From positions 1 to 64,000 of the forward strand of contig JACJWN010000004.1 in assembly GCA_020637165.1 (NCBI GenBank): a DNA stretch of 64,000 nt, read 5' to 3'. This document shows, piece by piece, positions 1 to 64,000 of this stretch. The DNA comes from Mycolicibacterium sp. GTDB lineage: Bacteria > Actinomycetota > Actinomycetes > Mycobacteriales > Mycobacteriaceae. The notes under the pieces are model-generated. The model worked only from the letters and a program-made list of their open reading frames with translations, did not search any database and had not been told where the DNA came from. A program made the translations under genes and the position numbers. How positions within the stretch are numbered: position 1 is the stretch's first letter; the number at the start of each line of letters is the position of its first letter.

Positions 1-766
1 GGGTGGGCGGGGCGAACCGGGTCGAGCGCACGCCATCGGAGTCGATGGCCAGCAGCTCGCCGGGTTCGATATCGCGCACGAAAGAGGCGCCGACGATGTC
101 CAGCGCGGCGGTTTCCGACGCAACTACCCAACCCCGGTCCAGCCGCCCCAGCGACAGCGGCCGCACCCCGTGCGGGTCCCGCGCGGCATACAGCGTGGTC
201 TCGTCCATGAAGACCAGGCAGAACGCGCCCCGCACGCCGGGCAAAAGTTCCAGGGCGGCCTGTTCGAGGCTGGAGTCCGCGGCTCCGCCGGCCAGCAACG
301 CACCGAGGATGTCGGAATCGGTGGTGGCCGCACCGGGCATGTGGGGGTTGATCAGCCCGGCCTTGCGCGCACGGCCGGCCAGTTCGGCGGTGTTGACCAG
401 GTTGCCGTTGTGTCCCAGCGCGACACCGCTTCCTACCGCGGTGTTGCGGAACACCGGTTGGGCGTTCTCCCAGTTGGTCGAACCGGTAGTCGAATAACGG
501 CAGTGCCCGATGGCAACGTGACCCGGCATGGCGGCCAGAGTCTGCTCATCGAAGACCTGACTCACCAGCCCGAGGTCCTTGAACACCAGCACCTGCGAAC
601 CATCGGCAACGGCGATACCGGCCGCCTCCTGACCTCGGTGCTGCAGCGCGTAGAGGCCGTAGTAGGTGAGCTTGGCGACTTCCTCCCCGGGAGCCCAGAC
701 GCCGAAAACACCACACTCTTCCCGAGGTTCGTTCTCCTGCTGATCCGTCACGATCTGGTCCGTCAC
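1..766 (-). CDS. purF: Amidophosphoribosyltransferase PurF (N-terminal part, runs off window)
   Basis: First committed step of de novo purine synthesis: PRPP plus glutamine gives 5-phosphoribosylamine. Only the first 255 codons are inside the window, covering the class II glutaminase (Ntn-hydrolase) domain. The frame opens at a GTG (764-766) and reads MTDQIVTDQQENEPREECGV, so Cys18 would be the N-terminal nucleophile once the short propeptide is removed, as in other actinobacterial PurF. Downstream GHCRYSTTGS and LGHNGNLVN are family signatures. It lies 92 bp downstream of the SCP-like gene on the same strand and probably ends the purL-started transcription unit or has its own promoter. No oddities in the visible part. 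Confidence 0.95.
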   Translation of the reverse strand, partial: MTDQIVTDQQENEPREECGVFGVWAPGEEVAKLTYYGLYALQHRGQEAAGIAVADGSQVLVFKDLGLVSQVFDEQTLAAMPGHVAIGHCRYSTTGSTNWENAQPVFRNTAVGSGVALGHNGNLVNTAELAGRARKAGLINPHMPGAATTDSDILGALLAGGAADSSLEQAALELLPGVRGAFCLVFMDETTLYAARDPHGVRPLSLGRLDRGWVVASETAALDIVGASFVRDIEPGELLAIDSDGVRSTRFAPPT

Positions 767-858
767 AATGCTGCTCCGCTCTCAGCGCTGCCCCGCTCTC
801 GGCGACGGCATCAGTCTACGGCGAGCAGGCCGCGATCCGGGAATCGAACGGCGAGGTT

Positions 859-1257
859 TCAGCGACTCTCCCGACCGTTCAGCCTGACCAGCGGAAACAA
901 GCCTGCGATCTCCGCCGCGCGGGTTCCGGACAGCCGCAATGCGCCGTCGGACTCCGCGTCAGCGACCGTCGTGATCCCGGTGGCCAGCAGCAGCCAGGTC
1001 CGCGGGTCGGTCTCGACCACGTTCGGCGGGGTCCCGCGGGTATGCCGCGGACCAGCGATGCACTGAACCGCCACGAAGGGCGGCACCCGAACCTCGACAC
1101 TGGAGCCCGGCGCCAGCGCCGCCAGCGTCCGGGCGGTGAGCCGTACCGCCGTCCCGAGAACCGCCCGGTCCGGCTGGGGTGCGGTCTCGTCCAGCAGCCA
1201 GGAGCCGACCGCGAGAACGGCGTCCCGGGTGGCGCCCGGATCGATGCGCCGACTCAC
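859..1257 (-). CDS. Sterol carrier family protein (SCP_3-like), Rv0807-type
   Basis: About 132 residues with the hydrophobic-pocket pattern of the small bacterial SCP-like family, including the stretches VEVRVPPFVAVQC and DPRTWLLLATG. These proteins are thought to bind lipids or acyl chains; no catalytic residues are known. I chose the GTG at 1255-1257 because it overlaps the stop of the upstream CPBP gene as GTGA, the coupling seen repeatedly in this operon. An upstream start in the same frame would add about 42 Arg/Gly-rich residues that lie inside the CPBP gene. The position between the CPBP gene and purF matches the arrangement I recall for Rv0807. Function inferred from the family only. 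Confidence 0.8.
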   Translation of the reverse strand: MSRRIDPGATRDAVLAVGSWLLDETAPQPDRAVLGTAVRLTARTLAALAPGSSVEVRVPPFVAVQCIAGPRHTRGTPPNVVETDPRTWLLLATGITTVADAESDGALRLSGTRAAEIAGLFPLVRLNGRESR

Positions 1258-1886
1258 CGCGGGGACCGCCCGACACGGCGCACGACCAGTGCGGCCAGCG
1301 CACCGGCTTCGTTGACGGCCAGATGAGCCAGCATCGGGGCCACCAGGCTGCCGGAGCGTTCGGCCAGCAGAGCGAAGCCCCAACCGGCCAGTCCGGTCAC
1401 CAGCACGGTGCCCACCAGGGGCTCGCCGGTCTCCAGCGCGTCGGGGATATGGCTGAGCCCGAAGGACAGCGCCTGCAGCAGCCGCCCGGCGCCCGGCCCG
1501 AATGCGTCGGCCGCCGCCGCGGCGAGGGCACCGCGGAAGGCGGTTTCCTCAGACCACACCGTTCCCAACGGGATCTCCACGGCCAGCCAGTGCGCCGGGC
1601 GGTCGGGCAGTTCACGCTCCGCCATCGCCACCCGGACCTGCGGCAGCGTGCTGCCGACCGCGACCCCGGTGGCGACCACCCCCGCCGCGGCGAACCCCAG
1701 CCGGAGCCCGGACCCCAACTGCGGGGGGCCGAGTCCGAACCGGGCCCGGGAGACCCCCGCCAACACCGTGCCGAGCGTGGCCAGCGCCAGCGGGTGCCGC
1801 CGCCAGGGATGCTCGAGGCCGGCGGTGAAACTCCACCCCACCAGCGCGCAGGCCAGTCCCAGCGCGCGCGCCCTCCGCCGGTTCAC
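1254..1886 (-). CDS. CPBP-family intramembrane metalloprotease
   Basis: About 210 residues with several hydrophobic segments and the CPBP (CAAX-protease and bacteriocin-processing) motifs: an EExxxR element in SEETAFRGAL, an H in LSHIPDA and a C-terminal HLAVNEAG element. Predicted membrane-embedded glutamate/histidine-dependent protease; substrate unknown. I use the GTG at 1884-1886, which overlaps the stop of the upstream alpha/beta-hydrolase gene as GTGA. A longer form from 1928 would add 14 residues inside that gene. It sits in a tightly coupled run purL, hydrolase, CPBP, SCP-like. Corresponds by position to Rv0804. Confidence 0.8.
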   Translation of the reverse strand: MNRRRARALGLACALVGWSFTAGLEHPWRRHPLALATLGTVLAGVSRARFGLGPPQLGSGLRLGFAAAGVVATGVAVGSTLPQVRVAMAERELPDRPAHWLAVEIPLGTVWSEETAFRGALAAAAADAFGPGAGRLLQALSFGLSHIPDALETGEPLVGTVLVTGLAGWGFALLAERSGSLVAPMLAHLAVNEAGALAALVVRRVGRSPR

Positions 1887-3610
1887 GCGAACTCCGGTCC
1901 ACCGGCCGCGGTCGCCTTCTCCAGCCACCGCCGGATACGGTCGGTGTCGAAGTCACTCCAACCCTCCGGTGCGGCGACGGCGACCCAGCCGTCGAGTTGA
2001 GCGTCGCCGTACTTGTGGCCGTGCCCTTCAGGAGTGCCGGTGGAGTTGGTGACGTTGCCCGCCATATCGGCGCTGACCTGCCAGAACGTGACGATCGGAT
2101 ACCAGCGCATCGAGGGTGTCCGGTCGATGCCCGGCGGTTCGGTCAGCCAGGCGGGACGCTCGACGAGCAGATCCGGCGACCACCACACCACCGGGTCGGA
2201 GGCGTGCTGCAGATACATCACCCGGGTTCCCCGCCAGGGTGGGGAGGCTGCAACGGCGGCGATCTCGGCGGTGCCCGACGCCTGCGCGAAACGGACGGTG
2301 CGACCGTTGTCATATCGGGGCTGCACTTCGGGGGTGCCCGGATCGCGACGGACGGTCAGTGCCTTCCACAGCCGGCTGGCATTGGGCGGACCCACCCACA
2401 GCACCGAGGAGAAATTCATCTCTGCCACGTCCGGCAGGTACCCGAACGCGGCCTGCCCGGCCATCGCGCCCAGACTTTCCCCGTAGAGCGCCAGTTTGGG
2501 GCGGGCCGCTTCGGGCCACCCCAGCCAGCGCTGGTGGATACCGTCGACCATCGCCCGGCCCGATTCGACCGACTTCTGCTGGTCGGCCAGAAACGAGATC
2601 CAACTCGGCAGGTAGGAGTACTGCATGGCCACCAGCGCGGTGTCGCCGTTGTACATCGCCTCGATCGAGCGCGCCGCCACCGGGTCCACCCACCCGGTGC
2701 CGGTAGTCGGGATGATCACCAGCAATTTGCGCTGGTAGGCCCGGGTGCGCTGCAACTCCGAAAGCACCACCGCCACCCGGGCCTCGACGGTGTCGGCGGA
2801 CTGCAACCCAGCGTAGATCCGGATCGGCTCCTTGGCCGGACGCCCGTTGAGTTCGGAGAGTTCGGCGGCACTCGGTCCGGTGCCGACGAAGTTGCGGCCC
2901 TGGAAACCGAGGGTGTCCCACTGCGCGAACGAGTCCGGGCTGCCGGATCGCTCGGGCTGTAGAGGTTGTTCGACGCCCGGCCGCGTGGCGGAGTTCTGCG
3001 GCTGGAACACCGCACTGGTACCGGCGATGAAGCCGCGGACCAGCACGCCGTTGACCAGGGTGACGATCAGGATGACGACGATCGCGGTGCCGATGAACAT
3101 CGCGATCTCGTCGTTGATGTCCCAGCGCCGGATCATCACCCGGGCCAGCAGTCTGATCGTGTCCTTGATCACCCTGGCGGCGGCGATCAGCGCCGCGCCG
3201 GTGAGGATCGCCACGAGCAGGGAACGCAGGTAGCCGGCGGTGGCCGGGCCATCGATCCCCATCAGTGCCGCGACCTCGCGCTGCCAGGCCGCGGCCGGCA
3301 GGATCATCAGGACGCTGGCCCCGATCGACCCGGCGACGACGGCCACCGTCAGCGCCCGACGGACCCGCGGGGGCGGCGGCCACCAGGAACGACCGCTCAG
3401 CACCATCCCGCGGACCACCGCGCCGAGCAGCACCCCGATCCCGTAGCCGATCGCGGCGTTGATCCCGCCAATGATGCCGCCGGTCAGCCAGTCCCGCGGC
3501 AGCAGCGACGGGGTCAGCGAGAGGCAGAAGAACAACGCCGCGAACGCGACCCCGGTGAAGTCCAGACGAACCAGGCTCCACAGCCAACGGGCCGGCGACC
3601 CGGTTGTCAT
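1883..3610 (-). CDS. Membrane alpha/beta hydrolase (Abhydrolase_9 family)
   Basis: 575 residues. The first about 200 residues hold four or five hydrophobic segments (around 17-36, 43-70, 88-106, 130-147, 170-190), as in the Abhydrolase_9 N-terminal domain. The C-terminal half is the hydrolase domain with nucleophile motif GESLG (Ser379). A conserved-looking WGPPN-like stretch and a late HKYGD segment could supply the histidine. Likely an inner-membrane esterase or lipase of unknown substrate; this family is common in mycobacteria. The ATG at 3608-3610 overlaps the purL stop as ATGA, so translation is probably coupled to purL. Confidence 0.82.
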
Positions 3611-5898
3611 CCGAAGATCCTGGGCAGAACCCCTTCCGAGGTGCGGCGCAGTTCCTCCAGTGTGACGCTGAAAAGTCCTTGAACCTCAACGGAATCCGAC
3701 CCCGGATCGGAAACCCCGATCCGGGTGGCGGGCAGACCTCGCGCCTCGCACATCGAGACGAACCGGCTCTCCTCGGTGCGAGGTATAGCGACCAGCGACC
3801 GGCCGGCGGATTCGGAGAACAGGAACACGAACGCGTCGGCGACGGACTCCCACTCGCGCGGAAGCACAAGGCGACAGCCGGTTTCACCGGCCAGGGCCGC
3901 CTCGACCACGGCTTGGATAAGACCACCCTCGCTGAGATCGTGTGCGGCCGAGGCCAATCCGTCCCGGGAGGCCGCGGTGAGCACCTCGGCGAGCAGTTTC
4001 TCCCGGGCCAGGTCGACCCGCGGCGGGACGCCCCCGAGATGCTCGGCGGTGACCTGCGCCCAGATCGAGCCGTCGAACTCGTCGCGGGTGTCACCGAGCA
4101 GGTACAGCGTCTCCCCCGGTTCGTTGCCGAGTCCGGTGGGAAGCCGGCGGCGCACGTCGTCGAGGACGCCGAGAACACCGACCACCGGTGTGGGCAGGAT
4201 GGCCGTGGAACCGGTCTGGTTGTAGAAGCTGACGTTGCCGCCGGTGACCGGAATCCCCAGTTCGGCGCAACCGTCGGCCAGCCCGCGCACGGCCTGGGCG
4301 AACTGCCACATGACGCCGGGGTCCTCGGGGGAGCCGAAGTTGAGGCAGTTGGTGACCGCGACCGGAGTGGCCCCGGTGACCGCGACGTTGCGGTAGGCCT
4401 CGGCCAGAGCTAGTTGGGCGCCGGCGTAGGGGTCGAGCTGGGTGTAGCGGCCCGAGGCGTCGGTCGACACCGCGACACCGCGGTGGGTCTGCTCGTCGAT
4501 GCGCAGCACCCCGCCGTCGGCGTGCTCGGCGAGCACGGTGTTGCCGCGCACGTAGCGGTCGTACTGCTCGGTGATGAACGCCCGGCTGCACAGGTGCGGG
4601 CTGCCCAGCATGCTGAGCAGCGTCACGCGGAGTTCCTCGGCGGTGCCGGGCCGCGGCAGCTTCGCCGAGCCGTCCGCGTTGAGCGCGTCCTGGGTGTCCG
4701 GCCGGCCCAGTGGGCGCTGATAGACCGGTCCCTCGTGGGCCACGGTGCGGGGCGGGACGTCGACAACGGTCTCGCCGCGCCAGGTGATCTTCAGCCGGTC
4801 GCCGTCGGAGACCTCACCGATGACCGTGGCCAGGACGTCCCACTTGGCGCAGACCGCCATGAACGCATCGACGTTCTCCGGGGCCACCACGGCACACATC
4901 CGCTCCTGCGACTCGCTGGACAGCACCTCGGCCGCGGTCATATCGGCCGCGCGCAGCGGCACCTTGTCCAGTTCGATCGTCATTCCACCGTCGCCAGCAG
5001 AAGCCAATTCGGATGTGGCGCAGGACAATCCAGCCCCTCCGAGGTCCTGAATACCGATCACCAGCCCGGCCGAATACAGATCCAGGCAGCATTCGATGAG
5101 GACTTTCTCGGTGAACGGGTCACCGACCTGGACGCTGGGCAACTTCTTGCGTCCGGCGCCGCTCTCGTCACCCGCGAAGGTATCGCTGGCCAGCACCGAG
5201 ACCCCGCCGATGCCGTCCAGTCCGGTGCGGGCGCCGAAGAGGATGATCTTGTTGCCCACCCCGGAGGCGAAGGCCAGGTGCAGGTCCTGCTTGCGCAGCA
5301 CTCCGACGCACATGGCGTTGACCAACGGGTTGCCCGCGTAGGAGGCGTCGAACACCGTCTCCCCGCCGATATTGGGCAACCCCAGGGAGTTTCCGTACCC
5401 ACCGATACCGCGCACCACCCCGTCGAGCACCCGGCGGGTGTCGGGTGCCTCCGCGGGTCCGAACCGCAGCTGGTCCATGACCGCCACCGGCCGGGCCCCC
5501 ATGGCCATGATGTCGCGGACGATGCCGCCCACTCCGGTCGCAGCGCCCTGGTAGGGCTCCACGTACGAGGGGTGGTTGTGCGACTCGACTTTGAACGTCA
5601 CCGCCCAGCCGTCGCCGATGTCGACCACGCCGGCGTTCTCTCCGATACCGGCCAGCATGCAGCGGCGCATCTGTTCGGTGGTGGTCTCCCCGAAGTAGCG
5701 CAGGTGAACCTTGGAGGACTTATAGGAGCAGTGCTCGCTCCACATCACCGAGTACATGGCCAGCTCGGCGTCGGTGGGCCGCCGGCCGAGGATGTCGCGG
5801 ATGCGCTGGTACTCGTCGTCCTTGAGGCCCAGTTCCCGATAGGGCTGCGGGTGGTCGGGGGTTGCCGAAGCGTGCTCGACGGTGTCGACGGAGGTCAC
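3607..5898 (-). CDS. purL: Phosphoribosylformylglycinamidine synthase subunit PurL (small type)
   Basis: 763 residues, the size of the small PurL that works in a complex with PurQ (glutaminase) and PurS, both encoded 2 kb upstream in this window. Catalyses ATP-dependent conversion of FGAR to FGAM. Signatures visible: SEHCSYK near residue 54, the Mg/FGAR-binding VESHNHPS stretch, GGIVRDI and a second AIR-synthase-like half containing NCLNFGSPE and GGNVSFYN. Starts at GTG 5896-5898; the frame reads [11 protein letters not shown]. An internally deleted VOC gene lies directly upstream. The stop overlaps the hydrolase gene downstream. Confidence 0.97.
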
Positions 5899-5920
5899 GG
5901 ACGCTCAGTCTAGTGAGGGG

Positions 5921-6043
5921 CCAGCCCCGAGGCGCGACCACGCAGAACGCGTTGCCATCCGGATCGGCCAGCACCGCCCGCCAGCCGGCCGGCCGCGACG
6001 GGTCGGTGCAGTCGACGGTGATCATCTCCAGCGACAGGCTCAT
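5921..6043 (-). pseudogene. Internally deleted VOC/glyoxalase-like gene (Rv0801-type remnant)
   Basis: An ATG at 6041-6043 with a good ribosome site (GGAAGG, 6 nt away) opens a frame reading MSLSLEMITVDCTDPSRPAGW, which is the first beta strand of a VOC-superfamily protein. It is followed in frame by RAVLADPDGNAFCVVAP, the extreme C-terminus of the same family, so about 75 middle residues are missing. No stop follows the normal end and the frame runs on into purL. The intact family member is about 115 residues. Its place between the M18 aminopeptidase and purL matches Rv0801. Both metal-binding half-sites in the middle are lost, so the product cannot be a working glyoxalase fold. Confidence 0.75.
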
Positions 6044-6057
6044 GGGAACCCTTCCGT

Positions 6058-7329
6058 TCAGTCCGGAGTCAGAAAGGCGTGCAGCGCCGCTGCGTAGGCG
6101 CTGACGTCGTCGGCACCCATGAGTTCGCGCGCGGAGTGCATGGCCAGCTGCGGCGCGCCGACGTCGACGGTCGGAATCCCGGTGCGGGCAGCGGTGATCG
6201 GTCCGACCGTGGATCCGCATGGCAGGTCGGCCCGGTGCTCGTAGCGCTGCAGCGGCACCCCGGCCTTGCTGCAGGCCAGTTCGAACACCGCCGCCGTGCG
6301 CCCCTCGGTGGCGTACCGCAGATTCGGCTGCACCTTGAGCACCGGCCCGCCGTTGACTGCGATCAGGTGTCCGGGTTCGTGACGGTCGGGATAGTTGGGG
6401 TGGGTGGCATGGGCCATGTCGCCGGAAGCCACCGTCGAGGCGGTCAGCAACCTCAGGAAGTCCTGCCGGTCCCCGCCCCAGCCCAGCACGATGCGTTCCA
6501 GTGTGGTCAGCAGGAAATCCGACTGTGCCCCGCGGTCGGAGGACGACCCGACCTCCTCGTGGTCGAAGAGCACCAACACCGGCAGATACCCGCCCGGTTC
6601 GGCGGCCAGCAGGGCCTCCATACCGGCGTAGCAGGTGCCCTGGTTGTCCAGCCGTGGCGCACTGACCAGATCGCCCTGCGCGCCGATGACTCGCGACGGC
6701 GAGAGGTCGTGGGTCATCAGGTCGGCCGCCAGCAGATCCCGCGGCGCCACGCCGGCCCACTCGGCGACGTGGTCATGCAGGGAACGTGACCGGCCGCCGG
6801 CACCCCAGACGGCGTTGAGGTGGCGCTGCGGGTCGATCCTGACTGTGGCTCGGTCCTCGGCGAGATGGATGGCCAACTGCGGCACCCGAAGCAGCGGTTC
6901 GTCGATGCGGACCAACTCCTGGCGGACCCCACCCTCGGCATCGGGGTCACGAACAGAGAGCCGGCCGCTGAGCCCGAGGTCTCGGTCCAGCCAGGAGTGC
7001 AACCACGCCCCGCCGTAGGGCTGCAGGGCCACCACCTGCCAGCCCGCCACCACCCGATCGGGATGCTGTTTGACCCGCAGGTTGGGGCTGTCGGTGTGCG
7101 CGCCGACGATCCGGAACGGCCGTCGGTGACCCGCCCCGCTCCAGGCGAGCACCGAACCGCCCCGCACGGTGAAGAACCGGCCCCGGTCGGTGCCGCTCCA
7201 ACGATCGGTCTCGGCCAGTTCGGTGTAGCCGGCCGCGCGCAGCCGTCCGGCAACGGTGGCGCAGACGTGGAATGGCGACGGGGAGGCGTCGACGAACTCG
7301 CACAGCCCCTGCGCGGTGGCACCGGTCAT
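6058..7329 (-). CDS. pepC: M18-family aminopeptidase
   Basis: 423 residues, full length for the M18 (aspartyl aminopeptidase-like) dinuclear zinc peptidases. Visible metal and catalytic motifs: [13 protein letters not shown] near residue 93, DHEEVGSSS (Asp, Glu, Glu pair) in the second half, and a late AMHSARE histidine. Cytosolic removal of N-terminal residues from peptides. Lies 7 nt from the purQ stop and on the same strand, so it is likely the third gene of a purS-purQ-pepC unit. Corresponds to Rv0800. Confidence 0.93.
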
Positions 7330-7336
7330 CTCAGCG

Positions 7337-8020
7337 TCAGGTATCTGAGGCGGCCAGGACCGCGTCGAGAACGGAGTAGAAGATCCCGAGCCCGTCGTCC
7401 GACGGCCCGGTCAACGCCTCGGTGGCGTGCTCGGGATGCGGCATCAGCCCGACGACCCGACCGTTGGCCGAGCTGATCCCGGCGATGTCGCGCATGGAGC
7501 CGTTGGGGTTGTCCGCGTAGCGGAACACCACCCGGCCCTCGCCCTCGAGTTCGTCGAGCGCCGATTCGCTTGCCACATAACGACCTTCGCCCGATTTCAG
7601 CGGGACGAGCAACTCAGCGCCCCACTCGAAGCGCGACGTCCATGCGGTGGTGATGGAGTCCACCGTGAGCCACACGTCCCGGCAGACGAAGTGCAGACCG
7701 GCATTGCGGGTGAGCGCACCCGGCAGCAGTCCCGCCTCGCACAGGATTTGAAAGCCGTTGCAGATACCCAGCACCGGCATCCCCCGGCCAGCCGCCGCCA
7801 CCACCTCGGTCATCACCGGGGCGAACTTGGCGATCGCCCCGCAACGCAGGTAGTCGCCGTAGGAGAAGCCCCCCGGCACCACCACCGCATCCACTCCGCG
7901 CAGGTCGGCGTCGGCGTGCCAGAGGCTCACCGCCTCGGCGCCGGAGAGCCGGACCGCGCGGGCGGCGTCGACGTCGTCGAGAGTGCCCGGGAAGGTGATG
8001 ACCCCGATGCGGGCGGTCAC
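7337..8020 (-). CDS. purQ: Phosphoribosylformylglycinamidine synthase subunit PurQ (glutaminase)
   Basis: 227 residues, class I glutamine amidotransferase that delivers ammonia to PurL. Nucleophile Cys87 in VLGICNGF, and the PHPEHATE segment supplies the His/Glu of the triad. The GTG start (8018-8020) overlaps the purS stop as GTGA, which ties the stoichiometry of PurS and PurQ. In mycobacterial literature the gene is also called purG. Confidence 0.97.
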
Positions 8021-8256
8021 GACGGTTCCCGGGTGATCGACCAGTCCTCGATCACGGTGTTGGCCAGCAGTGATTCGGCGACCTCGGCTAGCTCGTCGTC
8101 GGTCACGGTGTCATCCACCTCGAGTTCAAACCGCTTGCCCTGCCGAACCTGAGAGATACCGGGATGCCCGAGCCGGCCCAGTGCCCCCACGATGGCCTGG
8201 CCCTGGGGGTCGAGAATCTCGGCTTTGGGCATCACTGCCACAACTACCCGAGCCAC
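8017..8256 (-). CDS. purS: Phosphoribosylformylglycinamidine synthase subunit PurS
   Basis: 79 residues, usual length for PurS. Starts [20 protein letters not shown] and contains the GKRFELEV beta strand that the family uses for dimer and PurL/PurQ contacts. PurS bridges PurQ and the small PurL for ammonia transfer. First gene of purS-purQ-pepC. A TAGGAT element on the minus strand about 40 nt upstream (near 8294-8299) could be its -10. Confidence 0.93.
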
Positions 8257-8308
8257 TGCAAGCTCCTCTGACGTCGGCGGACGATGCGGATCAAATCCTA
8301 CCGGCGGG

Positions 8309-8977
8309 TCACGGGCAGGAGTCGACGTAGGCCGTGCACAGCGGCGCGCCGAGCGCGTCGAGGACCGCGGTGTCGGTGATCGACGGCCAGGGAGTCTGCG
8401 GCGGGGCGTCGGACCAGAGTGCCAGTTCGGTGACGGTGCTGTTGACGGGATCGGCCAGCAGGTACTGGTGCAGGATCACCGGTCCGCTGACCACTGCGGC
8501 CATTCGGTCGGGCTGGTCGACGATCAGCGACCCCGAGGCGCCGGGGTTGGTCGCTTGGCAGTCCCGCAGCGCGGCGACGGCCGCGGCGACGGTCTCCTGT
8601 GCCAGCTGGCCGCCGCGCCAGGTCTCACCGCGCCAGTGCAGCACCTGGGCCTGCAACTGCCACTGGCCGGCCGGGTTGGAGACCACCGAGCGCTCGGCCA
8701 CCACGTACCCGCGGGGGTCCCCGGCCGTCGGGGCGGTGGCGCACAGTTGCTCGAACTGGAACCGCGGCGCCCGGGCGGTGACCGCGAGCCCAGCCAGATC
8801 AGGCCAGGAGTAGACATCGTCGAGCGGGATCGCCGACGGCGCGATCCATGCGGTCGGGGGAATCCGGTCGCAGGCCGGCGGACAGGTGCTCATCGGCTCC
8901 GCCTTCGACGGCGGCGCGACAGCGGAACTCAGGATCAACGCGGAACCCACCGTCAACACTGCGAGGGCCATTCGCAT
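8309..8977 (-). CDS. Secreted protein of unknown function
   Basis: 222 residues when started at the ATG 8975-8977, which has a strong AGGAGG ribosome site six bases upstream; a longer reading to 9037 would overlap the divergent MBL gene and has no such site. The N-terminus MRMALAVLTVGSALILSSAV is a signal peptide with a likely cut near PSKAEP. The mature part has several cysteines (two near the N-terminus in TCPPACD, one in LCATAP, one in LRDCQ, two near the C-terminus), suggesting disulfides. No motif I recognise. It follows purS on the same strand but with its own start signals. Confidence 0.8.
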   Translation of the reverse strand: MRMALAVLTVGSALILSSAVAPPSKAEPMSTCPPACDRIPPTAWIAPSAIPLDDVYSWPDLAGLAVTARAPRFQFEQLCATAPTAGDPRGYVVAERSVVSNPAGQWQLQAQVLHWRGETWRGGQLAQETVAAAVAALRDCQATNPGASGSLIVDQPDRMAAVVSGPVILHQYLLADPVNSTVTELALWSDAPPQTPWPSITDTAVLDALGAPLCTAYVDSCP

Positions 8978-8996
8978 ACGCCGCCTCCTGAGAGCG

Positions 8997-9002
8997 CACA
9001 AT
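8997..9002 (+). promoter_or_regulatory. Probable -10 of leaderless MBL gene
   Basis: CACAAT followed by 7 nt and the ATG at 9010, the spacing expected when transcription starts on the A of the start codon. First base departs from TANNNT, so this is weaker than the other cases in the window. Confidence 0.45.
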
Positions 9003-9009
9003 CGTAAAC

Positions 9010-9648
9010 ATGGAATTGACGCATTTCGGCCATTCATGCCTGCTTGCAGAGTTTGGTGTCGCGCGAATCCTGTTCGATCCGGGCAACTTCTCGCACGGGT
9101 TCGAGGGCATCACCGACCTGTCGGCGATCCTGATCACCCATCAGCACCCCGACCACGCCGACCCGCAGCGGCTGCCCGCGCTACTGGAGGCCAACCCGCA
9201 AGCCGCGCTCTACGCCGACCCGCAGACCGCCGAGATGCTCGGTGGGAGTTGGCAGGCCGTGCATGCCGGGGACAGCTTCACCGTTGAAGATCTGCGCATC
9301 CGCGGTGTCGGCGGACGCCATGCCGTCATCCATCCGGAGATACCGGTGATCGACAACATGTCCTATCTGGTCGGCGACGACGAACATCCCGCCCGACTGA
9401 TGCATCCGGGCGACGCACTGTTCGTCCCGGGCGAGCCGGTCGAGGTCCTGGCCACCCCGGCGGCCGCCCCGTGGATGAAGATTTCCGAAGCGGTCGACTA
9501 CCTGCGTGCCGTCTCGCCGCGACACGCGGTGCCCATCCACCAGGGCATCATCGCCCCCGAGGCCCGCGGCATTTTCTACGGCCGACTGACCGAGATGACC
9601 GACACCGATTTCCGGGTGCTGCGCGAAGAGCACGCGGAACAGTTCTGA
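9010..9648 (+). CDS. MBL-fold metal-dependent hydrolase (UlaG-like)
   Basis: 212 residues with the metallo-beta-lactamase motif HxHxDH at His44-His49 (THQHPDHAD), early Asp in FDPGNFS and a late HQG histidine. The compact fold without an extended lid resembles UlaG/lactonase-like or nuclease-like MBL proteins. Substrate unknown. No ribosome site is visible upstream of the ATG and the -10 lies 7 nt away, so it is probably leaderless. Divergent from the secreted-protein gene with 32 bp between starts. Corresponds to Rv0786c by position. Confidence 0.87.
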   Translation: MELTHFGHSCLLAEFGVARILFDPGNFSHGFEGITDLSAILITHQHPDHADPQRLPALLEANPQAALYADPQTAEMLGGSWQAVHAGDSFTVEDLRIRGVGGRHAVIHPEIPVIDNMSYLVGDDEHPARLMHPGDALFVPGEPVEVLATPAAAPWMKISEAVDYLRAVSPRHAVPIHQGIIAPEARGIFYGRLTEMTDTDFRVLREEHAEQF

Positions 9649-9683
9649 ACGAGACAGTTCTGAACAGGACGAAGGGATTGACT

Positions 9684-10484
9684 ATGGGTATGGCGGATCT
9701 TCAGCGGCTCTTCGGCTTGGAGGGTAAGACCGCTCTGGTGACCGGCGGAACCCGGGGAATCGGCATGATGATCGCCCGCGGCCTGCTGCAGGCCGGCGCC
9801 GCGGTGGTGGTCAGTTCCCGCAAAGCCGACGCCTGCGACCGGGCTGTGGCCGCCCTGTCCGAGTTCGGTTCGGTGCGCGGCGTGTCGGCGGACCTGTCGC
9901 AGCGCGAGGAGTGCGCGCGGCTCGCCGCCGAGGTGCTCGCCGACACCGACCGCCTGGACATCCTGGTGAACAACGCCGGGGCGACCTGGGGCGAACCGCT
10001 GGAGTCGTTCCCCGCCTCGGCATGGGACCGGGTGCTCGACCTCAACGTCAAGTCGCCGTTCTGGATGGTTCAGGAGCTGCTGCCGGCGCTGCGCAACGCC
10101 GGTACCGCCGACGATCCGGCCCGGATCATCAACGTCGGCAGTATCGACGCGATCCACGTCAGCCCGATGCCCACCTACTCGTACTCGGCCAGCAAGGCCG
10201 CCGTGCATCAGTTGACCCGCGTGCTGGCCAGGGAACTCGGCCCGCAACACATCACGGTCAACGCGATCGCGCCCGGGCCGTTCCCGTCGAAGATGATGGC
10301 CGCGACCTTGGAGGCGTTTGGCGACGCCATCGCCGCGGCCGCCCCGATGCGGCGGATCGGGCGCGATGACGATATGGCCGGTGTCGCGGTTTACCTGGCC
10401 GGCCGGGCCGGTTCCTACGTCAACGGGGCGATCATCCCGGTCGACGGCGGTATCGCGACCACCGCCGGTGGCACCGGACGCTGA
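9684..10484 (+). CDS. SDR-family oxidoreductase
   Basis: 266 residues from the ATG at 9684 (AAGGGA seven bases upstream). Classical short-chain dehydrogenase: cofactor motif TGGTRGIG near residues 20-27, NNAG near 96, catalytic Ser in NVGSID and Tyr-x3-Lys in YSYSASKAA. The C-terminal GAIIPVDGG is typical. Likely NADP- or NAD-dependent, substrate unknown. Follows the MBL gene by 35 bp on the same strand. A longer in-frame reading from 9471 overlaps the MBL gene and is discarded. Confidence 0.87.
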   Translation: MGMADLQRLFGLEGKTALVTGGTRGIGMMIARGLLQAGAAVVVSSRKADACDRAVAALSEFGSVRGVSADLSQREECARLAAEVLADTDRLDILVNNAGATWGEPLESFPASAWDRVLDLNVKSPFWMVQELLPALRNAGTADDPARIINVGSIDAIHVSPMPTYSYSASKAAVHQLTRVLARELGPQHITVNAIAPGPFPSKMMAATLEAFGDAIAAAAPMRRIGRDDDMAGVAVYLAGRAGSYVNGAIIPVDGGIATTAGGTGR

Positions 10485-10499
10485 CGTCTCGCGCCGTGA

Positions 10500-11204
10500 T
10501 CAGGCCGCCCGGGATGACACCGGTCGGGGCGGGCAGCGATAGACCTCCGGAGCGCAGCCGTGCAGGAGTGCCAGATCCACGGCGTCGAGCACTGCCCTGC
10601 GCGGGCCGTCCTCGGCGAGTTGTTCCGCGGCGACGTTCAACCGGACGGTCTCCCCGCGCCGAGCGGTGCGCTCGGCCGCCAACACCACCGCCCGACATCG
10701 CCACGGCTCGGTCAGCAAGCCCGGTCCGATACCGATCGTCCGCGCCCGCCGGGAGACTCCCCGAACCAGATCGGTCGATTCATTACGGCCGATCAGCAGG
10801 CGAAACCCGTTGCGCGCCAGTGCGTTGACGGTGCCGGCCGACACGTTCCATCCCGGCGCGGCGAACAACCGGGTACGCAGACCGGCCTTTTCGAGGATCC
10901 GGTCGGCTGCCAGCAGGCGCAGATTGGCCTCGTGTGCCGCCATCACCGCGAACTCGTTGCGCCGTCGCTTGGTGGCGGACTCGTCGAACCCATGCAGGAC
11001 CACCGCGTCACCGGCGGAACGCTGGTGGCGCAGCCAGCCGACCGTGCCGGGGTCGGCCTCGAGGTGGTAGCCATGGGTGCGCCGGGGCGCGACGAACAGT
11101 GAGACCGGCACTCCCCGCGGACCGAGGGCGCGCCGAAACTCGTCCAGATAGGGCAACGTGCGGTCACTGATGCCGAACACGGAAACGAGCAAATCGCCGG
11201 TCAT
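10500..11204 (-). CDS. DUF2334-type polysaccharide deacetylase-like protein
   Basis: 234 residues from the ATG 11202-11204. It starts MTGDLLVSVFGISDRT and carries VVLHGFDE, the metal-site-like HGFD motif of DUF2334 (NodB-like) proteins, plus an RLFAAPGWN segment. The family is a divergent branch of carbohydrate esterase 4; activity on cell-envelope sugars is plausible but unproven. No clear ribosome site precedes the ATG; an in-frame start at 11288 would overlap less conserved sequence. Convergent with the SDR gene, 15 bp apart. Rv0784 occupies this place in M. tuberculosis. Confidence 0.72.
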   Translation of the reverse strand: MTGDLLVSVFGISDRTLPYLDEFRRALGPRGVPVSLFVAPRRTHGYHLEADPGTVGWLRHQRSAGDAVVLHGFDESATKRRRNEFAVMAAHEANLRLLAADRILEKAGLRTRLFAAPGWNVSAGTVNALARNGFRLLIGRNESTDLVRGVSRRARTIGIGPGLLTEPWRCRAVVLAAERTARRGETVRLNVAAEQLAEDGPRRAVLDAVDLALLHGCAPEVYRCPPRPVSSRAA

Positions 11205-11324
11205 GCGACAAGTGTCAATTGCGCTGATGTACGCCGGGTGTCGGCCAGGTGGCGCGCCCGTGGCGATCCGGACACCCTCTGGCGACACGTTGGCCCTCTG
11301 CGCTCCAGCCGGGCCGCGATTGCC

Positions 11325-13445
11325 TCAGCGCCCGGGGGCCGCCTTGCCGAATCGCTCCGGATCCGCGGTCGCGAGCAGCCAGGCGAACTGGAATGCCGCC
11401 TCGCGCCACCGCTCGTAGCGCCCGCTGATACCGCCGTGGCCGGCCGCCATCTGGGTGCGCAACAGCACCGGGTGCGGGTCGGTCTTGGTATGCCGCAGCG
11501 CGGCAACCCATTTCGCGGGTTCTACATAGTAGACCCGGGTGTCGTTCAATGAGGTCATGGCGAGGATGGCCGGGTACTCCTTGGCCTCGACGTTTTCGTA
11601 CGGGGAGTAGGACTTCATGTAGAAGTAGACCCCTGGGTCCTCCAAAGGATTGCCCCATTCGTCCCACTCGGTGACGGTCAACGGCAGCGAAGGGTCCAGG
11701 ATCGTCGTCAGCGGGTCGACGAACGGGACCTGGGCGAGGATCCCGGCGAACAGGTGCGGCGCCATATTGGCCACCGCACCCATCAACAGTCCCCCGGCGC
11801 TGCCGCCGAGTGCGACGAGGTTGCGCGGCCGGGTCAGGCCGGCATCGACGAGGTGGCGGGCCGCGTCGATGAAATCGGTAAAGGTGTTCTTCTTCTCCAG
11901 CAACTTGCCGCGCTCGTACCAGAGCCGACCCATCTCGCCGCCGCCGCGGATGTGGGCGATCGCGAACACCATGCCGCGGTCAAGCAGCGAGAGCCGGGCG
12001 ATGGAGAACCGAGGGTCCTCGCTGGATTCGTAGGCGCCGTACCCGTAGAGCACGGCCGGCGCTGGGAACTCGATCCCGGCGCGGTACATCAGCGAGATCG
12101 GGATGCGGGTACCGTCGGCGGCCACCGCCCAGTCCCGCCGCTCCACGTAGTCCTCACGGCGGTAGCCGCCCAGGACCGGCTGTTCGCGCAACAGGATTCG
12201 TCGCCCGGTCGCCAGGTCCATGTCATATATCCGCATCGGGGTGAGGAACGAGGTCGCGCCCACCCGCAGCCGGGGGGCGTCCCAATTCGGATTGCCGGCG
12301 AGGCCGCAGGCCATCAACTCGGAGTCGAAGGTGATCTCCTGCACAGCGCCGTAACCCTGGCCCGGCACCAGCGGCCACAGCTGAAGCCGGGGCAGCGCCT
12401 CGGCGCGGTAGTGGACGACGATGTGCCCGGCGAAGGCGTCGAGACCCTCGAGCCGCACGTCGTCGCGCGCCGGGATCAGGGTTCGCTGCGCGGTGGGATC
12501 GTCCACCGGCGCCTCGACCAGCGTGAAATTCGGCGCCCCGTCGTTGTGCAGGATGAGGAACCGGTCCTGACCGTCGACGATCGCGTGCTCGACGGAGTAC
12601 TCGACCCCGTCGCGGCGGGGCAGCACCGTGGTGAACTCCGCCTGCGGATCGGAGGCGTCGGCGAAGCGGACCTCAGAGGTGATCGCCGATCCCGCCGCGA
12701 TCACGATGTAGGCATCCGAACGGGTGCGCCCGACCCCGACCCAGAACCGTTCGTCGGGCTCGTAGAACACCTGCTCGTCGTGGCCCTGCGCGCCGAGCCG
12801 GTGCCGCCATACGGTGTCGGGGCGCCACGCCTCGTCGACGGTGGTGTAGTAGACCGTCGCACTGTCAGCGGCCCAGGTCACCCCGGCGGATATTCCGGTG
12901 ATGCGATCGGGATAGACCTCTCCGGTGCGTAGGTCCTTGAATCGCAGGGTGTAACGCTCGTCGCCGACCACGTCGGTCGAGTAGGCCAGCAGATTGCCGT
13001 CCGGGCTGACCGTCGCCGCACCCACGGCAAAATAGTCGTGGCCGTCGGCCTCGGCGTTCTCGTCGAGCAGTACCTGCTCACCGGGGATGTCGGTGTGCTC
13101 GTCGAATTTGGGCGGATCCCAGTCCGCCGGTCCGGCCACCGGGCAGCGGCAGTGCACTCCGTACTGCTTGCCCTCGAAACTGCGGCCGTAGTACCACCAG
13201 TCGTCGCGCCGCAGCGGCACCGACAGGTCGGTCTCCTTGGTGCGGGCCTTGATCTCGTCGAAGATCGTCTGGCGTAACGGCTCCTGGTAGGAGGTCTCGG
13301 CCTCGACGTGGGCGTTTTCCTCCTCCAGGTGGGCGATGACCTCGGGATCGGACTTGTCGCGCATCCACTCGTAATGGTCGACGAACACGTCGTCGTGGTG
13401 GACCCGTCGCGTGCCGACCCGCTTGGGCGCCGGAGCCGTGCTCAT
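11325..13445 (-). CDS. ptrB: Oligopeptidase B (S9 prolyl-oligopeptidase family), intact
   Basis: 706 residues: N-terminal seven-bladed propeller, then an alpha/beta-hydrolase catalytic domain with the nucleophile in [11 protein letters not shown] and the triad His in [13 protein letters not shown]. Cleaves short peptides after Arg or Lys in the cytosol. The ATG at 13443-13445 overlaps the purC stop as ATGA; the in-frame extension to 13577 lies inside purC. As I recall, M. tuberculosis carries this gene as two pieces (ptrBa/ptrBb); here one uninterrupted frame spans both. Confidence 0.95.
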
Positions 13446-14335
13446 GTGCCCGCCCCGATCCAATCGGCGAAACTCAACCCGGAGATCCTTTCGTAGGCCT
13501 GGATATAGCGTTCCCGCGTCGCCGCGACGATGTCGGCGGGCAGCGGCGGGGGCGGTGTCGTGCCGCGGCGGTCCCATCCGGACTGCGGACCGGTCAGCCA
13601 GTTCCGGACGAATTGTTTGTCGAAGCTGGGCTGCACGATTCCCCCGCGGTAGCTCTCGGCGGGCCAGTACCGAGAGGAGTCAGGGGTTAGCACCTCGTCA
13701 GCGAGCACCAACGAACCGTCGCGATCGACTCCGAACTCGAACTTGGTGTCGGCAATGATGATTCCGCGGTCCAGCGCGTGTTCGGCGGCCTGCTGGTAGG
13801 TCTGCACCGTCAGGTCCCGCAACTCCTCGGCGCGGTTCCGGCCCACCAGTTCGGTCATTCGGCCGAAGGAGATGTTCTCGTCGTGGGCGCCGAACTCGGC
13901 CTTGGTGGCTGGGGTGAACAGCGGATGGTCGAACTTGCTGGCCTCGGTCAAACCCGGCGGCAGGTCGATACCGCACACCGCCCCGGTCGCCCGGTAGTCC
14001 GACAGCCCCGACCCGGTGAGGTAGCCCCGGGCCACACACTCCACCGGCATCATGTCCAGGGCGCGGACCACCAGGGCGCGGCCGAGAACCTCGGCGGGGA
14101 TGCGCGGGTCGTCGGGCGGGCCGGCGAGGTGGTTGGGGGTATCGAGGAGGTCGAAGTAGAAGACGCTCATCGCGGTCAGGATGCGGCCCTTGTCCGGGAT
14201 CAGCGTGTCGAGGATGTGGTCGAACGCCGAGATCCGGTCGGTGGCCACGAACAGCAGGTGGTCCTCGTCGATGCGGTACAACTCGCGGACCTTGCCGCTG
14301 GCCAGGTGGGGATAGTCGGTCAGAGCGGCACGCAC
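13442..14335 (-). CDS. purC: SAICAR synthetase PurC
   Basis: 297 residues. ATP-dependent joining of aspartate to CAIR. Opens [20 protein letters not shown], matching the SGKVRElY signature of the family, and contains DRISAFD and the late [12 protein letters not shown] signature. GTG start at 14333-14335. Coupled to ptrB downstream. The divergent membrane-protein gene begins 50 bp away. Confidence 0.97.
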
Positions 14336-14385
14336 CGGGTCAGCCTAACCGCCCGCCGGCGGCCATCTGTGCTGGGATCGGAACC

Positions 14386-15012
14386 ATGAAATCGCGCTTC
14401 CTGCCCTACGCCACCACCCCGGCACGGCTGACCGCCCAACTCCTCAGCGACCTGCTGATCGCGGCGTGGATCACCGTGTGGGTGCTCGTCGGTGTGGCCG
14501 TGCACCACGCGATCGCCACCTTCGCCAGGGTGGGCACACAGGTCAAGGAGGGCGCCACCGGAATCTCGGCCAACCTGGGCTCCGCCGGCGATAGCGCAGA
14601 CCGGCTACCGCTGGTCGGCGATGCTTTGGCCAAGCCACTGCGGGCGGCCAGCGAGGCGGCGCTGGATCTGGCCGGGGCCGGGCAGAACCTCAACAGCACC
14701 GCGACCTGGCTGGCGGTGCTGCTGGCGATCGCCGTGGCGGGGCCCCCGATCCTCGCGGTCGGCATGCCGTGGCTGTTCCTGCGGATCCGGTTCTTCCGCC
14801 GCAAGTGGACGGTGATCGCGCTGGCGCAGACCCCGGCCGGTCAGCAGCTGCTGGCGCTGCGCGCTCTGGCCAACCGCCCGCTGCGCAAGCTGACCGAGGT
14901 CAGCCATGACCCGGTCGGCGCCTGGCGACGCGAGGATCCGATGGCCGTGCGGGGCCTGGCGGCACTGGAACTCCGGTCGGCGGGTGTTGCCCGGGTGACT
15001 TCGGCGCGCTGA
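14386..15012 (+). CDS. Two-TM membrane protein, Rv0779c-type
   Basis: 208 residues. Two hydrophobic segments (about 20-44 and 106-134) enclose a 60-residue Ala/Gly-rich, probably extracytoplasmic stretch; the basic C-terminus (IRFFRRKW...) would be cytosolic. No enzyme motif. Its last codons (TSAR and the stop) are formed by the left copy of a 47-bp palindrome, see 14998-15044, so the C-terminus may have been altered when that element arrived. Conserved next to purB/purC in mycobacteria; function unknown. Confidence 0.8.
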   Translation: MKSRFLPYATTPARLTAQLLSDLLIAAWITVWVLVGVAVHHAIATFARVGTQVKEGATGISANLGSAGDSADRLPLVGDALAKPLRAASEAALDLAGAGQNLNSTATWLAVLLAIAVAGPPILAVGMPWLFLRIRFFRRKWTVIALAQTPAGQQLLALRALANRPLRKLTEVSHDPVGAWRREDPMAVRGLAALELRSAGVARVTSAR

Positions 15013-15044
15013 TCGCCGCTGAGCGACGAAAAGCGCGCCGAAAT
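14998..15044. repeat. 47-bp palindromic repeat, copy A
   Basis: Arms ACTTCGGCGCG (14998-15008) and CGCGCCGAAAT (15034-15044) surround a second, nearly perfect inner palindrome of 8-bp arms centred on G15021. Copy B at 15926-15972 is identical at 45 of 47 positions. The element includes the stop codon of the preceding gene. It could act as a bidirectional terminator, but there is no T-run. Confidence 0.9.
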
Positions 15045-15079
15045 GAAACCGGAGCGCCCGCTCTGGCGTCCAACCCAGC

Positions 15080-15940
15080 ATGCTCGAGGACTACCTGCGC
15101 CGCCATGACGGCGTCATCACCCTGGCCCAGGCCCGCAGCAGCGGACTCAGCCATTCCGCGATACAGCGCCGCGTGACGTCAGGGCGATGGCGGCGCTGCG
15201 CCACGGGCGTCTATTTCGCCGATGACCGGCCGTTCAACACGGCGGCTCGCATCCGGGCCGCGGTCTGGAGCCATGGACCCATGGCAACGGCGACCGGCCT
15301 CACCGCGGCGTGGTGGCTGGGGCTGATGGCCTTCGAACCGAGCGAGCTCGAGGTGACGGTGCCCCGCAACAGCCACGGCCGGGGCCGGGCCGGGGTCCGA
15401 GTACGCCGCCGCGACCTAGCGGAGCAGGACGTTGTCGAGGCCCGCGGACTGCGAGTCACCGGGCTGGCGCTGACCGTGCTGGAAGCCTCGGCCCGCCGGA
15501 ACGGCGGCCCGAAGATCATGGACTCCGCGTTGCAGCGCCGGGTCGGCCTGGCTGAGCTGCAGCGCGCGCACCTCCGCAACCGGGGCCGCCACGGAGCCGT
15601 TGCTGCGCGGCGAATGCTTAGGGCCGCCTCGGGCGGTGCGCGTTCGGAGGCCGAACGGCTGGTGATCCAGTTGTTGCGCGCGGCGGATTTCGACGGCTGG
15701 CAGGCAAACTATCCGGCCGGGCGGTACGTCGTCGATATCGCCTTTCCTCGGCAGCGGGTGGCGATCGAGATCGACGGCTGGGCTTTCCACAGCGATCAAC
15801 CCGCATTCCAGAACGACCGCAAACGGCAGAACTGGCTCGCCCTACAAGGCTGGCAGGTCCTGCGGTTCACTTGGCTGGACGTCTCCCAGCATCCGGAACG
15901 GGTGCTCGCCGAGATTCGCGCCGCAACTTCGGCGCGCTGA
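15080..15940 (+). CDS. DUF559 (Vsr-like nuclease fold) protein with AbiEi-type N-terminal domain
   Basis: 286 residues. Residues about 1-50 look like the winged-helix AbiEi_4 domain (VITLAQARSSGLSHSAIQRR). The C-terminal about 100 residues form a DUF559 domain of the very-short-patch-repair/restriction endonuclease-like fold: Glu in SEAERL, Asp in YVVDIAFP, EIDG, and RFTWLDV. Annotated elsewhere as AbiEi-family antitoxin-domain proteins, but no AbiEii-type toxin gene is adjacent. The gene is bracketed by two copies of a 47-bp palindrome and its own last codons, again TSAR and stop, lie in the right copy. This suggests the gene plus one repeat arrived as a unit between the Rv0779c-type gene and purB. 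Confidence 0.85.
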   Translation: MLEDYLRRHDGVITLAQARSSGLSHSAIQRRVTSGRWRRCATGVYFADDRPFNTAARIRAAVWSHGPMATATGLTAAWWLGLMAFEPSELEVTVPRNSHGRGRAGVRVRRRDLAEQDVVEARGLRVTGLALTVLEASARRNGGPKIMDSALQRRVGLAELQRAHLRNRGRHGAVAARRMLRAASGGARSEAERLVIQLLRAADFDGWQANYPAGRYVVDIAFPRQRVAIEIDGWAFHSDQPAFQNDRKRQNWLALQGWQVLRFTWLDVSQHPERVLAEIRAATSAR

Positions 15941-15972
15941 TCGCCGCTGAGCGACGAAAACCGCGCCGAAGT
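15926..15972. repeat. 47-bp palindromic repeat, copy B
   Basis: Arms ACTTCGGCGCG (15926-15936) and CGCGCCGAAGT (15962-15972) are perfect 11-bp inverted repeats here; the inner 8-bp palindrome is the same as in copy A. Same orientation as copy A, 928 bp apart. Ends 8 bp before the purB stop, so it separates two convergent genes. Confidence 0.9.
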
Positions 15973-15980
15973 CGAGGGGG

Positions 15981-17411
15981 TTAGAGGATGGCGCCCGGGG
16001 TATAGGCGGCGGCGTCGGGGTAGCCACGCACCAGCTCCCCGACCGCTGCAACCACGGCATCCACCTGGTCGCCCGCCGCCCCGGTGAAGGACTGTTTGTC
16101 CGCCAGTGCGGCATCCAGAGCCGCGCGGTCCAGCGGCAGACGCGGGTCGGCGGCCAGCCGATCCAACAGATCGGGTTCGGCACCGCGTTCCCGCATCGCC
16201 AGCGCAACGGCCACCGCGTGTTCCTTGATCGCCTCATGGGCAGCCTCGCGCCCCATACCCGCCCGCACCGCGGCGATGAGCACCTTGGTGGTGGCCAGGA
16301 ACGGCAGGTAGCGGTCCAGCTCACGCTGAATCACCGCCGGGTAGGCACCGAACTCCTCCAGCACGGTCAGGAACGTCTCGATCTGACCGTCGACGGCGAA
16401 GAACGCGTCGGGCAGCGCGACGCGGCGCACCACCGAGCAGAACACGTCACCTTCGTTCCATTGCGCTCCGGCCAGTTCTGCGGCCATCGAGGCGAAGCCG
16501 CGCAGTACGACCTGAAGGCCATTGACCCGTTCGCAACTGCGGGTGTTCATCTTGTGCGGCATCGCCGAGGAACCGACCTGCCCCTCAGCGAAGCCCTCGG
16601 TGACCAGTTCGTGGCCGGCCATCAACCGGATGGTGTGCGCCATCGAGGACGGGCCGGCGCCGAGTTCGACCAGCGCCGAGAGCACGTCGTGGTCCAGCGA
16701 GCGCGGGTAGACCTGGCCGACACTGTCGAGCACCGCGGTGAAGCCCAGGAACTCCGCGACCCGACGCTCCAACTCAGCCAGCCGACCGGCATCGCCGTCG
16801 AACAGGTCGAGCATGTCCTGGGCGGTGCCCATCGGCCCCTTGATGCCGCGCAGCGGGTAGCGCTCGAGGAGTTCGCCGATACGGGTCAGCGCGATGAGCG
16901 TCTCCTGGGCCGCCGAGGCGAATCGCTTGCCCAACGTGGTGGCCTGCGCGGCGACGTTGTGGCTGCGTCCGGCCATCACCAGGTCGCGGTAGCTCAGCGC
17001 GCGTTCGGACAGTCGGGCCGCGACGGCCACACCGTGGGCATAGACCAGTTCCAGCGACTGGCGGATCTGCAACTGCTCGACGTTCTCGGTCAGGTCCCGG
17101 CTGGTCATGCCCTTGTGCACGTGCTCGTGGCCGGCGAGAGCGTTGAACTCCTCGATGCGCGCCTTGACGTCGTGGCGCAGTACCCGTTCCCGGGCGGCGA
17201 TCGAATCGAGGTCCACCTCGGGGAGCACCCGTTCGTAGTCGGCGATCGCCGCCTCGGGGACGTCCACCCCCAGCTCGCGCTGGGCGCGCAGCACCGCCAG
17301 CCACAGCCGCCGTTCGGCGACGATCTTGGCCTGCGGGGACCAGATGGCGACCATCTCGGTGCTGGCGTACCGGTTGGCCAGGACGTCGGGGACTACCACG
17401 CGACCGGTCAC
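15981..17411 (-). CDS. purB: Adenylosuccinate lyase PurB
   Basis: 476 residues from GTG 17409-17411. Removes fumarate from SAICAR and from adenylosuccinate. The superfamily signature GSSAMPHKMN is present, with THDVKAR-like (RHDVKARIEEF) and GMTSRDLTEN active-site regions. The in-frame extension to 17705 is low-complexity and overlaps the divergent DUF429 gene. A TAAGCT -10 eight bases upstream suggests leaderless transcription. Confidence 0.96.
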   Translation of the reverse strand: MTGRVVVPDVLANRYASTEMVAIWSPQAKIVAERRLWLAVLRAQRELGVDVPEAAIADYERVLPEVDLDSIAARERVLRHDVKARIEEFNALAGHEHVHKGMTSRDLTENVEQLQIRQSLELVYAHGVAVAARLSERALSYRDLVMAGRSHNVAAQATTLGKRFASAAQETLIALTRIGELLERYPLRGIKGPMGTAQDMLDLFDGDAGRLAELERRVAEFLGFTAVLDSVGQVYPRSLDHDVLSALVELGAGPSSMAHTIRLMAGHELVTEGFAEGQVGSSAMPHKMNTRSCERVNGLQVVLRGFASMAAELAGAQWNEGDVFCSVVRRVALPDAFFAVDGQIETFLTVLEEFGAYPAVIQRELDRYLPFLATTKVLIAAVRAGMGREAAHEAIKEHAVAVALAMRERGAEPDLLDRLAADPRLPLDRAALDAALADKQSFTGAAGDQVDAVVAAVGELVRGYPDAAAYTPGAIL

Positions 17412-17419
17412 GGACAGAC

Positions 17420-17429
17420 AGCTTACGGT
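17420..17429. promoter_or_regulatory. Overlapping divergent -10 elements for purB and DUF429 gene
   Basis: TACGGT (17424-17429, plus strand) is 7 nt from the GTG at 17437, and TAAGCT (minus strand, 17420-17425) is 8 nt from the purB GTG at 17411. The hexamers share two bases in a 25-bp intergenic gap, so both transcripts would be nearly leaderless and could not initiate together. Confidence 0.6.
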
Positions 17430-17436
17430 TTGCGCT

Positions 17437-18210
17437 GTGCACTTCGTAGGAGTCGACCTCGCCTGGGGTGGGCGCAGCCCGACGGGCGTGGCAGTACTCG
17501 ACGGCGACGGGACACTGAGCCACGTCGGGGTGGCCGGCGACGACGCCGACCTGCTGGCAGACTTGGCGCCCTGGGTCTCCGGTGAGTGCGTGGTGGCCAT
17601 CGACGCACCACTGGTTGTCGTCAACGACTCCGGAAACCGGCCCTGCGAAGCGGCCCTGAACCGGGACTTCGGCCGCTTCGACGCCGGGGCGCACCCCGCC
17701 AACACCGGGTTGGCGTGGTTCGCCGACGGCGGCCGGGGCGCGCGCCTCTGCGCGGCACTGCGGCTCGATCTCGACCCCGGCTCGGGCTCGCCCCGGCGGG
17801 CGATGGAGGTCTATCCCCACGCCGCCTGCGTCGCGCTGTTCGGCCTTGAGCGCACGCTGAAGTACAAGCAGAAGTCAGGCCGCGATCTGGCGCTGCTGCG
17901 TTCCGAGTTGTTGCGGCTGATGGATCTGATCGAGGGTCTACGCTCGGCGGAACCCTCTTTGGACCTGAGCGCCACGGCGTGGAAGCGGTTGCGCCAGAAC
18001 GTTGCCGGCGCGACAACCAAGGCCGGGTTGCGCCGTGCCGAGGATCCCGTCGACGCGGTGCTGTGCGCCTACATCGGGCGGTACGCCGCCGAGCGGCCGC
18101 GGGATGTGACGATCTACGGCGACGCCGCGACCGGATGCATCATCACCCCGGCCCTGAATATCACCCCGCCCCTGAATCACGCGGGTCCGGACGCCACGGC
18201 TGATGTCTAG
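17437..18210 (+). CDS. DUF429 (predicted RNase H-like) protein
   Basis: 257 residues from the GTG at 17437. Begins VHFVGVDLAWGG, the acidic first strand of an RNase H-like fold, with later VVAIDAPLVV and a Glu in MEVYPHA; C-terminal DPVDAVLCAYIG contains a further Asp. COG2410 members are predicted nucleases without a known role. Upstream in-frame ATGs lie in purB and are rejected. The stop overlaps the stop of the convergent SDR gene (CTAG, 18207-18210). Corresponds to Rv0776c. Confidence 0.82.
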   Translation: MHFVGVDLAWGGRSPTGVAVLDGDGTLSHVGVAGDDADLLADLAPWVSGECVVAIDAPLVVVNDSGNRPCEAALNRDFGRFDAGAHPANTGLAWFADGGRGARLCAALRLDLDPGSGSPRRAMEVYPHAACVALFGLERTLKYKQKSGRDLALLRSELLRLMDLIEGLRSAEPSLDLSATAWKRLRQNVAGATTKAGLRRAEDPVDAVLCAYIGRYAAERPRDVTIYGDAATGCIITPALNITPPLNHAGPDATADV

Positions 18211-19193
18211 GTCCAGGTCCTCGGGGTTCCGGTCAGGTCGCTGACCTGTTGCAGGAACCGCCGCACCCTGGCGGGATTCTCGGCACGCTGCCAACCGAAG
18301 GTCGTCGGCCGCTGGGCGCGGTCATGCCAGAAGTGCCCGGGTCTGGAGTTCGGGCGGGTGGCCACCAGCCATACCGCGGTGTCGGCGCCGTCCTCGACCT
18401 CGCGCAGCAGCGGTCGGGTGATGACCCGGAACCGCGGCAGATACTCGGCCACCCCGGGGGTGTCCACCCACCCGGGGTGCATGCTTTCCACCCGCACGTC
18501 CGAACCGGCCAGCCGGTGCGCCCAGGCGTCGGCCAGCACCACCTGCATCCGCTTGGTCCGGGCATAGGTACGCACGCCGTTGTAGTCATGGCGGGACTCG
18601 AGGTCGTCGACCACCAGAGGCGTGCTGTACATCCCGCCCGAGGAGACGAACACCACCGATGCCCCCTGGGCCGCTCGTAACAGCGGAAGCAACCGCTCGG
18701 TGATCAGGTGCGGACCCAGGATGTGGGTCGCCAACTGCAGTTCGTGGCCCTGGCGGGTAGTGATCCGCTCCTTGGGCATCAGTCCGGCGTTGTGCACCAG
18801 TCCGTCCAGCGCGGGCACCCGGTTGGCGAAATCGGCGGTCCAATCCGTCACGGCCTCCAGATCGGAGACGTCGCAGACCTCGCCGACGACATCGGCGCCG
18901 GGCACCGCCTCGGTGATCTCCGCGACGCACCGGCTCACCTTGCCGGGGTCACGGCCGAGCAGGTGGACCGTGGCCCCGAGCCCGGCAAACGCTCGGGCCA
19001 TGGCCAGACCGATCCCGGCTGTGGCCCCGGTGACCAGCACACGTTTGCCGACCAGGGAATCCGGCTCCGGGTCGGCCGGCCACCACCGCCGCCGCAGCCC
19101 CGAGCCGATACGGGTGTAGCCGAGAACCAGGGCGCGGTCCATCGCGCCATCGAGAAGTCCGGTCACCGGACGGGTGACCCCAGCCAGATCCAC
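18207..19193 (-). CDS. SDR-family oxidoreductase (DHRS12-like)
   Basis: 328 residues. A 45-residue N-terminal extension precedes the cofactor motif TGATAGIG; NAGLM and catalytic Tyr-x3-Lys (TYARTK) follow. Resembles retinol-dehydrogenase/DHRS12-like SDRs, substrate unknown. Two bases separate it from the TetR gene upstream, so the regulator and this enzyme form one unit. Confidence 0.82.
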   Translation of the reverse strand: MDLAGVTRPVTGLLDGAMDRALVLGYTRIGSGLRRRWWPADPEPDSLVGKRVLVTGATAGIGLAMARAFAGLGATVHLLGRDPGKVSRCVAEITEAVPGADVVGEVCDVSDLEAVTDWTADFANRVPALDGLVHNAGLMPKERITTRQGHELQLATHILGPHLITERLLPLLRAAQGASVVFVSSGGMYSTPLVVDDLESRHDYNGVRTYARTKRMQVVLADAWAHRLAGSDVRVESMHPGWVDTPGVAEYLPRFRVITRPLLREVEDGADTAVWLVATRPNSRPGHFWHDRAQRPTTFGWQRAENPARVRRFLQQVSDLTGTPRTWT

Positions 19194-19195
19194 GA

Positions 19196-19795
19196 TCAGA
19201 TCCGTTGGTCGATGGGTGCCAATACGTCAATCACATCAACCAGAGTGGCATGAACGCTCTCCCGCGGCCCATCGCCGTCCCCGATCAGCGCCGAAACCAC
19301 CGCCCCGTCGACTGCGTAAAGCAGCGCGGTCATCATGTCGGGACGAGCGCGTCGGCCGGACCGGGCCATCGCCTCGCTCACCGCATCCACCCGCTGATCG
19401 TGCAGCCGCTGCTCGACAGCCCGCAGCCCCGGATGCCGCGCGCAAGCGATGTACCGCTCATAGCGGGAGATCAGCTGCTCGCGGGTCGGGTCCGCGGCGA
19501 GCAGGTCGACCAGAACGTCGGCGGCCGCGTCGGCGCCCCTGCGCCGCCTCGGCAGCGCCTTCACCCGGGTCCTCAGGTCCGCGACCTCGGCGACGCCCAG
19601 ATACTCGACGGCGTTCTCGATCAACTCCTCCAACGACGAGAAGTAGTAGGTGGTCGATGCCAGCGGCAGGCCAGCCCGTTCGGCGACCGCACGGTGTCGC
19701 ACCGCATCGAAACCGCCCTCACACAGCAGATCGGCGGCTGCGCAGACCAGCGCAAAGCGACGCCGCTCGCCCTTGGCCGTCACCGCTGCGGTCAT
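19196..19795 (-). CDS. TetR-family transcriptional regulator
   Basis: 199 residues from ATG 19793-19795. N-terminal helix-turn-helix: residues about 10-55, with HRAVAERAGLPLASTTYYFSS as recognition region (YYFSS is typical of TetR). C-terminal ligand domain is unassigned. Divergent from the Tat-exported esterase gene (128 bp between starts) and cotranscribed with the SDR, so both are candidate targets. Corresponds to Rv0775. Confidence 0.87.
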   Translation of the reverse strand: MTAAVTAKGERRRFALVCAAADLLCEGGFDAVRHRAVAERAGLPLASTTYYFSSLEELIENAVEYLGVAEVADLRTRVKALPRRRRGADAAADVLVDLLAADPTREQLISRYERYIACARHPGLRAVEQRLHDQRVDAVSEAMARSGRRARPDMMTALLYAVDGAVVSALIGDGDGPRESVHATLVDVIDVLAPIDQRI

Positions 19796-19922
19796 CCGGC
19801 CATGCTGCCAGCCCCGCCGTGAGCAGCACCGCGCTTTGCCGCAAAGAGGTGCCATTCGACCGCGTGTCGTTCAGCCATCCGGCCGTACCGCCGGGGTATG
19901 GGAGGCATGGCAGGATGGCTGG

Positions 19923-20732
19923 ATGCCGAATCTGAGCCGGCGGGACGTCCTGCGACTGGCTGCCGGTGCGGCCGGGGCCGGCGCTCTCGGAGCGTTGGCC
20001 CGACCGGCCGGTGCGGCCGCCGACCCCACGATGGTGACCGGGAGTTTCGTCTCCGCCGCCCGGGGAGGAGTGCCGACCAATTGGGCCGTCGCCCGCCCCC
20101 CAGGACAGACCGGGCCGCTGCGCCCGGTGATCGCACTACACGGCAAGGGCAGCAGCGCCGCGACGGTGATGGCCGGCGGGGTCGAGCGCGGACTGGCCCA
20201 GGCCGTCGATGCCGGTTTGCCACCGTTCGCGGTGGTTGCTGTCGACGGAGGGGGAAGTTACTGGCACCGGCGTGCCTCCGGCGAGGACGCCGGGGCAATG
20301 GTGCTCGACGAACTGCTCCCCATGCTCAGCGGGCAGGGTCTGGACACCTCGCGGGTGGGCTTCATGGGCTGGTCGATGGGGGGTTACGGGGCGTTGCTGC
20401 TGGGCGGCCGGCTCGGGCCGGGGCGCACCGCTGCGATCTGCGCGGTCAGCCCGGCGCTCTGGCTGTCACCGGGTGCGGCCGCCCCGGGCGCCTTCGACGG
20501 CCCCGACGACTTCGCGGCCAACAGCGTGTTCGGTCTGCCGGCACTGGGGTCGATACCGCTGCGGATCGACTGCGGCTACGGCGATCCCTTCTACGCGGCC
20601 ACCAAGGCCTTCGTGGCCCAGCTGCCCACCCCGCCGGCCGGTGGGTTCTCTCCCGGCGGGCACGACGCCGGCTTCTGGAGCGCTCAGCTTCCGGCCGAGA
20701 TCGCCTGGATCGCGCCGCTGCTGACCGCCTGA
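19923..20732 (+). CDS. Tat-exported esterase, Rv0774c-type
   Basis: 269 residues. The N-terminus has a twin-arginine signal (SRRDVLRLAAG, then Ala-rich hydrophobic stretch, likely cut near residue 32). The mature part is an alpha/beta hydrolase of the esterase D/antigen-85-like type: nucleophile Ser151 in GWSMGG, oxyanion HGKGSS, Asp in CGYGDP, His in GGHDAGFW. Probably acts on lipid esters outside the membrane. The reading frame continues upstream to 19650 but overlaps the divergent TetR gene; the ATG at 19923 sits directly before the Tat motif. Confidence 0.87.
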   Translation: MPNLSRRDVLRLAAGAAGAGALGALARPAGAAADPTMVTGSFVSAARGGVPTNWAVARPPGQTGPLRPVIALHGKGSSAATVMAGGVERGLAQAVDAGLPPFAVVAVDGGGSYWHRRASGEDAGAMVLDELLPMLSGQGLDTSRVGFMGWSMGGYGALLLGGRLGPGRTAAICAVSPALWLSPGAAAPGAFDGPDDFAANSVFGLPALGSIPLRIDCGYGDPFYAATKAFVAQLPTPPAGGFSPGGHDAGFWSAQLPAEIAWIAPLLTA

Positions 20733-20737
20733 GTCGC

Positions 20738-21066
20738 TCAGAGAATCTTCACCCAGTCCAGGGGCGCATCGGTGTAGTCGGCGCCACCGCCGACATCCAC
20801 CTCACGCTCCCGCCAGCCGGCTCGTTTGGTCCCCCGTTGCGGGAACCCGAGCGCGGCGGCGTGGACCTGCGCCACCGCAGACTCCGGTGATCAGCACCGG
20901 CCGGTCCAACCAGCTCGGACGGCCCAACCGCAGCTGGTTGAACAGCACGGCCATCATCCACTCGACGGTGACCGCCAAGCCGGGTTCGGCCCGCCGGGGC
21001 CAGGGACGCACAGAACTCAAGGACCTCGGTACGGCTGGACCGCAAGGCCGCCCCGCGGTCAAGCAC
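20738..21066 (-). pseudogene. Frameshifted gene remnant downstream of purD
   Basis: No intact gene occupies these 330 bp. On the minus strand three protein-like stretches follow in different frames: VLDRGAALRSSRTEVLEFCA just after purD, then VEWMMAVLFNQLRLG...SWLDRPVLITG, then ESAVAQVHAAALGFPQRGTK...REVDVGG...DYTDAPLDWVKIL ending at a TGA (20738-20740). The second join is at GGAGTCTGCGG, where frame 1 reads GVCGG and frame 2 reads ESAV. Looks like one coding sequence broken by at least two frameshifts. I cannot name the family. A sequencing error is an alternative. Confidence 0.45.
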
Positions 21067-21068
21067 GC

Positions 21069-22343
21069 TCAAAGGCGCACCCTTCCCTCCGCCGCGGCCA
21101 GGCCGATGTCGGTGCGGAAGTGACTGCCTGGCAACTGAATCGAGGACATCGTCCGGTAGGCGGCGGCCCTAGCCGCAACCAGGTCCGACCCGGTCCCCAC
21201 GACCGACAGCACCCGGCCACCGGAGGACACCACCGCGCCGTCCTCGCGCCGGGCGGTGCCGGCATGCAGGATCCCCTCGCCCTGCGCGCCGGTGACGATA
21301 TCGCCCACCCGGGGACGGCCGGGATAGTTCTCGGCGGCGAGGACGACGGTGACCGCGTACCCGTCCCGCCACCGCAGCCGACCGAATTCGGCCAGCCTCC
21401 CGGTCGCGGTGGCATGCAGCAGCCGGCCGAGCGGGGAATCCAGTAACGCCAGCACGGCCTGGGTCTCGGGATCGCCGAAGCGGCAATTGAACTCGACCAC
21501 GGCCGGCCCTGAGGCGGTCATCGCCAGTCCGGCGTACAGCAGCCCGGAGAACGGGCAGCCGCGCCGGGCAAGTTCGGCCGCGACCGGTTCGACGACGTCC
21601 CGGGCGATGGTCGCCCGCAACTCCTCGGACAGCCAGGGCAACGGCGTATAGGCACCCATTCCGCCGGTGTTGGGTCCGGTGTCGCCTTCGCCGACCCGCT
21701 TGAAATCCTGGGCGGGCAGCAACGGCACGACCGTGGTTCCGTCGACCAGACAGAACAGTGAGACCTCGGGGCCGTCGAGGAAGGACTCCAACAACACCGG
21801 GTGCCCGGACTCCAGCAGGGTTGCCGCATGTGCGCGGGCGGCCGCCCGGTCGGCGGTGACCACCACGCCCTTGCCCGCGGCCAGGCCGTCGTCCTTGACC
21901 ACCCAGGCCGGCTGCCCCGCCGCGGGGCCGAACCGATCGAGGGCGGAGTCGAGCAACGCGAGGCTCTCGACGGTCTCGCTGACAGCGGTCCGCACGCCCG
22001 CGGTGGCCATCACATCCTTGGCGAAGGCCTTGGAGCCCTCGATCCGCGCGGCGTCGGCCGACGGGCCGAAACAGGCGATACCCGCTGCGCGGACCGCGTC
22101 GGCCACCCCCAGCACCAGCGGCACCTCCGGTCCGATCACCACCAGGTCGGCCCCTACCCGGACGGCCAGCTGGGTCACCTCCTCGGCGGAGGTGACGTCG
22201 ACGTCGTACTGATCGGCGATATCCGCGGTACCCGCGTTACCGGGCGCGATGGCCAGGACGTCGACGTCGGGGTCCTTGCTGAGCCCGATCAGAAGAGCAT
22301 GTTCGCGGGCACCGGAACCGATCACGAGGACGCGCACCGTCAC
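21069..22343 (-). CDS. purD: Phosphoribosylamine-glycine ligase PurD
   Basis: 424 residues, ATP-grasp enzyme making GAR from phosphoribosylamine, glycine and ATP. Opens [20 protein letters not shown] (the GSGgREHA signature), with ATP-grasp elements [15 protein letters not shown] and the late [17 protein letters not shown] start. The 3' side carries the gene remnant. Confidence 0.97.
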
Positions 22344-22368
22344 ACCCTATCCACGGGGCAGGCACCGC

Positions 22369-22374
22369 TAACAT
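22369..22374 (+). promoter_or_regulatory. -10 of leaderless membrane-protein gene
   Basis: TAACAT followed by 7 nt and the ATG at 22382; no ribosome site is present. Fits the mycobacterial leaderless promoter pattern. Confidence 0.6.
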
Positions 22375-22381
22375 CCCGTCC

Positions 22382-22774
22382 ATGGGCTACCCCGTCCCCC
22401 CGCAGTATCCATACCCGCCGCCCTACCCTTATCCCTATCAGCCACCGCGGCGCAATGCCCTCGACGTGACGATCTCGATCCTCGTCATGGTGCTGATTGT
22501 GCTGCTGGGCGCGGCGGCGGCGTTGATGGGATTGTTCTCCTTTGCCTTCCTAGACCACTGCCCTCCCGCGAGTTGCAGCGCCGCCGGTGCGGTTACCGCG
22601 GTGATGGGCGCCCTCGGCATCGCCGCAATGGTGGGACTGACCGGGATCGTTTTGACGATCGTCGCCCTCGGCCGGAGACGGACCGCGTGGCCGTATGCCG
22701 TCGGGACGCTCGCGCTGTGTCTGGTCGTGCTGCTCGGCGGTGCGCTGGCGTACGGATCAGCCGTCGGCAGTTGA
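22382..22774 (+). CDS. Small membrane protein with Pro/Tyr-rich N-terminus
   Basis: 130 residues. Residues 1-23 are a cytosolic-type Pro/Tyr repeat tract (PYPPPYPYPYQPP), followed by three hydrophobic segments (about 29-54, 66-93, 102-126). The CPPASC dicysteine motif between segments 1 and 2 would face outside. This layout resembles small actinobacterial DUF4190-like proteins, but I do not assign it. Divergent from purD (38 bp) and overlapping the convergent CMD gene by 18 bp. Confidence 0.72.
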   Translation: MGYPVPPQYPYPPPYPYPYQPPRRNALDVTISILVMVLIVLLGAAAALMGLFSFAFLDHCPPASCSAAGAVTAVMGALGIAAMVGLTGIVLTIVALGRRRTAWPYAVGTLALCLVVLLGGALAYGSAVGS

Positions 22775-23134
22775 GCACTTCGCACGCTGGGCGATCACCT
22801 TTTCGACGACATTGTTGAACGTCGACCCGAGCGGAAAACCCACGTAGTGGGTGATGAAGACCGCCATCTTCCGCAGTTCATCGGCGGTCATCTCCTGGTT
22901 CTGCAGCGCTGCGTTGACCTGTATCTCGGCTAGGCCCGGCAACCCGAAGGCGGTCACCACCGACAGGGTGATCAGTCGCTTGTCCCGCATTGACAACCCC
23001 GGCCTGCTCCAGATGTCGGCGAAGAGGTGGTCGACGGTGAGCGCGAAGTATTCACCGGGCTGATCCGCCATCTGCCAGCCGTACACCTCGTTCATCTTGT
23101 CCAGGCCCTTGCGGCGCACGTCGTCGGCGTCCAT
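22757..23134 (-). CDS. Carboxymuconolactone decarboxylase-family protein
   Basis: 125 residues, all-helical CMD/AhpD-like fold. Similar in length and in the RDKRLITLSVVTAFGLPGLAE segment to gamma-carboxymuconolactone decarboxylase, but without the AhpD CxxC pair; the only Cys is close to the C-terminus. Role unknown. Last gene of aldA, SDR, dehydrogenase, CMD on the minus strand, 3 bp after the dehydrogenase. Matches Rv0771. Confidence 0.82.
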   Translation of the reverse strand: MDADDVRRKGLDKMNEVYGWQMADQPGEYFALTVDHLFADIWSRPGLSMRDKRLITLSVVTAFGLPGLAEIQVNAALQNQEMTADELRKMAVFITHYVGFPLGSTFNNVVEKVIAQRAKCSTADG

Positions 23135-23137
23135 CGC

Positions 23138-23989
23138 TCACTCCTCGTCCCGGTGCGGCACACCGAGTCCGGCGGCCAGGCTGCCCAACGCCGCCCTGGC
23201 CAGCGGAAGGTCCTCCGGGCCGAGGCCGACCGACTCCCCCAGCGCCAGCGCCAAATTCAGGTCCTTTTCCCCCAAATCGCGGGTATGGGCGAAGCTGTCG
23301 TACAGCCAGTGCCCTGGCTCCAGCTCATGCATGGTGTCCCGGATCATGACCGCGCCGGGGCCGTTGGTCAGCGCGTCGGTGTGGCGCACCACCCGTCCGA
23401 GCGCCTGCAGGTCCACCCCGGAGGCCTCGGCGAGCCGCATGGACTCGCACGCGGCGGCGAATGCGGTGAAGGTGAGCATGTTGCGTGCCAGCTTCATCCT
23501 CGTCCCGGCGCCCGGATCCCCGGCGTGGATGACCAGCGAGGCCCAGTTGCCGAACACCGGTTCAACCCGCCCGAACACCTCGTGGGATGCACCGACCATA
23601 GTGGCGAGCTCACCTTGCTCCGCGGCGGCGGCACCGCCACTGACCGGTGCGTCGATGACGTGGATCCGGTCCCCGGAATACCGGGCCGCCAGTTCGGCGG
23701 CGGTGGTGTCGCCGATCGTCGAGTGAATGGCGATGACGGTGCCCGGCCCGGCGTGGCGGGCCAGTTCGGCCACCACCGCACGCACCTGCGAATCGTCGAG
23801 AACCGCCACGCCGATGACATCGGCGGCCGCGACATCCCCGACGCAACCCGCCACGGTGGCACCGACGGCGGCCAGCGGCTCGGTCACCTCCTCTCGCAGG
23901 TCGTGGACCACCAGCCCGCCCGGCCAGGCGGCCAGCCGCATCGCCATCGGGGCGCCCATGCTGCCCAACCCGATGAAGCCGAGTCTCAT
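23138..23989 (-). CDS. 3-hydroxyisobutyrate dehydrogenase-like NAD(P)-dependent oxidoreductase
   Basis: 283 residues. Rossmann start MRLGFIGLGSMGAPMAMRLA, then the beta-hydroxyacid dehydrogenase layout with DAPVSGGAAAAEQG and the catalytic-lysine-region equivalent KLARNML. I chose the ATG 23987-23989, with GGGAG six bases away; the ATG two codons upstream is too close to the ribosome site. Substrate unknown; the neighbours (aldehyde dehydrogenase, SDR) suggest stepwise oxidation of a small alcohol or acid. Matches Rv0770. Confidence 0.88.
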   Translation of the reverse strand: MRLGFIGLGSMGAPMAMRLAAWPGGLVVHDLREEVTEPLAAVGATVAGCVGDVAAADVIGVAVLDDSQVRAVVAELARHAGPGTVIAIHSTIGDTTAAELAARYSGDRIHVIDAPVSGGAAAAEQGELATMVGASHEVFGRVEPVFGNWASLVIHAGDPGAGTRMKLARNMLTFTAFAAACESMRLAEASGVDLQALGRVVRHTDALTNGPGAVMIRDTMHELEPGHWLYDSFAHTRDLGEKDLNLALALGESVGLGPEDLPLARAALGSLAAGLGVPHRDEE

Positions 23990-24045
23990 TTGCATCTCCC
24001 TCTGCGTGCGCCCGGTACGGGGCGGTCTGCCGGTACGCCCGGTGG

Positions 24046-24795
24046 CTACCGGATGATCTGGCCCCCGTCGACGTTGAAAACCTGTCCGGTGATCCACCGT
24101 GCCTGATCGGACAGCAGAAACAGACACATTCCGACCACATCCTCCGGCTGCCCGAGGCGGCTCAGCGGTATTCGCGACACGATGTCGGCGAGGATCTGCG
24201 GCGGAGTGGTAGTGCGGTTGGCCGCGGTGTCGATCGGGCCGGGTGCGATGGCGTTGATGCGGATGTTCTGCCAGCCGAGTTCCCGCGACAGCTGTTGGGT
24301 CAGTGCGTTCATCCCGGCCTTGGCCAGCCCGTAGTAGTTCGAGTAGAGCCAGGCGGCCGTCGAGGATTGGTTGACGATCGCCCCGCCGCCGCGTTCGGCC
24401 ATCGTGCGGTAGACCGCGCGGGTACAGATCAAGGCGCCGTCGAGGTTCACCCGCATGAACCTCTGGTAGTACTCCCAGTCGACGGTGAGCAGCATGTCCA
24501 GCTTCATTCCGCCGAAGATTGCGGCGTTGTTCACCAGATAGTCGATACCACCGAACTCCGCCGAGGCACGCTCGGCCATCGCCCGGGCGGAGGCGGGATC
24601 GGAGACATCCACCGGGACGGCGATCGCCGTCCCGCCCTCGGCGGCGATCCCACTCGCCACGGCGTCGGCACCCGCGGTGTTGATATCGGCCACCACCACC
24701 GCAGCGCCCTGCCGCGCCAGCGCCTCGGCATAGGCTTGGCCGATGCCACCGCCGGCACCGGTGACGATGGCCACGGTGTCGTCGAACTGTCCCAT
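24046..24795 (-). CDS. SDR-family oxidoreductase, Rv0769-type
   Basis: 249 residues from the ATG 24793-24795 (GGGAG five bases upstream). TGAGGGIG cofactor motif, NNAA, catalytic Ser in NQSST and Tyr-x3-Lys in YYGLAKAG; C-terminal GQVFNVDGG. NAD(P)-dependent dehydrogenase of unknown substrate. Between aldA (44 bp upstream) and the HIBADH-like gene (56 bp downstream) on one strand. Confidence 0.87.
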   Translation of the reverse strand: MGQFDDTVAIVTGAGGGIGQAYAEALARQGAAVVVADINTAGADAVASGIAAEGGTAIAVPVDVSDPASARAMAERASAEFGGIDYLVNNAAIFGGMKLDMLLTVDWEYYQRFMRVNLDGALICTRAVYRTMAERGGGAIVNQSSTAAWLYSNYYGLAKAGMNALTQQLSRELGWQNIRINAIAPGPIDTAANRTTTPPQILADIVSRIPLSRLGQPEDVVGMCLFLLSDQARWITGQVFNVDGGQIIR

Positions 24796-24839
24796 GAAGT
24801 CTCCCTCTCCACCGCGCCCCCGGTCGAAGTCGTACCCCG

Positions 24840-26306
24840 TTAGAGCGCCGTCGCGATGGATTTCAGTTCGAGGTATTCCTCGAACCCCGCCACACCCATC
24901 TCCCGGCCCACACCGGACTGCTTGTAACCGCCGAAGGGAACATCCGCGGAGTACCACACCCCGCCGTTGACGTTGACCGTGCCGACCCGCAGCCGCTCAG
25001 CCACCGCCCGAGCCCGCTGCGGGTCCGTACCGAAGACCGTGCCGGACAATCCGTAGGGCGAGTCATTGGCGATCCGGACCGCGTCGTGGTCGCCGTCGTG
25101 GGCGATCACCGTCAGCACCGGGCCGAAGATCTCCTCGCGCGCCACCCGGGCGTCGTTGGTCAGTCCCGCGACGACGGTCGGCTCGATGAAGAAGCCGCGG
25201 TCCCGGTCGGCGGGACGACCGCCGCCGCAGGCGAAACTTCCCCCCTCGGCGAGTGCCAGGTCCAGGTAGGACTCCACACGGTCGCGCTGGCGCGCGGAAA
25301 TGAGCGGCCCACAGACCGTGGCGGGGTTCCTCGGATCGCCCGGCCTGATACCGAGCATGGTGGCCGCGGCGGCGGCGACGGCTTCGTCATAGTGCGCCCT
25401 CGGCACCAGCAGCCGGGTGGTGATCGCGCAGCCCTGCCCGGCGTGCACCGAGGCGGTGAACGCCGCCACCGCACAGGCTGCCGGTATGTCCGCGTCGTCG
25501 AGGACCAGGAACGCCGACTTGCCGCCCAGTTCCAGGAAGACCTTCTTCACGGTGGGCGCGCCGGCGGCCATCACCGCCCGGCCGGTGGCCGTCGAACCGG
25601 TGAACGAGACCATGTCCACCCGTGGGTCACTGCTCAGCATCTCCCCGAGCGCGTGGTCATCGGAGGTGACGATGTTGAGCACACCCGGCGGGATGTCGGT
25701 GTAGCCGGCCACGAGTTCACCCAGAATTGCCGCGCACCAGGGCGTGTCGGGAGCGGGCTTGAGAACGACGGTGTTGCCGGCCGCCAGGGCGGGGCCGATC
25801 TTGGCGAGGTTGATCTGATGCGGGAAGTTCCACGGGGTGATGGCCCCCACCACGCCGATCGCCTCGCGCACCAGGGTGCGGCCGGTCTCGATGCCCATCG
25901 GCGCGGCGCGGCCGAGGTCGGTGCGCCACGGGTAGTGCTCGGCGGTCTCGGCGGGAAAGCCCAAATCCTCCACCGGGCCCTCGAGTTGCGCGGCGGCGGT
26001 GAGCAGGCGCGGCGCCCCGGCCTCGGACATGGTCATCTCGCGCAGGTCCTCGATATGGTCCCGCATGGCTTGGCGCAACTGTCGGATACAGCGCACCCGA
26101 AGTTCGGTATCGGTCGACCACTCGGTGGCGTCGAACGCACGTCGGGCCGCATCGATGGCGCGGTCCATATCGCCGCGGTCGGCGTTGGCCGCCGTGCCGA
26201 GCACCTCCTCGGTGGCGGGGTCGACCGTCGGGAAGCTGCCGGCCGACCCGGGCACCAACTCCCCACCGATGAACAGATCACTGCTGCGTTCGGCCGCTAT
26301 CGCCAT
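24840..26306 (-). CDS. aldA: Aldehyde dehydrogenase AldA
   Basis: 488 residues from ATG 26304-26306 (GGGAG five bases upstream). NAD-dependent oxidation of an aldehyde to the acid. Catalytic Glu in FLELGGKSAF, catalytic Cys in AGQGCAITTR, cofactor region TGSTATGRAV, and NFPHQIN near the Asn oxyanion site. Very close in recollected sequence to Rv0768. Physiological substrate not known. Heads a four-gene minus-strand unit, divergent from the TetR/P450 unit, so the adjacent TetR is its likely regulator. Confidence 0.93.
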   Translation of the reverse strand: MAIAAERSSDLFIGGELVPGSAGSFPTVDPATEEVLGTAANADRGDMDRAIDAARRAFDATEWSTDTELRVRCIRQLRQAMRDHIEDLREMTMSEAGAPRLLTAAAQLEGPVEDLGFPAETAEHYPWRTDLGRAAPMGIETGRTLVREAIGVVGAITPWNFPHQINLAKIGPALAAGNTVVLKPAPDTPWCAAILGELVAGYTDIPPGVLNIVTSDDHALGEMLSSDPRVDMVSFTGSTATGRAVMAAGAPTVKKVFLELGGKSAFLVLDDADIPAACAVAAFTASVHAGQGCAITTRLLVPRAHYDEAVAAAAATMLGIRPGDPRNPATVCGPLISARQRDRVESYLDLALAEGGSFACGGGRPADRDRGFFIEPTVVAGLTNDARVAREEIFGPVLTVIAHDGDHDAVRIANDSPYGLSGTVFGTDPQRARAVAERLRVGTVNVNGGVWYSADVPFGGYKQSGVGREMGVAGFEEYLELKSIATAL

Positions 26307-26460
26307 CCGCGCTCCCGCCTGAACGACCATGGACACCTGTCCGGAATCGACTCGTCGAACCCTATCCTCGAGATAGCCGCAGGGCAACAGTGTCAACCCG
26401 GTTCGAGACCGATGACGTGGGGGTTCAGTTTCGGCCTTGCGCCATCTCGAAGGCCGCCGC

Positions 26461-26466
26461 TACGGT
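26461..26466 (+). promoter_or_regulatory. -10 of leaderless TetR/P450 operon
   Basis: TACGGT, 6 nt, then GTG at 26473; no ribosome site. The 166-bp gap to aldA has a minus-strand TTGACA (26390-26395 region) that could belong to the aldA promoter. I see no convincing long TetR palindrome. Confidence 0.6.
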
Positions 26467-26472
26467 GGACAG

Positions 26473-27063
26473 GTGTCCAGCGATGTTCTGGCGACGGCCG
26501 TTCACGACGGGGCCGACTCCCGTCGGCCGCGGCAGGAGGAGACCGTCCGCAAACTTCTCGACGCGGCGCTGGAGACCCTGCGCACTTCCTCCTACGCGGG
26601 TCTGACGGTGCGCGCCGTAGCGGCGCGAGCCCGGGTCGCCCCGGCGACCGCGTACACCTATTTCTCGTCGAAGAACCACCTGGTCGCCGAGGTTTACCTC
26701 GATCTGATGCGCAGGGTGCCGTATTTCACCGATGTCAACGACGCCCGCCTCGAGCGGGTTGAGCAGGCACTGCGCAGCCTGGCTCTGGTGGTCGCGGACG
26801 ACCCGGAGGTGGCGGCGGCATGCACCACCGCGCTGCTGAGCAACGAGGCCGGGGTCGGATCGGTTCGCGAACGCATCGGCGCCGAGATCCACAAACGCAT
26901 CAAGTCCGCGTTCGGGCCCGGCGCCGACGCCCGCGCGGTGGCGGCGTGTGAGATGAGCTATTTCGGAGCGCTGGTACAGGCGGGCAGCGGGGCGTTCAGC
27001 TACCGGCAGATCGCCGACCGTCTCGGCTACGTGGCGGGCCTGATCCTGGGCGAGGACCGGTGA
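26473..27063 (+). CDS. TetR-family transcriptional regulator, Rv0767c-type
   Basis: 196 residues from GTG 26473. Helix-turn-helix at about 20-65 with VRAVAARARVAPATAYTYFSS (YTYFSSK is the usual end of the recognition helix region). The stop overlaps the P450 start as GTGA. By position it should control the aldA unit and the cyp123-cyp51 unit. An in-frame ATG at 26437 is upstream of the promoter element and unlikely. Confidence 0.88.
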   Translation: MSSDVLATAVHDGADSRRPRQEETVRKLLDAALETLRTSSYAGLTVRAVAARARVAPATAYTYFSSKNHLVAEVYLDLMRRVPYFTDVNDARLERVEQALRSLALVVADDPEVAAACTTALLSNEAGVGSVRERIGAEIHKRIKSAFGPGADARAVAACEMSYFGALVQAGSGAFSYRQIADRLGYVAGLILGEDR

Positions 27064-28262
27064 GCGCCGAGACCGTCGAGTTGGTGCTCGACCCCTACGA
27101 CTACGACTTCCACGAGAACCCCTATCCCTACTACCGGCGGTTGCGCGACGAGGCCCCGCTGTACCGGAACGCGGAATTGAATTTCTGGGCACTCACCCGA
27201 CATGCAGATGTGCACCGGGGTTTTCGCAACAGCACCGGGTTGTCCAACCGGCTCGGTGTGTCGCTGGACCCGATCTCCCGCAACCCCGAGGCCTACCGGA
27301 CGATGTCGTTCCTGGCGATGGACGACCCGGGACATCAACGGCTACGCACCCTGGTGTCCAGGGGTTTCACGCCTCGCCGGATCCGCGAACTCGAACCCCG
27401 GGTGCGCGAGCTCACCACCGGACATCTCGACACCGCGCTGGAGTCGGAATCCTTCGACTACATCACCGATTTCGCCGCCAAGCTGCCGATGGACGTGATC
27501 TCCGAACTCATCGGGGTGCCAGAACAGGATCGCCAGCCACTGCGCGCGCTGGCCGACACCGTGGTGCACCGGGAGGACGGGGTCGCCGACGTCCCCCACT
27601 CGGCCCTGGCCGCCGCCGTGGAACTGTTGACGTACTACGCCGACATGGTCGCCCAGCGACGCAGGAAGCCGACCGAGGACCTCACTTCCGCGCTACTGGA
27701 CGCGGAGATCGACGGCGATCGCCTTCGCGACGACGAGATCATGGCGTTTTTGTTCCTCATGGTCGTCGCCGGCAACGAGACCACCACGAAACTCCTGGGC
27801 AACGCCGTCTACTGGGCGGCGAGGAATCCCGGTCAGCTCGACAGTGTCCTGGCCGACCATTCCCGGATTCCGCTGTGGGTCGAGGAGACCCTGCGCTATG
27901 ACACCTCGAGTCAGATCCTGGCCCGGGTGGTCGTCGGCGAGGTCGAGTTCCACGGCACCACCCTGCGGGACGGCGAGACCCTGCTGCTGGTGCCCGGTTC
28001 GGCCCACCGCGACGAGCGGGTCTTCGACTCCCCCGACGAGTACCGGATCGGCCGCGACATCGGTTCCCGGCTGCTGAGTTTCGGCAGTGGCGCGCATTTC
28101 TGTCTCGGCGCCCATCTGGCCCGTATGGAAGCCCGCGTTGCGTTGAGCGAACTATTCGCGCGGATAAGCGGGTACCAGGTCGACGAAGCCGGCGCGGTGC
28201 GCGTGCACTCCAGCAGCGTCCGCGGTTTCGCCTCGCTGCCGATCACCGTGGCGATGCGCTGA
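27060..28262 (+). CDS. Cytochrome P450, CYP123-like
   Basis: 400 residues. Oxygen-binding I-helix VVAGNETTTK, ExxR motif in ETLRYD, heme-binding loop FGSGAHFCLG with Cys348 as thiolate ligand. Soluble bacterial class I P450 using ferredoxin and reductase. Located exactly where cyp123 (Rv0766c) lies, upstream of an SDR and cyp51; substrate unknown. GTG start, overlaps the TetR stop. Confidence 0.9.
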   Translation: MSAETVELVLDPYDYDFHENPYPYYRRLRDEAPLYRNAELNFWALTRHADVHRGFRNSTGLSNRLGVSLDPISRNPEAYRTMSFLAMDDPGHQRLRTLVSRGFTPRRIRELEPRVRELTTGHLDTALESESFDYITDFAAKLPMDVISELIGVPEQDRQPLRALADTVVHREDGVADVPHSALAAAVELLTYYADMVAQRRRKPTEDLTSALLDAEIDGDRLRDDEIMAFLFLMVVAGNETTTKLLGNAVYWAARNPGQLDSVLADHSRIPLWVEETLRYDTSSQILARVVVGEVEFHGTTLRDGETLLLVPGSAHRDERVFDSPDEYRIGRDIGSRLLSFGSGAHFCLGAHLARMEARVALSELFARISGYQVDEAGAVRVHSSSVRGFASLPITVAMR

Positions 28263-29076
28263 TGCCACGCTTCGAACCACATCCGGCTCGCCGGCCCGCC
28301 GTCGTCGCCGGAGCGTCATCGGGTATCGGCGCAGCCACCGCCACCGAACTCGCCGCGCGGGGTTTCCCGGTGGCCCTGGGCGCCCGCAGGGTGGACAGGT
28401 GCGAGGAACTCGCCGCCAGAATCCGCGCCGGCGGCGGCGAGGCGGTGGCCTTGCCGCTGGACGTGACCGACCCGGACTCGGTGAGAACCTTCATCGACCG
28501 CGCCGGCGCCGAACTCGGCGATATCGAGGTGCTCGTCGCCGGCGCCGGCGACACCTTTTTCGGTCGGCTCCACGAGACCGGGACCGAGGACTTCGAGGCC
28601 CAACTCCAGATCCATCTGATCGGGGCCAACCGGCTGGCCACCGCGGTCCTTCCCGGAATGGTGGGCCGGCGGCGCGGCGATGTGGTCTTCATCGGCTCCG
28701 ACGTCGCCCTGCGCCAGCGCCCGCACATGGGCGGCTACGGCGCCGCGAAAGCCGGACTGCTGGCGATGGTGACCAACCTGCAGATGGAACTCGAGGGCAC
28801 CGGAGTGCGCGCCGCGATCGTGCACCCCGGGCCGACCCAGACCGGGATGGGCTGGAGCCTGCCGCCGGAGACCATCGCCCCGGCCCTGGAGGATTGGGCG
28901 AAGTGGGGACAAGCCCGCCACTCCTACTTCCTGCGAGCAGCCGACCTGGCCCGGGCCGTCGCGTTCGTCGTGCAGAGCCCGCGCGGGGGGTTTGTCGTCT
29001 CGATGGAGATCCAGCCCGAGGCACCGCTGTCCGACGCGCCCGGCCAGCACCGGGGACCGAAGCATCCGGAGGGGCC

Positions 29077-29080
<4 letters not shown>
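28262..29080 (+). CDS. SDR-family oxidoreductase, Rv0765c-type
   Basis: 272 residues. GASSGIGAAT cofactor motif near residue 19, catalytic Ser in FIGSDVAL and Tyr-x3-Lys in GGYGAAKAG. The ATG overlaps the P450 stop (TGATG) and the stop overlaps the cyp51 start (ATGA), so it is translated as part of the P450 operon. Might oxidise or reduce the product of one of the flanking P450s; not shown. Confidence 0.87.
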
Positions 29081-30661
<1,581 letters not shown>

Positions 30662-31225
30662 ATGGCCACCCTCACCCGTGACCGGTTGGAGGATTTCGTG
30701 CAGCGCTGGCTGTCGGCCAATCGCGAGGCCGAACGCAACGGCGACTGGACACCGCTGGCCGATTTCTACACCGAGGACGCCACCTACGGCTGGAATATCG
30801 GGCCGAAGGAGGACGTCATGTGCGTGGGCAAGGCGGAGATCCGCGATATCGCCCTCGGCCTGGAGATGGCCGGCCTGCAGGGCTGGACGTACCCGTACCA
30901 GCGGGTGGTCATCGACGACAGGATCGGCGAGGTGGTCGGCTTCTGGAAACAGGTCGCCACCGACCCGGACGACCCCGCGGGGGCATCTTTCGAGATCCAC
31001 GGCATCGGCGGCAGTTGGTTCCGACTCGCCGAGAACGCCGGGCGGGCGTTGATCGAATGGCAGCGCGACTTCTTCGACTTCGGCCACGTTCAGACGCTGT
31101 ATCTACAGCTGATGCGGCAGGGCAAGCTGTCCAAGGGAATGCAGGAACGCATCCAGCGCAGCCTTGCCGGGGAGAAGCTCCCGGGCTACTACCCGATAGG
31201 GCAGGCACCCGTACCCATCTGGTGA
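30662..31225 (+). CDS. NTF2-like (SnoaL-type) protein, Rv0762c-type
   Basis: 187 residues starting at the base after the ferredoxin stop. Cone-shaped alpha+beta NTF2-like layout (FVQRWLSANREAE, DFYTEDATYGW, ...). No clear catalytic Asp/Tyr can be assigned. The operon position suggests work on a sterol or lipid alcohol intermediate. Function unknown. Confidence 0.8.
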   Translation: MATLTRDRLEDFVQRWLSANREAERNGDWTPLADFYTEDATYGWNIGPKEDVMCVGKAEIRDIALGLEMAGLQGWTYPYQRVVIDDRIGEVVGFWKQVATDPDDPAGASFEIHGIGGSWFRLAENAGRALIEWQRDFFDFGHVQTLYLQLMRQGKLSKGMQERIQRSLAGEKLPGYYPIGQAPVPIW

Positions 31226-31226
31226 C

Positions 31227-31239
31227 TTGACACCCGTCA
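31227..31239 (+). promoter_or_regulatory. TTGACA / TGAC-N4-GTCA element before adhB
   Basis: TTGACACCCGTCA holds a -35-like TTGACA and a short inverted repeat TGAC-ACCC-GTCA, 74-86 nt upstream of the adhB start. A TAGGAT follows at 31244-31249, too close (11 nt) to pair with this -35. It may be an operator rather than a -35. Confidence 0.35.
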
Positions 31240-31312
31240 GGTTTAGGATGGCCCTACGTGACCGAGAACACATTCCCGGTCGGCCACATCGTTCACAACG
31301 GAGGGTTTTGCA

Positions 31313-32443
31313 GTGAAGACAAAAGGTGCGCTCATCCGTGAGTTCAATCAGCCGTGGTCGATCGAGGAGATCGAAATCGGCGACCCGGCCAAGCACGAGG
31401 TCAAGGTCCAGATGGAGGCCTCGGGCATGTGCCATTCCGACCACCACCTGGTGACCGGCGGCATCCCGATGCTGGGCTTCCCGGTTCTGGGCGGCCACGA
31501 GGGCGCGGGGATCGTCACCGAGGTGGGCGAAGGCGTGGAGGACGTGGCGGTGGGCGACCACGTCGTCATGTCGTTCATCCCGTCCTGTGGCCGGTGCCCG
31601 TCGTGTCAGGCCGGCCTACGCAACCTGTGCGACCTCGGCGCCGGACTGCTAGGCGGAGTCGCCATCTCCGACGGCACCCACCGCATCCACACCGCCGACG
31701 GCCAGCCGGTGTTCCCGATGACGCTGCTGGGCACCTTCTCGCCGTACATGGTGGTGCACGAGTCCTCCGTGGTGAAGATCGACCCGTCGATCCCCTTCGA
31801 GGTCGCCTGCCTGGTCGGCTGCGGCGTCACCACCGGCTGGGGTTCGGCCACCCACACCGCCCAGATCAAGCCCGGCGAGGACGTCGCCGTCGTCGGCGTC
31901 GGCGGGGTCGGGATGGCAGCCCTGCAGGGCGCGGTCGCCTCCGGTGCACGCAACATCTTCGTCATCGACCCCGTGGAGTGGAAGCGGGACCAGGCCCTGA
32001 AGTTCGGTGCGACCCATGTCTACGAGGACATCAACGCCGCACTGATGGGCATCGCCGAGGCGACCGCCGGCTTCATGGCCAAGAAGGTCATCGTGACCGT
32101 CGGCGAGTTGGACGGCGCCGACGTCGAGAACTACATGATGATCACATCGAAGTCCGGAACCTGCGTGCTGACGGCCATCGGCAGCATGGTCGACACCAAC
32201 GTCACCCTGAACCTGGCGATGATGACCCTGATGCAGAAGAACCTGCAGGGCACCATCTTCGGCGGTGGCAACCCCTACTACGACATCCCCCAGCTGCTGT
32301 CGATGTACAAGGCGGGCAAGCTCAACCTCGATGACATGGTCACCCGCCAGTACCGCCTCGAGCAGATCAACGACGGCTACAAGGACATGCTGGAGGGCCG
32401 CAACATCCGCGGTGTGATCCGCTACACCGACGAAGACCGGTAA
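31313..32443 (+). CDS. adhB: Zinc-dependent alcohol dehydrogenase, NDMA-dependent type
   Basis: 376 residues. Medium-chain dehydrogenase with catalytic zinc ligands Cys40 and His62 (GHEGAG) and a structural zinc site Cys92, Cys95, Cys98, Cys106. Rossmann motif VGVGGVGMAA. Belongs to the NDMA-dependent alcohol dehydrogenase group with tightly bound nicotinamide found in actinobacteria. GTG start, GGAGGG seven bases upstream. Matches Rv0761c. Probably cotranscribed with the next small gene (3 bp gap). Confidence 0.93.
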   Translation: MKTKGALIREFNQPWSIEEIEIGDPAKHEVKVQMEASGMCHSDHHLVTGGIPMLGFPVLGGHEGAGIVTEVGEGVEDVAVGDHVVMSFIPSCGRCPSCQAGLRNLCDLGAGLLGGVAISDGTHRIHTADGQPVFPMTLLGTFSPYMVVHESSVVKIDPSIPFEVACLVGCGVTTGWGSATHTAQIKPGEDVAVVGVGGVGMAALQGAVASGARNIFVIDPVEWKRDQALKFGATHVYEDINAALMGIAEATAGFMAKKVIVTVGELDGADVENYMMITSKSGTCVLTAIGSMVDTNVTLNLAMMTLMQKNLQGTIFGGGNPYYDIPQLLSMYKAGKLNLDDMVTRQYRLEQINDGYKDMLEGRNIRGVIRYTDEDR

Positions 32444-32446
32444 GCC

Positions 32447-32869
32447 GTGCCGCAGACCGACGCGCCGACTCCCGCTATGGCCGCCTCTGAGGCGTCGTGG
32501 CGCTGCGTGCAATCCCATGACCGTGAGGGCTGGCTGGCGTTGATGGCCGAGGACGTCGTCATTGAAGATCCGATCGGCAAGACGGTCACCAACCCCGACG
32601 GCCTGGGCGTGCGCGGCAAGGCTGCGGTCGCGGCCTTCTACGACACCAATATCGCCAACAACGGCCTGCGGGTGACCTGCGAGGAGACCTTCCCGTCGAG
32701 TTCACCCAACGAGGTCGCCCACATCCTGGTTCTGCGCAGCGAGTTCGAGGGCGGCTTCACCAGCACCGTGCGCGGGGTGTTCTGCTACCGGGTCGACGAG
32801 GACGGCCTGATCACCAACATGCGCGGCTACTGGAACCTGGATCGCATGCAGTTCGGCCGGCGCGACTGA
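32447..32869 (+). CDS. Ketosteroid isomerase-like NTF2-fold protein, Rv0760c-type
   Basis: 140 residues, GTG start 3 bp after adhB. Has the KSI-like pattern [21 protein letters not shown] and [10 protein letters not shown]. The M. tuberculosis orthologue has a delta5-3-ketosteroid isomerase-like fold and binds steroids, as I recall; activity is uncertain. Confidence 0.82.
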
Positions 32870-32892
32870 CCCGGAGCCCCGGCGGCTGGCCC

Positions 32893-32898
32893 TATGCT
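32893..32898 (+). promoter_or_regulatory. -10 of leaderless HIT gene
   Basis: TATGCT, 6 nt, then ATG at 32905; no ribosome site in between. Indicates its own promoter although it follows the adhB unit. Confidence 0.65.
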
Positions 32899-32904
32899 GG
32901 GCCC

Positions 32905-33306
32905 ATGGCGTCGGTCTTCACCAAAATCATCAACGGCGAACTTCCGGGCAGATTCGTCTACTCCGACGACGACGTCGTGGCGTTCCTCACCATCGAACCG
33001 ATGACCCAGGGACACACCCTGGTGGTGCCGCGCTCCGAGGTCGACAAGTGGCAGGAGGTTGAACCCGCGCTGTTCGACAAAGTGATGGGAGTGGCCCGGC
33101 GCATCGGGAAGGCGGTCTGTGCGGCGTTCGGCGCCGACCGTGCGGGGGTCATCATCGCGGGGTTGGAGGTGCCGCACCTGCACGTCCACGTCTTCCCGGC
33201 CTTCGACCTCACCGACTTCGGCTTCGCCAACGTCGACCGCAACCCGTCCGCGGAGTCCCTGGACGAAGCCCAGTCCAGGATCAGGGCCGCCCTCGCGGAC
33301 GTCTGA
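32905..33306 (+). CDS. HIT-family protein
   Basis: 133 residues. Histidine triad HLHVHVFP at about 92-99; N-terminal [17 protein letters not shown] is the typical HINT/Fhit-branch opening. Nucleotide phosphoramidase or dinucleotide hydrolase of unknown physiological role. Convergent with phoR, 16 bp apart. Matches Rv0759c. Confidence 0.92.
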
Positions 33307-33322
33307 TTCACCGCCGCCTCAA

Positions 33323-34762
33323 TCACCCCGGGGCCGCCATCGGTTCGAGGACTCGCGGCAGGGCGACCCGGAAGCAGCAGCCGGATCCCGGGGCGGTCCG
33401 CACCGTCACCACCCCGCCGTGCGCGCGCACCAGCGAATCGACGATCGAAAGCCCGAGTCCGGCCCCACCGCTGGACCGCGTCCGAGACGAGTCGGCGCGG
33501 TAGAAACGTTCGAAAACCTGTTGGGCGTCAACCGTTTCCATCCCGGGACCCTCGTCGGCGACTTCCAGTACGGCGTCCTCGCCGACGGTGCCCACCCGAA
33601 CCGTGACCCGCGCCGACTCCGGGGTGTGTTGCAGGGCGTTGGCCACCAGGTTGCCCAGCACCTGCCGCAACCGCGTTTCGTCGCCGAGCACCTCGGGAGT
33701 GCCCGGCCCATCGAGAATCGACATGCTGATGGATCGTGATGCCGCTATCAACTGCGCGTCGTGGACCGCGTCGGTGGCCAGCGCCAGCAGATCGACCCTG
33801 TTGCGATCCAGCGGACGCTGAGCGTCGAGCTGAGCCAGCAACAGCAGATCCTCCACGAGCCCGCCCATGCGGCGCGACTCGCTCTCGATCCGGGACATCA
33901 GCATCTCCACGTCGCGGGCCGCACCCTGGCGGTAGAGCTCGGCGAAGCCCCGAATCGTGGTCAACGGCGTGCGCAGCTCGTGACTGGCGTCGGTGATGAA
34001 TCGGCGCATGCGCTGCTCGGAGATCCGGGCACTCTCCGCCGAGGCCTCCGATGACGCCACCGCCCCCTGAATCCGGGCCAGCATGCCGTTGAGGGCGAGG
34101 GCGAGCTGTCCGACTTCGGTGCGCGGATCCCCTTGCGGCACCCGGCTGTCCAGTTGCCCCCCGGCGATCGCGGCGGCCGTCTTCTCGACTTCGACCAGGG
34201 GTTGCAGGCTGCGATGCACCACCCAGTAGCCGACCACGCCCAACACCAGCAGGACCCCACCGCCGATGGCGGCCTGCAGCAGTACCAGCGAATCCACCGT
34301 GGACTGGAGATCGGAGAGATCCACAGCCACCGTGATCAACTCGCCGTCCGGGCCGCGAACCGAGACAGCCCGCCACTGGACATTCGAGTCGCCGACCGAC
34401 CCGATCGTCACAGGAACGGGTCCGACGTCGTCGCTGTCGGGCAGCGCCGGGCTCGCCTTACGGTCGTTGATCGCCATCCAGACGTCCCCGCGCTCATCGA
34501 CGCCCTGCACGTAAAAGTTCGACGGCGGCCTGGCGGGGTTGGGTTCTGGATCCGACGGGAAGCTCTGGCGGGGCTGCTGGGCCCACCCGGTCGAGGCGTC
34601 GACCAGCCGCTCGTCGACCCTGTTGAGCAGGCTGTGCCGCAGGATCGATGTCACCGCGATGCCGGAGGCGAGCAGCCCGCACCCGACCAGCAGCAGCATC
34701 GCCGCGACCAGACTCACCCGGAGCGGCAGGGTCCGCTGCGCGGGAACGCCAGTGTCGGCCAT
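33323..34762 (-). CDS. phoR: Sensor histidine kinase PhoR
   Basis: 479 residues from ATG 34760-34762. TM1 about 15-35, extracytoplasmic sensor about 36-157, TM2 about 158-183, HAMP about 184-236, DHp domain with phospho-acceptor His261 (ITDASHELRTPLTT), then a HATPase_c domain with NLVANALQHT, DEGPGM and GGAGLGLSIV boxes. Phosphorylates PhoP; in pathogens the pair responds to acid and controls lipid and ESX-1 genes. 20 bp after phoP. A longer frame to 35032 is inside phoP. Confidence 0.95.
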   Translation of the reverse strand: MADTGVPAQRTLPLRVSLVAAMLLLVGCGLLASGIAVTSILRHSLLNRVDERLVDASTGWAQQPRQSFPSDPEPNPARPPSNFYVQGVDERGDVWMAINDRKASPALPDSDDVGPVPVTIGSVGDSNVQWRAVSVRGPDGELITVAVDLSDLQSTVDSLVLLQAAIGGGVLLVLGVVGYWVVHRSLQPLVEVEKTAAAIAGGQLDSRVPQGDPRTEVGQLALALNGMLARIQGAVASSEASAESARISEQRMRRFITDASHELRTPLTTIRGFAELYRQGAARDVEMLMSRIESESRRMGGLVEDLLLLAQLDAQRPLDRNRVDLLALATDAVHDAQLIAASRSISMSILDGPGTPEVLGDETRLRQVLGNLVANALQHTPESARVTVRVGTVGEDAVLEVADEGPGMETVDAQQVFERFYRADSSRTRSSGGAGLGLSIVDSLVRAHGGVVTVRTAPGSGCCFRVALPRVLEPMAAPG

Positions 34763-34782
34763 CCGCCCAGGCGGCGCCCCGG

Positions 34783-35517
34783 TTACCGGGGCTCCCGCAG
34801 GACGTAGCCGACACCGCGCAGGGTGTGCAGCAGCCGCTGTTCGCCGGTATCGACCTTGCGCCGCAGATAGGACACATAGGACTCGACCACGTTGACGTCG
34901 CCGCCGAAGTCGTAGCGCCAGACGTGGTCGAGGATCTTCGGCTTGCTGAGCACGGTGCCGGCATTGATGACGAAGTAGCGCAGCAACGTGAACTCGGTGG
35001 GCGACAGCGACACCGGTTCGCCGGCCTTCCACACCTCGTGGGTGTCTTCGTCGAGCTCGATGTCGGCGAACACCAGCCGCCGGGGCGTCGGCGCCTCCTG
35101 GCCCGCGCCCTTCCCGACCCGGCGCAGGATGACGCGCAGCCGGGCGACCACCTCTTCCAGACTGAACGGCTTGGTCACATAGTCGTCGCCCCCGAGCGTC
35201 AACCCCGTGATCTTGTCCTGCAGCCTGTCACGCGCGGTCAGGAACAACGCCGGTGCGTCCACGCCGTCTGCCCGCATTCGGCGCAGCACCCCGAAACCGT
35301 CCATTCCCGGCATCATCACGTCGAGGATCACCGCGTCAGGCCGGATCTCCCGGGCCCGGTCGAGCGCCGCCGGACCCGTCGTGGCGGTGTGCACTTCGAA
35401 CCCTTGGAACCTCAGGCTCACTGCGAGGAGGTCGACGATATTGGTTTCATCGTCAACCACCAGTACCCGCGCCTCGGGAGCGCTGTCGGGCCTCGGGCCG
35501 GCTATCGCTGCTGACAT
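34783..35517 (-). CDS. phoP: Response regulator PhoP
   Basis: 244 residues. Receiver domain with acidic pair Asp22-Asp23 and phospho-acceptor Asp66 (ILDVMMPGMDG), switch Thr in FLTARD and Lys in VTKPFS; C-terminal OmpR-type winged helix ending VVESYVSYLRRKVDTGEQRL. Nearly identical to M. tuberculosis PhoP in the DNA-binding domain. The start is uncertain: ATG 35515-35517 has a GGAAGG only one base away, and a GTG three codons upstream is possible. A PhoP box lies about 46 bp upstream. Confidence 0.95.
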   Translation of the reverse strand: MSAAIAGPRPDSAPEARVLVVDDETNIVDLLAVSLRFQGFEVHTATTGPAALDRAREIRPDAVILDVMMPGMDGFGVLRRMRADGVDAPALFLTARDRLQDKITGLTLGGDDYVTKPFSLEEVVARLRVILRRVGKGAGQEAPTPRRLVFADIELDEDTHEVWKAGEPVSLSPTEFTLLRYFVINAGTVLSKPKILDHVWRYDFGGDVNVVESYVSYLRRKVDTGEQRLLHTLRGVGYVLREPR

Positions 35518-35562
35518 GCCTTCCACTGTGCTCCCGCATCGGCGAATGCACACTGGATGGTG

Positions 35563-35580
35563 GCTGTGAGGTTCCTGTGA
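35563..35580 (-). promoter_or_regulatory. PhoP box (direct repeat) upstream of phoP
   Basis: On the minus strand TCACAGG-AACC-TCACAGC: two 7-bp direct repeats with a 4-bp spacer, matching the known PhoP recognition pattern (TCACAGC-N4-TCACAGC) except for one base. It points to autoregulation of phoPR; it also lies 35 bp from the -10 of the divergent repeat-protein gene. Confidence 0.7.
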
Positions 35581-35614
35581 CTCCGATCTGCGGTGGTAGG
35601 AGGCGTTGCGGACC

Positions 35615-35620
35615 TACACT
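35615..35620 (+). promoter_or_regulatory. -10 of leaderless decapeptide-repeat gene
   Basis: TACACT, 6 nt, then ATG at 35627; no ribosome site. Confidence 0.65.
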
Positions 35621-35626
35621 TGGCCC

Positions 35627-36322
35627 ATGAACCTGGCGAAGGCGTTCGTCGATATCGCGACCACACCCGCTCGGATCGGGCTGGCGGCGGCCGATGCCGG
35701 TATCGACATCGCCGAGGCGGCCATCGACATCGCCCGACGAAGCCTCGGCGACGCCACCACCATCTCTGCCGGGGAGTCGGTAGCCCACCTGCTGGGTCTG
35801 GAGGAAACCATCGACCGGATCAATCGATTCGCCTCCCTGATCGACGAGGACGGCCCGCTGTGGCAGGCGCTGGCCCCCGACGGCGCGGTTGATCGGCTGA
35901 TGCGCCCCGGCGGCCTGGTCGACCGGCTCACCGCACCGGACGGGGTGCTGGACCGGCTCACCGCCGAAGGCGGCGGGGTGAGCCGGGCGCTGGCGCCCGG
36001 GGGCCTGGTGGATCAGTTGCTCGACGAGAACGGTCTGCTGGAGCGGGTTCTGGCCGACGACGGTCTGGCCGATCGTCTACTGGCCGAAGGGGGTGTGATC
36101 GAAACGTTGACCGCCAAGGACGGCCCGCTCGAGCAACTCACCGCAGTCACCGATTCGCTCAACCGGCTCGCCCCGGGCATGGAGGCCCTCACCCCGACGG
36201 TGGAGGCGCTGCGCGATGCGGTGATCGCGATGACCCGGGTGGTGGACCCGCTCAGCAATATCGCCGAGCGCATACCGCTGCCCGGGCGGCGGCTCTGGCC
36301 GTTCCGCGAGGACGAGGTGTGA
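35627..36322 (+). CDS. Decapeptide-repeat protein, Rv0756c-type
   Basis: 231 residues. Residues 1-45 form an amphipathic helix (AFVDIATTPARIGLAAADAG). Residues 75-184 are eleven consecutive 10-residue repeats of the type [D/G]G-x-[L/V]-[D/E/S]-[R/Q]-L-x-[A/x]-[P/E], for example DGAVDRLMRP, GGLVDRLTAP, DGVLDRLTAE. The C-terminal part is a helix followed by a basic tail (GRRLWPF). No signal peptide, no known catalytic motif. Possibly a solenoid or long helical bundle that lies along the membrane; this is inference. It is divergent from phoP and shares its control region. Confidence 0.8.
   Translation: MNLAKAFVDIATTPARIGLAAADAGIDIAEAAIDIARRSLGDATTISAGESVAHLLGLEETIDRINRFASLIDEDGPLWQALAPDGAVDRLMRPGGLVDRLTAPDGVLDRLTAEGGGVSRALAPGGLVDQLLDENGLLERVLADDGLADRLLAEGGVIETLTAKDGPLEQLTAVTDSLNRLAPGMEALTPTVEALRDAVIAMTRVVDPLSNIAERIPLPGRRLWPFREDEV
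35849..36178 (+). repeat. 30-bp coding repeats (eleven decapeptides)
   Basis: Eleven in-frame units of 30 bp. Units 2-4 are closest to one another (codon strings for VDRL repeat with few changes), the rest are diverged, so the array looks old rather than freshly amplified. Confidence 0.75.
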
Positions 36323-36370
36323 CCCGATAGGCTGTGCCCTGGTCGGGCCGGCCGCCGCCGGCCCCACCGC

Positions 36371-36442
36371 GCCTCCTTAGCTCAGTGGTAGAGCACTCGC
36401 CTTGTAAGCGAAAGGTCGTCGGTTCAATCCCGACAGGGGGCT
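36371..36442 (+). tRNA. tRNA-Thr (anticodon TGT)
   Basis: 72 nt. Acceptor GCCTCCT pairs with AGGGGGC (36435-36441); D-arm AGCTCAGTGGTAGAGC; anticodon loop CTTGTAA giving TGT; T-arm GTCGGTTCAATCCCGAC. CCA is not encoded. A TAGGCT at 36327-36332 may be its -10. It stands at the boundary between the phoPR block and the variable block to its right. Confidence 0.95.
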
Positions 36443-36458
36443 CAGCACGCGCCGGCGC

Positions 36459-37781
36459 TCACAGCATCAATTCCGACTTCGGAACCTTCGGCATCTCGGT
36501 GGTGACACGCTGCATCGTGCCGAGGAAGCAGTGCAGCTCCGGGTAGATGATCGGCTTGCCGCTGTTGAGGATCGACACCGAGATGGCCCGTTCGGGGTCC
36601 GACCACGACAGCATGTTTGTGAAGCCGAGGTGCCCGAACGCGTGCTGGGTGTCCAGGCCGTAGAGGCTGACCACCCGCGCGCCGAGCATCAGACCCTGCG
36701 AGAATCGGGTCGGGAAGCCGAGGGAGAAATCGATCTCCAGGTGAGACCTCTCGATGAGTGCGCGGCGGATCGTGTCGGTCTCGATCACCCGCACCCCGTC
36801 CAGCTCGCCGCCGCAGCGCATGATCTCGAAGAAGCGCGACATCTCGTACGCCGTCGTCACCGTGTTGGCCGCTGGCACGATTCCGGTGAGGAAGCGGGGG
36901 TCATTGGTGAGATTGACCAGCGCATCCAACTCGACCCCGAGGGCGCGGGTGAGCAGGTTCGACAGCGGCGGGGTGGTGGGCGGCCCGGTGATGTAGTTGC
37001 GCGCGACCTTGTCAACGTCCTCGGGTGCCACGCCGTAGTTGGTCCAGCGGAATCCGAGCGGGTCGAGGAACTCCTCGGCCACCACCTCCCGGATGTCCTT
37101 ACCGGTGGCGGCCCGCACCACCTCGCCCAGGATGAAGCCCCCTGAGACGGCGTGGTAGGCAAGGTAACGGCCGGGTTTGGCGAACGGCACGGCGTTGACC
37201 AGGATGTCGGTCAGGTACTCGCGGTCGTTGAGTCGATCCAGGTCCAACGCGCGGCGCGGCAGGTTGGGAACGCCGGCCCGGTGGGCCAGAACGTAGCCGA
37301 CGGTGATGTCGTGCTTGCGGTTCTTCTCGTAGCCCGGGATGTATGCAGCGACCGGGTCATCAAGATCCAGCAGTCCGCGCTCGGCCAGTTTGTGCACGAC
37401 GAAGGCCGTCACGGCCTTGGAGGTCGAGTAGACGCAGAAGGGCGTGTCGACGGTGGCGGGAACACGCTCGGCGCCCCTGCCCTCGCCCGGGCCTTTGCCC
37501 CTGGCGTAACCGATCGCCCGGTTGAGGATCACCGCACCGTGGCGCCGAACACAGACCTGCATAGCGGGATGGACACCACTTCGGTACCAATCGAGCACCG
37601 CCGACCAGATCGCCCCCACCTGAGCGGCGCTGACCTCGCCGGCTTCGGGAGGAGCCTCCACGCCGATGTCGGTGATCTTGTCGAGGTCCTTGCCGACGCG
37701 AATCCGCCGCAGCGGATCAGGCAGACCCAGGGGCGGCCGCGGGACGGCAGGGATCAGCGATGCCATCCGGCTGACATCCAT
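36459..37781 (-). CDS. Serine hydrolase, class C beta-lactamase/EstB type (LipD-like)
   Basis: 440 residues. SxxK nucleophile motif Ser119-Lys122 (VYSTSKAV), a YxN-like Tyr region in YLAYHAVSGG and a C-terminal HxG-like AFGHLGFTN. These proteins are carboxylesterases or lipases in mycobacteria rather than true beta-lactamases. No signal peptide. I prefer the ATG at 37779-37781, which has GGAAGG six bases upstream, over the ATG two codons earlier. Its 3' end is 16 bp from the tRNA. Confidence 0.85.
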   Translation of the reverse strand: MDVSRMASLIPAVPRPPLGLPDPLRRIRVGKDLDKITDIGVEAPPEAGEVSAAQVGAIWSAVLDWYRSGVHPAMQVCVRRHGAVILNRAIGYARGKGPGEGRGAERVPATVDTPFCVYSTSKAVTAFVVHKLAERGLLDLDDPVAAYIPGYEKNRKHDITVGYVLAHRAGVPNLPRRALDLDRLNDREYLTDILVNAVPFAKPGRYLAYHAVSGGFILGEVVRAATGKDIREVVAEEFLDPLGFRWTNYGVAPEDVDKVARNYITGPPTTPPLSNLLTRALGVELDALVNLTNDPRFLTGIVPAANTVTTAYEMSRFFEIMRCGGELDGVRVIETDTIRRALIERSHLEIDFSLGFPTRFSQGLMLGARVVSLYGLDTQHAFGHLGFTNMLSWSDPERAISVSILNSGKPIIYPELHCFLGTMQRVTTEMPKVPKSELML

Positions 37782-37994
37782 GCTCATCCTTCCGGGATCG
37801 ACGAACCCCGAACAATGATCGCCAGACAATCGTCACGGGCGGGCCGGTTCGGTGAAAATCGCGATCCCGCGCGCGCCGAGCCGACCGGTGGAGACCACGT
37901 CCCGAAGATTTCGCGGATAGCTGGCGGAACTGCTAGCTTACCGATTCGAGGTTCGCACCCGCCTCCGGGAAAACGCCAGCGAAAGGGATCAGCA

Positions 37995-38417
37995 GTGATC
38001 GGTCCAGCCGCCCTGATCCCCCCTCTCGATCGGCCCGTCCCCCGCATTGTCGGGAGCCTTGAACAGATGCGGGACGAGCGCGAACAGCTCACACATCTAC
38101 TTCGGGGACTGGCCGCCCGACTGGAGGAATTGGACCGCGCATTGGCAGAGCTGGACTGGCGGAACCGACACCCCCGAACCGGCGCCTCGGCGGGCGAGAT
38201 CCTCTGGGAACGAACGACTCTCAGCGGGGAAAGGGACCGCTTGAGCGCCCGACTCGGCGTGCTGGCCCGCCAACTCGGCGATCTCGACAACAGATTGACC
38301 GCCAGCCTGGGATCCGTGCACCGACCGTTGCCGACAGCGGGAATGTGCCCTGAGTGCGGCTACCCGAGCCTGGGATCGGGGCTGTGCGCGTTCTGCCGGC
38401 CGCACCTGGCGCTCTGA
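37995..38417 (+). CDS. Coiled-coil protein with C-terminal zinc ribbon
   Basis: 140 residues from GTG 37995 (AAGGG nine bases upstream). Residues about 20-100 are a charged heptad-like helix pair (EQMRDEREQLTHLLRG, LDRALAELDW, GERDRLSARLGVLARQLGD). The tail has a treble-like CxxC-x9-CxxC site: Cys118, Cys121, Cys131, Cys134. It resembles the helical hairpin plus zinc ribbon layout of small transcription/translation accessory proteins, but I recognise no family. A frame extending to 37152 upstream is antisense to the hydrolase gene and is not real. Confidence 0.65.
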   Translation: MIGPAALIPPLDRPVPRIVGSLEQMRDEREQLTHLLRGLAARLEELDRALAELDWRNRHPRTGASAGEILWERTTLSGERDRLSARLGVLARQLGDLDNRLTASLGSVHRPLPTAGMCPECGYPSLGSGLCAFCRPHLAL

Positions 38418-38615
38418 CACCGCATCGGATCGCGGCTTCGGCTAAGCCGGATTGATTCGCTCCGAGTTCCCGATCGAAATTCCACGGCCGGGCTGCGCAA
38501 AGCTGAGCCAGCACGGCTTCGGTCCAGCCGGAGATTGCCGAGGCCGGCCGGAGCCAAAGCTGCCCAGTACCGTGGAGAGTCCACCTCACCCCCGGCAGGA
38601 GATCAGGAGCGATCT

Positions 38616-39485
38616 GTGACAGTGCGAGCGGTCCTCGGCTACGACGGCTCGCCTGCCGCGGCAGGCGCTATTGAGGCGGGTGCACAACTGTTTCCGGGGG
38701 CGCACGCGTGGATCACCTATCTGTGGGTTCCGCCGTTTGCCAGTGAACAGATACGTCGGCGGCTGTGGGCACAGGCGCGCAACATCGACGATCTGATCGC
38801 CGCGGAGGATCGCGAAGGTGAGCGCGAAGCACGCCGGATCACCGCGATGGGCGTGACCTTGGCCGGTGCCGCCGGGTGGGACGCCACCCCCCTGCTGGAG
38901 CGAACCTACGCAGCCGAGGGGACTGCGATCGCGCAGACCGCCGAACGGGTCGATGCCGATCTGGTAATTGTCGCCGCTCGCGGTCTCGGCGGTGCTGCCT
39001 CGGTGTTGGGCAGCGTGTCGGACATGGTGGTGCACTACTGCTCGCGTCCGGTTCTCGTCGTCCCCCAGCCACTGTTGTCCGAAGAGTACGACGCACTTCT
39101 GGACGGGCCGATCGTGGTCGGATGGGACGGCTCGGAAAGCGCGGGGACCGCCTTACAGACAGCTGAGCGCCTCTTTCCCGATCGGCGAATCGTCGCGGTG
39201 TCGGTCGATGACGCCACCAAAGTGCCGGCGCAGCCCGATGCCGACTCGAACGGTCGACTCGTCCACGTTCACATCGACCGCGGCCGCGGCCGCCAGGCTC
39301 GCGGGACCGCCACTGCGATCGTCGCGGCCGCCGATGAGCAGCGCGCTGCCGCGGTCGTCGTCGGTTCGAGAGGACGATCCGCCGTGCGGGAGATCATCCT
39401 CGGCAGTGTTGCGATGGGCGTACTGCACGAGAGCCACCGGCCGGTGATGGTGGTGCCGAACCGATCACAGCCGGAGGGCTCGTAG
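38616..39485 (+). CDS. Universal stress protein, tandem USP domains
   Basis: 289 residues from GTG 38616 (CAGGAG six bases upstream). Two USP domains: 1-150 with VLGYDGSPAA and GSVSDMVVHYCSRPVLVV, and 160-289 with VVGWDGSESAG and the ATP-binding G-x2-G-x9-G-[S/T] type loop GSRGRSAVREIILGSVAMGV. The second domain probably binds ATP. Convergent with a second USP gene. I looked for a DosR box upstream and saw none. Confidence 0.9.
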   Translation: MTVRAVLGYDGSPAAAGAIEAGAQLFPGAHAWITYLWVPPFASEQIRRRLWAQARNIDDLIAAEDREGEREARRITAMGVTLAGAAGWDATPLLERTYAAEGTAIAQTAERVDADLVIVAARGLGGAASVLGSVSDMVVHYCSRPVLVVPQPLLSEEYDALLDGPIVVGWDGSESAGTALQTAERLFPDRRIVAVSVDDATKVPAQPDADSNGRLVHVHIDRGRGRQARGTATAIVAAADEQRAAAVVVGSRGRSAVREIILGSVAMGVLHESHRPVMVVPNRSQPEGS

Positions 39486-39554
39486 CCAGCCGACGAATCA
39501 CGCGTAGCCGACCACCGCGCCCGGGACGTCGGGCAGCGACCCTCCCTCCCGGCC

Positions 39555-40208
39555 CTAGGTCCGATCCGCAGCGCGGTCCGGCCTATCGGCCGGCGGCTCG
39601 ATCACCAGAACCGGTATCTGAGAGCGCTCGACGACATCGGCCGACACGCTGCCCATCATTCGTCCCGAACGCCCTTTTCCGCGCCGGCCGACAACGAGCA
39701 CGTCCATGTCCTGACCCTCGGCGAACCGCCTCAGCGCGGGGCCGGGTGGGCCGGTCAGCACTTCGGTGTGCACGGCCCCGGCGATCGAAACCCGGGCGGC
39801 TACCGTCGCCAGCCTATCCGAGGCTGCCTCGATCACGTCTCTCCTGACGGACTCAGTCGCGTCAAAGGGGACGACCTCTGCGAGCACTATCAAGCCGCAG
39901 TGCGTCCCGAACAGGGCAAGCACGGTCTCTAATGCCCGGCCGGACGGCTCCGAGCCGTCCAGCCCCACCAGTACCCGGATCCCGGTCCCGGTCCGACCCG
40001 GCGGCTCGCCCGTCTGGCCGAACTCAGCCACACCGGGACTCCGCCTGATCCGCTCCAGGGCGATCGGGATGAACAACGGCCCCAATGGAAGCGCGAGCAA
40101 GACCCAAAGCGGGTCATACCCACGCCGGGCCATCAGCAGGCCGGACACCAGCCCGATGAGGGGCCAAAGGACCGAAAGCATGACCACGACAGTTGTACTC
40201 ACGGCCAC
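39555..40208 (-). CDS. Membrane-anchored universal stress protein
   Basis: 217 residues. Unusual: residues 1-55 contain two hydrophobic stretches (about 5-27 and 32-50, a PLD-nuclease-N-like hairpin), then a linker and one USP domain (about 75-205) with VLVGLDGSEPSG and GRRGKGRSGRMMGSVSADVV, the ATP-binding loop. So this USP would sit at the membrane with its domain in the cytosol. GTG start; no partner gene in frame. Confidence 0.82.
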   Translation of the reverse strand: MAVSTTVVVMLSVLWPLIGLVSGLLMARRGYDPLWVLLALPLGPLFIPIALERIRRSPGVAEFGQTGEPPGRTGTGIRVLVGLDGSEPSGRALETVLALFGTHCGLIVLAEVVPFDATESVRRDVIEAASDRLATVAARVSIAGAVHTEVLTGPPGPALRRFAEGQDMDVLVVGRRGKGRSGRMMGSVSADVVERSQIPVLVIEPPADRPDRAADRT

Positions 40209-40289
40209 AACTCTGCCGGAACAACGTCGAGACGGCCAAAGTGCGAACCGGTCCCAGTACCGGTCGTCGCAGTGCCGGGCGGCGCAGCC

Positions 40290-41588
<1,299 letters not shown>

Positions 41589-41658
41589 CGTCGGCTCTCC
41601 TTCGGCATCGCCGGGGAGGTGTTGCCCCGGCGGACGTCGACGAGGATGTCGGCGGGGT

Positions 41659-41696
41659 GTTTCAGAAACGCGGCAGTGATGTTTCAACCGTGTTTC
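41659..41696 (-). promoter_or_regulatory. Candidate GlnR-binding region upstream of amt
   Basis: On the minus strand GAAAC-N6-GAAAC (41681-41696) gives the AC-n9-AC spacing used by GlnR, and a further TGAAAC/GTTTC pair lies at 41659-41669. The place, 71-108 bp upstream of the amt start, suits nitrogen-limitation control. Confidence 0.45.
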
Positions 41697-41737
41697 GCCG
41701 GTCCCCGGCGCCACCGGCCCGCACTACTCGCCCAGCG

Positions 41738-42244
41738 CTACCAGCCCCTCGTGCCCGGGCCGCCCTTGAACGGACCGACCACCCGGCTGGTGATCCAGCC
41801 GCCGTAGAACCCGCCCGGCTGCGGGACGACCGTCTCGCCGTCGACCGTGCAGCGGTCCACCTGCCCGGCCATGACCGCGACGGCGTCGGCGAGCGGTTCG
41901 AAACCCGCAGTCGGTGCCGGGTAGCTCCAGGCCGCCCCGGCCGCCACCCTCGCCGGGGTGACGAGGTCGAAATAGCGAGCCCGACCCTTCCACTCGCACC
42001 ACGACATTCCCGGGGCGTCCCGCAGAACACCGGGGCGGAATGCGCTTCGGGGCAGGTAGTAGGAGGGGGGATGGCTGGTCTCGAGCACCCGCCAGGCATG
42101 GTCGGCCGTCGCGATCGTCTCGCCGCCGAGGTCGACGGTGATGGTGGCCGCGATCCTTTCCAACCGCGGCGGGCGGGGGTAGTCCCACACCGACTCCTGC
42201 CCCGGGCCGGGCCGCTCCGGTTGCGGACGCACGCTGCCCTCCAA
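41738..42244 (-). CDS. DUF427 protein
   Basis: 168 residues. Contains the DUF427 landmarks VLETSHPPSYYLPR, CEWKG and YPAP. Function of the family unknown. ATG or GTG start at 42244, 6 bp after the SDR stop, so likely cotranscribed with that gene. Confidence 0.82.
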   Translation of the reverse strand: MEGSVRPQPERPGPGQESVWDYPRPPRLERIAATITVDLGGETIATADHAWRVLETSHPPSYYLPRSAFRPGVLRDAPGMSWCEWKGRARYFDLVTPARVAAGAAWSYPAPTAGFEPLADAVAVMAGQVDRCTVDGETVVPQPGGFYGGWITSRVVGPFKGGPGTRGW

Positions 42245-42249
42245 CCCCC

Positions 42250-43092
42250 TCAGACCACTCCGCGCAGGCCGTCAGGCCCGAAGACCGGCTCCAGCATCGC
42301 CGACATGTCGGGTCCGCGCCGCAGACCGTGGCCGCCGTCGACATTGATGACTTGGCCGGTGATCCAGCTGGCGGCGTCGCTGAGCAGGAACATCGCCAGG
42401 TTCGCGATATCACCGACCTCACCGATGCGCGGCAACGGGGTGCACTGTCGGTAGTCCTCGCTGACCTCCGGGGAGTCCAGAATCACCTGGACCAGGTCGG
42501 TGCGGATCAGGCCCGGCCGAATTCCGTTGACCCGCACCCAAGACGGCCCCAGTTCGTCGGCGGCCAGCATGAGCAGATGGTCAACCGCCGACTTGGTCAC
42601 CCCATAGGCGCCGAACCAGCGGTGAATGTTGCTGGCCGCGATCGAGGAGATGCCGACGAACGAACCGCCTCCGGCACGAACCATCGCCCGGGATGAGTGT
42701 TTGAGCACGTACATGGTTCCGTTGACGTTGAGGTCGACGGTGCGTCGCCAGGCCTCGGAATCGGTCTGGGTGATCGGCCCGATGGTCTGGGAGCCGCCGG
42801 CGCAGTGCACCACGCCGTACAGCCGGCCGTTCCACCCTGCCGCCGCTTGGACGACGCGCTGAACCTGTTCCTCGTCGGTGACATCGGCGGGCTCGAAGCG
42901 CACCTCTGCGCGGGCCCCTGCACCCGCCGCCCCCGCGGCGATTTCCTCCGCAGCCGCCGACAACCGCCCAGCGTCGCGGCCGACGATCATCACGTCGGCC
43001 CCCGACAGTGCCAACCCGGCGGCCACCCCCTTGCCGATTCCGCTGCCACCGCCGGTGACCAGGTAGGTCCGGCCGGTGAACGAGAGTTGCAT
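42250..43092 (-). CDS. SDR-family oxidoreductase, Rv3485c-type
   Basis: 280 residues from the ATG 43090-43092 (GGAGG seven bases upstream). TGGGSGIGKG cofactor motif, catalytic Ser in GISSIAA and Tyr-x3-Lys in AYGVTKSA; C-terminal GQVINVDGGHGL. Substrate unknown. The in-frame start at 43140 lacks a ribosome site. Confidence 0.87.
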   Translation of the reverse strand: MQLSFTGRTYLVTGGGSGIGKGVAAGLALSGADVMIVGRDAGRLSAAAEEIAAGAAGAGARAEVRFEPADVTDEEQVQRVVQAAAGWNGRLYGVVHCAGGSQTIGPITQTDSEAWRRTVDLNVNGTMYVLKHSSRAMVRAGGGSFVGISSIAASNIHRWFGAYGVTKSAVDHLLMLAADELGPSWVRVNGIRPGLIRTDLVQVILDSPEVSEDYRQCTPLPRIGEVGDIANLAMFLLSDAASWITGQVINVDGGHGLRRGPDMSAMLEPVFGPDGLRGVV

Positions 43093-43148
43093 GGGTAGTC
43101 CTCCCATCGGGAACGGGATGAGCCCCGCCCGATCCGACATTAGTATTG

Positions 43149-43162
43149 ACCGTAACGTCGGT
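43149..43162. promoter_or_regulatory. Short inverted repeat upstream of SDR gene
   Basis: ACCG-TAACGT-CGGT, 57 bp upstream of the SDR start. Could be half of a TetR-type operator; no regulator gene is adjacent. The rest of the 174-bp gap to the secreted-protein gene shows nothing else I can name. Confidence 0.3.
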
Positions 43163-43266
43163 ATCAGGGTCCGCGATTGATCACAATGACGTTGTCAACC
43201 TGACCTTGTCACTGCTCCCGCGCCATCCCTGTCCGGGGGCAGCCGGCTCGACAGAAAGCACCGACT

Positions 43267-43671
43267 ATGGATTCGCTCAACAACTTCGCGCAGCGACTGC
43301 TACTCGCCGGTGGCTTTGCCGTTGCCGCCGTGGCCGCCCCCATCCTGATCTCGGCGGCCAGCACCGCCACGCCACCCGGCTTCTCGGCGTGCCCGTCCGG
43401 CGAGGTCCTCGACACCGCCAGCGGTGCGTGCAAGCCGCGGACCGACCAGACCCCGACCACCCTCAACCCGATCGAGCCGGGCGCCACCAATCTGCAGCCG
43501 GGTTCGATAACCTCAGCGGAAACCGGCAACGTGGGCGAACTGCCCGAGGTCGCCGGAATTCCCTGCAACGGCAACCACGGCGGCGGCGGCAGCACCGGCG
43601 CGTGCATCGGCCTCGAGGAGGTCGCCCCGCAGGTCAACGTTCCACACATCAACACCGGTGTGACCGGGTAA
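43267..43671 (+). CDS. Secreted Cys-containing protein, paralogue 1
   Basis: 134 residues. Hydrophobic N-terminal export signal (residues about 10-36, ending SAAST). Mature part is low-complexity with CPSGEVLDTASGACKP, and near the C-terminus GIPCNGNHGGGGSTGACIG. The same CxxGEV...C and G-x-PC...AC pattern appears in the next gene, so the two are diverged tandem copies. No known domain. 16 bp separate the two genes. Confidence 0.75.
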   Translation: MDSLNNFAQRLLLAGGFAVAAVAAPILISAASTATPPGFSACPSGEVLDTASGACKPRTDQTPTTLNPIEPGATNLQPGSITSAETGNVGELPEVAGIPCNGNHGGGGSTGACIGLEEVAPQVNVPHINTGVTG

Positions 43672-43687
43672 CCAGGAGAACCGCTGT

Positions 43688-44125
43688 ATGCAGACGAGGA
43701 CTATCGCCGCAGGCCTGCTGGCCGCCGGGGTGATGCTGGGCATCGCCCCGACGGCCGCCGCGGCACCCGTTCCGGGTCCGGAGCCGGTGCCGGTCCCGGC
43801 GCCGCCGACGACCGAGAGCGGATCCGCCACCGAGGGCGGTTCCTCCAGCATGTGCCAGAACGGCGAGGTCATGCAGTACGGGAACTGCATCCCGGCGATG
43901 GCGCCGCTGAACACCAGCGTCGACGAGGCCGTTCCCGAGGCCCCGCTGCGTCTCACCGACTCGCACTCCTCGACCACCCAATCCGGTGTGCCCTCCGATC
44001 TGGTCCCGAACATCAACGGCACACCGTGCACCGGCTACTGGATGTCGGTTGCCTGCTACGCGGAGAACATGGGCGACTCCGCTCCCGGCGTCACCCCCCG
44101 GTCCACCCTCTCCAGCAGCCCCTAG
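43688..44125 (+). CDS. Secreted Cys-containing protein, paralogue 2
   Basis: 145 residues. Signal peptide MQTRTIAAGLLAAGVMLGIA with a likely cut after TAAAA. Then a Pro/Val/Pro tract (PGPEPVPVPAPP), MCQNGEVMQYGNCIPA, and GTPCTGYWMSVACYAENMG. Four cysteines spaced as in paralogue 1 would form two disulfides. Function unknown. Confidence 0.75.
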   Translation: MQTRTIAAGLLAAGVMLGIAPTAAAAPVPGPEPVPVPAPPTTESGSATEGGSSSMCQNGEVMQYGNCIPAMAPLNTSVDEAVPEAPLRLTDSHSSTTQSGVPSDLVPNINGTPCTGYWMSVACYAENMGDSAPGVTPRSTLSSSP

Positions 44126-44160
44126 CCGACGGGGTCTCGGCGCTGCCACCTCAGGTGACC

Positions 44161-44166
44161 TAGAGT
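44161..44166 (+). promoter_or_regulatory. -10 of leaderless small gene before otsA
   Basis: TAGAGT, 6 nt, then ATG at 44173; no ribosome site. Confidence 0.6.
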
Positions 44167-44172
44167 TGTTCC

Positions 44173-44337
44173 ATGGCTGGAAAACCTGACACCGCTGAGA
44201 TCGTCGAAGTCGAGCCGCTGGCCGACAGCACAGCACGGCAGGCCCGTCGGGTGGTGGCCGCGTACGCCACCGACGCCGACGAGTGCCGGGTGTTCCTGTC
44301 GATGCTCGGCATTGGGCCGTCCAAGCTCGAGGCCTAG
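44173..44337 (+). CDS. Conserved 54-residue protein, Rv3489-type
   Basis: Reads MAGKPDTAEIVEVEPLADST and ends with RVFLSMLGIGPSKLEA. Acidic N-terminus, helical C-terminal half. Its stop (44335-44337) directly abuts the otsA ATG, so it is the first gene of the otsA transcript. Function unknown; conserved in front of otsA in mycobacteria as I recall. Confidence 0.78.
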   Translation: MAGKPDTAEIVEVEPLADSTARQARRVVAAYATDADECRVFLSMLGIGPSKLEA

Positions 44338-45798
44338 ATGTCAGCAGGGGGCGCCGGCGCCGGTGCGGATTCCGGCATCTCCGACTTCGTGGTCGTCGCC
44401 AACCGACTGCCCATCGACATGGAACGGCAGGCGGATGGCAGCCTCGTGTGGAGGCGCAGCCCCGGCGGTCTGGTCACCGCCCTGGAGCCGCTGTTGCGAC
44501 GTAACCGGGGTGCCTGGATCGGCTGGCCGGGCATCATCGACGGACCCGAAGAGCCGATTTTCGAGGAGGACCTGAACCTCTACCCGGTGCGGCTCAGCGC
44601 CCAGGACGTCGCCGAGTACTACGAGGGTTTCTCCAACGCCACCCTGTGGCCGCTCTATCACGACGTGATCGTGAAGCCGATCTACCACCGGGAATGGTGG
44701 GACCGCTACGTCGACGTCAACCGGCGATTCGCCGAGGCCACGGCAAGGGCCGCCGCCCCCGGGGCGACCGTATGGGTCCAGGACTACCAGTTGCAGCTGG
44801 TCCCGAAGATGCTGCGAACCCTGCGACCGGACCTCACCATCGGTTTCTTCCTGCACATCCCGTTCCCGCCGGTCGAACTGTTCATGCAGATGCCCTGGCG
44901 CGCGGAGATCATCGACGGCCTGCTGGGGGCCGACCTGGTCGGCTTCCATCTGCCCGGGGGCGCCCAGAATTTTCTGTTCCTGTCCCGTCAGTTGGCCGGC
45001 GCCGAGGCCACCCGCGCCGCGGTGGGCGTCCGGTCCAAGTTCGGCGAGGCCCGCCTCGCCGACGGGAGAACAGTCAAGGTCGGCGCGTTCCCGATTTCCA
45101 TCGACTCGGCGGACCTCGACAGCAAGGCCCGCAACCGCGACATCCGGCGCCGCGCCAGACAGATCCGCACCGAGCTTGGCAGCCCGCGCAAGCTTCTGCT
45201 GGGAGTGGATCGCCTGGACTACACCAAGGGCATCGACGTCCGGCTCAAGGCCTTCTCCGAGTTGCTCGCCGAGGGCCGGGTCCGGGGCGATGACACCGTG
45301 CTGGTGCAGCTGGCCACGCCCAGCCGCGAACGGGTGGACAGCTACCGGATCCTGCGCGACGACGTCGAGCGGCAGGTAGGGCATATCAACGGCGAATACG
45401 CCGAGGTCGGCCACCCGGTGGTGCACTACCTGCACCGGCCGGTCCCGCGCGACGAGTTGATCGCCTTCTTCGTGGCCAGTGACGTCATGCTGGTCACCCC
45501 GCTGCGGGACGGGATGAACCTGGTGGCCAAGGAGTACGTCGCCTGCCGAAGCGATCTGGGCGGCGCGCTGGTGCTCAGCGAATTCACCGGCGCCGCAGCC
45601 GAATTGCGTCAGGCCTATCTGACCAATCCGCACGATCTGGAAGGCGTGAAAGACGCCATCGAGGCCGCGCTCAATCAGGATCCCGAAGAGGGCCGGCGAC
45701 GGATGCGCGCGATGCGCCGTCAGGTCCTGACCCACGACGTGGACGGGTGGGCTCGCGCGTTCCTCGACGCGCTGGCACACACCAAGCCGCAGCCCTGA
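44338..45798 (+). CDS. otsA: Trehalose-6-phosphate synthase OtsA
   Basis: 486 residues, GT20 glycosyltransferase making trehalose-6-phosphate from (A/U)DP-glucose and glucose-6-phosphate. Visible: VVANRLPID start, [41 protein letters not shown] and [16 protein letters not shown]. Trehalose is needed for mycolate carriers. In the map I know, the mce4 operon follows soon after; here an SDR gene begins 4 bp downstream on the other strand. Confidence 0.96.
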
Positions 45799-45802
45799 AC
45801 GT

Positions 45803-46729
45803 TCAGTCGCCCATCAGCCCGATGACGCCGAAGGTGCGTTGCGGGTCACGATCGGCGAAGTAGTCACGCATCGTCTCGCCCAGGTCCGCCGGATCCCAGG
45901 CCGACCCGTCGGCGTGGAAACGGTACTCGGCGGTGGGCGCGGCGACCAGGGTCACTGTCGGTCCGTAGACGACGAACAACTGCCCGTTGACCGCTTCGGC
46001 GGCCGGCGATGCCAGGAAGCGCACCAGACTCACGACATGCTCCGGGGACAGCGGGTCGACTTCCCCGGCGCCCAGATCGGGCGCGGCGCCGAACACATCG
46101 GCCGTCATCGCGGTGCGGGCCCGCGGGCAGATGGCATTGGACCTCACCCCGTAGCGCCCGAGGGCCTTGGCCGCGGTCATGGTCAACGCGGTGATCCCAG
46201 CCTTCGCCGCACCGTAGTTGGCCTGCCCGGCCGGGCCGGACAAGCCGGCTTCGGAGGAGGTGTTGATGATCCGGCCGTAGACCCGGCCCCCGCCGTCGGG
46301 TGCCTGGCTGCGGGCCTTGGCCCGCCAGTAGGCGGCCGCGTTGCGGGTGAGCAGGAAATGGCCGCGAAGATGCACGGCGATGACCGTGTCCCAGTCCTCG
46401 TCGGTCATGTTGAACAACATCCGGTCGCGGGTGATGCCCGCATTGTTGACGACGACGTCCAGACCGCCGAGACCCTCGGCGCACGCCACGATGTCATCGG
46501 CGGTGGAGCGCTGGCTGATATCGCCGGCCACCGCGACGCCCCGGCTTCCGGTGGCGGCGATCTCGTCGAGGACGTCGGAGGCCTCCAGTGCGGGCGCGAG
46601 ATCGTTGACCACCACCGCCGCCCCGGCGCGGGCCAGGCCGACCGCCTCGGCCCGACCCAATCCCGCCGCCGCGCCGGTCACCACCGCGACCCGGCCGGAC
46701 AGATCGAGGCTCACCTCGGAGGCATCCAC
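45803..46729 (-). CDS. hsd4A: Steroid-side-chain SDR, Rv3502c/Hsd4A-type
   Basis: 308 residues. TGAAAGLGRAEA cofactor motif, NNAGITRDRMLFN, catalytic Ser in NTSSEAG and Tyr-x3-Lys in NYGAAKAG, the pattern of 17-beta-HSD type 4-like beta-hydroxyacyl-CoA dehydrogenases. The orthologue acts in beta-oxidation of the cholesterol side chain. The ferredoxin gene fdxD is 13 bp upstream; both are read from the KstR-controlled divergent region. Confidence 0.85.
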   Translation of the reverse strand: MDASEVSLDLSGRVAVVTGAAAGLGRAEAVGLARAGAAVVVNDLAPALEASDVLDEIAATGSRGVAVAGDISQRSTADDIVACAEGLGGLDVVVNNAGITRDRMLFNMTDEDWDTVIAVHLRGHFLLTRNAAAYWRAKARSQAPDGGGRVYGRIINTSSEAGLSGPAGQANYGAAKAGITALTMTAAKALGRYGVRSNAICPRARTAMTADVFGAAPDLGAGEVDPLSPEHVVSLVRFLASPAAEAVNGQLFVVYGPTVTLVAAPTAEYRFHADGSAWDPADLGETMRDYFADRDPQRTFGVIGLMGD

Positions 46730-46742
46730 CGGATGAATACCT

Positions 46743-46934
46743 CTAGTCCCGGCGGGTCAGTGCCGCCCGCGGACATTCGGCGATGGCCTGTTCGGCCAGC
46801 GCCTCCTCGTCAGCCGGAATCGGGTCCTTGGTGACCATCACATAGTCGTCGTCGTCAAGAACAAACAAATCAGGGGCGATTCCCACGCAGATGGCGTTGC
46901 CTTCACAACGATCACGGTCCACTTCGACTCGCAT
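46743..46934 (-). CDS. fdxD: Ferredoxin FdxD
   Basis: 63 residues from ATG 46932-46934. MRVEVDRDRCEGNAICVGIA with CEGNAIC and a later ECP; a [3Fe-4S]/[4Fe-4S]-type small ferredoxin with Asn in place of one ligand. Probable electron donor for a steroid P450. The reductase and that P450 partner are not adjacent; cyp142 lies 15 kb away in the same cluster. About 90-nt leader to the KstR box. Confidence 0.9.
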   Translation of the reverse strand: MRVEVDRDRCEGNAICVGIAPDLFVLDDDDYVMVTKDPIPADEEALAEQAIAECPRAALTRRD

Positions 46935-47024
46935 GACTCCTCCTCGACTCCCTACCGCCTCACGATACGGCCACCCACGCGCCGCCGTCAGCCGCACGAC
47001 AACACACCCGCTGGATTCCAAGAC

Positions 47025-47038
47025 TAGAACGTGTTACA
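47025..47038. promoter_or_regulatory. KstR operator between fdxD and fadE26
   Basis: TAGAACGTGTTACA fits TNNAACNNGTTNNA exactly. KstR is the TetR-type repressor of cholesterol catabolism and is released by a steroid-CoA. A minus-strand TAGTCT (47021-47026) overlapping its left end could be the fdxD -10. Confidence 0.85.
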
Positions 47039-47093
47039 ACCAAAAAGGCGGCGGGCCATCCCGACGATCATCACCCCGGAGGTCCCCAGGCGG

Positions 47094-48269
47094 ATGCGGA
47101 TCAGCTACACCCCTCAGCAGGAGGAGTTACGCCGCGAACTGCGCGCTTACTTCGCCCGCCTCATCACCCCCGAGCGGCGCGCGGCGCTGATGGCGACCTC
47201 CGGCGAATACGGCACCGGGAATGTCTACCGCGAGACGGTGGCGCAGATGGGCCGCGACGGCTGGCTCGCCCTGGGCTGGCCCACCGAATACGGCGGACAG
47301 GCGCGCTCGGCGATGGACCAGCTGATCTTCACCGACGAGGCGGCCGTGGCCGGTGCCCCGGTTCCGTTTCTGACCATCAACAGCGTGGCGCCGACGATCA
47401 TGGCCTTCGGCACCGAGGAGCAGAAGAATTTCTACCTGCCCCGGATCGCCTCGGGCGACCTGCACTTCTCGATCGGCTACTCCGAGCCCGGCGCCGGCAC
47501 CGACCTTGCCGCGCTGCGGACCGCCGCCGTTCGCGACGGCGACGACTATGTGGTCAACGGCCAGAAGATGTGGACCAGCCTGATCCAGTACGCCGACTAC
47601 GTCTGGTTGGCGGTGCGCACCGGACCGAACAAGCATCGCGGCATCTCGGTGTTGATCGTGCCGACGACGGCCGAGGGGTTCTCCTGGACCCCGGTTCACA
47701 CCATGGCCGGTCCGGGCACCAGCGCCACCTACTATTCCGACGTCCGGGTTCCGGTCGCAAACCGCGTCGGCGAGGAGAACGCCGGCTGGAGACTGGTGAC
47801 CAATCAGCTCAATCACGAGCGCGTGGCGCTGGTGTCGGCGCAGCCGATCTTCACTGCGCTACAAGAGGTCCGGGAGTGGGCGCAGAACACCAAGGACGAG
47901 CGGGGCCTGCGCCTGATCGACTCCGAGTGGGTCCAACTCAACCTTGCTCGGGTGTACGCAAAGGCCGAATACCTGAAGCTGATCAACTGGGAGTTGGCGT
48001 CCTCCGAGTCGGCTGCGCCCTCGCCGGCCGACGCATCGGCGGCCAAGGTGTTCGGGACCGAACTGGCCACCGAGGCATACCGACTGCTGATGGAGATCCT
48101 GGGGCCGTCGGCCACGCTGCGCCAGGACTCGCCCGGTGCGCTGCTGCGGGGCCGGGTGGAGCGGATGCACCGTGCGGCGTTGATTCTGACCTTCGGCGGC
48201 GGAACCAACGAGGTCCAACGCGACATCATCGGCACGGTCGCCCTCAGGCTTCCCCGGGCCGAACGCTGA
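47094..48269 (+). CDS. fadE26: Acyl-CoA dehydrogenase FadE26 (ChsE4-type alpha chain)
   Basis: 391 residues. MRISYTPQQEELRRELRAYF start, SIGYSEPGAGTDLAAL FAD/substrate region, C-terminal FGGGTNEVQRDIIG. With FadE27 it forms the heterotetrameric dehydrogenase that acts on the CoA ester of the full-length cholesterol side chain (known for ChsE4-ChsE5). The ATG at 47094 matches the M. tuberculosis start; upstream codons from 47031 lie over the KstR box. Confidence 0.95.
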   Translation: MRISYTPQQEELRRELRAYFARLITPERRAALMATSGEYGTGNVYRETVAQMGRDGWLALGWPTEYGGQARSAMDQLIFTDEAAVAGAPVPFLTINSVAPTIMAFGTEEQKNFYLPRIASGDLHFSIGYSEPGAGTDLAALRTAAVRDGDDYVVNGQKMWTSLIQYADYVWLAVRTGPNKHRGISVLIVPTTAEGFSWTPVHTMAGPGTSATYYSDVRVPVANRVGEENAGWRLVTNQLNHERVALVSAQPIFTALQEVREWAQNTKDERGLRLIDSEWVQLNLARVYAKAEYLKLINWELASSESAAPSPADASAAKVFGTELATEAYRLLMEILGPSATLRQDSPGALLRGRVERMHRAALILTFGGGTNEVQRDIIGTVALRLPRAER

Positions 48270-48282
48270 AAGGCAACCCAGC

Positions 48283-49380
48283 ATGGACTTCACCAGAAAC
48301 GAAGCGGCACAGGACCTCTCACAGCTGGTCGGTGACATCGTCGGCTCCGTGTGCACACCGCAGCATCACCGTGAGCTCGACGCCCTCGACCAGCGCTTCG
48401 ACGAAAGCCTCTGGCACACGCTGATCGATGCCGGCGTCCTCGGCGCCGCCTCCCCGGTGGCCCTCGGCGGTGCGGGCTTTGGGGTGCTCGAACAGACCGC
48501 CGTCCTGACCGCGTTGGGACGCCAACTGGCCGCGGTCCCCTATCTCGACTCGGCGGTCCTCGGCGCCGGGGCGGTGGACCGCTCCGCTGCTCAGGGACTG
48601 CGACAGGACTGGGGCGTACCGGCGATCGCCGGGGAGAAGGTGCTGGCGGTCGCCCTCGACGGCGAAACCGGGCAGGGCCCGGTGCGAGCGGCATCCTCCG
48701 ATGGCGGCTACCTGCTGACCGGAAGCCGGACGCAGGTCCCGTTCGGGCCGATCGCCGACGCCTTCCTGGTTCCGGCCGACACCGATACCGGCACAAAAAT
48801 TTTCCTGGTGGTCGCCGACGACCCCGGGGTGGCGGTGACAGCTTTGGAAACCACCGGGCTCAACAGCTCCGGTGAACTGAGACTGTCCGGCGTCCCCGTC
48901 GGCGCGGACCGGCTCGTCGGCGACGATCACCTGTTGAGCTGGCTGACCACCCGGCGGGCGCTCGGGCTGGCCGCCTTCCAGCTCGGCGTCCTCGAGCGGG
49001 CCCTGGAGCTGACAGCCGAATACGCCCGCACGCGCGAACAATTCGGCCGCCCGATCGGCAGCTTCCAGGCCGTCGCGCAGCGGCTGGCCGACGGCTACAT
49101 CGACCTCAAGGGCCTTCGGCTCAGTTGCACGCAGGCGGCCTGGCGGCTGTCGGAAGATCTGACCGCCGACGTCGAGGTCGCCACCGCGGCATTCTGGGCG
49201 GCCGAGGCAGGGCACCGGGTCGCCCATACCGCCGTGCACGTCCACGGCGGAGTCGGCATCGATGTGGACCATCCGGTGCATCGCTATTTCATCACCGCCA
49301 AGCAGATCGAATTCGCCCTCGGCGGCGCCACCGCCGCGCTGCGGCTCATCGGGCGCGAGTTGGCCGAGACGCCGGCCTGA
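48283..49380 (+). CDS. fadE27: Acyl-CoA dehydrogenase FadE27 (ChsE5-type beta chain)
   Basis: 365 residues, starts MDFTRNEAAQDLSQLVGD, 13 bp after fadE26. Contains RTREQFGRPIGSFQAVAQRL and HVHGGVGIDVDHPVHRYF, family landmarks. In these heterotetramers one chain supplies the catalytic base and the other completes FAD binding. Third gene fadD17 follows after 3 bp. Confidence 0.95.
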   Translation: MDFTRNEAAQDLSQLVGDIVGSVCTPQHHRELDALDQRFDESLWHTLIDAGVLGAASPVALGGAGFGVLEQTAVLTALGRQLAAVPYLDSAVLGAGAVDRSAAQGLRQDWGVPAIAGEKVLAVALDGETGQGPVRAASSDGGYLLTGSRTQVPFGPIADAFLVPADTDTGTKIFLVVADDPGVAVTALETTGLNSSGELRLSGVPVGADRLVGDDHLLSWLTTRRALGLAAFQLGVLERALELTAEYARTREQFGRPIGSFQAVAQRLADGYIDLKGLRLSCTQAAWRLSEDLTADVEVATAAFWAAEAGHRVAHTAVHVHGGVGIDVDHPVHRYFITAKQIEFALGGATAALRLIGRELAETPA

Positions 49381-49383
49381 GCA

Positions 49384-50907
49384 GTGGCCGATATCCCCAC
49401 CGTCACCGAGCTGCTGCTGCCGCTCGCCGAGGCCGACGACCGTGGCGTCCGAGCCGACGACGGTTCGCGGTCATCCTGGCGTCAACACCTTCAGCAGGCC
49501 GCCGACCTCGCCGCACTGCTGCGCGCCCGGTTGGATCCCGACCGTCCTCCCCATATCGGCATCCTGCTCGGCAACACCCCGCTGTTCTCCGCGCTGCTGG
49601 TCGCCGCCGGCCTGACCGGACTGGTGGCGGTCGGGCTGAATCCGACCCGTCGCGGGGCGGCGCTGCGCCGCGATATCGCTCATACCGACTGCCAACTGGT
49701 CCTCACCGACCAAAACCCGGAGTCTTACGGTCCGGATGTCGCCCCGACGGGAACCCAGGTGCTGCACACGTCGTCGCCGGACTTCCGCGACGAACTGGCC
49801 ACGTTCCGCGACGCGCCCCTCTCTGTGGCCACCACCGATCCCGACGACCTGTTCATGTTGATCTTCACCTCGGGAACCAGTGGAGAGCCCAAGGCGGTGA
49901 GGTGCACGCATGAAAAGGTCGCCATACCGGGTGTCATGCTGGCTCAGCGCCTCGGCCTGGGCCCCTCGGATACCTGCTATCTCTCAATGCCGCTGTTCCA
50001 CTCCAATGCGGTGATGGCCGGGTGGTCCCCCGCCGTGGCCGCGGGAGCCTCGATCGCCTTGCGCCGCCGGTTCTCCGCCTCGCAGTTCATCCCCGATGTC
50101 CGCCGCTTCGGCGCCACCTACGCCAACTACGTGGGCAAGCCGATGTCCTACATCCTGGCCACACCCGAGAGGGCCGACGATGCCGACAATCCGTTGCGGA
50201 TCATGTACGGCAACGAGGCGGCGCCACGGGACATCGGCCGGTTCTCCCGGCGGTTCGCGGTGACGGTCATCGACGCCTTCGGGTCCACCGAGGGCGGGGT
50301 CGCCATCGCCCGCACGCCGGATACCCCGGAGGGTTCACTGGGCCCGATCACCGCGGATCTGGACATCCTCGACGTGACCACCGGCCGGCCCTGTCCACCC
50401 GGAATGGTCGGCGAACTGGTGAACATCAGCGGCCGCGGCCAGTTCCGCGGCTACTACAAGGATGACGGGGCTCAGACGCAACGGATGGCCAACGGGGTTT
50501 ATCACAGCGGCGACCTGGCATACCGGGATGAGCAAGGCTACCTGTATTTCGCCGGGCGACTTGGGGATTGGCTGCGGGTGGATGGGGAGAACCTCGGCAC
50601 CGCACCGATCGAGCGGGTGCTGATGCGCTGGCCGGGGGTGACCGAGGTCGCCGTGTACGGCATTCCCGACCCGGTTGTCGGCGATCGCGTCATGGCGGCG
50701 CTGGCGGTTCCTGACCAGGGTGCCTTCGATCCCGTTGCCTTCGCCAGGTTCCTGACCGAGCAGGACGACCTCGGGGACAAACAGCGTCCATCCTTCGTGC
50801 GGGTCGCCGCCGCACTGCCCCGCACCGAGACGTTCAAGGTCCTCAAGCGCCACCTCGCGGCCGAGGCACTGGACTGCGACGACCCGGTCTTCGAGATTCC
50901 CCGCTAA
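49384..50907 (+). CDS. fadD17: Steroid side-chain acyl-CoA synthetase FadD17
   Basis: 507 residues, ANL superfamily. AMP-binding motif FTSGTSGEPKAV near 160, adenylate motif YGNEAAP, DAFGSTEGG, and hinge motif GRLGDWLRVDGENL followed by a C-terminal lid with PRTETFKVLKR (catalytic Lys). Activates shortened or full-length steroid carboxylic acids to CoA thioesters. GTG start. Stop overlaps the convergent ilvX stop by 3 bases. Confidence 0.92.
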   Translation: MADIPTVTELLLPLAEADDRGVRADDGSRSSWRQHLQQAADLAALLRARLDPDRPPHIGILLGNTPLFSALLVAAGLTGLVAVGLNPTRRGAALRRDIAHTDCQLVLTDQNPESYGPDVAPTGTQVLHTSSPDFRDELATFRDAPLSVATTDPDDLFMLIFTSGTSGEPKAVRCTHEKVAIPGVMLAQRLGLGPSDTCYLSMPLFHSNAVMAGWSPAVAAGASIALRRRFSASQFIPDVRRFGATYANYVGKPMSYILATPERADDADNPLRIMYGNEAAPRDIGRFSRRFAVTVIDAFGSTEGGVAIARTPDTPEGSLGPITADLDILDVTTGRPCPPGMVGELVNISGRGQFRGYYKDDGAQTQRMANGVYHSGDLAYRDEQGYLYFAGRLGDWLRVDGENLGTAPIERVLMRWPGVTEVAVYGIPDPVVGDRVMAALAVPDQGAFDPVAFARFLTEQDDLGDKQRPSFVRVAAALPRTETFKVLKRHLAAEALDCDDPVFEIPR

Positions 50908-52460
50908 CCGGCGATCGAGGGCATGACCGCCTCGATGAGGTGCGGCCCCGGCTCGGCGAACGCCCATTGCAGCGCCTCAGCGAGTTCCTCGGCGGTGGCG
51001 ACGCGGCGGGCCGGGACGCCCATCCCCTCGGAGATCTTGACGAAATCCAGCGCCGGCGGAGTCAGATCCAGCAGCGACTCCGCCTTGGGACCCGGACGCT
51101 GGTTGTCGCTCTGGGCGCCGACCCGCTGCAATTCGATGCGCAGGATGTCATAGGCGTGGTTGGCGTAGACGACGGTGGTGATGTCGAGGCCCTCCCGTGC
51201 GTGGCTCCACAGCGCGGAGATGGTGTACATCGCCGATCCGTCGGATTCCAGGCACAGCACCGGACGGTCCGGTGCGGCGATCGCCGCGCCGAGTGCCACC
51301 GGCAGCGCGTACCCGATCGCGCCGCCGGTCAGTGTCAGCCAGTCGTGGGCGGGGGCACCCGCGGTGGCCAGCGGCAGCAACAGTCCCGAGGTGTTGGACT
51401 CGTCGACGACGATGGCCCGCTCGGGTAACAGCGCGCCGATAGCCTCGGCCGTCGTCTGCACCGTGAGCGCCCCGGAGGGAGTTGCGGGCCGTGACGGTAG
51501 CGTGGCGGGGACCGGGGTATCGGGCGCGAGCCGGTCCGCCAGATCCTCCAGCGCCGCGGCGGCGCCGACCGGTCCGGCCAGGGTGTGCACCGTGCACCCC
51601 TGTGGCACCAGGTCGCTCGGCACACCCGGATAGCCGAAGAACGTCACCGGGGAAGCGGCGCCGGCCAGGATCAACCGGCGCGTGCCGGCCAATTGGGCCG
51701 CCGCCCCCTCACCGAAGTAGGCGAGCCGTTCGACGGAGGGAAGGCCGGCACCCCGCTCCAGGCGGGTGGGGAAGGTCTCGCAGAAAAGGCGGGCGCCGCA
51801 TGCCTGCGCCAGCCGGGCGGCGGCCACCAAACCCCGTCCCCGGGTGGCGTCGCCACCGATCATGATCACCGTCGCCTCGTCGTCGCGCAGCGCCTCCTCG
51901 ACCGGCTCGGTGTCCGCAACTGCCGGTACAGGCACCGGTGCAACCGATCCCGCCGGTTCGGCCCCGTCTGACCAGGAAACGTCGGCGGGCAGGATCAGTG
52001 TCGAGATCATCTGTTGGGCCCGGGCGAACCCGATCGCCTCGGCCGCGTCGGAGGCCACCGCCGCCGGACTGGTGCTGCGGCGCACCCACCCCGACACCGT
52101 GCCGGCCACCGCGTCGATATCCGACTCCAGGGGCGCGTCGTACTTCTTGTGATAGGTGGCATGGTCGCCGACGACGTTGAGCATCGGCACCCTGGCCCGG
52201 CGCGCGTTGTGCAGGTTGGCCAGACCGTTGCCCAGCCCCGGACCCAGGTGAAGCAGTATGCCGGCGGGATCCCCCGAGATCCGGGCGTACCCGTCGGCGG
52301 CGCCTGTCGCCACTCCCTCGAAAAGCGTCAGGACGGCACGCATCTCGGGCACGGAGTCCAGCGCGGCGACGAAGTGCATCTCCGAGGTGCCCGGGTTGGC
52401 GAAGCAGACCCGCACACCATTGTCGACGAGCGCGGTGATCAGCGCCTGCGCCCCGTTCAC
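50904..52460 (-). CDS. ilvX: ThDP-dependent enzyme IlvX (acetolactate synthase-like)
   Basis: 518 residues. Three-domain ThDP fold: N-terminal Pyr domain with CFANPGTSEMHFVAALD and the activating Glu in LFEGVATGAADG, and C-terminal PP domain with ESDGSAMYTISALWSHARE (GDG-like Mg/ThDP motif, here ESDGS). Annotated ilvX in M. tuberculosis, but the location in the KstR cluster suggests a decarboxylase or lyase in steroid degradation rather than branched-chain amino acid synthesis. GTG start overlaps the amidohydrolase stop. Confidence 0.9.
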   Translation of the reverse strand: MNGAQALITALVDNGVRVCFANPGTSEMHFVAALDSVPEMRAVLTLFEGVATGAADGYARISGDPAGILLHLGPGLGNGLANLHNARRARVPMLNVVGDHATYHKKYDAPLESDIDAVAGTVSGWVRRSTSPAAVASDAAEAIGFARAQQMISTLILPADVSWSDGAEPAGSVAPVPVPAVADTEPVEEALRDDEATVIMIGGDATRGRGLVAAARLAQACGARLFCETFPTRLERGAGLPSVERLAYFGEGAAAQLAGTRRLILAGAASPVTFFGYPGVPSDLVPQGCTVHTLAGPVGAAAALEDLADRLAPDTPVPATLPSRPATPSGALTVQTTAEAIGALLPERAIVVDESNTSGLLLPLATAGAPAHDWLTLTGGAIGYALPVALGAAIAAPDRPVLCLESDGSAMYTISALWSHAREGLDITTVVYANHAYDILRIELQRVGAQSDNQRPGPKAESLLDLTPPALDFVKISEGMGVPARRVATAEELAEALQWAFAEPGPHLIEAVMPSIAG

Positions 52461-53287
52461 AGCGCACCGACTCGTACCGCGAAGATCCGCTCGGCGTTGC
52501 CGCCGAGGAAGTCGGCGCGGATGGCCTCGGAGAGTTGGAGATCATCGAGGCCCTCGAGGCAGTGCGCGGGGCCGATCATCGGGAAGTTGCTGCCGAACAA
52601 CACTTTTCGTCCTCCGGTCCTGGTTTTCATGAAGGCCACCAACTCCGCCGGAAACCGCCGGACGGTGTAAGCCGAGGTGTCGATGTAGACATTGGGGTGT
52701 TTGCGGGCGACGGCGACCATCTCCTCGGTCCACGGATATCCGACGTGCCCGCACACGATCGTCAACTCTGGGAAGTCGATGGCGATCTGGTCGATGTAGG
52801 GAATCGGCCGGCCGGTCTCGGAGGGACGCAGCGGCCCGGTGTGCCCGACCTGGGTGCAGAACGGCACGCCGAGTTCGACGCACTCGGCGTAGAGCGGGTA
52901 ATAACGGCGGTCGGTCGGCGGGGCATCCCACAACCACGGCAGCATCCGCAGTCCGACGAACCCGTCGTCGCGTACCCGGCGCCGCAGCTCCCGGACCGCC
53001 TCCATCGGCCGGTCCAGGTCGACGGAAGCCAGGCCGGCGAACCGCGAGGGATGGTCCGCAACCCATTGCGCAACTTGATCATTGGAGATCAGGTCCTGGC
53101 CGTGCGGTCCACACCAGGCGGTCAGCAGTGCCACGTCGACTCCGGCGGCATCCATCTGTTCCAGGGTCGCCTCGATCGGCGGATCCTCGTCGGGGATCCG
53201 GCCGCCGGTCCACCGCAGTAGTGACGCGAACATGTCCGAGGACAGGAACCGGCGGGTCGGATGCTGAATCCACACGTCGATGGTCAT
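52457..53287 (-). CDS. Amidohydrolase-family protein, Rv3510c-type
   Basis: 276 residues from ATG 53285-53287. Amidohydrolase_2 (ACMSD-like TIM barrel): WIQHPTRRF start, GLRMLPWLW, CTQVGHTG, IVCGHVGYPW and IDTSAYTVRRFP, VLFGSNFP supply the usual His/Asp metal ligands. Likely a hydrolase or decarboxylase. Second gene of fadD19, Rv3510c-type, ilvX. Confidence 0.85.
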   Translation of the reverse strand: MTIDVWIQHPTRRFLSSDMFASLLRWTGGRIPDEDPPIEATLEQMDAAGVDVALLTAWCGPHGQDLISNDQVAQWVADHPSRFAGLASVDLDRPMEAVRELRRRVRDDGFVGLRMLPWLWDAPPTDRRYYPLYAECVELGVPFCTQVGHTGPLRPSETGRPIPYIDQIAIDFPELTIVCGHVGYPWTEEMVAVARKHPNVYIDTSAYTVRRFPAELVAFMKTRTGGRKVLFGSNFPMIGPAHCLEGLDDLQLSEAIRADFLGGNAERIFAVRVGAL

Positions 53288-53312
53288 CGGCTTGACTGTA
53301 GACAGGTGCGCG

Positions 53313-54947
53313 TCATCGCGGGGCCAAGCCCTCCCCGTGCACCTCGTCGGCCGGCCGGCGCCGGGTCTCCGCACCGGCCCAGGCGTAGTCGGGCTTGCCG
53401 GCCGGCGAGCGTTTCACCTCGTCGACCAGCCACAGGCTGCGCGGCACCTTGTAGCCCGCGATGTCACTGCGCACGAAGGCATCCAGTTCGGCCAGGGAGG
53501 GTCGCGCACCGGCACGCGGGGCGATCACCGCCGCGACGTGCTGGCCGTAACGGGGGTCGGGGACCCCGACGACGAGGGCGTCGAAAACGTCCGGATGCCC
53601 CTTGAGCACGGCTTCGACCTCCTCCGGGTACACCTTCTCCCCGCCGGTGTTGATCGACACCGAACCACGGCCGAGCATCGTCACGGTGCCGTCCTGCTCG
53701 ACGGTGGCGTAGTCGCCGGGGATCGCGTAACGCACCCCGTTGATGAGCCGGAAGGTCTGCCGGGTCTTCTCCTCGTCCTTGTAGTAGCCGACCGGGATGT
53801 TTCCGCGCTTGGCCAGGACGCCGCGCGCCCCGGACCCCGCGGCGACCTCGTTGCCCTTGTCGTCGAGCACAACGGTGTTCCGGTCGATCATCACCCGGGG
53901 GCCGCCGGCCTGAGAGGCGCCCTTGGCGACGATGCTGGTGCCCCCGAAGCCGGTCTCCGAGGAACCGATCGAGTCGGTGATGATTCGGTTGGGAAGCAGT
54001 TCGATGAAGCGGTCTTTGAGGCTCGGGGAGAACAGCGCGGCGGTGCTGGCGAGCAGGAACAGCGACGAGAGTTCGTAATCGCCGGACTCCAGTGCGTCCA
54101 GCAGCGGCCGGCCCATCGCGTCGCCGGTGAAGAACAGCAGATTGACCTTGTGCCGTTCGACGGCCCGCCATACCTCCTCGGCGTCGAACTCCGGAGCCAG
54201 GACGGTGGTGTGCCCGGCGAAGAGCGCCATCCAGGTGGCCGACTGGGTGGCGCCGTGGATCATCGGGGGAATGGGGAAGCGGACCATCGGAGGTCCGGCC
54301 GCGGCCTGTTTGGCGTGGTCGTACTCGTCGGCGACGAATTCACCGGTGGCGAAGTCAGTGCCGCCCAGCAGCACGCGGTAGATGTCCTCGTGGCGCCACA
54401 TCACCCCCTTGGGGAATCCGGTGGTACCGCCGGTGTAGAGCAGGTAGATGTCATCGGCGCTGCGCTCCCCGAAGTCGCGTAGCGGTGAGCCCTGGGCGAT
54501 CGCCGCGTCGAAATCGACTCCGCCGTAACGGGAATAGTCGCCGTCGGTGCCGTCCTGAACAACGAGCACGGTCTTGACGGTAGGAGTGTCGGCCAGCACG
54601 TTGGCCACCCGGTCGGCGTACCGGCGTTCGTGCACTAGAGCCACCATGTCGGAGTTCTCGAAGAGATAGCGCAGCTCCCCCTCGACGTAGCGGTAGTTGA
54701 CGTTCACCGCGATCGCACCGGCCTTGACGATGCCCAGCATCGCGATGACGATCTCGATGCGGTTGCGGCAGTAGAGACCGACCTTGTCGCCCTTCTCGAC
54801 ACCGTGGTCCATCAGGTAGTGCGCCAGTCGGTTGGCCTTCTCCTCCAACTCGGCGAAGGTGATCTGATCGTCGCCGCAGATGAGGGCGACCCGGTCGGGA
54901 ACGGCGTCGATGGTGTGTTCGGCGAGGTCGGCGATGTTGAGGGCCAC
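53313..54947 (-). CDS. fadD19: Steroid-CoA ligase FadD19
   Basis: 544 residues. P-loop YTGGTTGFPKGVMWRHED, adenylate region DSIGSSETGFGG, hinge and lid GRGSVSINTGGEKVYPEEVE and KRSPAGKPDY. Activates the C26 (and branched C24) steroid side-chain acid before beta-oxidation. GTG start 54945-54947; a TAGTTT -10 ends 6 bases upstream, so probably leaderless. The KstR operator overlaps this -10. Confidence 0.95.
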   Translation of the reverse strand: MALNIADLAEHTIDAVPDRVALICGDDQITFAELEEKANRLAHYLMDHGVEKGDKVGLYCRNRIEIVIAMLGIVKAGAIAVNVNYRYVEGELRYLFENSDMVALVHERRYADRVANVLADTPTVKTVLVVQDGTDGDYSRYGGVDFDAAIAQGSPLRDFGERSADDIYLLYTGGTTGFPKGVMWRHEDIYRVLLGGTDFATGEFVADEYDHAKQAAAGPPMVRFPIPPMIHGATQSATWMALFAGHTTVLAPEFDAEEVWRAVERHKVNLLFFTGDAMGRPLLDALESGDYELSSLFLLASTAALFSPSLKDRFIELLPNRIITDSIGSSETGFGGTSIVAKGASQAGGPRVMIDRNTVVLDDKGNEVAAGSGARGVLAKRGNIPVGYYKDEEKTRQTFRLINGVRYAIPGDYATVEQDGTVTMLGRGSVSINTGGEKVYPEEVEAVLKGHPDVFDALVVGVPDPRYGQHVAAVIAPRAGARPSLAELDAFVRSDIAGYKVPRSLWLVDEVKRSPAGKPDYAWAGAETRRRPADEVHGEGLAPR

Positions 54948-54953
54948 GATGCC

Positions 54954-54973
54954 AAACTAGAACCTGTTACAGT
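54954..54973. promoter_or_regulatory. KstR operator with overlapping divergent -10 elements (fadD19/echA19)
   Basis: KstR box TAGAACCTGTTACA (54958-54971) fits TNNAACNNGTTNNA exactly. A minus-strand TAGTTT (54954-54959) is 6 nt from the fadD19 GTG, and a plus-strand TACAGT (54968-54973) serves echA19. Both hexamers overlap the operator, so one bound KstR would block both promoters. Confidence 0.85.
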
Positions 54974-55005
54974 TCTTCACAAGTGTGACCGGAAGGCGGA
55001 CCGCC

Positions 55006-55800
55006 ATGGCCCCCGAAGATGCCCATGCCCTGATCGAGCAACGCGGGCCCGTCCTGATCGTGACGATGAACCGTCCGGAGGCGCGCAACGCGCTGTCCGG
55101 CGAGATGCTCTCGATCATGGTGGAGGCCTGGGACCGCGTCGACAGTGATCCCGACATCCGGGTCTGCATCCTCACCGGAGCCGGCGGATACTTCTGCGCC
55201 GGTATGGATCTCAAGGCCGCCACCACCAAGCCCCCGGGCGACTCGTTCGCCGACGGCAGCTACGACCCGTCGCGGATAGACGGCCTGCTCAAGGGCCGGC
55301 GGCTGACCAAGCCGCTGATCGCCGCCGTCGAAGGTCCGGCGATCGCCGGCGGAACCGAGATCCTCCAGGGCACCGATATCCGGGTAGCCGGCGAAAGCGC
55401 CAGATTCGGCATCTCCGAGGCGCGTTGGAGTCTGTATCCGATGGGCGGTTCCGCGGTGCGACTGGTCCGCCAGATTCCCTACACCATCGCCTGTGATCTG
55501 TTGCTGACCGGTCGGCACATCAGCGCCCCCGAAGCTCGCGACTACGGGTTGATCGGGCATGTGGTGCCGGATGGGCAAGCCTTGGCGCGGGCGATGGAGA
55601 TCGCCGAAGTGATTGCGTCCAACGGCCCGCTGGCCGTACAGGCCATCCTGCGCTCCATCCGCGCGACAGAATGTATGCCCGAGAACGAGGCATTCAAGAT
55701 GGACACCAAGATCGGCATCGAGGTGTTTCTGAGCGAGGACGCCCGAGAGGGTCCGCGGGCCTTCAAGGAGAAGCGGGCCCCGCAGTTCAAGATGCGCTGA
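55006..55800 (+). CDS. echA19: Enoyl-CoA hydratase EchA19
   Basis: 264 residues from ATG 55006 (GGAAGG nine bases upstream); a GTG at 54985 would add seven residues. Crotonase fold with oxyanion hole [11 protein letters not shown] and AGGTEI, and a late Glu in ARWSLYP region. Hydrates the steroid side-chain enoyl-CoA. Last recognisable cholesterol gene before the sortase island; 92 bp separate it from the sortase start. Confidence 0.94.
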
Positions 55801-55850
55801 GCCTGCTCGGGGCCACCGACGACTCCGGCCGGGAGTCCGAGGTCGAGTGG

Positions 55851-55896
55851 CATACTGCGACCCATGACGCCCGCCGAGCGTTTCGCGCGAAAATGA
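55851..55896 (+). promoter_or_regulatory. Promoter -10 and 10-codon leader ORF before sortase
   Basis: CATACT (55851-55856), 7 nt, then an ATG at 55864 opening MTPAERFARK and a TGA (55894-55896). That TGA overlaps the sortase ATG (55893-55895) as ATGA. The leader ORF would be leaderless, and ribosomes ending it could re-start on the sortase gene, which has no other good ribosome site. Confidence 0.5.
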
Positions 55897-56564
55897 CAGC
55901 CAGTCGCGCAGCAGTGCGTCGTGCGCTGCAATGGACCGGCGAGATCGTGATCACCATCGGGGTGATTTTGGCGCTCTTCGTCGTCTATTTGCTGTGGTGG
56001 ACCGGCGTGCAGACAGCCGGCGCGCAGCGCGGCCTGGCCGCCGAACTCGATCGCGCGGCCCAGACCGCGGCTATCGCGCCGAATGGAACGTCGGGTGCCC
56101 CGTTGGTCGATCCGGCACCGGCCGTGCCCGCGGTGGGTAAGCCGTATGTGCAGATCCGGAGTCCGGCACTGGGCGCCGACTGGAGTTGGATCGTAGTGGA
56201 GGGCGTCGATTTGCCACAGCTGGCACTGGGTCCGGGACACTATCCCGGCACCGCGGGCCCGGGTGAAGTCGGTAACTTCGCCGTCGCCGGGCACCGCGCA
56301 GGCCACGCGGCACCGTTCGAGAATCTTGATCGACTCAAGCCCGGTGACGTGGTGAACTTCTCCGTTGGCGACCGTCATTGGTCTTACCGAGTCGAGCGGT
56401 CGTTTCTGACCGAGCCCACCGACATCGGGGTCATCGAACCGGTCCCGGAACAGCCGAACGCCGTCCCGACCAAGAGACTGATGACGCTGACGACATGCGA
56501 TCCGAAGTACGGGGTTCGGTTCCAACGATTGATCGTCGTCGGCACATTGATCGAGGAGGGCTGA
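55893..56564 (+). CDS. Class E sortase
   Basis: 223 residues. One TM segment (about 16-36), then a sortase beta-barrel with catalytic His134 (AGHRAGHAAPFENLDRLKPG), Cys202 (TLTTC) and Arg209, ending FQRLIVVG. The TLTTC-x-P and the LAxTG-type target encoded three genes downstream fit class E. The enzyme would cut the sorting signal between Thr and Gly and attach the protein to peptidoglycan on the outer face. First full gene of a tightly packed set. Sortases are rare in mycobacteria, so this looks acquired. Upstream in-frame codons to 55671 lie in echA19 and are discarded. Confidence 0.93.
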   Translation: MTASRAAVRRALQWTGEIVITIGVILALFVVYLLWWTGVQTAGAQRGLAAELDRAAQTAAIAPNGTSGAPLVDPAPAVPAVGKPYVQIRSPALGADWSWIVVEGVDLPQLALGPGHYPGTAGPGEVGNFAVAGHRAGHAAPFENLDRLKPGDVVNFSVGDRHWSYRVERSFLTEPTDIGVIEPVPEQPNAVPTKRLMTLTTCDPKYGVRFQRLIVVGTLIEEG

Positions 56565-56719
56565 TGTACGCCGCTTTGTGGGCACTGCTGCCCGGACCGA
56601 CGCCGGTTCGAGCGTTGATCGCGCTGGTCCTGGTGGTGGCCGTGGTCGTCTTGCTGTTCACGGTGGTCTTTCCGTGGGCCAGCCAGTTCGTCCCGGGCCA
56701 AGACGTCTCCGTTGGCTAG
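56564..56719 (+). CDS. 51-residue single-TM protein, sortase-associated
   Basis: Opens MYAALWALLPGPTPVRALIA, then a hydrophobic helix (about 18-40) and FPWASQFVPGQDVSVG. The ATG overlaps the sortase stop (TGATG). I recall very similar small membrane proteins (MYxxLWxxLPGPxxxR, FPW) next to class E sortases and in the pknB/crgA region of actinobacteria, so this is likely a partner or processing subunit. No catalytic residue is visible. Too short for usual gene callers. Confidence 0.8.
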   Translation: MYAALWALLPGPTPVRALIALVLVVAVVVLLFTVVFPWASQFVPGQDVSVG

Positions 56720-57560
56720 TTCCGGGCCGGGGCGTTCGCCTGCCCGGTGGGCGGTGGTCTGTCTGATCGCCGGGTCAGCGGTATGGCTCGGGTTTCGGTT
56801 GTTCGAGCCCCCGGCTGTGCCGGCGGCAACAGTCGGTGCGGCGCTGGTCAGTTGGAGCGGCTACGCCGCATTGCTGAGCGCGGTCGTGGTGAAACTGGCT
56901 CGCAGCGTTCGGCCGCCGGTTTGGGCTGCGGTGCTGGCCACGCTGTGGGGTGGTTCGGCCGCGGCGGCCTTCGCCGAGCTGATCGCCTCGGTGACACGTG
57001 ATCGGATCGCCGACGCGTTGGGTCCGTCGGGCCAGGCGTGGACCTCCGCGCTGGCAGCACCGTTGCCCGAGGAAGTCGTCAAAGCCGTCGGTGTTGTGCT
57101 GCTGATGATGGCGGCCACACCAGCCTTGCGGAATCCGCTTTTTGGAATGACCCTTGGGGCGCTGGTGGGGATCGGTTTCAATGCGGCCGAAGGACTCGCC
57201 TACAGCGTCTCGGAAATGACAAGATCGGGGTCATGGGACCCGTTGTGGTCCGATCTGCTCGTTCGAGGGATCCTCACCGGTCTCATCACCCATGCAGGGC
57301 TGAGCGCCATCGTCGGTGCCGGCGTCGGATATTTCTTCGGCGCGGTGGACGCCGCCTGGACGCGACGTTCCGGTGTGCTTGTCGGACTGCTCGTCGCCGC
57401 GGTCGTACTGCACACTCTCATCGACACTCCACTCCTGGATGAATGGGGCGTTGGCGGCGTGATCGTCAAGCAGATACCGGTGGCCGTCGCGGTCTGGGTT
57501 TTGAGGGGCCCAGCGCGATCGGAGTATCTTCGACTTCAACGCCTAGAGCGTCGACTGTAA
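56712..57560 (+). CDS. PrsW-family intramembrane metalloprotease
   Basis: 282 residues, about eight hydrophobic segments. Signature acidic motif PLPEEVVKA (Glu120-Glu121), FNAAEGLAYS with Glu160, and membrane histidines His194 and His234, matching the PrsW/glutamic-type membrane protease layout. TTG start overlaps the preceding small gene by 8 bases, so translation is coupled. PrsW proteins perform regulated intramembrane cleavage of membrane-anchored factors. Here the nearest candidate substrate is the LAHTG protein encoded next. Confidence 0.85.
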   Translation: MASSGPGRSPARWAVVCLIAGSAVWLGFRLFEPPAVPAATVGAALVSWSGYAALLSAVVVKLARSVRPPVWAAVLATLWGGSAAAAFAELIASVTRDRIADALGPSGQAWTSALAAPLPEEVVKAVGVVLLMMAATPALRNPLFGMTLGALVGIGFNAAEGLAYSVSEMTRSGSWDPLWSDLLVRGILTGLITHAGLSAIVGAGVGYFFGAVDAAWTRRSGVLVGLLVAAVVLHTLIDTPLLDEWGVGGVIVKQIPVAVAVWVLRGPARSEYLRLQRLERRL

Positions 57561-57593
57561 GAGGCTACGGTCGAATCTGACCTGAATCATGCC

Positions 57594-57620
57594 GGTGCCA
57601 CATCATTTTGATGATGCACC
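57594..57620. promoter_or_regulatory. AT-rich imperfect inverted repeat before the LAHTG-protein gene
   Basis: GGTG-cca-CATCAT-tttg-ATGATG-CACC, with a three-base bulge on the left. Lies 20 bp before the start codon, in the only AT-rich gap of the island. Could be an operator or a weak hairpin; no T-run follows. TTATAT at 57623-57628 may be a -10. Confidence 0.45.
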
Positions 57621-57640
57621 AGTTATATCGAGGAGTTCTG

Positions 57641-59863
57641 ATGGCGGCCGCGAATCGAATCAAGGTCGTTCTGCTCGACGCCGGGACCATTACGAGCGAC
57701 GGGCTCACTCGTGTCGCCGAGTTCGCCTCTGAAGTCATCGTGGTCGGGGAACGGCGGCGAAGCGATGTCGTCGAGCAGCTGCAAGCCCGTGGCGTGAAAG
57801 TCACGGTTGAACAAGGCAAAGCCGACATCGAATCAGCCATACTTACCGCCGCACGGTCCGAGGCTGTCGTCGTCATTACAGGACGCCCCGCGAAGGCCGA
57901 GGTATTCGTCCGCAATGCCGCGCACGGCGCCGCCAACGCGGTAGAGCAGGGCCTGCCGGCAGTCGGGGTGTACGTACTCGGCGAACACGAGACCAGGCCG
58001 GGCAAAGTGTTCACCGTCAGCGAGACGGGCGAGCTGTCCGGCTACGAACCGTTGTTTGCCGCCGCCCTCGCCGAGCAGCTTGGCCGGGAAGTCGTCGCCG
58101 TCACCCCACCGGGACGCATTCGAGCCGCTCGCACCGTTTCGGAGCATCCTTCGCTCGGCGGCGCCGAGAACGTGAGCGAACGGGCTCACGAAATCGCTGC
58201 GCTTGCAGGAGTTAATTGGACCGAGCGGTCTGACCCGAGTCCGGTCAACTCCGTGATCGAGGAGTCCGGACACGCCGCGGTGATCATTGTCGGAGTGCTG
58301 GACGTGCCGTCCGGACCCAAGTGGCTCGGCTCGCGACCGAAGGTCGACGCGGGCAACCCCGCAGCCGCGGTCTCCCTGGTAGCCGACGCGTCGTGCGACG
58401 TCATGGTGGTCTTCGACGGCGTGCACTTGACGCACGAGAAGTTATCCAAAGACCAGGCCGCGGCGATACTCGGGCTCGGCCTGATGACCACGGGAGCAGC
58501 CGCCGCTGTCGCAACCCCGGCCAGCGCCATGCTCGGCCACGTCACCAAGTCGATCACCCAGCAGGCCCGCACCTACCGCGCCGATATCGGCGACTCCGAC
58601 AGGGGTGACGCGTCGAGTTCGGCTGACGCCAAAGACTCCGATACCAAAGACTCCGAGTCCAAGGACGCCGACTCCGGCTCGCGCGGCGCCTCGAGCTCGC
58701 ATCGCTCCGCCACGGGGGGCGCGAGTACCCACAAGGCCCCCAAGACCACACTTTCCGCTTCGACGGTGCACACTTCCACGCACTCGGGTACATCGGATGC
58801 AGGTGCAGGCACCTCAGGCTCCTCCATCCCCTCCACGCGCAGCGCACACCCCGTGCCGGCACCTGCCGCCGCGCACGGCGCACACGGCGCGCCGGCCGCG
58901 ATAGATCTCGGCAACCTTCCCGCGCCGCCGCCGCCACCGCCACCACACAACCAGGGCAACAACCAGGGCGATGGGCTGCGTGACGGTATCGGCGGCCATG
59001 ACGCATGGGGCCACTCGTGTGACCGCGGGCACTCAAGCCATTGCGACGACCCTTCGCATTTCCCGCCGCAGACGACCGGCGGTACCGGCACCACCAACAC
59101 CCAGCCACCCACCGGCGGCACCAACACACAGCTCACCGAGCCTCCGACCCCGCATCCGGTGCCGATAGCGAAGCCTCACCCAGTGCCGCATCAGGTCCCC
59201 ACCCCCACACCACAGGCCACCCCCCAGGCCACGCCGCATCTGGTGCCGACGCCGGTGCCGGGCGGGCCGACCCCGAATCCGGTGCCCCACCAGGTCCCCA
59301 CCCCCACACCACAGGCCACCCCCCAGGCCACCCCGTATCTGGTGCCGACGCCGGTGCCGGGTGGGTTGACTCCGCAGCAGGTGCCGCATCAGGTCCCGAC
59401 GGCCACGCCGCAGGCCACCCCCCAGCAGACGCCGACGGCCCAACAGGTGACCAACCAGACCCCGACGAGGCAGGTCCCCACCGGCACCCCGACCACTGGT
59501 GGTGAATTTGTCCCGCAGCCGGGGAACACGGAGGTTCCGTGGTCCACGTTGACGGCGCAGACCAACACGGGTGCTCCGACACCCGGGTCGGGTGTGGTGC
59601 CCGGTGATCCTGCTTCGGGAACGCCGACATCGGTGGTGTCCGCCGGGCACAACGTCGGGGAGCAACCCAGCCACATCGGACCCGCGGCTTTGGGCCACGA
59701 GCAGGGAGCTCCGCCCGAGGGCGAGTTGGCTCATACCGGCGCCGATGGAGTTGGCGTGCTCGCCGGCATGGCGGCCTCACTGATTGCAGCCGGAAGTGGT
59801 TTGGTGATTGCCGGTCGGCGCAAGAAGGACGATGAGGACGACGATCCTGCCGCCGCTGATTAG
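57641..59863 (+). CDS. LAHTG sortase substrate with N-terminal alpha/beta domain and Pro-rich stalk
   Basis: 740 residues from ATG 57641 (GAGGAG six bases upstream); an earlier ATG at 57608 lacks such a site. Order: 1-265 soluble alpha/beta region without a signal peptide, weakly USP-like (for example HAAVIIVGVLDVPSG and VADASCDVMVVFDG); 273-296 Ala-rich hydrophobic stretch; 300-400 Ser/Asp/Lys- and Ser/Thr-rich linker; a His/Cys-rich patch at 58997-59059; 500-660 Pro/Thr/Gln repeats; 696-700 LAHTG, hydrophobic helix, RRKK and an acidic tail. The end is a textbook class E sorting signal. The N-terminal half looks cytosolic, so the protein would span the membrane twice until the sortase cuts it. 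No homologue recognised. Confidence 0.88.
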   Translation: MAAANRIKVVLLDAGTITSDGLTRVAEFASEVIVVGERRRSDVVEQLQARGVKVTVEQGKADIESAILTAARSEAVVVITGRPAKAEVFVRNAAHGAANAVEQGLPAVGVYVLGEHETRPGKVFTVSETGELSGYEPLFAAALAEQLGREVVAVTPPGRIRAARTVSEHPSLGGAENVSERAHEIAALAGVNWTERSDPSPVNSVIEESGHAAVIIVGVLDVPSGPKWLGSRPKVDAGNPAAAVSLVADASCDVMVVFDGVHLTHEKLSKDQAAAILGLGLMTTGAAAAVATPASAMLGHVTKSITQQARTYRADIGDSDRGDASSSADAKDSDTKDSESKDADSGSRGASSSHRSATGGASTHKAPKTTLSASTVHTSTHSGTSDAGAGTSGSSIPSTRSAHPVPAPAAAHGAHGAPAAIDLGNLPAPPPPPPPHNQGNNQGDGLRDGIGGHDAWGHSCDRGHSSHCDDPSHFPPQTTGGTGTTNTQPPTGGTNTQLTEPPTPHPVPIAKPHPVPHQVPTPTPQATPQATPHLVPTPVPGGPTPNPVPHQVPTPTPQATPQATPYLVPTPVPGGLTPQQVPHQVPTATPQATPQQTPTAQQVTNQTPTRQVPTGTPTTGGEFVPQPGNTEVPWSTLTAQTNTGAPTPGSGVVPGDPASGTPTSVVSAGHNVGEQPSHIGPAALGHEQGAPPEGELAHTGADGVGVLAGMAASLIAAGSGLVIAGRRKKDDEDDDPAAAD
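59183..59380 (+). repeat. 99-bp tandem coding repeat (33-residue units)
   Basis: Two complete 99-bp units start at 59183 and 59282, nearly identical; a third, diverged, starts at 59381. They encode VPHQVPTPTPQATPQATP followed by a LVPTPVPGG-type segment. The close identity suggests recent expansion, as in length-variable cell-wall stalks. Confidence 0.88.
59726..59860 (+). other. C-terminal sorting signal (LAHTG, helix, basic stop)
   Basis: Codons for LAHTG (59726-59740), then a Gly/Ala/Leu-rich helix of about 24 residues, RRKK and an acidic DDEDDD tail. LAxTG is the class E sortase target. Confidence 0.9.
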
Positions 59864-59920
59864 TCGCTAGTGGTTCCGGGGATGAGTATTTCTTTCGACC
59901 TTGTCGACTGAGGGGCGATC

Positions 59921-62431
59921 ATGGCCAGTCTGTTGCACCGTGCGTTGCGAGCCGGCGAGGGGAGGTCGTTTTCCCGCATCGAAGAGCTCGCCGCCCGGGT
60001 CAACGCCATCGAAGGCGACTTCGAGGAGCTGACCGATGCGGAGTTGCGTGGGTTGACCGATCGGTTTCGACGCCGTTTCCAGGATGGAGCGTCGACCGTC
60101 GAGCTGTTACCCGAGGCGTTCGCCACCGTTCGGGAGGCATCGCGACGCACATTGGGGCAGCGTCACTTCGACGTCCAGGTGATGGGCGGTGTGGCGCTCC
60201 ATCTGGGGAATATCGCCGAAATGGCGACCGGCGCGGGAAAGACGTTGGTGGCGAGCCTTCCCGCCTACCTGAATGCGTTGAGCGGCCGGGGAGTACACAT
60301 AGCCACGGTCAACGACTATCTGGCTGCGCGCGACGCGGAGAAGATCGGGCGCATCCACCGGTTCCTTGGACTGAGTGTTGGGGTCGTGCTGTCCGACATG
60401 GATCCAGAAGCCCGCCGACGCGCCTATCTTGCCGATATCACCTACGCCACCGGCACGGAGTTGGGATTCGACTATCTCCACGACAATATGGCCCCTTCGT
60501 GGGACGTCGTCGTGCAGCGCGGCCACAACTTCGTGGTGGTCGATGAGATCGATTCGGTGCTGATCGATGAGGCCCGCACCCCGCTGATCATCTCGGGACC
60601 CGCAGAATCGGTCTCCGACGAGTACGGGTTATTCGCGGCACTCGTCGAGGAGCTGGTGGCCGACCACCACTACGAGCTCGATCACAAGCTCAATATGGTT
60701 GCGTTGCTTGACGCCGGCATTGACGTCGTCGAGGCGAAGCTGGGAGTGGATAACTTCTACCGTCCGGAGCTCGGAGGGCGGATACGGATGATGGAGAACG
60801 CCCTAAAAGCCAAGGAGCTGTTCGTCCGTGACCGCGACTACATTGTGGCTGGCGGTGAAGTCCAGATCGTTGACGTGAGCACCGGGAGGGTGCTTGAGGG
60901 GCGCCGCTTCAACGACGGCCTGCACCAGGCGCTCGAAGCCAAGGAGGGTGTCGAGGTTCAACCCGAAAACCAGACGCTCGCGACGATCACCGCGCAGAAC
61001 TACTTCCGTCTCTACGAGCGGGTTTCGGGCATGACGGGGACCGCCCGCTCAGCCGCACCGGAGTTCCAGCGGACCTACGGCCTGGCGGTAGTGCAGATCC
61101 CCGATCGCAAACCGCCGCAGCGAATCGATCGCAACGACAAGATATTCCGCACCAATCGGGCCAAGCTCGAGGCGGTCGCCGAGAGTGTGGCCGACCGGCA
61201 CAGACGCGGGCAGCCCGTGCTGATCGGCACGGTCAGTGTCGAGAAGTCAGAGCAGCTCTCCGATGTCCTGCGTGAACGCGGTATCCCCCATAACGTGCTC
61301 AACGCCCGCCACATCGACAAGGAGGCGGCAATCGTCGCCCGCGCCGGTCGACTGGGCGCCGTCACAGTGGCCACCAACATGGCCGGGCGCGGCACCGACA
61401 TCATGCTGGGCGGCAACCCCGAATTCGAGGCAGAACTCGAACTGCGGGAGCGAGGTTTTGATCCGGTCGCCGACCCGGAGGCCTACGAGCGCGAATGGCT
61501 GCCGACGCTGGAACGCAAACGCGCCGAGAGCCGCGATGAGCACAAACACGTGATCAGCATCGGTGGTCTCTGCGTCATCGGCACCGAACGCCATGATTCC
61601 CAACGCATCGACGACCAACTTCGTGGGCGGTCCGGCCGGCAGGGCGACCCCGGAGAGACCCGGTTCTACCTCTCGCTGGAAGACGACCTACTACAACGCT
61701 TCAAGGTCGACTGGATTAAGTCGTTCCTCCGCAGCCTGCACTTGGCGCCGAACGAGGCGATCAAGAGTCCCCAACTCAGCGCCGTTATCGATGCCGCCCA
61801 GGCCGAGGCCGAGGCGGTCGGATTCGAGGAACGTAAATACGTCCTCAAATACGACGACATTCTCGACGGGCAGCGCCGCGCAGTCTACGAATCGCGGCAG
61901 GAGCTGATGACCAGCGACGACATCCACGAGCAAACCCGGTTGATGATTCGCCACGTCCTGCATGACCTCGTGTCGCAGGCGCGGGTCCGGCACGACGACG
62001 ATGACGACGCCGATTCACTCTTCGAACAACTCGCCCGTCTTTACCCGATTGCCGTCGATCGAGAACAGCTGGAGCGCATGGCCGGCTCCCGGCGGGCGTG
62101 GCACGACCTCGTTGACCTACTGATAGACGACACCGATCGGATTCTCGGCGCCCTGCAGCGTAACTTGGGCCGCGACGAACTGATCGCCTTCGAGCGACGC
62201 ACCATCCTGACGATCCTCGACCGGCGTTGGCGCGACCACCTCTACGAACTCGACACGCTGCGCGACGCAGTCCAGTGGCGTGCCTCGGCCGGTCGAGATC
62301 CCTTCGTGGAGTTCACCGCCGGGGCGACTCACCGCTTCGACCACATGTCCAAGGACATCGAAGCCGAAGTCGCCCAAGCGGTGCTGGCCGGACCACCAGA
62401 CGGAATTCAACTCACGTTTTCGCGACGCTAG
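59921..62431 (+). CDS. Accessory SecA-family ATPase
   Basis: 836 residues, with GAGGGG five bases before the ATG. Nucleotide-binding domain 1 has MATGAGKT (101-108; canonical SecA has TGEGKT) and DEID (208-211) with DEARTPLIISG; the preprotein cross-linking domain and NBD2 with NMAGRGTDIMLGG and QLRGRSGRQGDPG follow, then helical scaffold. It ends LTFSRR with no CxCxSGxxxxxCH zinc tail. Resembles canonical SecA more than mycobacterial SecA2 in size, but is clearly an extra copy given its setting. Leu TTA codons (60107, 60629) are foreign to this GC-rich context. Stop overlaps the convergent cyp142 stop. Confidence 0.9.
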   Translation: MASLLHRALRAGEGRSFSRIEELAARVNAIEGDFEELTDAELRGLTDRFRRRFQDGASTVELLPEAFATVREASRRTLGQRHFDVQVMGGVALHLGNIAEMATGAGKTLVASLPAYLNALSGRGVHIATVNDYLAARDAEKIGRIHRFLGLSVGVVLSDMDPEARRRAYLADITYATGTELGFDYLHDNMAPSWDVVVQRGHNFVVVDEIDSVLIDEARTPLIISGPAESVSDEYGLFAALVEELVADHHYELDHKLNMVALLDAGIDVVEAKLGVDNFYRPELGGRIRMMENALKAKELFVRDRDYIVAGGEVQIVDVSTGRVLEGRRFNDGLHQALEAKEGVEVQPENQTLATITAQNYFRLYERVSGMTGTARSAAPEFQRTYGLAVVQIPDRKPPQRIDRNDKIFRTNRAKLEAVAESVADRHRRGQPVLIGTVSVEKSEQLSDVLRERGIPHNVLNARHIDKEAAIVARAGRLGAVTVATNMAGRGTDIMLGGNPEFEAELELRERGFDPVADPEAYEREWLPTLERKRAESRDEHKHVISIGGLCVIGTERHDSQRIDDQLRGRSGRQGDPGETRFYLSLEDDLLQRFKVDWIKSFLRSLHLAPNEAIKSPQLSAVIDAAQAEAEAVGFEERKYVLKYDDILDGQRRAVYESRQELMTSDDIHEQTRLMIRHVLHDLVSQARVRHDDDDDADSLFEQLARLYPIAVDREQLERMAGSRRAWHDLVDLLIDDTDRILGALQRNLGRDELIAFERRTILTILDRRWRDHLYELDTLRDAVQWRASAGRDPFVEFTAGATHRFDHMSKDIEAEVAQAVLAGPPDGIQLTFSRR

Positions 62432-63624
62432 GCCATCACCGGCGCCGACGGGGTGAACACCACTGGCATCCGCTCGGGCCCGCTGACGAAATTGGCCGGC
62501 CGCAATGGCAGAGCAGAATCGTCGGCAAGCCGAAGGTCCGGCAGCCGGCGCAGGATTGTGCGCAACATGGTGGTGAGCTCCAGACGGGCCAGCTGATTAC
62601 CCAAGCAGAAGTGCGTGCCGAACCCGAACGCAAGGTGGCTGTTGGGGGCGCGGTCGATGCGGAAGTTCTCCGGGTCGCCGAACGTCGACTCGTCGAAGTT
62701 GGCCGATTCGAACAACAGCAGCATCTTCTCCCCCTTCCGCAGTTCGGTACCGTGAAATTCGTTGTCCCGCAGCACCGTGCGCGCCATATTCTTCACCGGA
62801 GAGGTCCAGCGCAGCATCTCCTCAACGGCTCCCGGCACCAGCGCCTCGTCGGCGATCAGACGTTCCCATTGATCGGGGTGGCGCAGCAGTTGATCGGTGC
62901 CCCCCGAGAGTGTGTGCCGGGTGGTCTCGTCGCCGCCGATCAGAATCAGCAACGTCTCGAAGACGATTTCGTCATCCGACATCCGGTGGCCGTCGACCTC
63001 GGCGTTGGCCAGGATTGAGAACAGGTCCCCCGCCGGCTCGGCACGCCGCCGGGCGATGGTCTCCATCGCGAAGGCCTGATAGCCGGCAAAGGCCCCCATC
63101 AGCGCCTGCACCGCCGCCTCGTCGGCCGCCGAACTCAGCCCGCACACCAGGTCGTCGGACCACTTCAGCAGGGTGGCCCGTTCGGCCGGCAGAACCCCGA
63201 GCATGTCGCCGATGACGGCCATCGGCAGCGGCGCGGCGAGGTCCCGGACGAAGTCGCACTCCCCGCGTTCGCACACCGCGTCGACGAGCGTGTTGCACAG
63301 CGTCTCGATGCCCGCCGCCTTGTCCATCAACTGCTTGCGGGTGAAGCCGGCGTTGACCAGTTTGCGGCGCAGTAGGTGGTCGGGGTCGTCCATATCGATC
63401 ATGTAGGGCATGGCGGGCTGGTCGGGGCGGATGCCGCCGGTGTTGGAGAAGACCTCCGGGTTGCGTTCGGCGTCGAGCACGGCCTGGTAGCTGGCTGCGG
63501 CGGCCAAACCCTCACGGTCCCGGAAGACCGGTTCGTTGGCCCGCATCCACCGGTAGGCGTCGCGGGCCGAGCCGTCGGCGAAGAAGTTCCCGTCGGTCAG
63601 ATCCACATCCGGTCTGGAAGTCAT
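62428..63624 (-). CDS. cyp142: Cytochrome P450 CYP142 (cholesterol C26/27 hydroxylase)
   Basis: 398 residues, near-identical in layout to CYP142A1: DVDLTDGNFFADGSARDAYR start, I-helix LLILIGGDETTRHTLSGG, ExxR in EEMLRW, heme loop FGFGTHFCLGNQLAR with Cys340. Oxidises the terminal methyl of cholesterol or cholestenone to the acid that FadD19 activates. ATG 63622-63624. No exact KstR box is visible in the 53-bp gap to the divergent gene. Confidence 0.94.
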   Translation of the reverse strand: MTSRPDVDLTDGNFFADGSARDAYRWMRANEPVFRDREGLAAAASYQAVLDAERNPEVFSNTGGIRPDQPAMPYMIDMDDPDHLLRRKLVNAGFTRKQLMDKAAGIETLCNTLVDAVCERGECDFVRDLAAPLPMAVIGDMLGVLPAERATLLKWSDDLVCGLSSAADEAAVQALMGAFAGYQAFAMETIARRRAEPAGDLFSILANAEVDGHRMSDDEIVFETLLILIGGDETTRHTLSGGTDQLLRHPDQWERLIADEALVPGAVEEMLRWTSPVKNMARTVLRDNEFHGTELRKGEKMLLLFESANFDESTFGDPENFRIDRAPNSHLAFGFGTHFCLGNQLARLELTTMLRTILRRLPDLRLADDSALPLRPANFVSGPERMPVVFTPSAPVMA

Positions 63625-63665
63625 CGGGCCGCCTTTCGCGCTTCCGTTGCGCTCTCGCGGCGCAC

Positions 63666-63671
63666 TACAGT
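63666..63671 (+). promoter_or_regulatory. -10 of leaderless Rv3519-type gene
   Basis: TACAGT, 6 nt, then ATG at 63678. Confidence 0.6.
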
Positions 63672-63677
63672 GGCCGC

Positions 63678-64000
63678 ATGGCCGCGGCTACGCACACCAT
63701 CGCCGGGACGGTGCTGACGATGCCGGTGCGGGTCCGCAAGGCCGACGTGCACACCGCGATGTTCTCGGTGCCTGCCGACGCGGCTCAGCGGCTCATCGAC
63801 TACAGCGGGCTGGAAGTCTGCCGATTCCGCCCGGACCGGGCCGTGGTGACGTTGATACTGGCCCGCTACCTCGACGGCGACCTCGGCCGCTACCACGAGT
63901 TCGGCACCTGCGTCATGGTCAATCCGGTCGGCTCGCAGCGACACGGGGTGCGTGCGCTGGCCGACGCGGCGGCCTTCGTCCATCACCTTCCGGTCGACCA
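63678..64000 (+). CDS. Acetoacetate decarboxylase-like protein, Rv3519-type (N-terminal part)
   Basis: The frame starts MAAATHTIAGTVLTMPVRVR and runs off the window after about 107 codons. VCRFRPDRAVVTLILARYLDG and DLGRYHEFGTC resemble the beta-rich acetoacetate-decarboxylase-like (ADC) family. Only the first half is visible, so the active-site Lys cannot be checked. Adjacent to cyp142 as in M. tuberculosis. Confidence 0.7.
   Translation, partial: MAAATHTIAGTVLTMPVRVRKADVHTAMFSVPADAAQRLIDYSGLEVCRFRPDRAVVTLILARYLDGDLGRYHEFGTCVMVNPVGSQRHGVRALADAAAFVHHLPVD

Follow-up and report, generated by a model that had tools for sequence, protein, structure and literature searches.

The question raised by this locus is whether five neighbouring genes of a mycobacterium, encoding a sortase, a small membrane protein, an intramembrane protease, a putative sortase substrate and a third SecA, make up a dedicated system for the export and wall anchoring of one protein. 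All five genes were located on the + strand of the window (the whole stretch of 64,000 nucleotides that was analysed), in agreement with the first-pass annotation, which had placed them in a single island. The first gene encodes a class E sortase of 223 aa (SrtE; 55893..56564); it had been annotated from 55851, a position without a start codon in the sortase frame, and the ATG at 55893, which aligns with the start of the HKST-UBA35 relative, is preferred. It is followed by the genes for a 51-aa membrane protein (56564..56719), assigned as a class E sortase companion from its hydrophobic segment, conservation and profile matches, for a PrsW-type intramembrane metalloprotease of 282 aa with a TTG start (56712..57560; PF13367), for the 740-aa LAHTG protein with its sorting-signal tail (57641..59863) and for the third SecA, designated SecA3 (59921..62431; 836 aa, PRK12904). 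As claimed earlier, the first three genes overlap, the sortase and 51-aa genes through the TGATG at 56562-56566 and the 51-aa and prsW genes by 8 bases (56712-56719), and gaps of 80 and 57 bases lie upstream of the LAHTG and SecA3 genes, respectively. Scans for promoters (0 found, 0.9 expected) and for terminators (5 found, 4.1 expected) were uninformative.

The reading of these genes as a unit had been made to depend on their occurring together in other genomes, and they do: Mycobacterium sp. M26 carries all five in the same order, the MAG HKST-UBA42 carries all five in order across an assembly break inside the repeats, and HKST-UBA35 carries four of them up to a contig end, SecA3 not being found in this last genome (83% complete, 450 contigs). 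Since the identical order was found again in other genomes, the five-gene arrangement is beyond chance. The flanks of the block differ in three lineages. Sortases were found in 12 of 396 genus genomes, which bears out the earlier statement that the genus normally lacks them, and a strong match to the N-terminal domain of the LAHTG protein (N-domain) in three of the 396, all three sortase-bearing. At E <= 1e-285, SecA3 was present in one of 268 genus genomes, the window's own; it was not found in any of the nine other sortase-bearing genomes of the genus, several of them fragmented. Among the genus genomes searched, SecA3 was thus found only alongside the block. A plasmid origin was rejected: none of the plasmid records in the collection was found to encode the N-domain (E <= 0.01), and identity stays under 60% in each of the 132 that gave a SecA match. 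A Tsukamurella 'plasmid' match, with raiA and mtrAB close by, resembles a chromosomal SecA1. No published description of this combination was found in the titles and abstract openings retrieved from the open-access literature.

The sortase scored 206.3 bits against the class E model NF033747 (cut-off 160), which upholds the class first given to it, and 92.8 bits against PF04203; its sequence matches in the PDB are 5go5 and 5cuw. The protein has an N-terminal hydrophobic segment (KD 2.65 from residue 18) and the catalytic residues His134, Cys202 and Arg212, aligned with class E-like PDB chains, and its motifs are present in four of four block genomes (of which UBA35 closely resembles the window). 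A GHY motif, here at 115-117, recurs in 5go5, 5uus and 5utt. In the available part of PMC5148588, Tyr229 of SrtE1 is the Tyr of the beta3/beta4 loop in class E sortases; Tyr117 of the GHY motif may be its counterpart, the SrtE1 chain 5cuw aligning from residue 120 only. The same part of that paper gives LAXTG as the class E signal, to which LAHTG conforms, and has SrtE1 tolerating Pro in its signal as well, so that LAHTG by itself is no proof of a sortase-substrate pairing (PMC5148588). The source genome encodes one sortase in total. The 51-aa protein (KD 3.45 over residues 18-36) is 98, 96 and 88% identical to its counterparts in three relatives. At E <= 0.1 its profile hit 91 of the 118 class genomes sampled, and at E <= 0.01 it hit 86. 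Of the 24 top-scoring loci inspected, 23 have a sortase gene immediately upstream in the same orientation. Because these matches lie beside sortases where examined, the protein is not special to the island and, as judged from the profile, commonly accompanies class E sortases. This amends its earlier description as a membrane partner within the island; present in most class genomes sampled, the protein is a separate lead.

The tail of the LAHTG protein consists of LAHTG at 696-700, a hydrophobic stretch at about 706-724 (KD 2.04) and RRKK. It scored 16.9 bits against LPXTG_anchor TIGR01167 (cut-off 15.9) and 20 bits, below the cut-off of 27, against NF058582. Within the source genome, the only protein to match this tail below E 0.1 was the LAHTG protein itself, which answers the earlier question of further LAxTG proteins with a single LAHTG-type tail. 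It was also the sole result of a sorting-signal scan of the 64 kb, in which stop-to-stop frames of at least 80 aa had to contain the motif, a hydrophobic stretch and a basic tail, a filter strict enough to miss the LAHTG tail of M26, whose last 12 residues lack Arg and Lys. At its other end, the protein starts with the N-domain (residues 1-268; 57641..58444, +) and not with a signal peptide, so that its export requires an unusual route. A signal-like helix instead lies internally, at residues ~272-296, and ends in TPASA; the first-pass annotation was silent on this internal position. The helix is weak (KD 1.78), and the net charge, about 0 before it and about +2 after it, is unfavourable to the N-domain staying inside. 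Directly after TPASA lies a near-invariant segment (residues 297-317; 58529..58591, +), followed by a Pro/Thr/Ser-rich region with a 33-residue repeat. Between the window and M26, one of the 21 codons of this segment is nonsynonymous, whereas the N-domain has 98 such codons among 257 (Fisher p 0.0014); between the window and UBA42 the counts are 0 of 21 and 39 of 268 (p 0.09). The codon comparison with M26 therefore marks it as a candidate constrained, export-targeting segment, UBA42 alone giving the p of 0.09. In four of four block genomes a single uninterrupted frame spans the N-domain, from its first residue, and the helix; an apparent frame change in the M26 gene was rejected, being explained by an assembly gap (run of N).

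The N-domain belongs to no known family and had no Pfam match above cut-off, PF00582 (universal stress protein, USP) included. Aligned by hhalign with 12 USP domains of the same genome, its second half gave P 6.7e-4 and a probability of 27%, and its first half a probability of 2%. The second half thus faintly resembles universal stress proteins by profile comparison, and the whole domain as a universal stress protein is unsupported. A search of the PDB gave no lead (best E 0.44), and an internal duplication was tested and found unsupported. Weak, partial matches (E 6e-5 to 0.01) were seen in the family sample (6 of 301 genomes), the genus sample (6 of 396) and the class sample (5 of 246), with one genome entering these counts twice; of three that were scanned, one lies in an aldehyde dehydrogenase and two had no match above cut-off.

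The PrsW protein scored 92.8 bits against PF13367 (cut-off 23.5) and just 21.5 bits against the PrsW equivalog NF033739 (cut-off 225). The family is marked by EExxK, FNxxE and two His motifs, and PEExxK, FNAAE, THxGL and LHxLID are present in four of four block genomes, UBA35 again being close to the window. SecA3 is one of three SecAs in the source genome, SecA2 among them, and is 53% identical to its SecA1 and 34% to its SecA2; the matches listed across 249 genomes from the same order reach at most 55% identity. It passed SecA equivalog models (1010.6 bits for PRK12904 against 814; 954.6 against 800) and fell below all four SecA2 cut-offs (575.9/725, 716.7/930, 822.3/1085 and 599.3/1100). 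The motor motifs are present, with MATGAGKT as Walker A, which lacks the Glu possessed by all 36 other SecAs read; the C-terminal tail and zinc motif are missing. An origin as a recent copy of mycobacterial SecA1 was rejected (p-AU 0.0039; 0.011 with Nocardia added) on a quick tree in which SecA3 sits on a long branch. By these scores and this tree, SecA3 is neither a SecA2 nor a recent SecA1 copy, and forms a lineage separate from SecA2.

Overall, we consider it moderately probable, from sequence comparisons, that the block is a dedicated SecA-sortase system for the export and wall anchoring of the LAHTG protein. SecA3, with the ordinary SecYEG channel, would recognise this protein via the internal signal-like helix and the 21 residues behind it, keeping the N-domain in the cytosol and pushing the Pro/Thr-rich part outward. 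Signal peptidase would cleave after TPASA, or PrsW near there; the class E sortase and its 51-residue companion would cut LAHTG between Thr and Gly and link the protein to the cell wall; and PrsW, whose processing is possibly part of this system, would clear or release the membrane-bound remnant bearing the N-domain. This reading is supported by the ordered unit kept despite different flanks in three lineages, by a genome that combines a single sortase and a single LAHTG-type tail with a third SecA, by the catalytic motifs of the sortase, PrsW and SecA3, by the finding of SecA3 only alongside the block in the genomes searched, by the fit of LAHTG to the class E signal in the part of PMC5148588 available, by the constraint on the 21-residue segment in the comparison with M26, and by the precedent of SRRP systems, in which, in the accessible text of PMC6973325, a dedicated SecA goes with a long, atypical signal sequence that is followed by a targeting segment. 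Against it stand the weak helix with its unfavourable flanking charges, a SecA3 not found in UBA35 and lacking the Walker A Glu, and the lack of a SecY2 or chaperone gene among the five. The self-contained system proposed at first is thus retained for its conserved unit, varied neighbours, single sortase and single LAHTG-type tail, and loses the 51-aa protein as a part of its own.

Elsewhere, the substrates of class E sortases are generally exported by the ordinary Sec route, and SecA3 is encoded last, 57 bases apart; both points would suit a division in which ordinary SecA1 serves the sortase, 51-aa and LAHTG proteins, SecA3 has a separate task (such as other exports or backup of the usual motor) and PrsW a regulatory one. 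We regard this as unlikely, though with an appreciable chance of being right: in the genomes searched, no SecA3 turned up away from the block, its gene remains next to that of the LAHTG protein where the flanks change, and the substrate is an unusual preprotein. An elaboration of the dedicated system would have SecA3 export from the internal signal, the sortase attach the protein to the wall and, after that, PrsW cleave the membrane stub, so that the N-domain freed in the cytosol reports that the protein is exported or the wall intact. This seems distinctly unlikely; if true, it would give these normally sortase-less bacteria a wall-anchoring pathway that carries its own signal. It is improbable that the LAHTG gene yields two products, a cytosolic N-domain and a wall protein starting at an internal ATG (58403, 'MVVFDG') with a 42-residue signal peptide. 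M255 is invariant in four of four block genomes (UBA35 being nearly identical to the window), and a signal-like stretch ending in AxA follows within 42 residues; however, M255 falls where the N-domain is well conserved, no clear ribosome-binding site was seen before it by eye, the n-region would be slightly acidic, and the frame runs unbroken from residue 1 in all four genomes. Bacillus PrsW cuts a membrane-bound anti-sigma factor, and a wall-anchored membrane signalling protein whose N-domain is freed by PrsW under wall or envelope stress, export being secondary, would fit the overlap of the prsW gene with the sortase pair, the four PrsW motifs and the faint stress-protein likeness, but it is very improbable given an N-domain without a fold recognised by sequence, the lack of a sigma factor or regulator among the five genes and a helix that ends in a signal-peptidase-like motif.

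If the dedicated system works as proposed, proteins can be covalently fixed to the mycobacterial wall by a compact gene set that seemingly brings its own export motor, along with an enzyme for wall anchoring, to bacteria that mostly have no sortase. With motor and substrate encoded side by side, it would also be a simple natural setting for how an extra SecA picks one substrate. In mycobacterial SecA2-only export, an extra SecA motor is likewise thought to use ordinary SecYEG; unlike there, this genome has a SecA2 besides SecA3, which is of a separate lineage. The PrsW protein shares Pfam family and motifs with the site-1 protease of Bacillus subtilis, and differs in its low equivalog score and in having no anti-sigma factor encoded among the five. 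As in the SrtE systems of Streptomyces and other Actinobacteria, in the part of PMC5148588 at hand, a class E sortase goes with an LAxTG signal, and the 51-aa companion lies just downstream in the profile and locus survey made here; unlike them, the block belongs to a genus that is nearly always sortase-less, and its sortase has PrsW, a single substrate and a SecA as neighbours. The likeness first drawn to SecA2-SRRP systems stands in working only: SecA3 scores higher with SecA1-type than with SecA2 models, the sortase is encoded within the block, and SecY2, Asp and glycosyltransferase genes were found neither among the five genes nor among the flanking proteins scanned. The ~90-residue signal peptide described in the accessible text of PMC6973325 is replaced here by a 268-residue N-terminal domain. 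In common with the SecA2-SecY2 SRRP system, as far as that text describes it (PMC6973325), the block has the gene for a putatively dedicated SecA next to that for a Ser/Thr-rich substrate, predicted to be wall-anchored, an atypical long region before the signal and, comparable to the AST domain, a candidate constrained segment behind it.

Five plus-strand genes lie between an enoyl-CoA hydratase gene (54985-55800) and an oppositely oriented P450 gene (62428-63624, minus strand), encoding a class E sortase, a 51-residue membrane protein (56564-56719), a PrsW protease, a 740-residue LAHTG protein (57641-59863) and an 836-residue SecA (59921-62431), designated SecA3. The five genes had been proposed in the first-pass annotation, and the sortase (profile score 206.3 versus a curated cut-off of 160), PrsW (Pfam, 92.8 versus 23.5), SecA3 (1010.6 versus 814) and the LAHTG tail (16.9 versus 15.9 for the LPXTG model, a bare pass) each scored above the curated profile cut-off. 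The overlaps claimed among the first three genes are present as TGATG and then 8 bases, and the sortase start was moved from 55851, which has no start codon in the sortase frame, to 55893 as the most likely position. Elsewhere in the window, three universal stress protein domain matches are found at 38628-39977, ~16 kb upstream of the block (14 matches genome-wide), and AT skew reaches its window maximum at the step used (0.218) at 40001-42000, where the gene resembles, by eye, an ammonium transporter.

A sortase query of the species-genome collection, a scan reaching close relatives only and possibly omitting genomes very near the window's, yielded three loci, every one labelled Mycobacterium. 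The five proteins, which the first-pass annotation had read as a self-contained export and wall-anchoring system, occur together in the same order in Mycobacterium sp. M26, with identities of 77, 88, 59, 59 (N-domain, residues 1-268 of the LAHTG protein) and 78%, and across two contigs in the MAG HKST-UBA42 (UBA42), where one contig carries four block genes before ending inside the LAHTG gene and the second, ending within the LAHTG repeats, continues via LAHTG to SecA3 (90% identity). The MAG HKST-UBA35 (UBA35) likewise carries four block genes before its contig ends within the LAHTG gene; SecA3 was not found in this assembly (83% complete, 450 contigs). As the window and UBA35 are closely related (LAHTG protein residues 1-330, 99% identity), four of four genomes amounts to about three separate lineages. 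The upstream hydratase is common to the window and UBA35, the upstream neighbour in UBA42 is a 2-hydroxyacid dehydrogenase, and M26 has a bestrophin-like gene with a TniQ gene farther up. Queries with the window's downstream frames gave nothing next to SecA3 in M26 and, in UBA42, nothing but one frame overlapping SecA3 itself. Because gene order recurs while the flanks differ, the block is a unit whose arrangement is preserved in different genomic contexts. The TniQ-domain (transposition) gene of M26 (L018:5727-8621, ~1.3 kb upstream) may be relevant to the mobility of the block.

Of 396 genus genomes, 12 carry sortases (the window genome among them) and 3 gave strong N-domain matches; among 301 family and 246 class genomes only the window's own matched strongly, with weak partial matches besides in 6 genus, 6 family and 5 class genomes. 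Among 268 genus genomes, SecA3 was detected at E <= 1e-285 only in that of the window, a tally from which the M26 genome, which has SecA3, was absent, presumably not drawn; the runner-up SecA across 249 genomes of the order scored 929 bits, versus 1846 for SecA3 against itself. SecA3 was not seen in the nine other sortase-bearing genus genomes, some of them fragmented assemblies, and their fetched stretches (L019, L021, L022-L028) gave no PrsW, SecA3 or N-domain match at E 1e-3. One of these, L019 (1020 contigs, listed 6% contamination), additionally encodes two LAxTG-type tails. The window genome (3.85 Mb, 32 contigs, 94% complete) encodes three SecAs and one sortase, and a check for other LAxTG proteins gave one tail match below E 0.1 and five weaker ones (0.17 to 6.8), so that, within the limits of a tail model built from two sequences, the sortase and the LAHTG protein appear to be each other's sole partners.

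At E 0.1 the window's copy of the 51-residue protein has no hit in Pfam or NCBIfam. A profile built for it hit 91 of 118 class genomes at E <= 0.1, and 86 of them also at E <= 0.01. At the 24 loci read (L084-L107), which are the strongest profile matches rather than a random draw, 23 have a same-strand sortase directly upstream, with no sortase match in L105, and the window's PrsW had no match at E 1e-3 in the flanking ~1.5 kb to either side (less at some loci). Based on this adjacency and the unmatched PrsW, sortase and 51-residue protein are an old pair, and the special additions to it are PrsW, the LAHTG protein and SecA3; the small protein is a widespread class E sortase companion worth study.

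Residues 1-330 of the LAHTG protein are conserved (85% in UBA42, 64% in M26). The N-domain matched no Pfam family above cut-off; its second half is faintly like universal stress proteins (P 6.7e-4, probability 27%), and its first half shows no such likeness. Behind it lie a stretch of weak hydrophobic character (KD 1.78) and then TPASA, unchanged in 4/4 genomes (about three lineages), and the 21 residues behind TPASA differ by one change among the four, in M26. Between window and M26 this segment has 1 nonsynonymous difference in 21 codons versus 98/257 in the N-domain (p 0.0014) and 7/13 codons just after (p 0.002), and between window and UBA42 0/21 versus 39/268 in the N-domain (p 0.09), p values that are optimistic since the segment was picked after the alignment was viewed. 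Residues 318-705 (388 residues, including LAHTG at 696-700) contain 68 Pro, 55 Thr and 34 Ser, and this region has a 99-base repeat in 2.5 copies.

SecA3 keeps Walker B, MTGT, NMAGRGTDI and QLRGR and has no C-terminal tail. Its Walker A (residues 101-108) is MATGAGKT in the window and UBA42 and MATGSGKT in M26, versus GEGKT in 36/36 other SecAs read. In trees it falls outside Mycobacterium and Nocardia SecA1; grouping with mycobacterial SecA1 was rejected (p-AU 0.0039, in a quick tree with SecA3 on a long branch).

The gene placement suggests a dedicated export and wall-anchoring route for the LAHTG protein. With gene linkage, motifs and constraint observed, we infer every step of transport, cutting and anchoring: SecA3 would select the protein via the internal helix and the segment behind it, the outer part would pass through SecYEG, the sortase and its companion would attach it to the wall, and the membrane stub with the N-domain would be a candidate target of PrsW, an intramembrane protease. 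Against a dedicated route stand the weak helix, charges not favouring the proposed orientation, the lack of a SecY2 gene among the five, and the altered Walker A. All parts except the N-domain are already known kinds; no description of the combination, its mycobacterial setting, the separate SecA lineage or the substrate layout was found in the accessible portion of the open-access literature. According to PMC6973325, the SRRP system has a dedicated SecA, an odd signal and an AST domain behind the signal. The likeness to SecA2-SRRP drawn in the first-pass annotation concerns the proposed working of the block and not its membership; SecA3 is under all four SecA2 model cut-offs.
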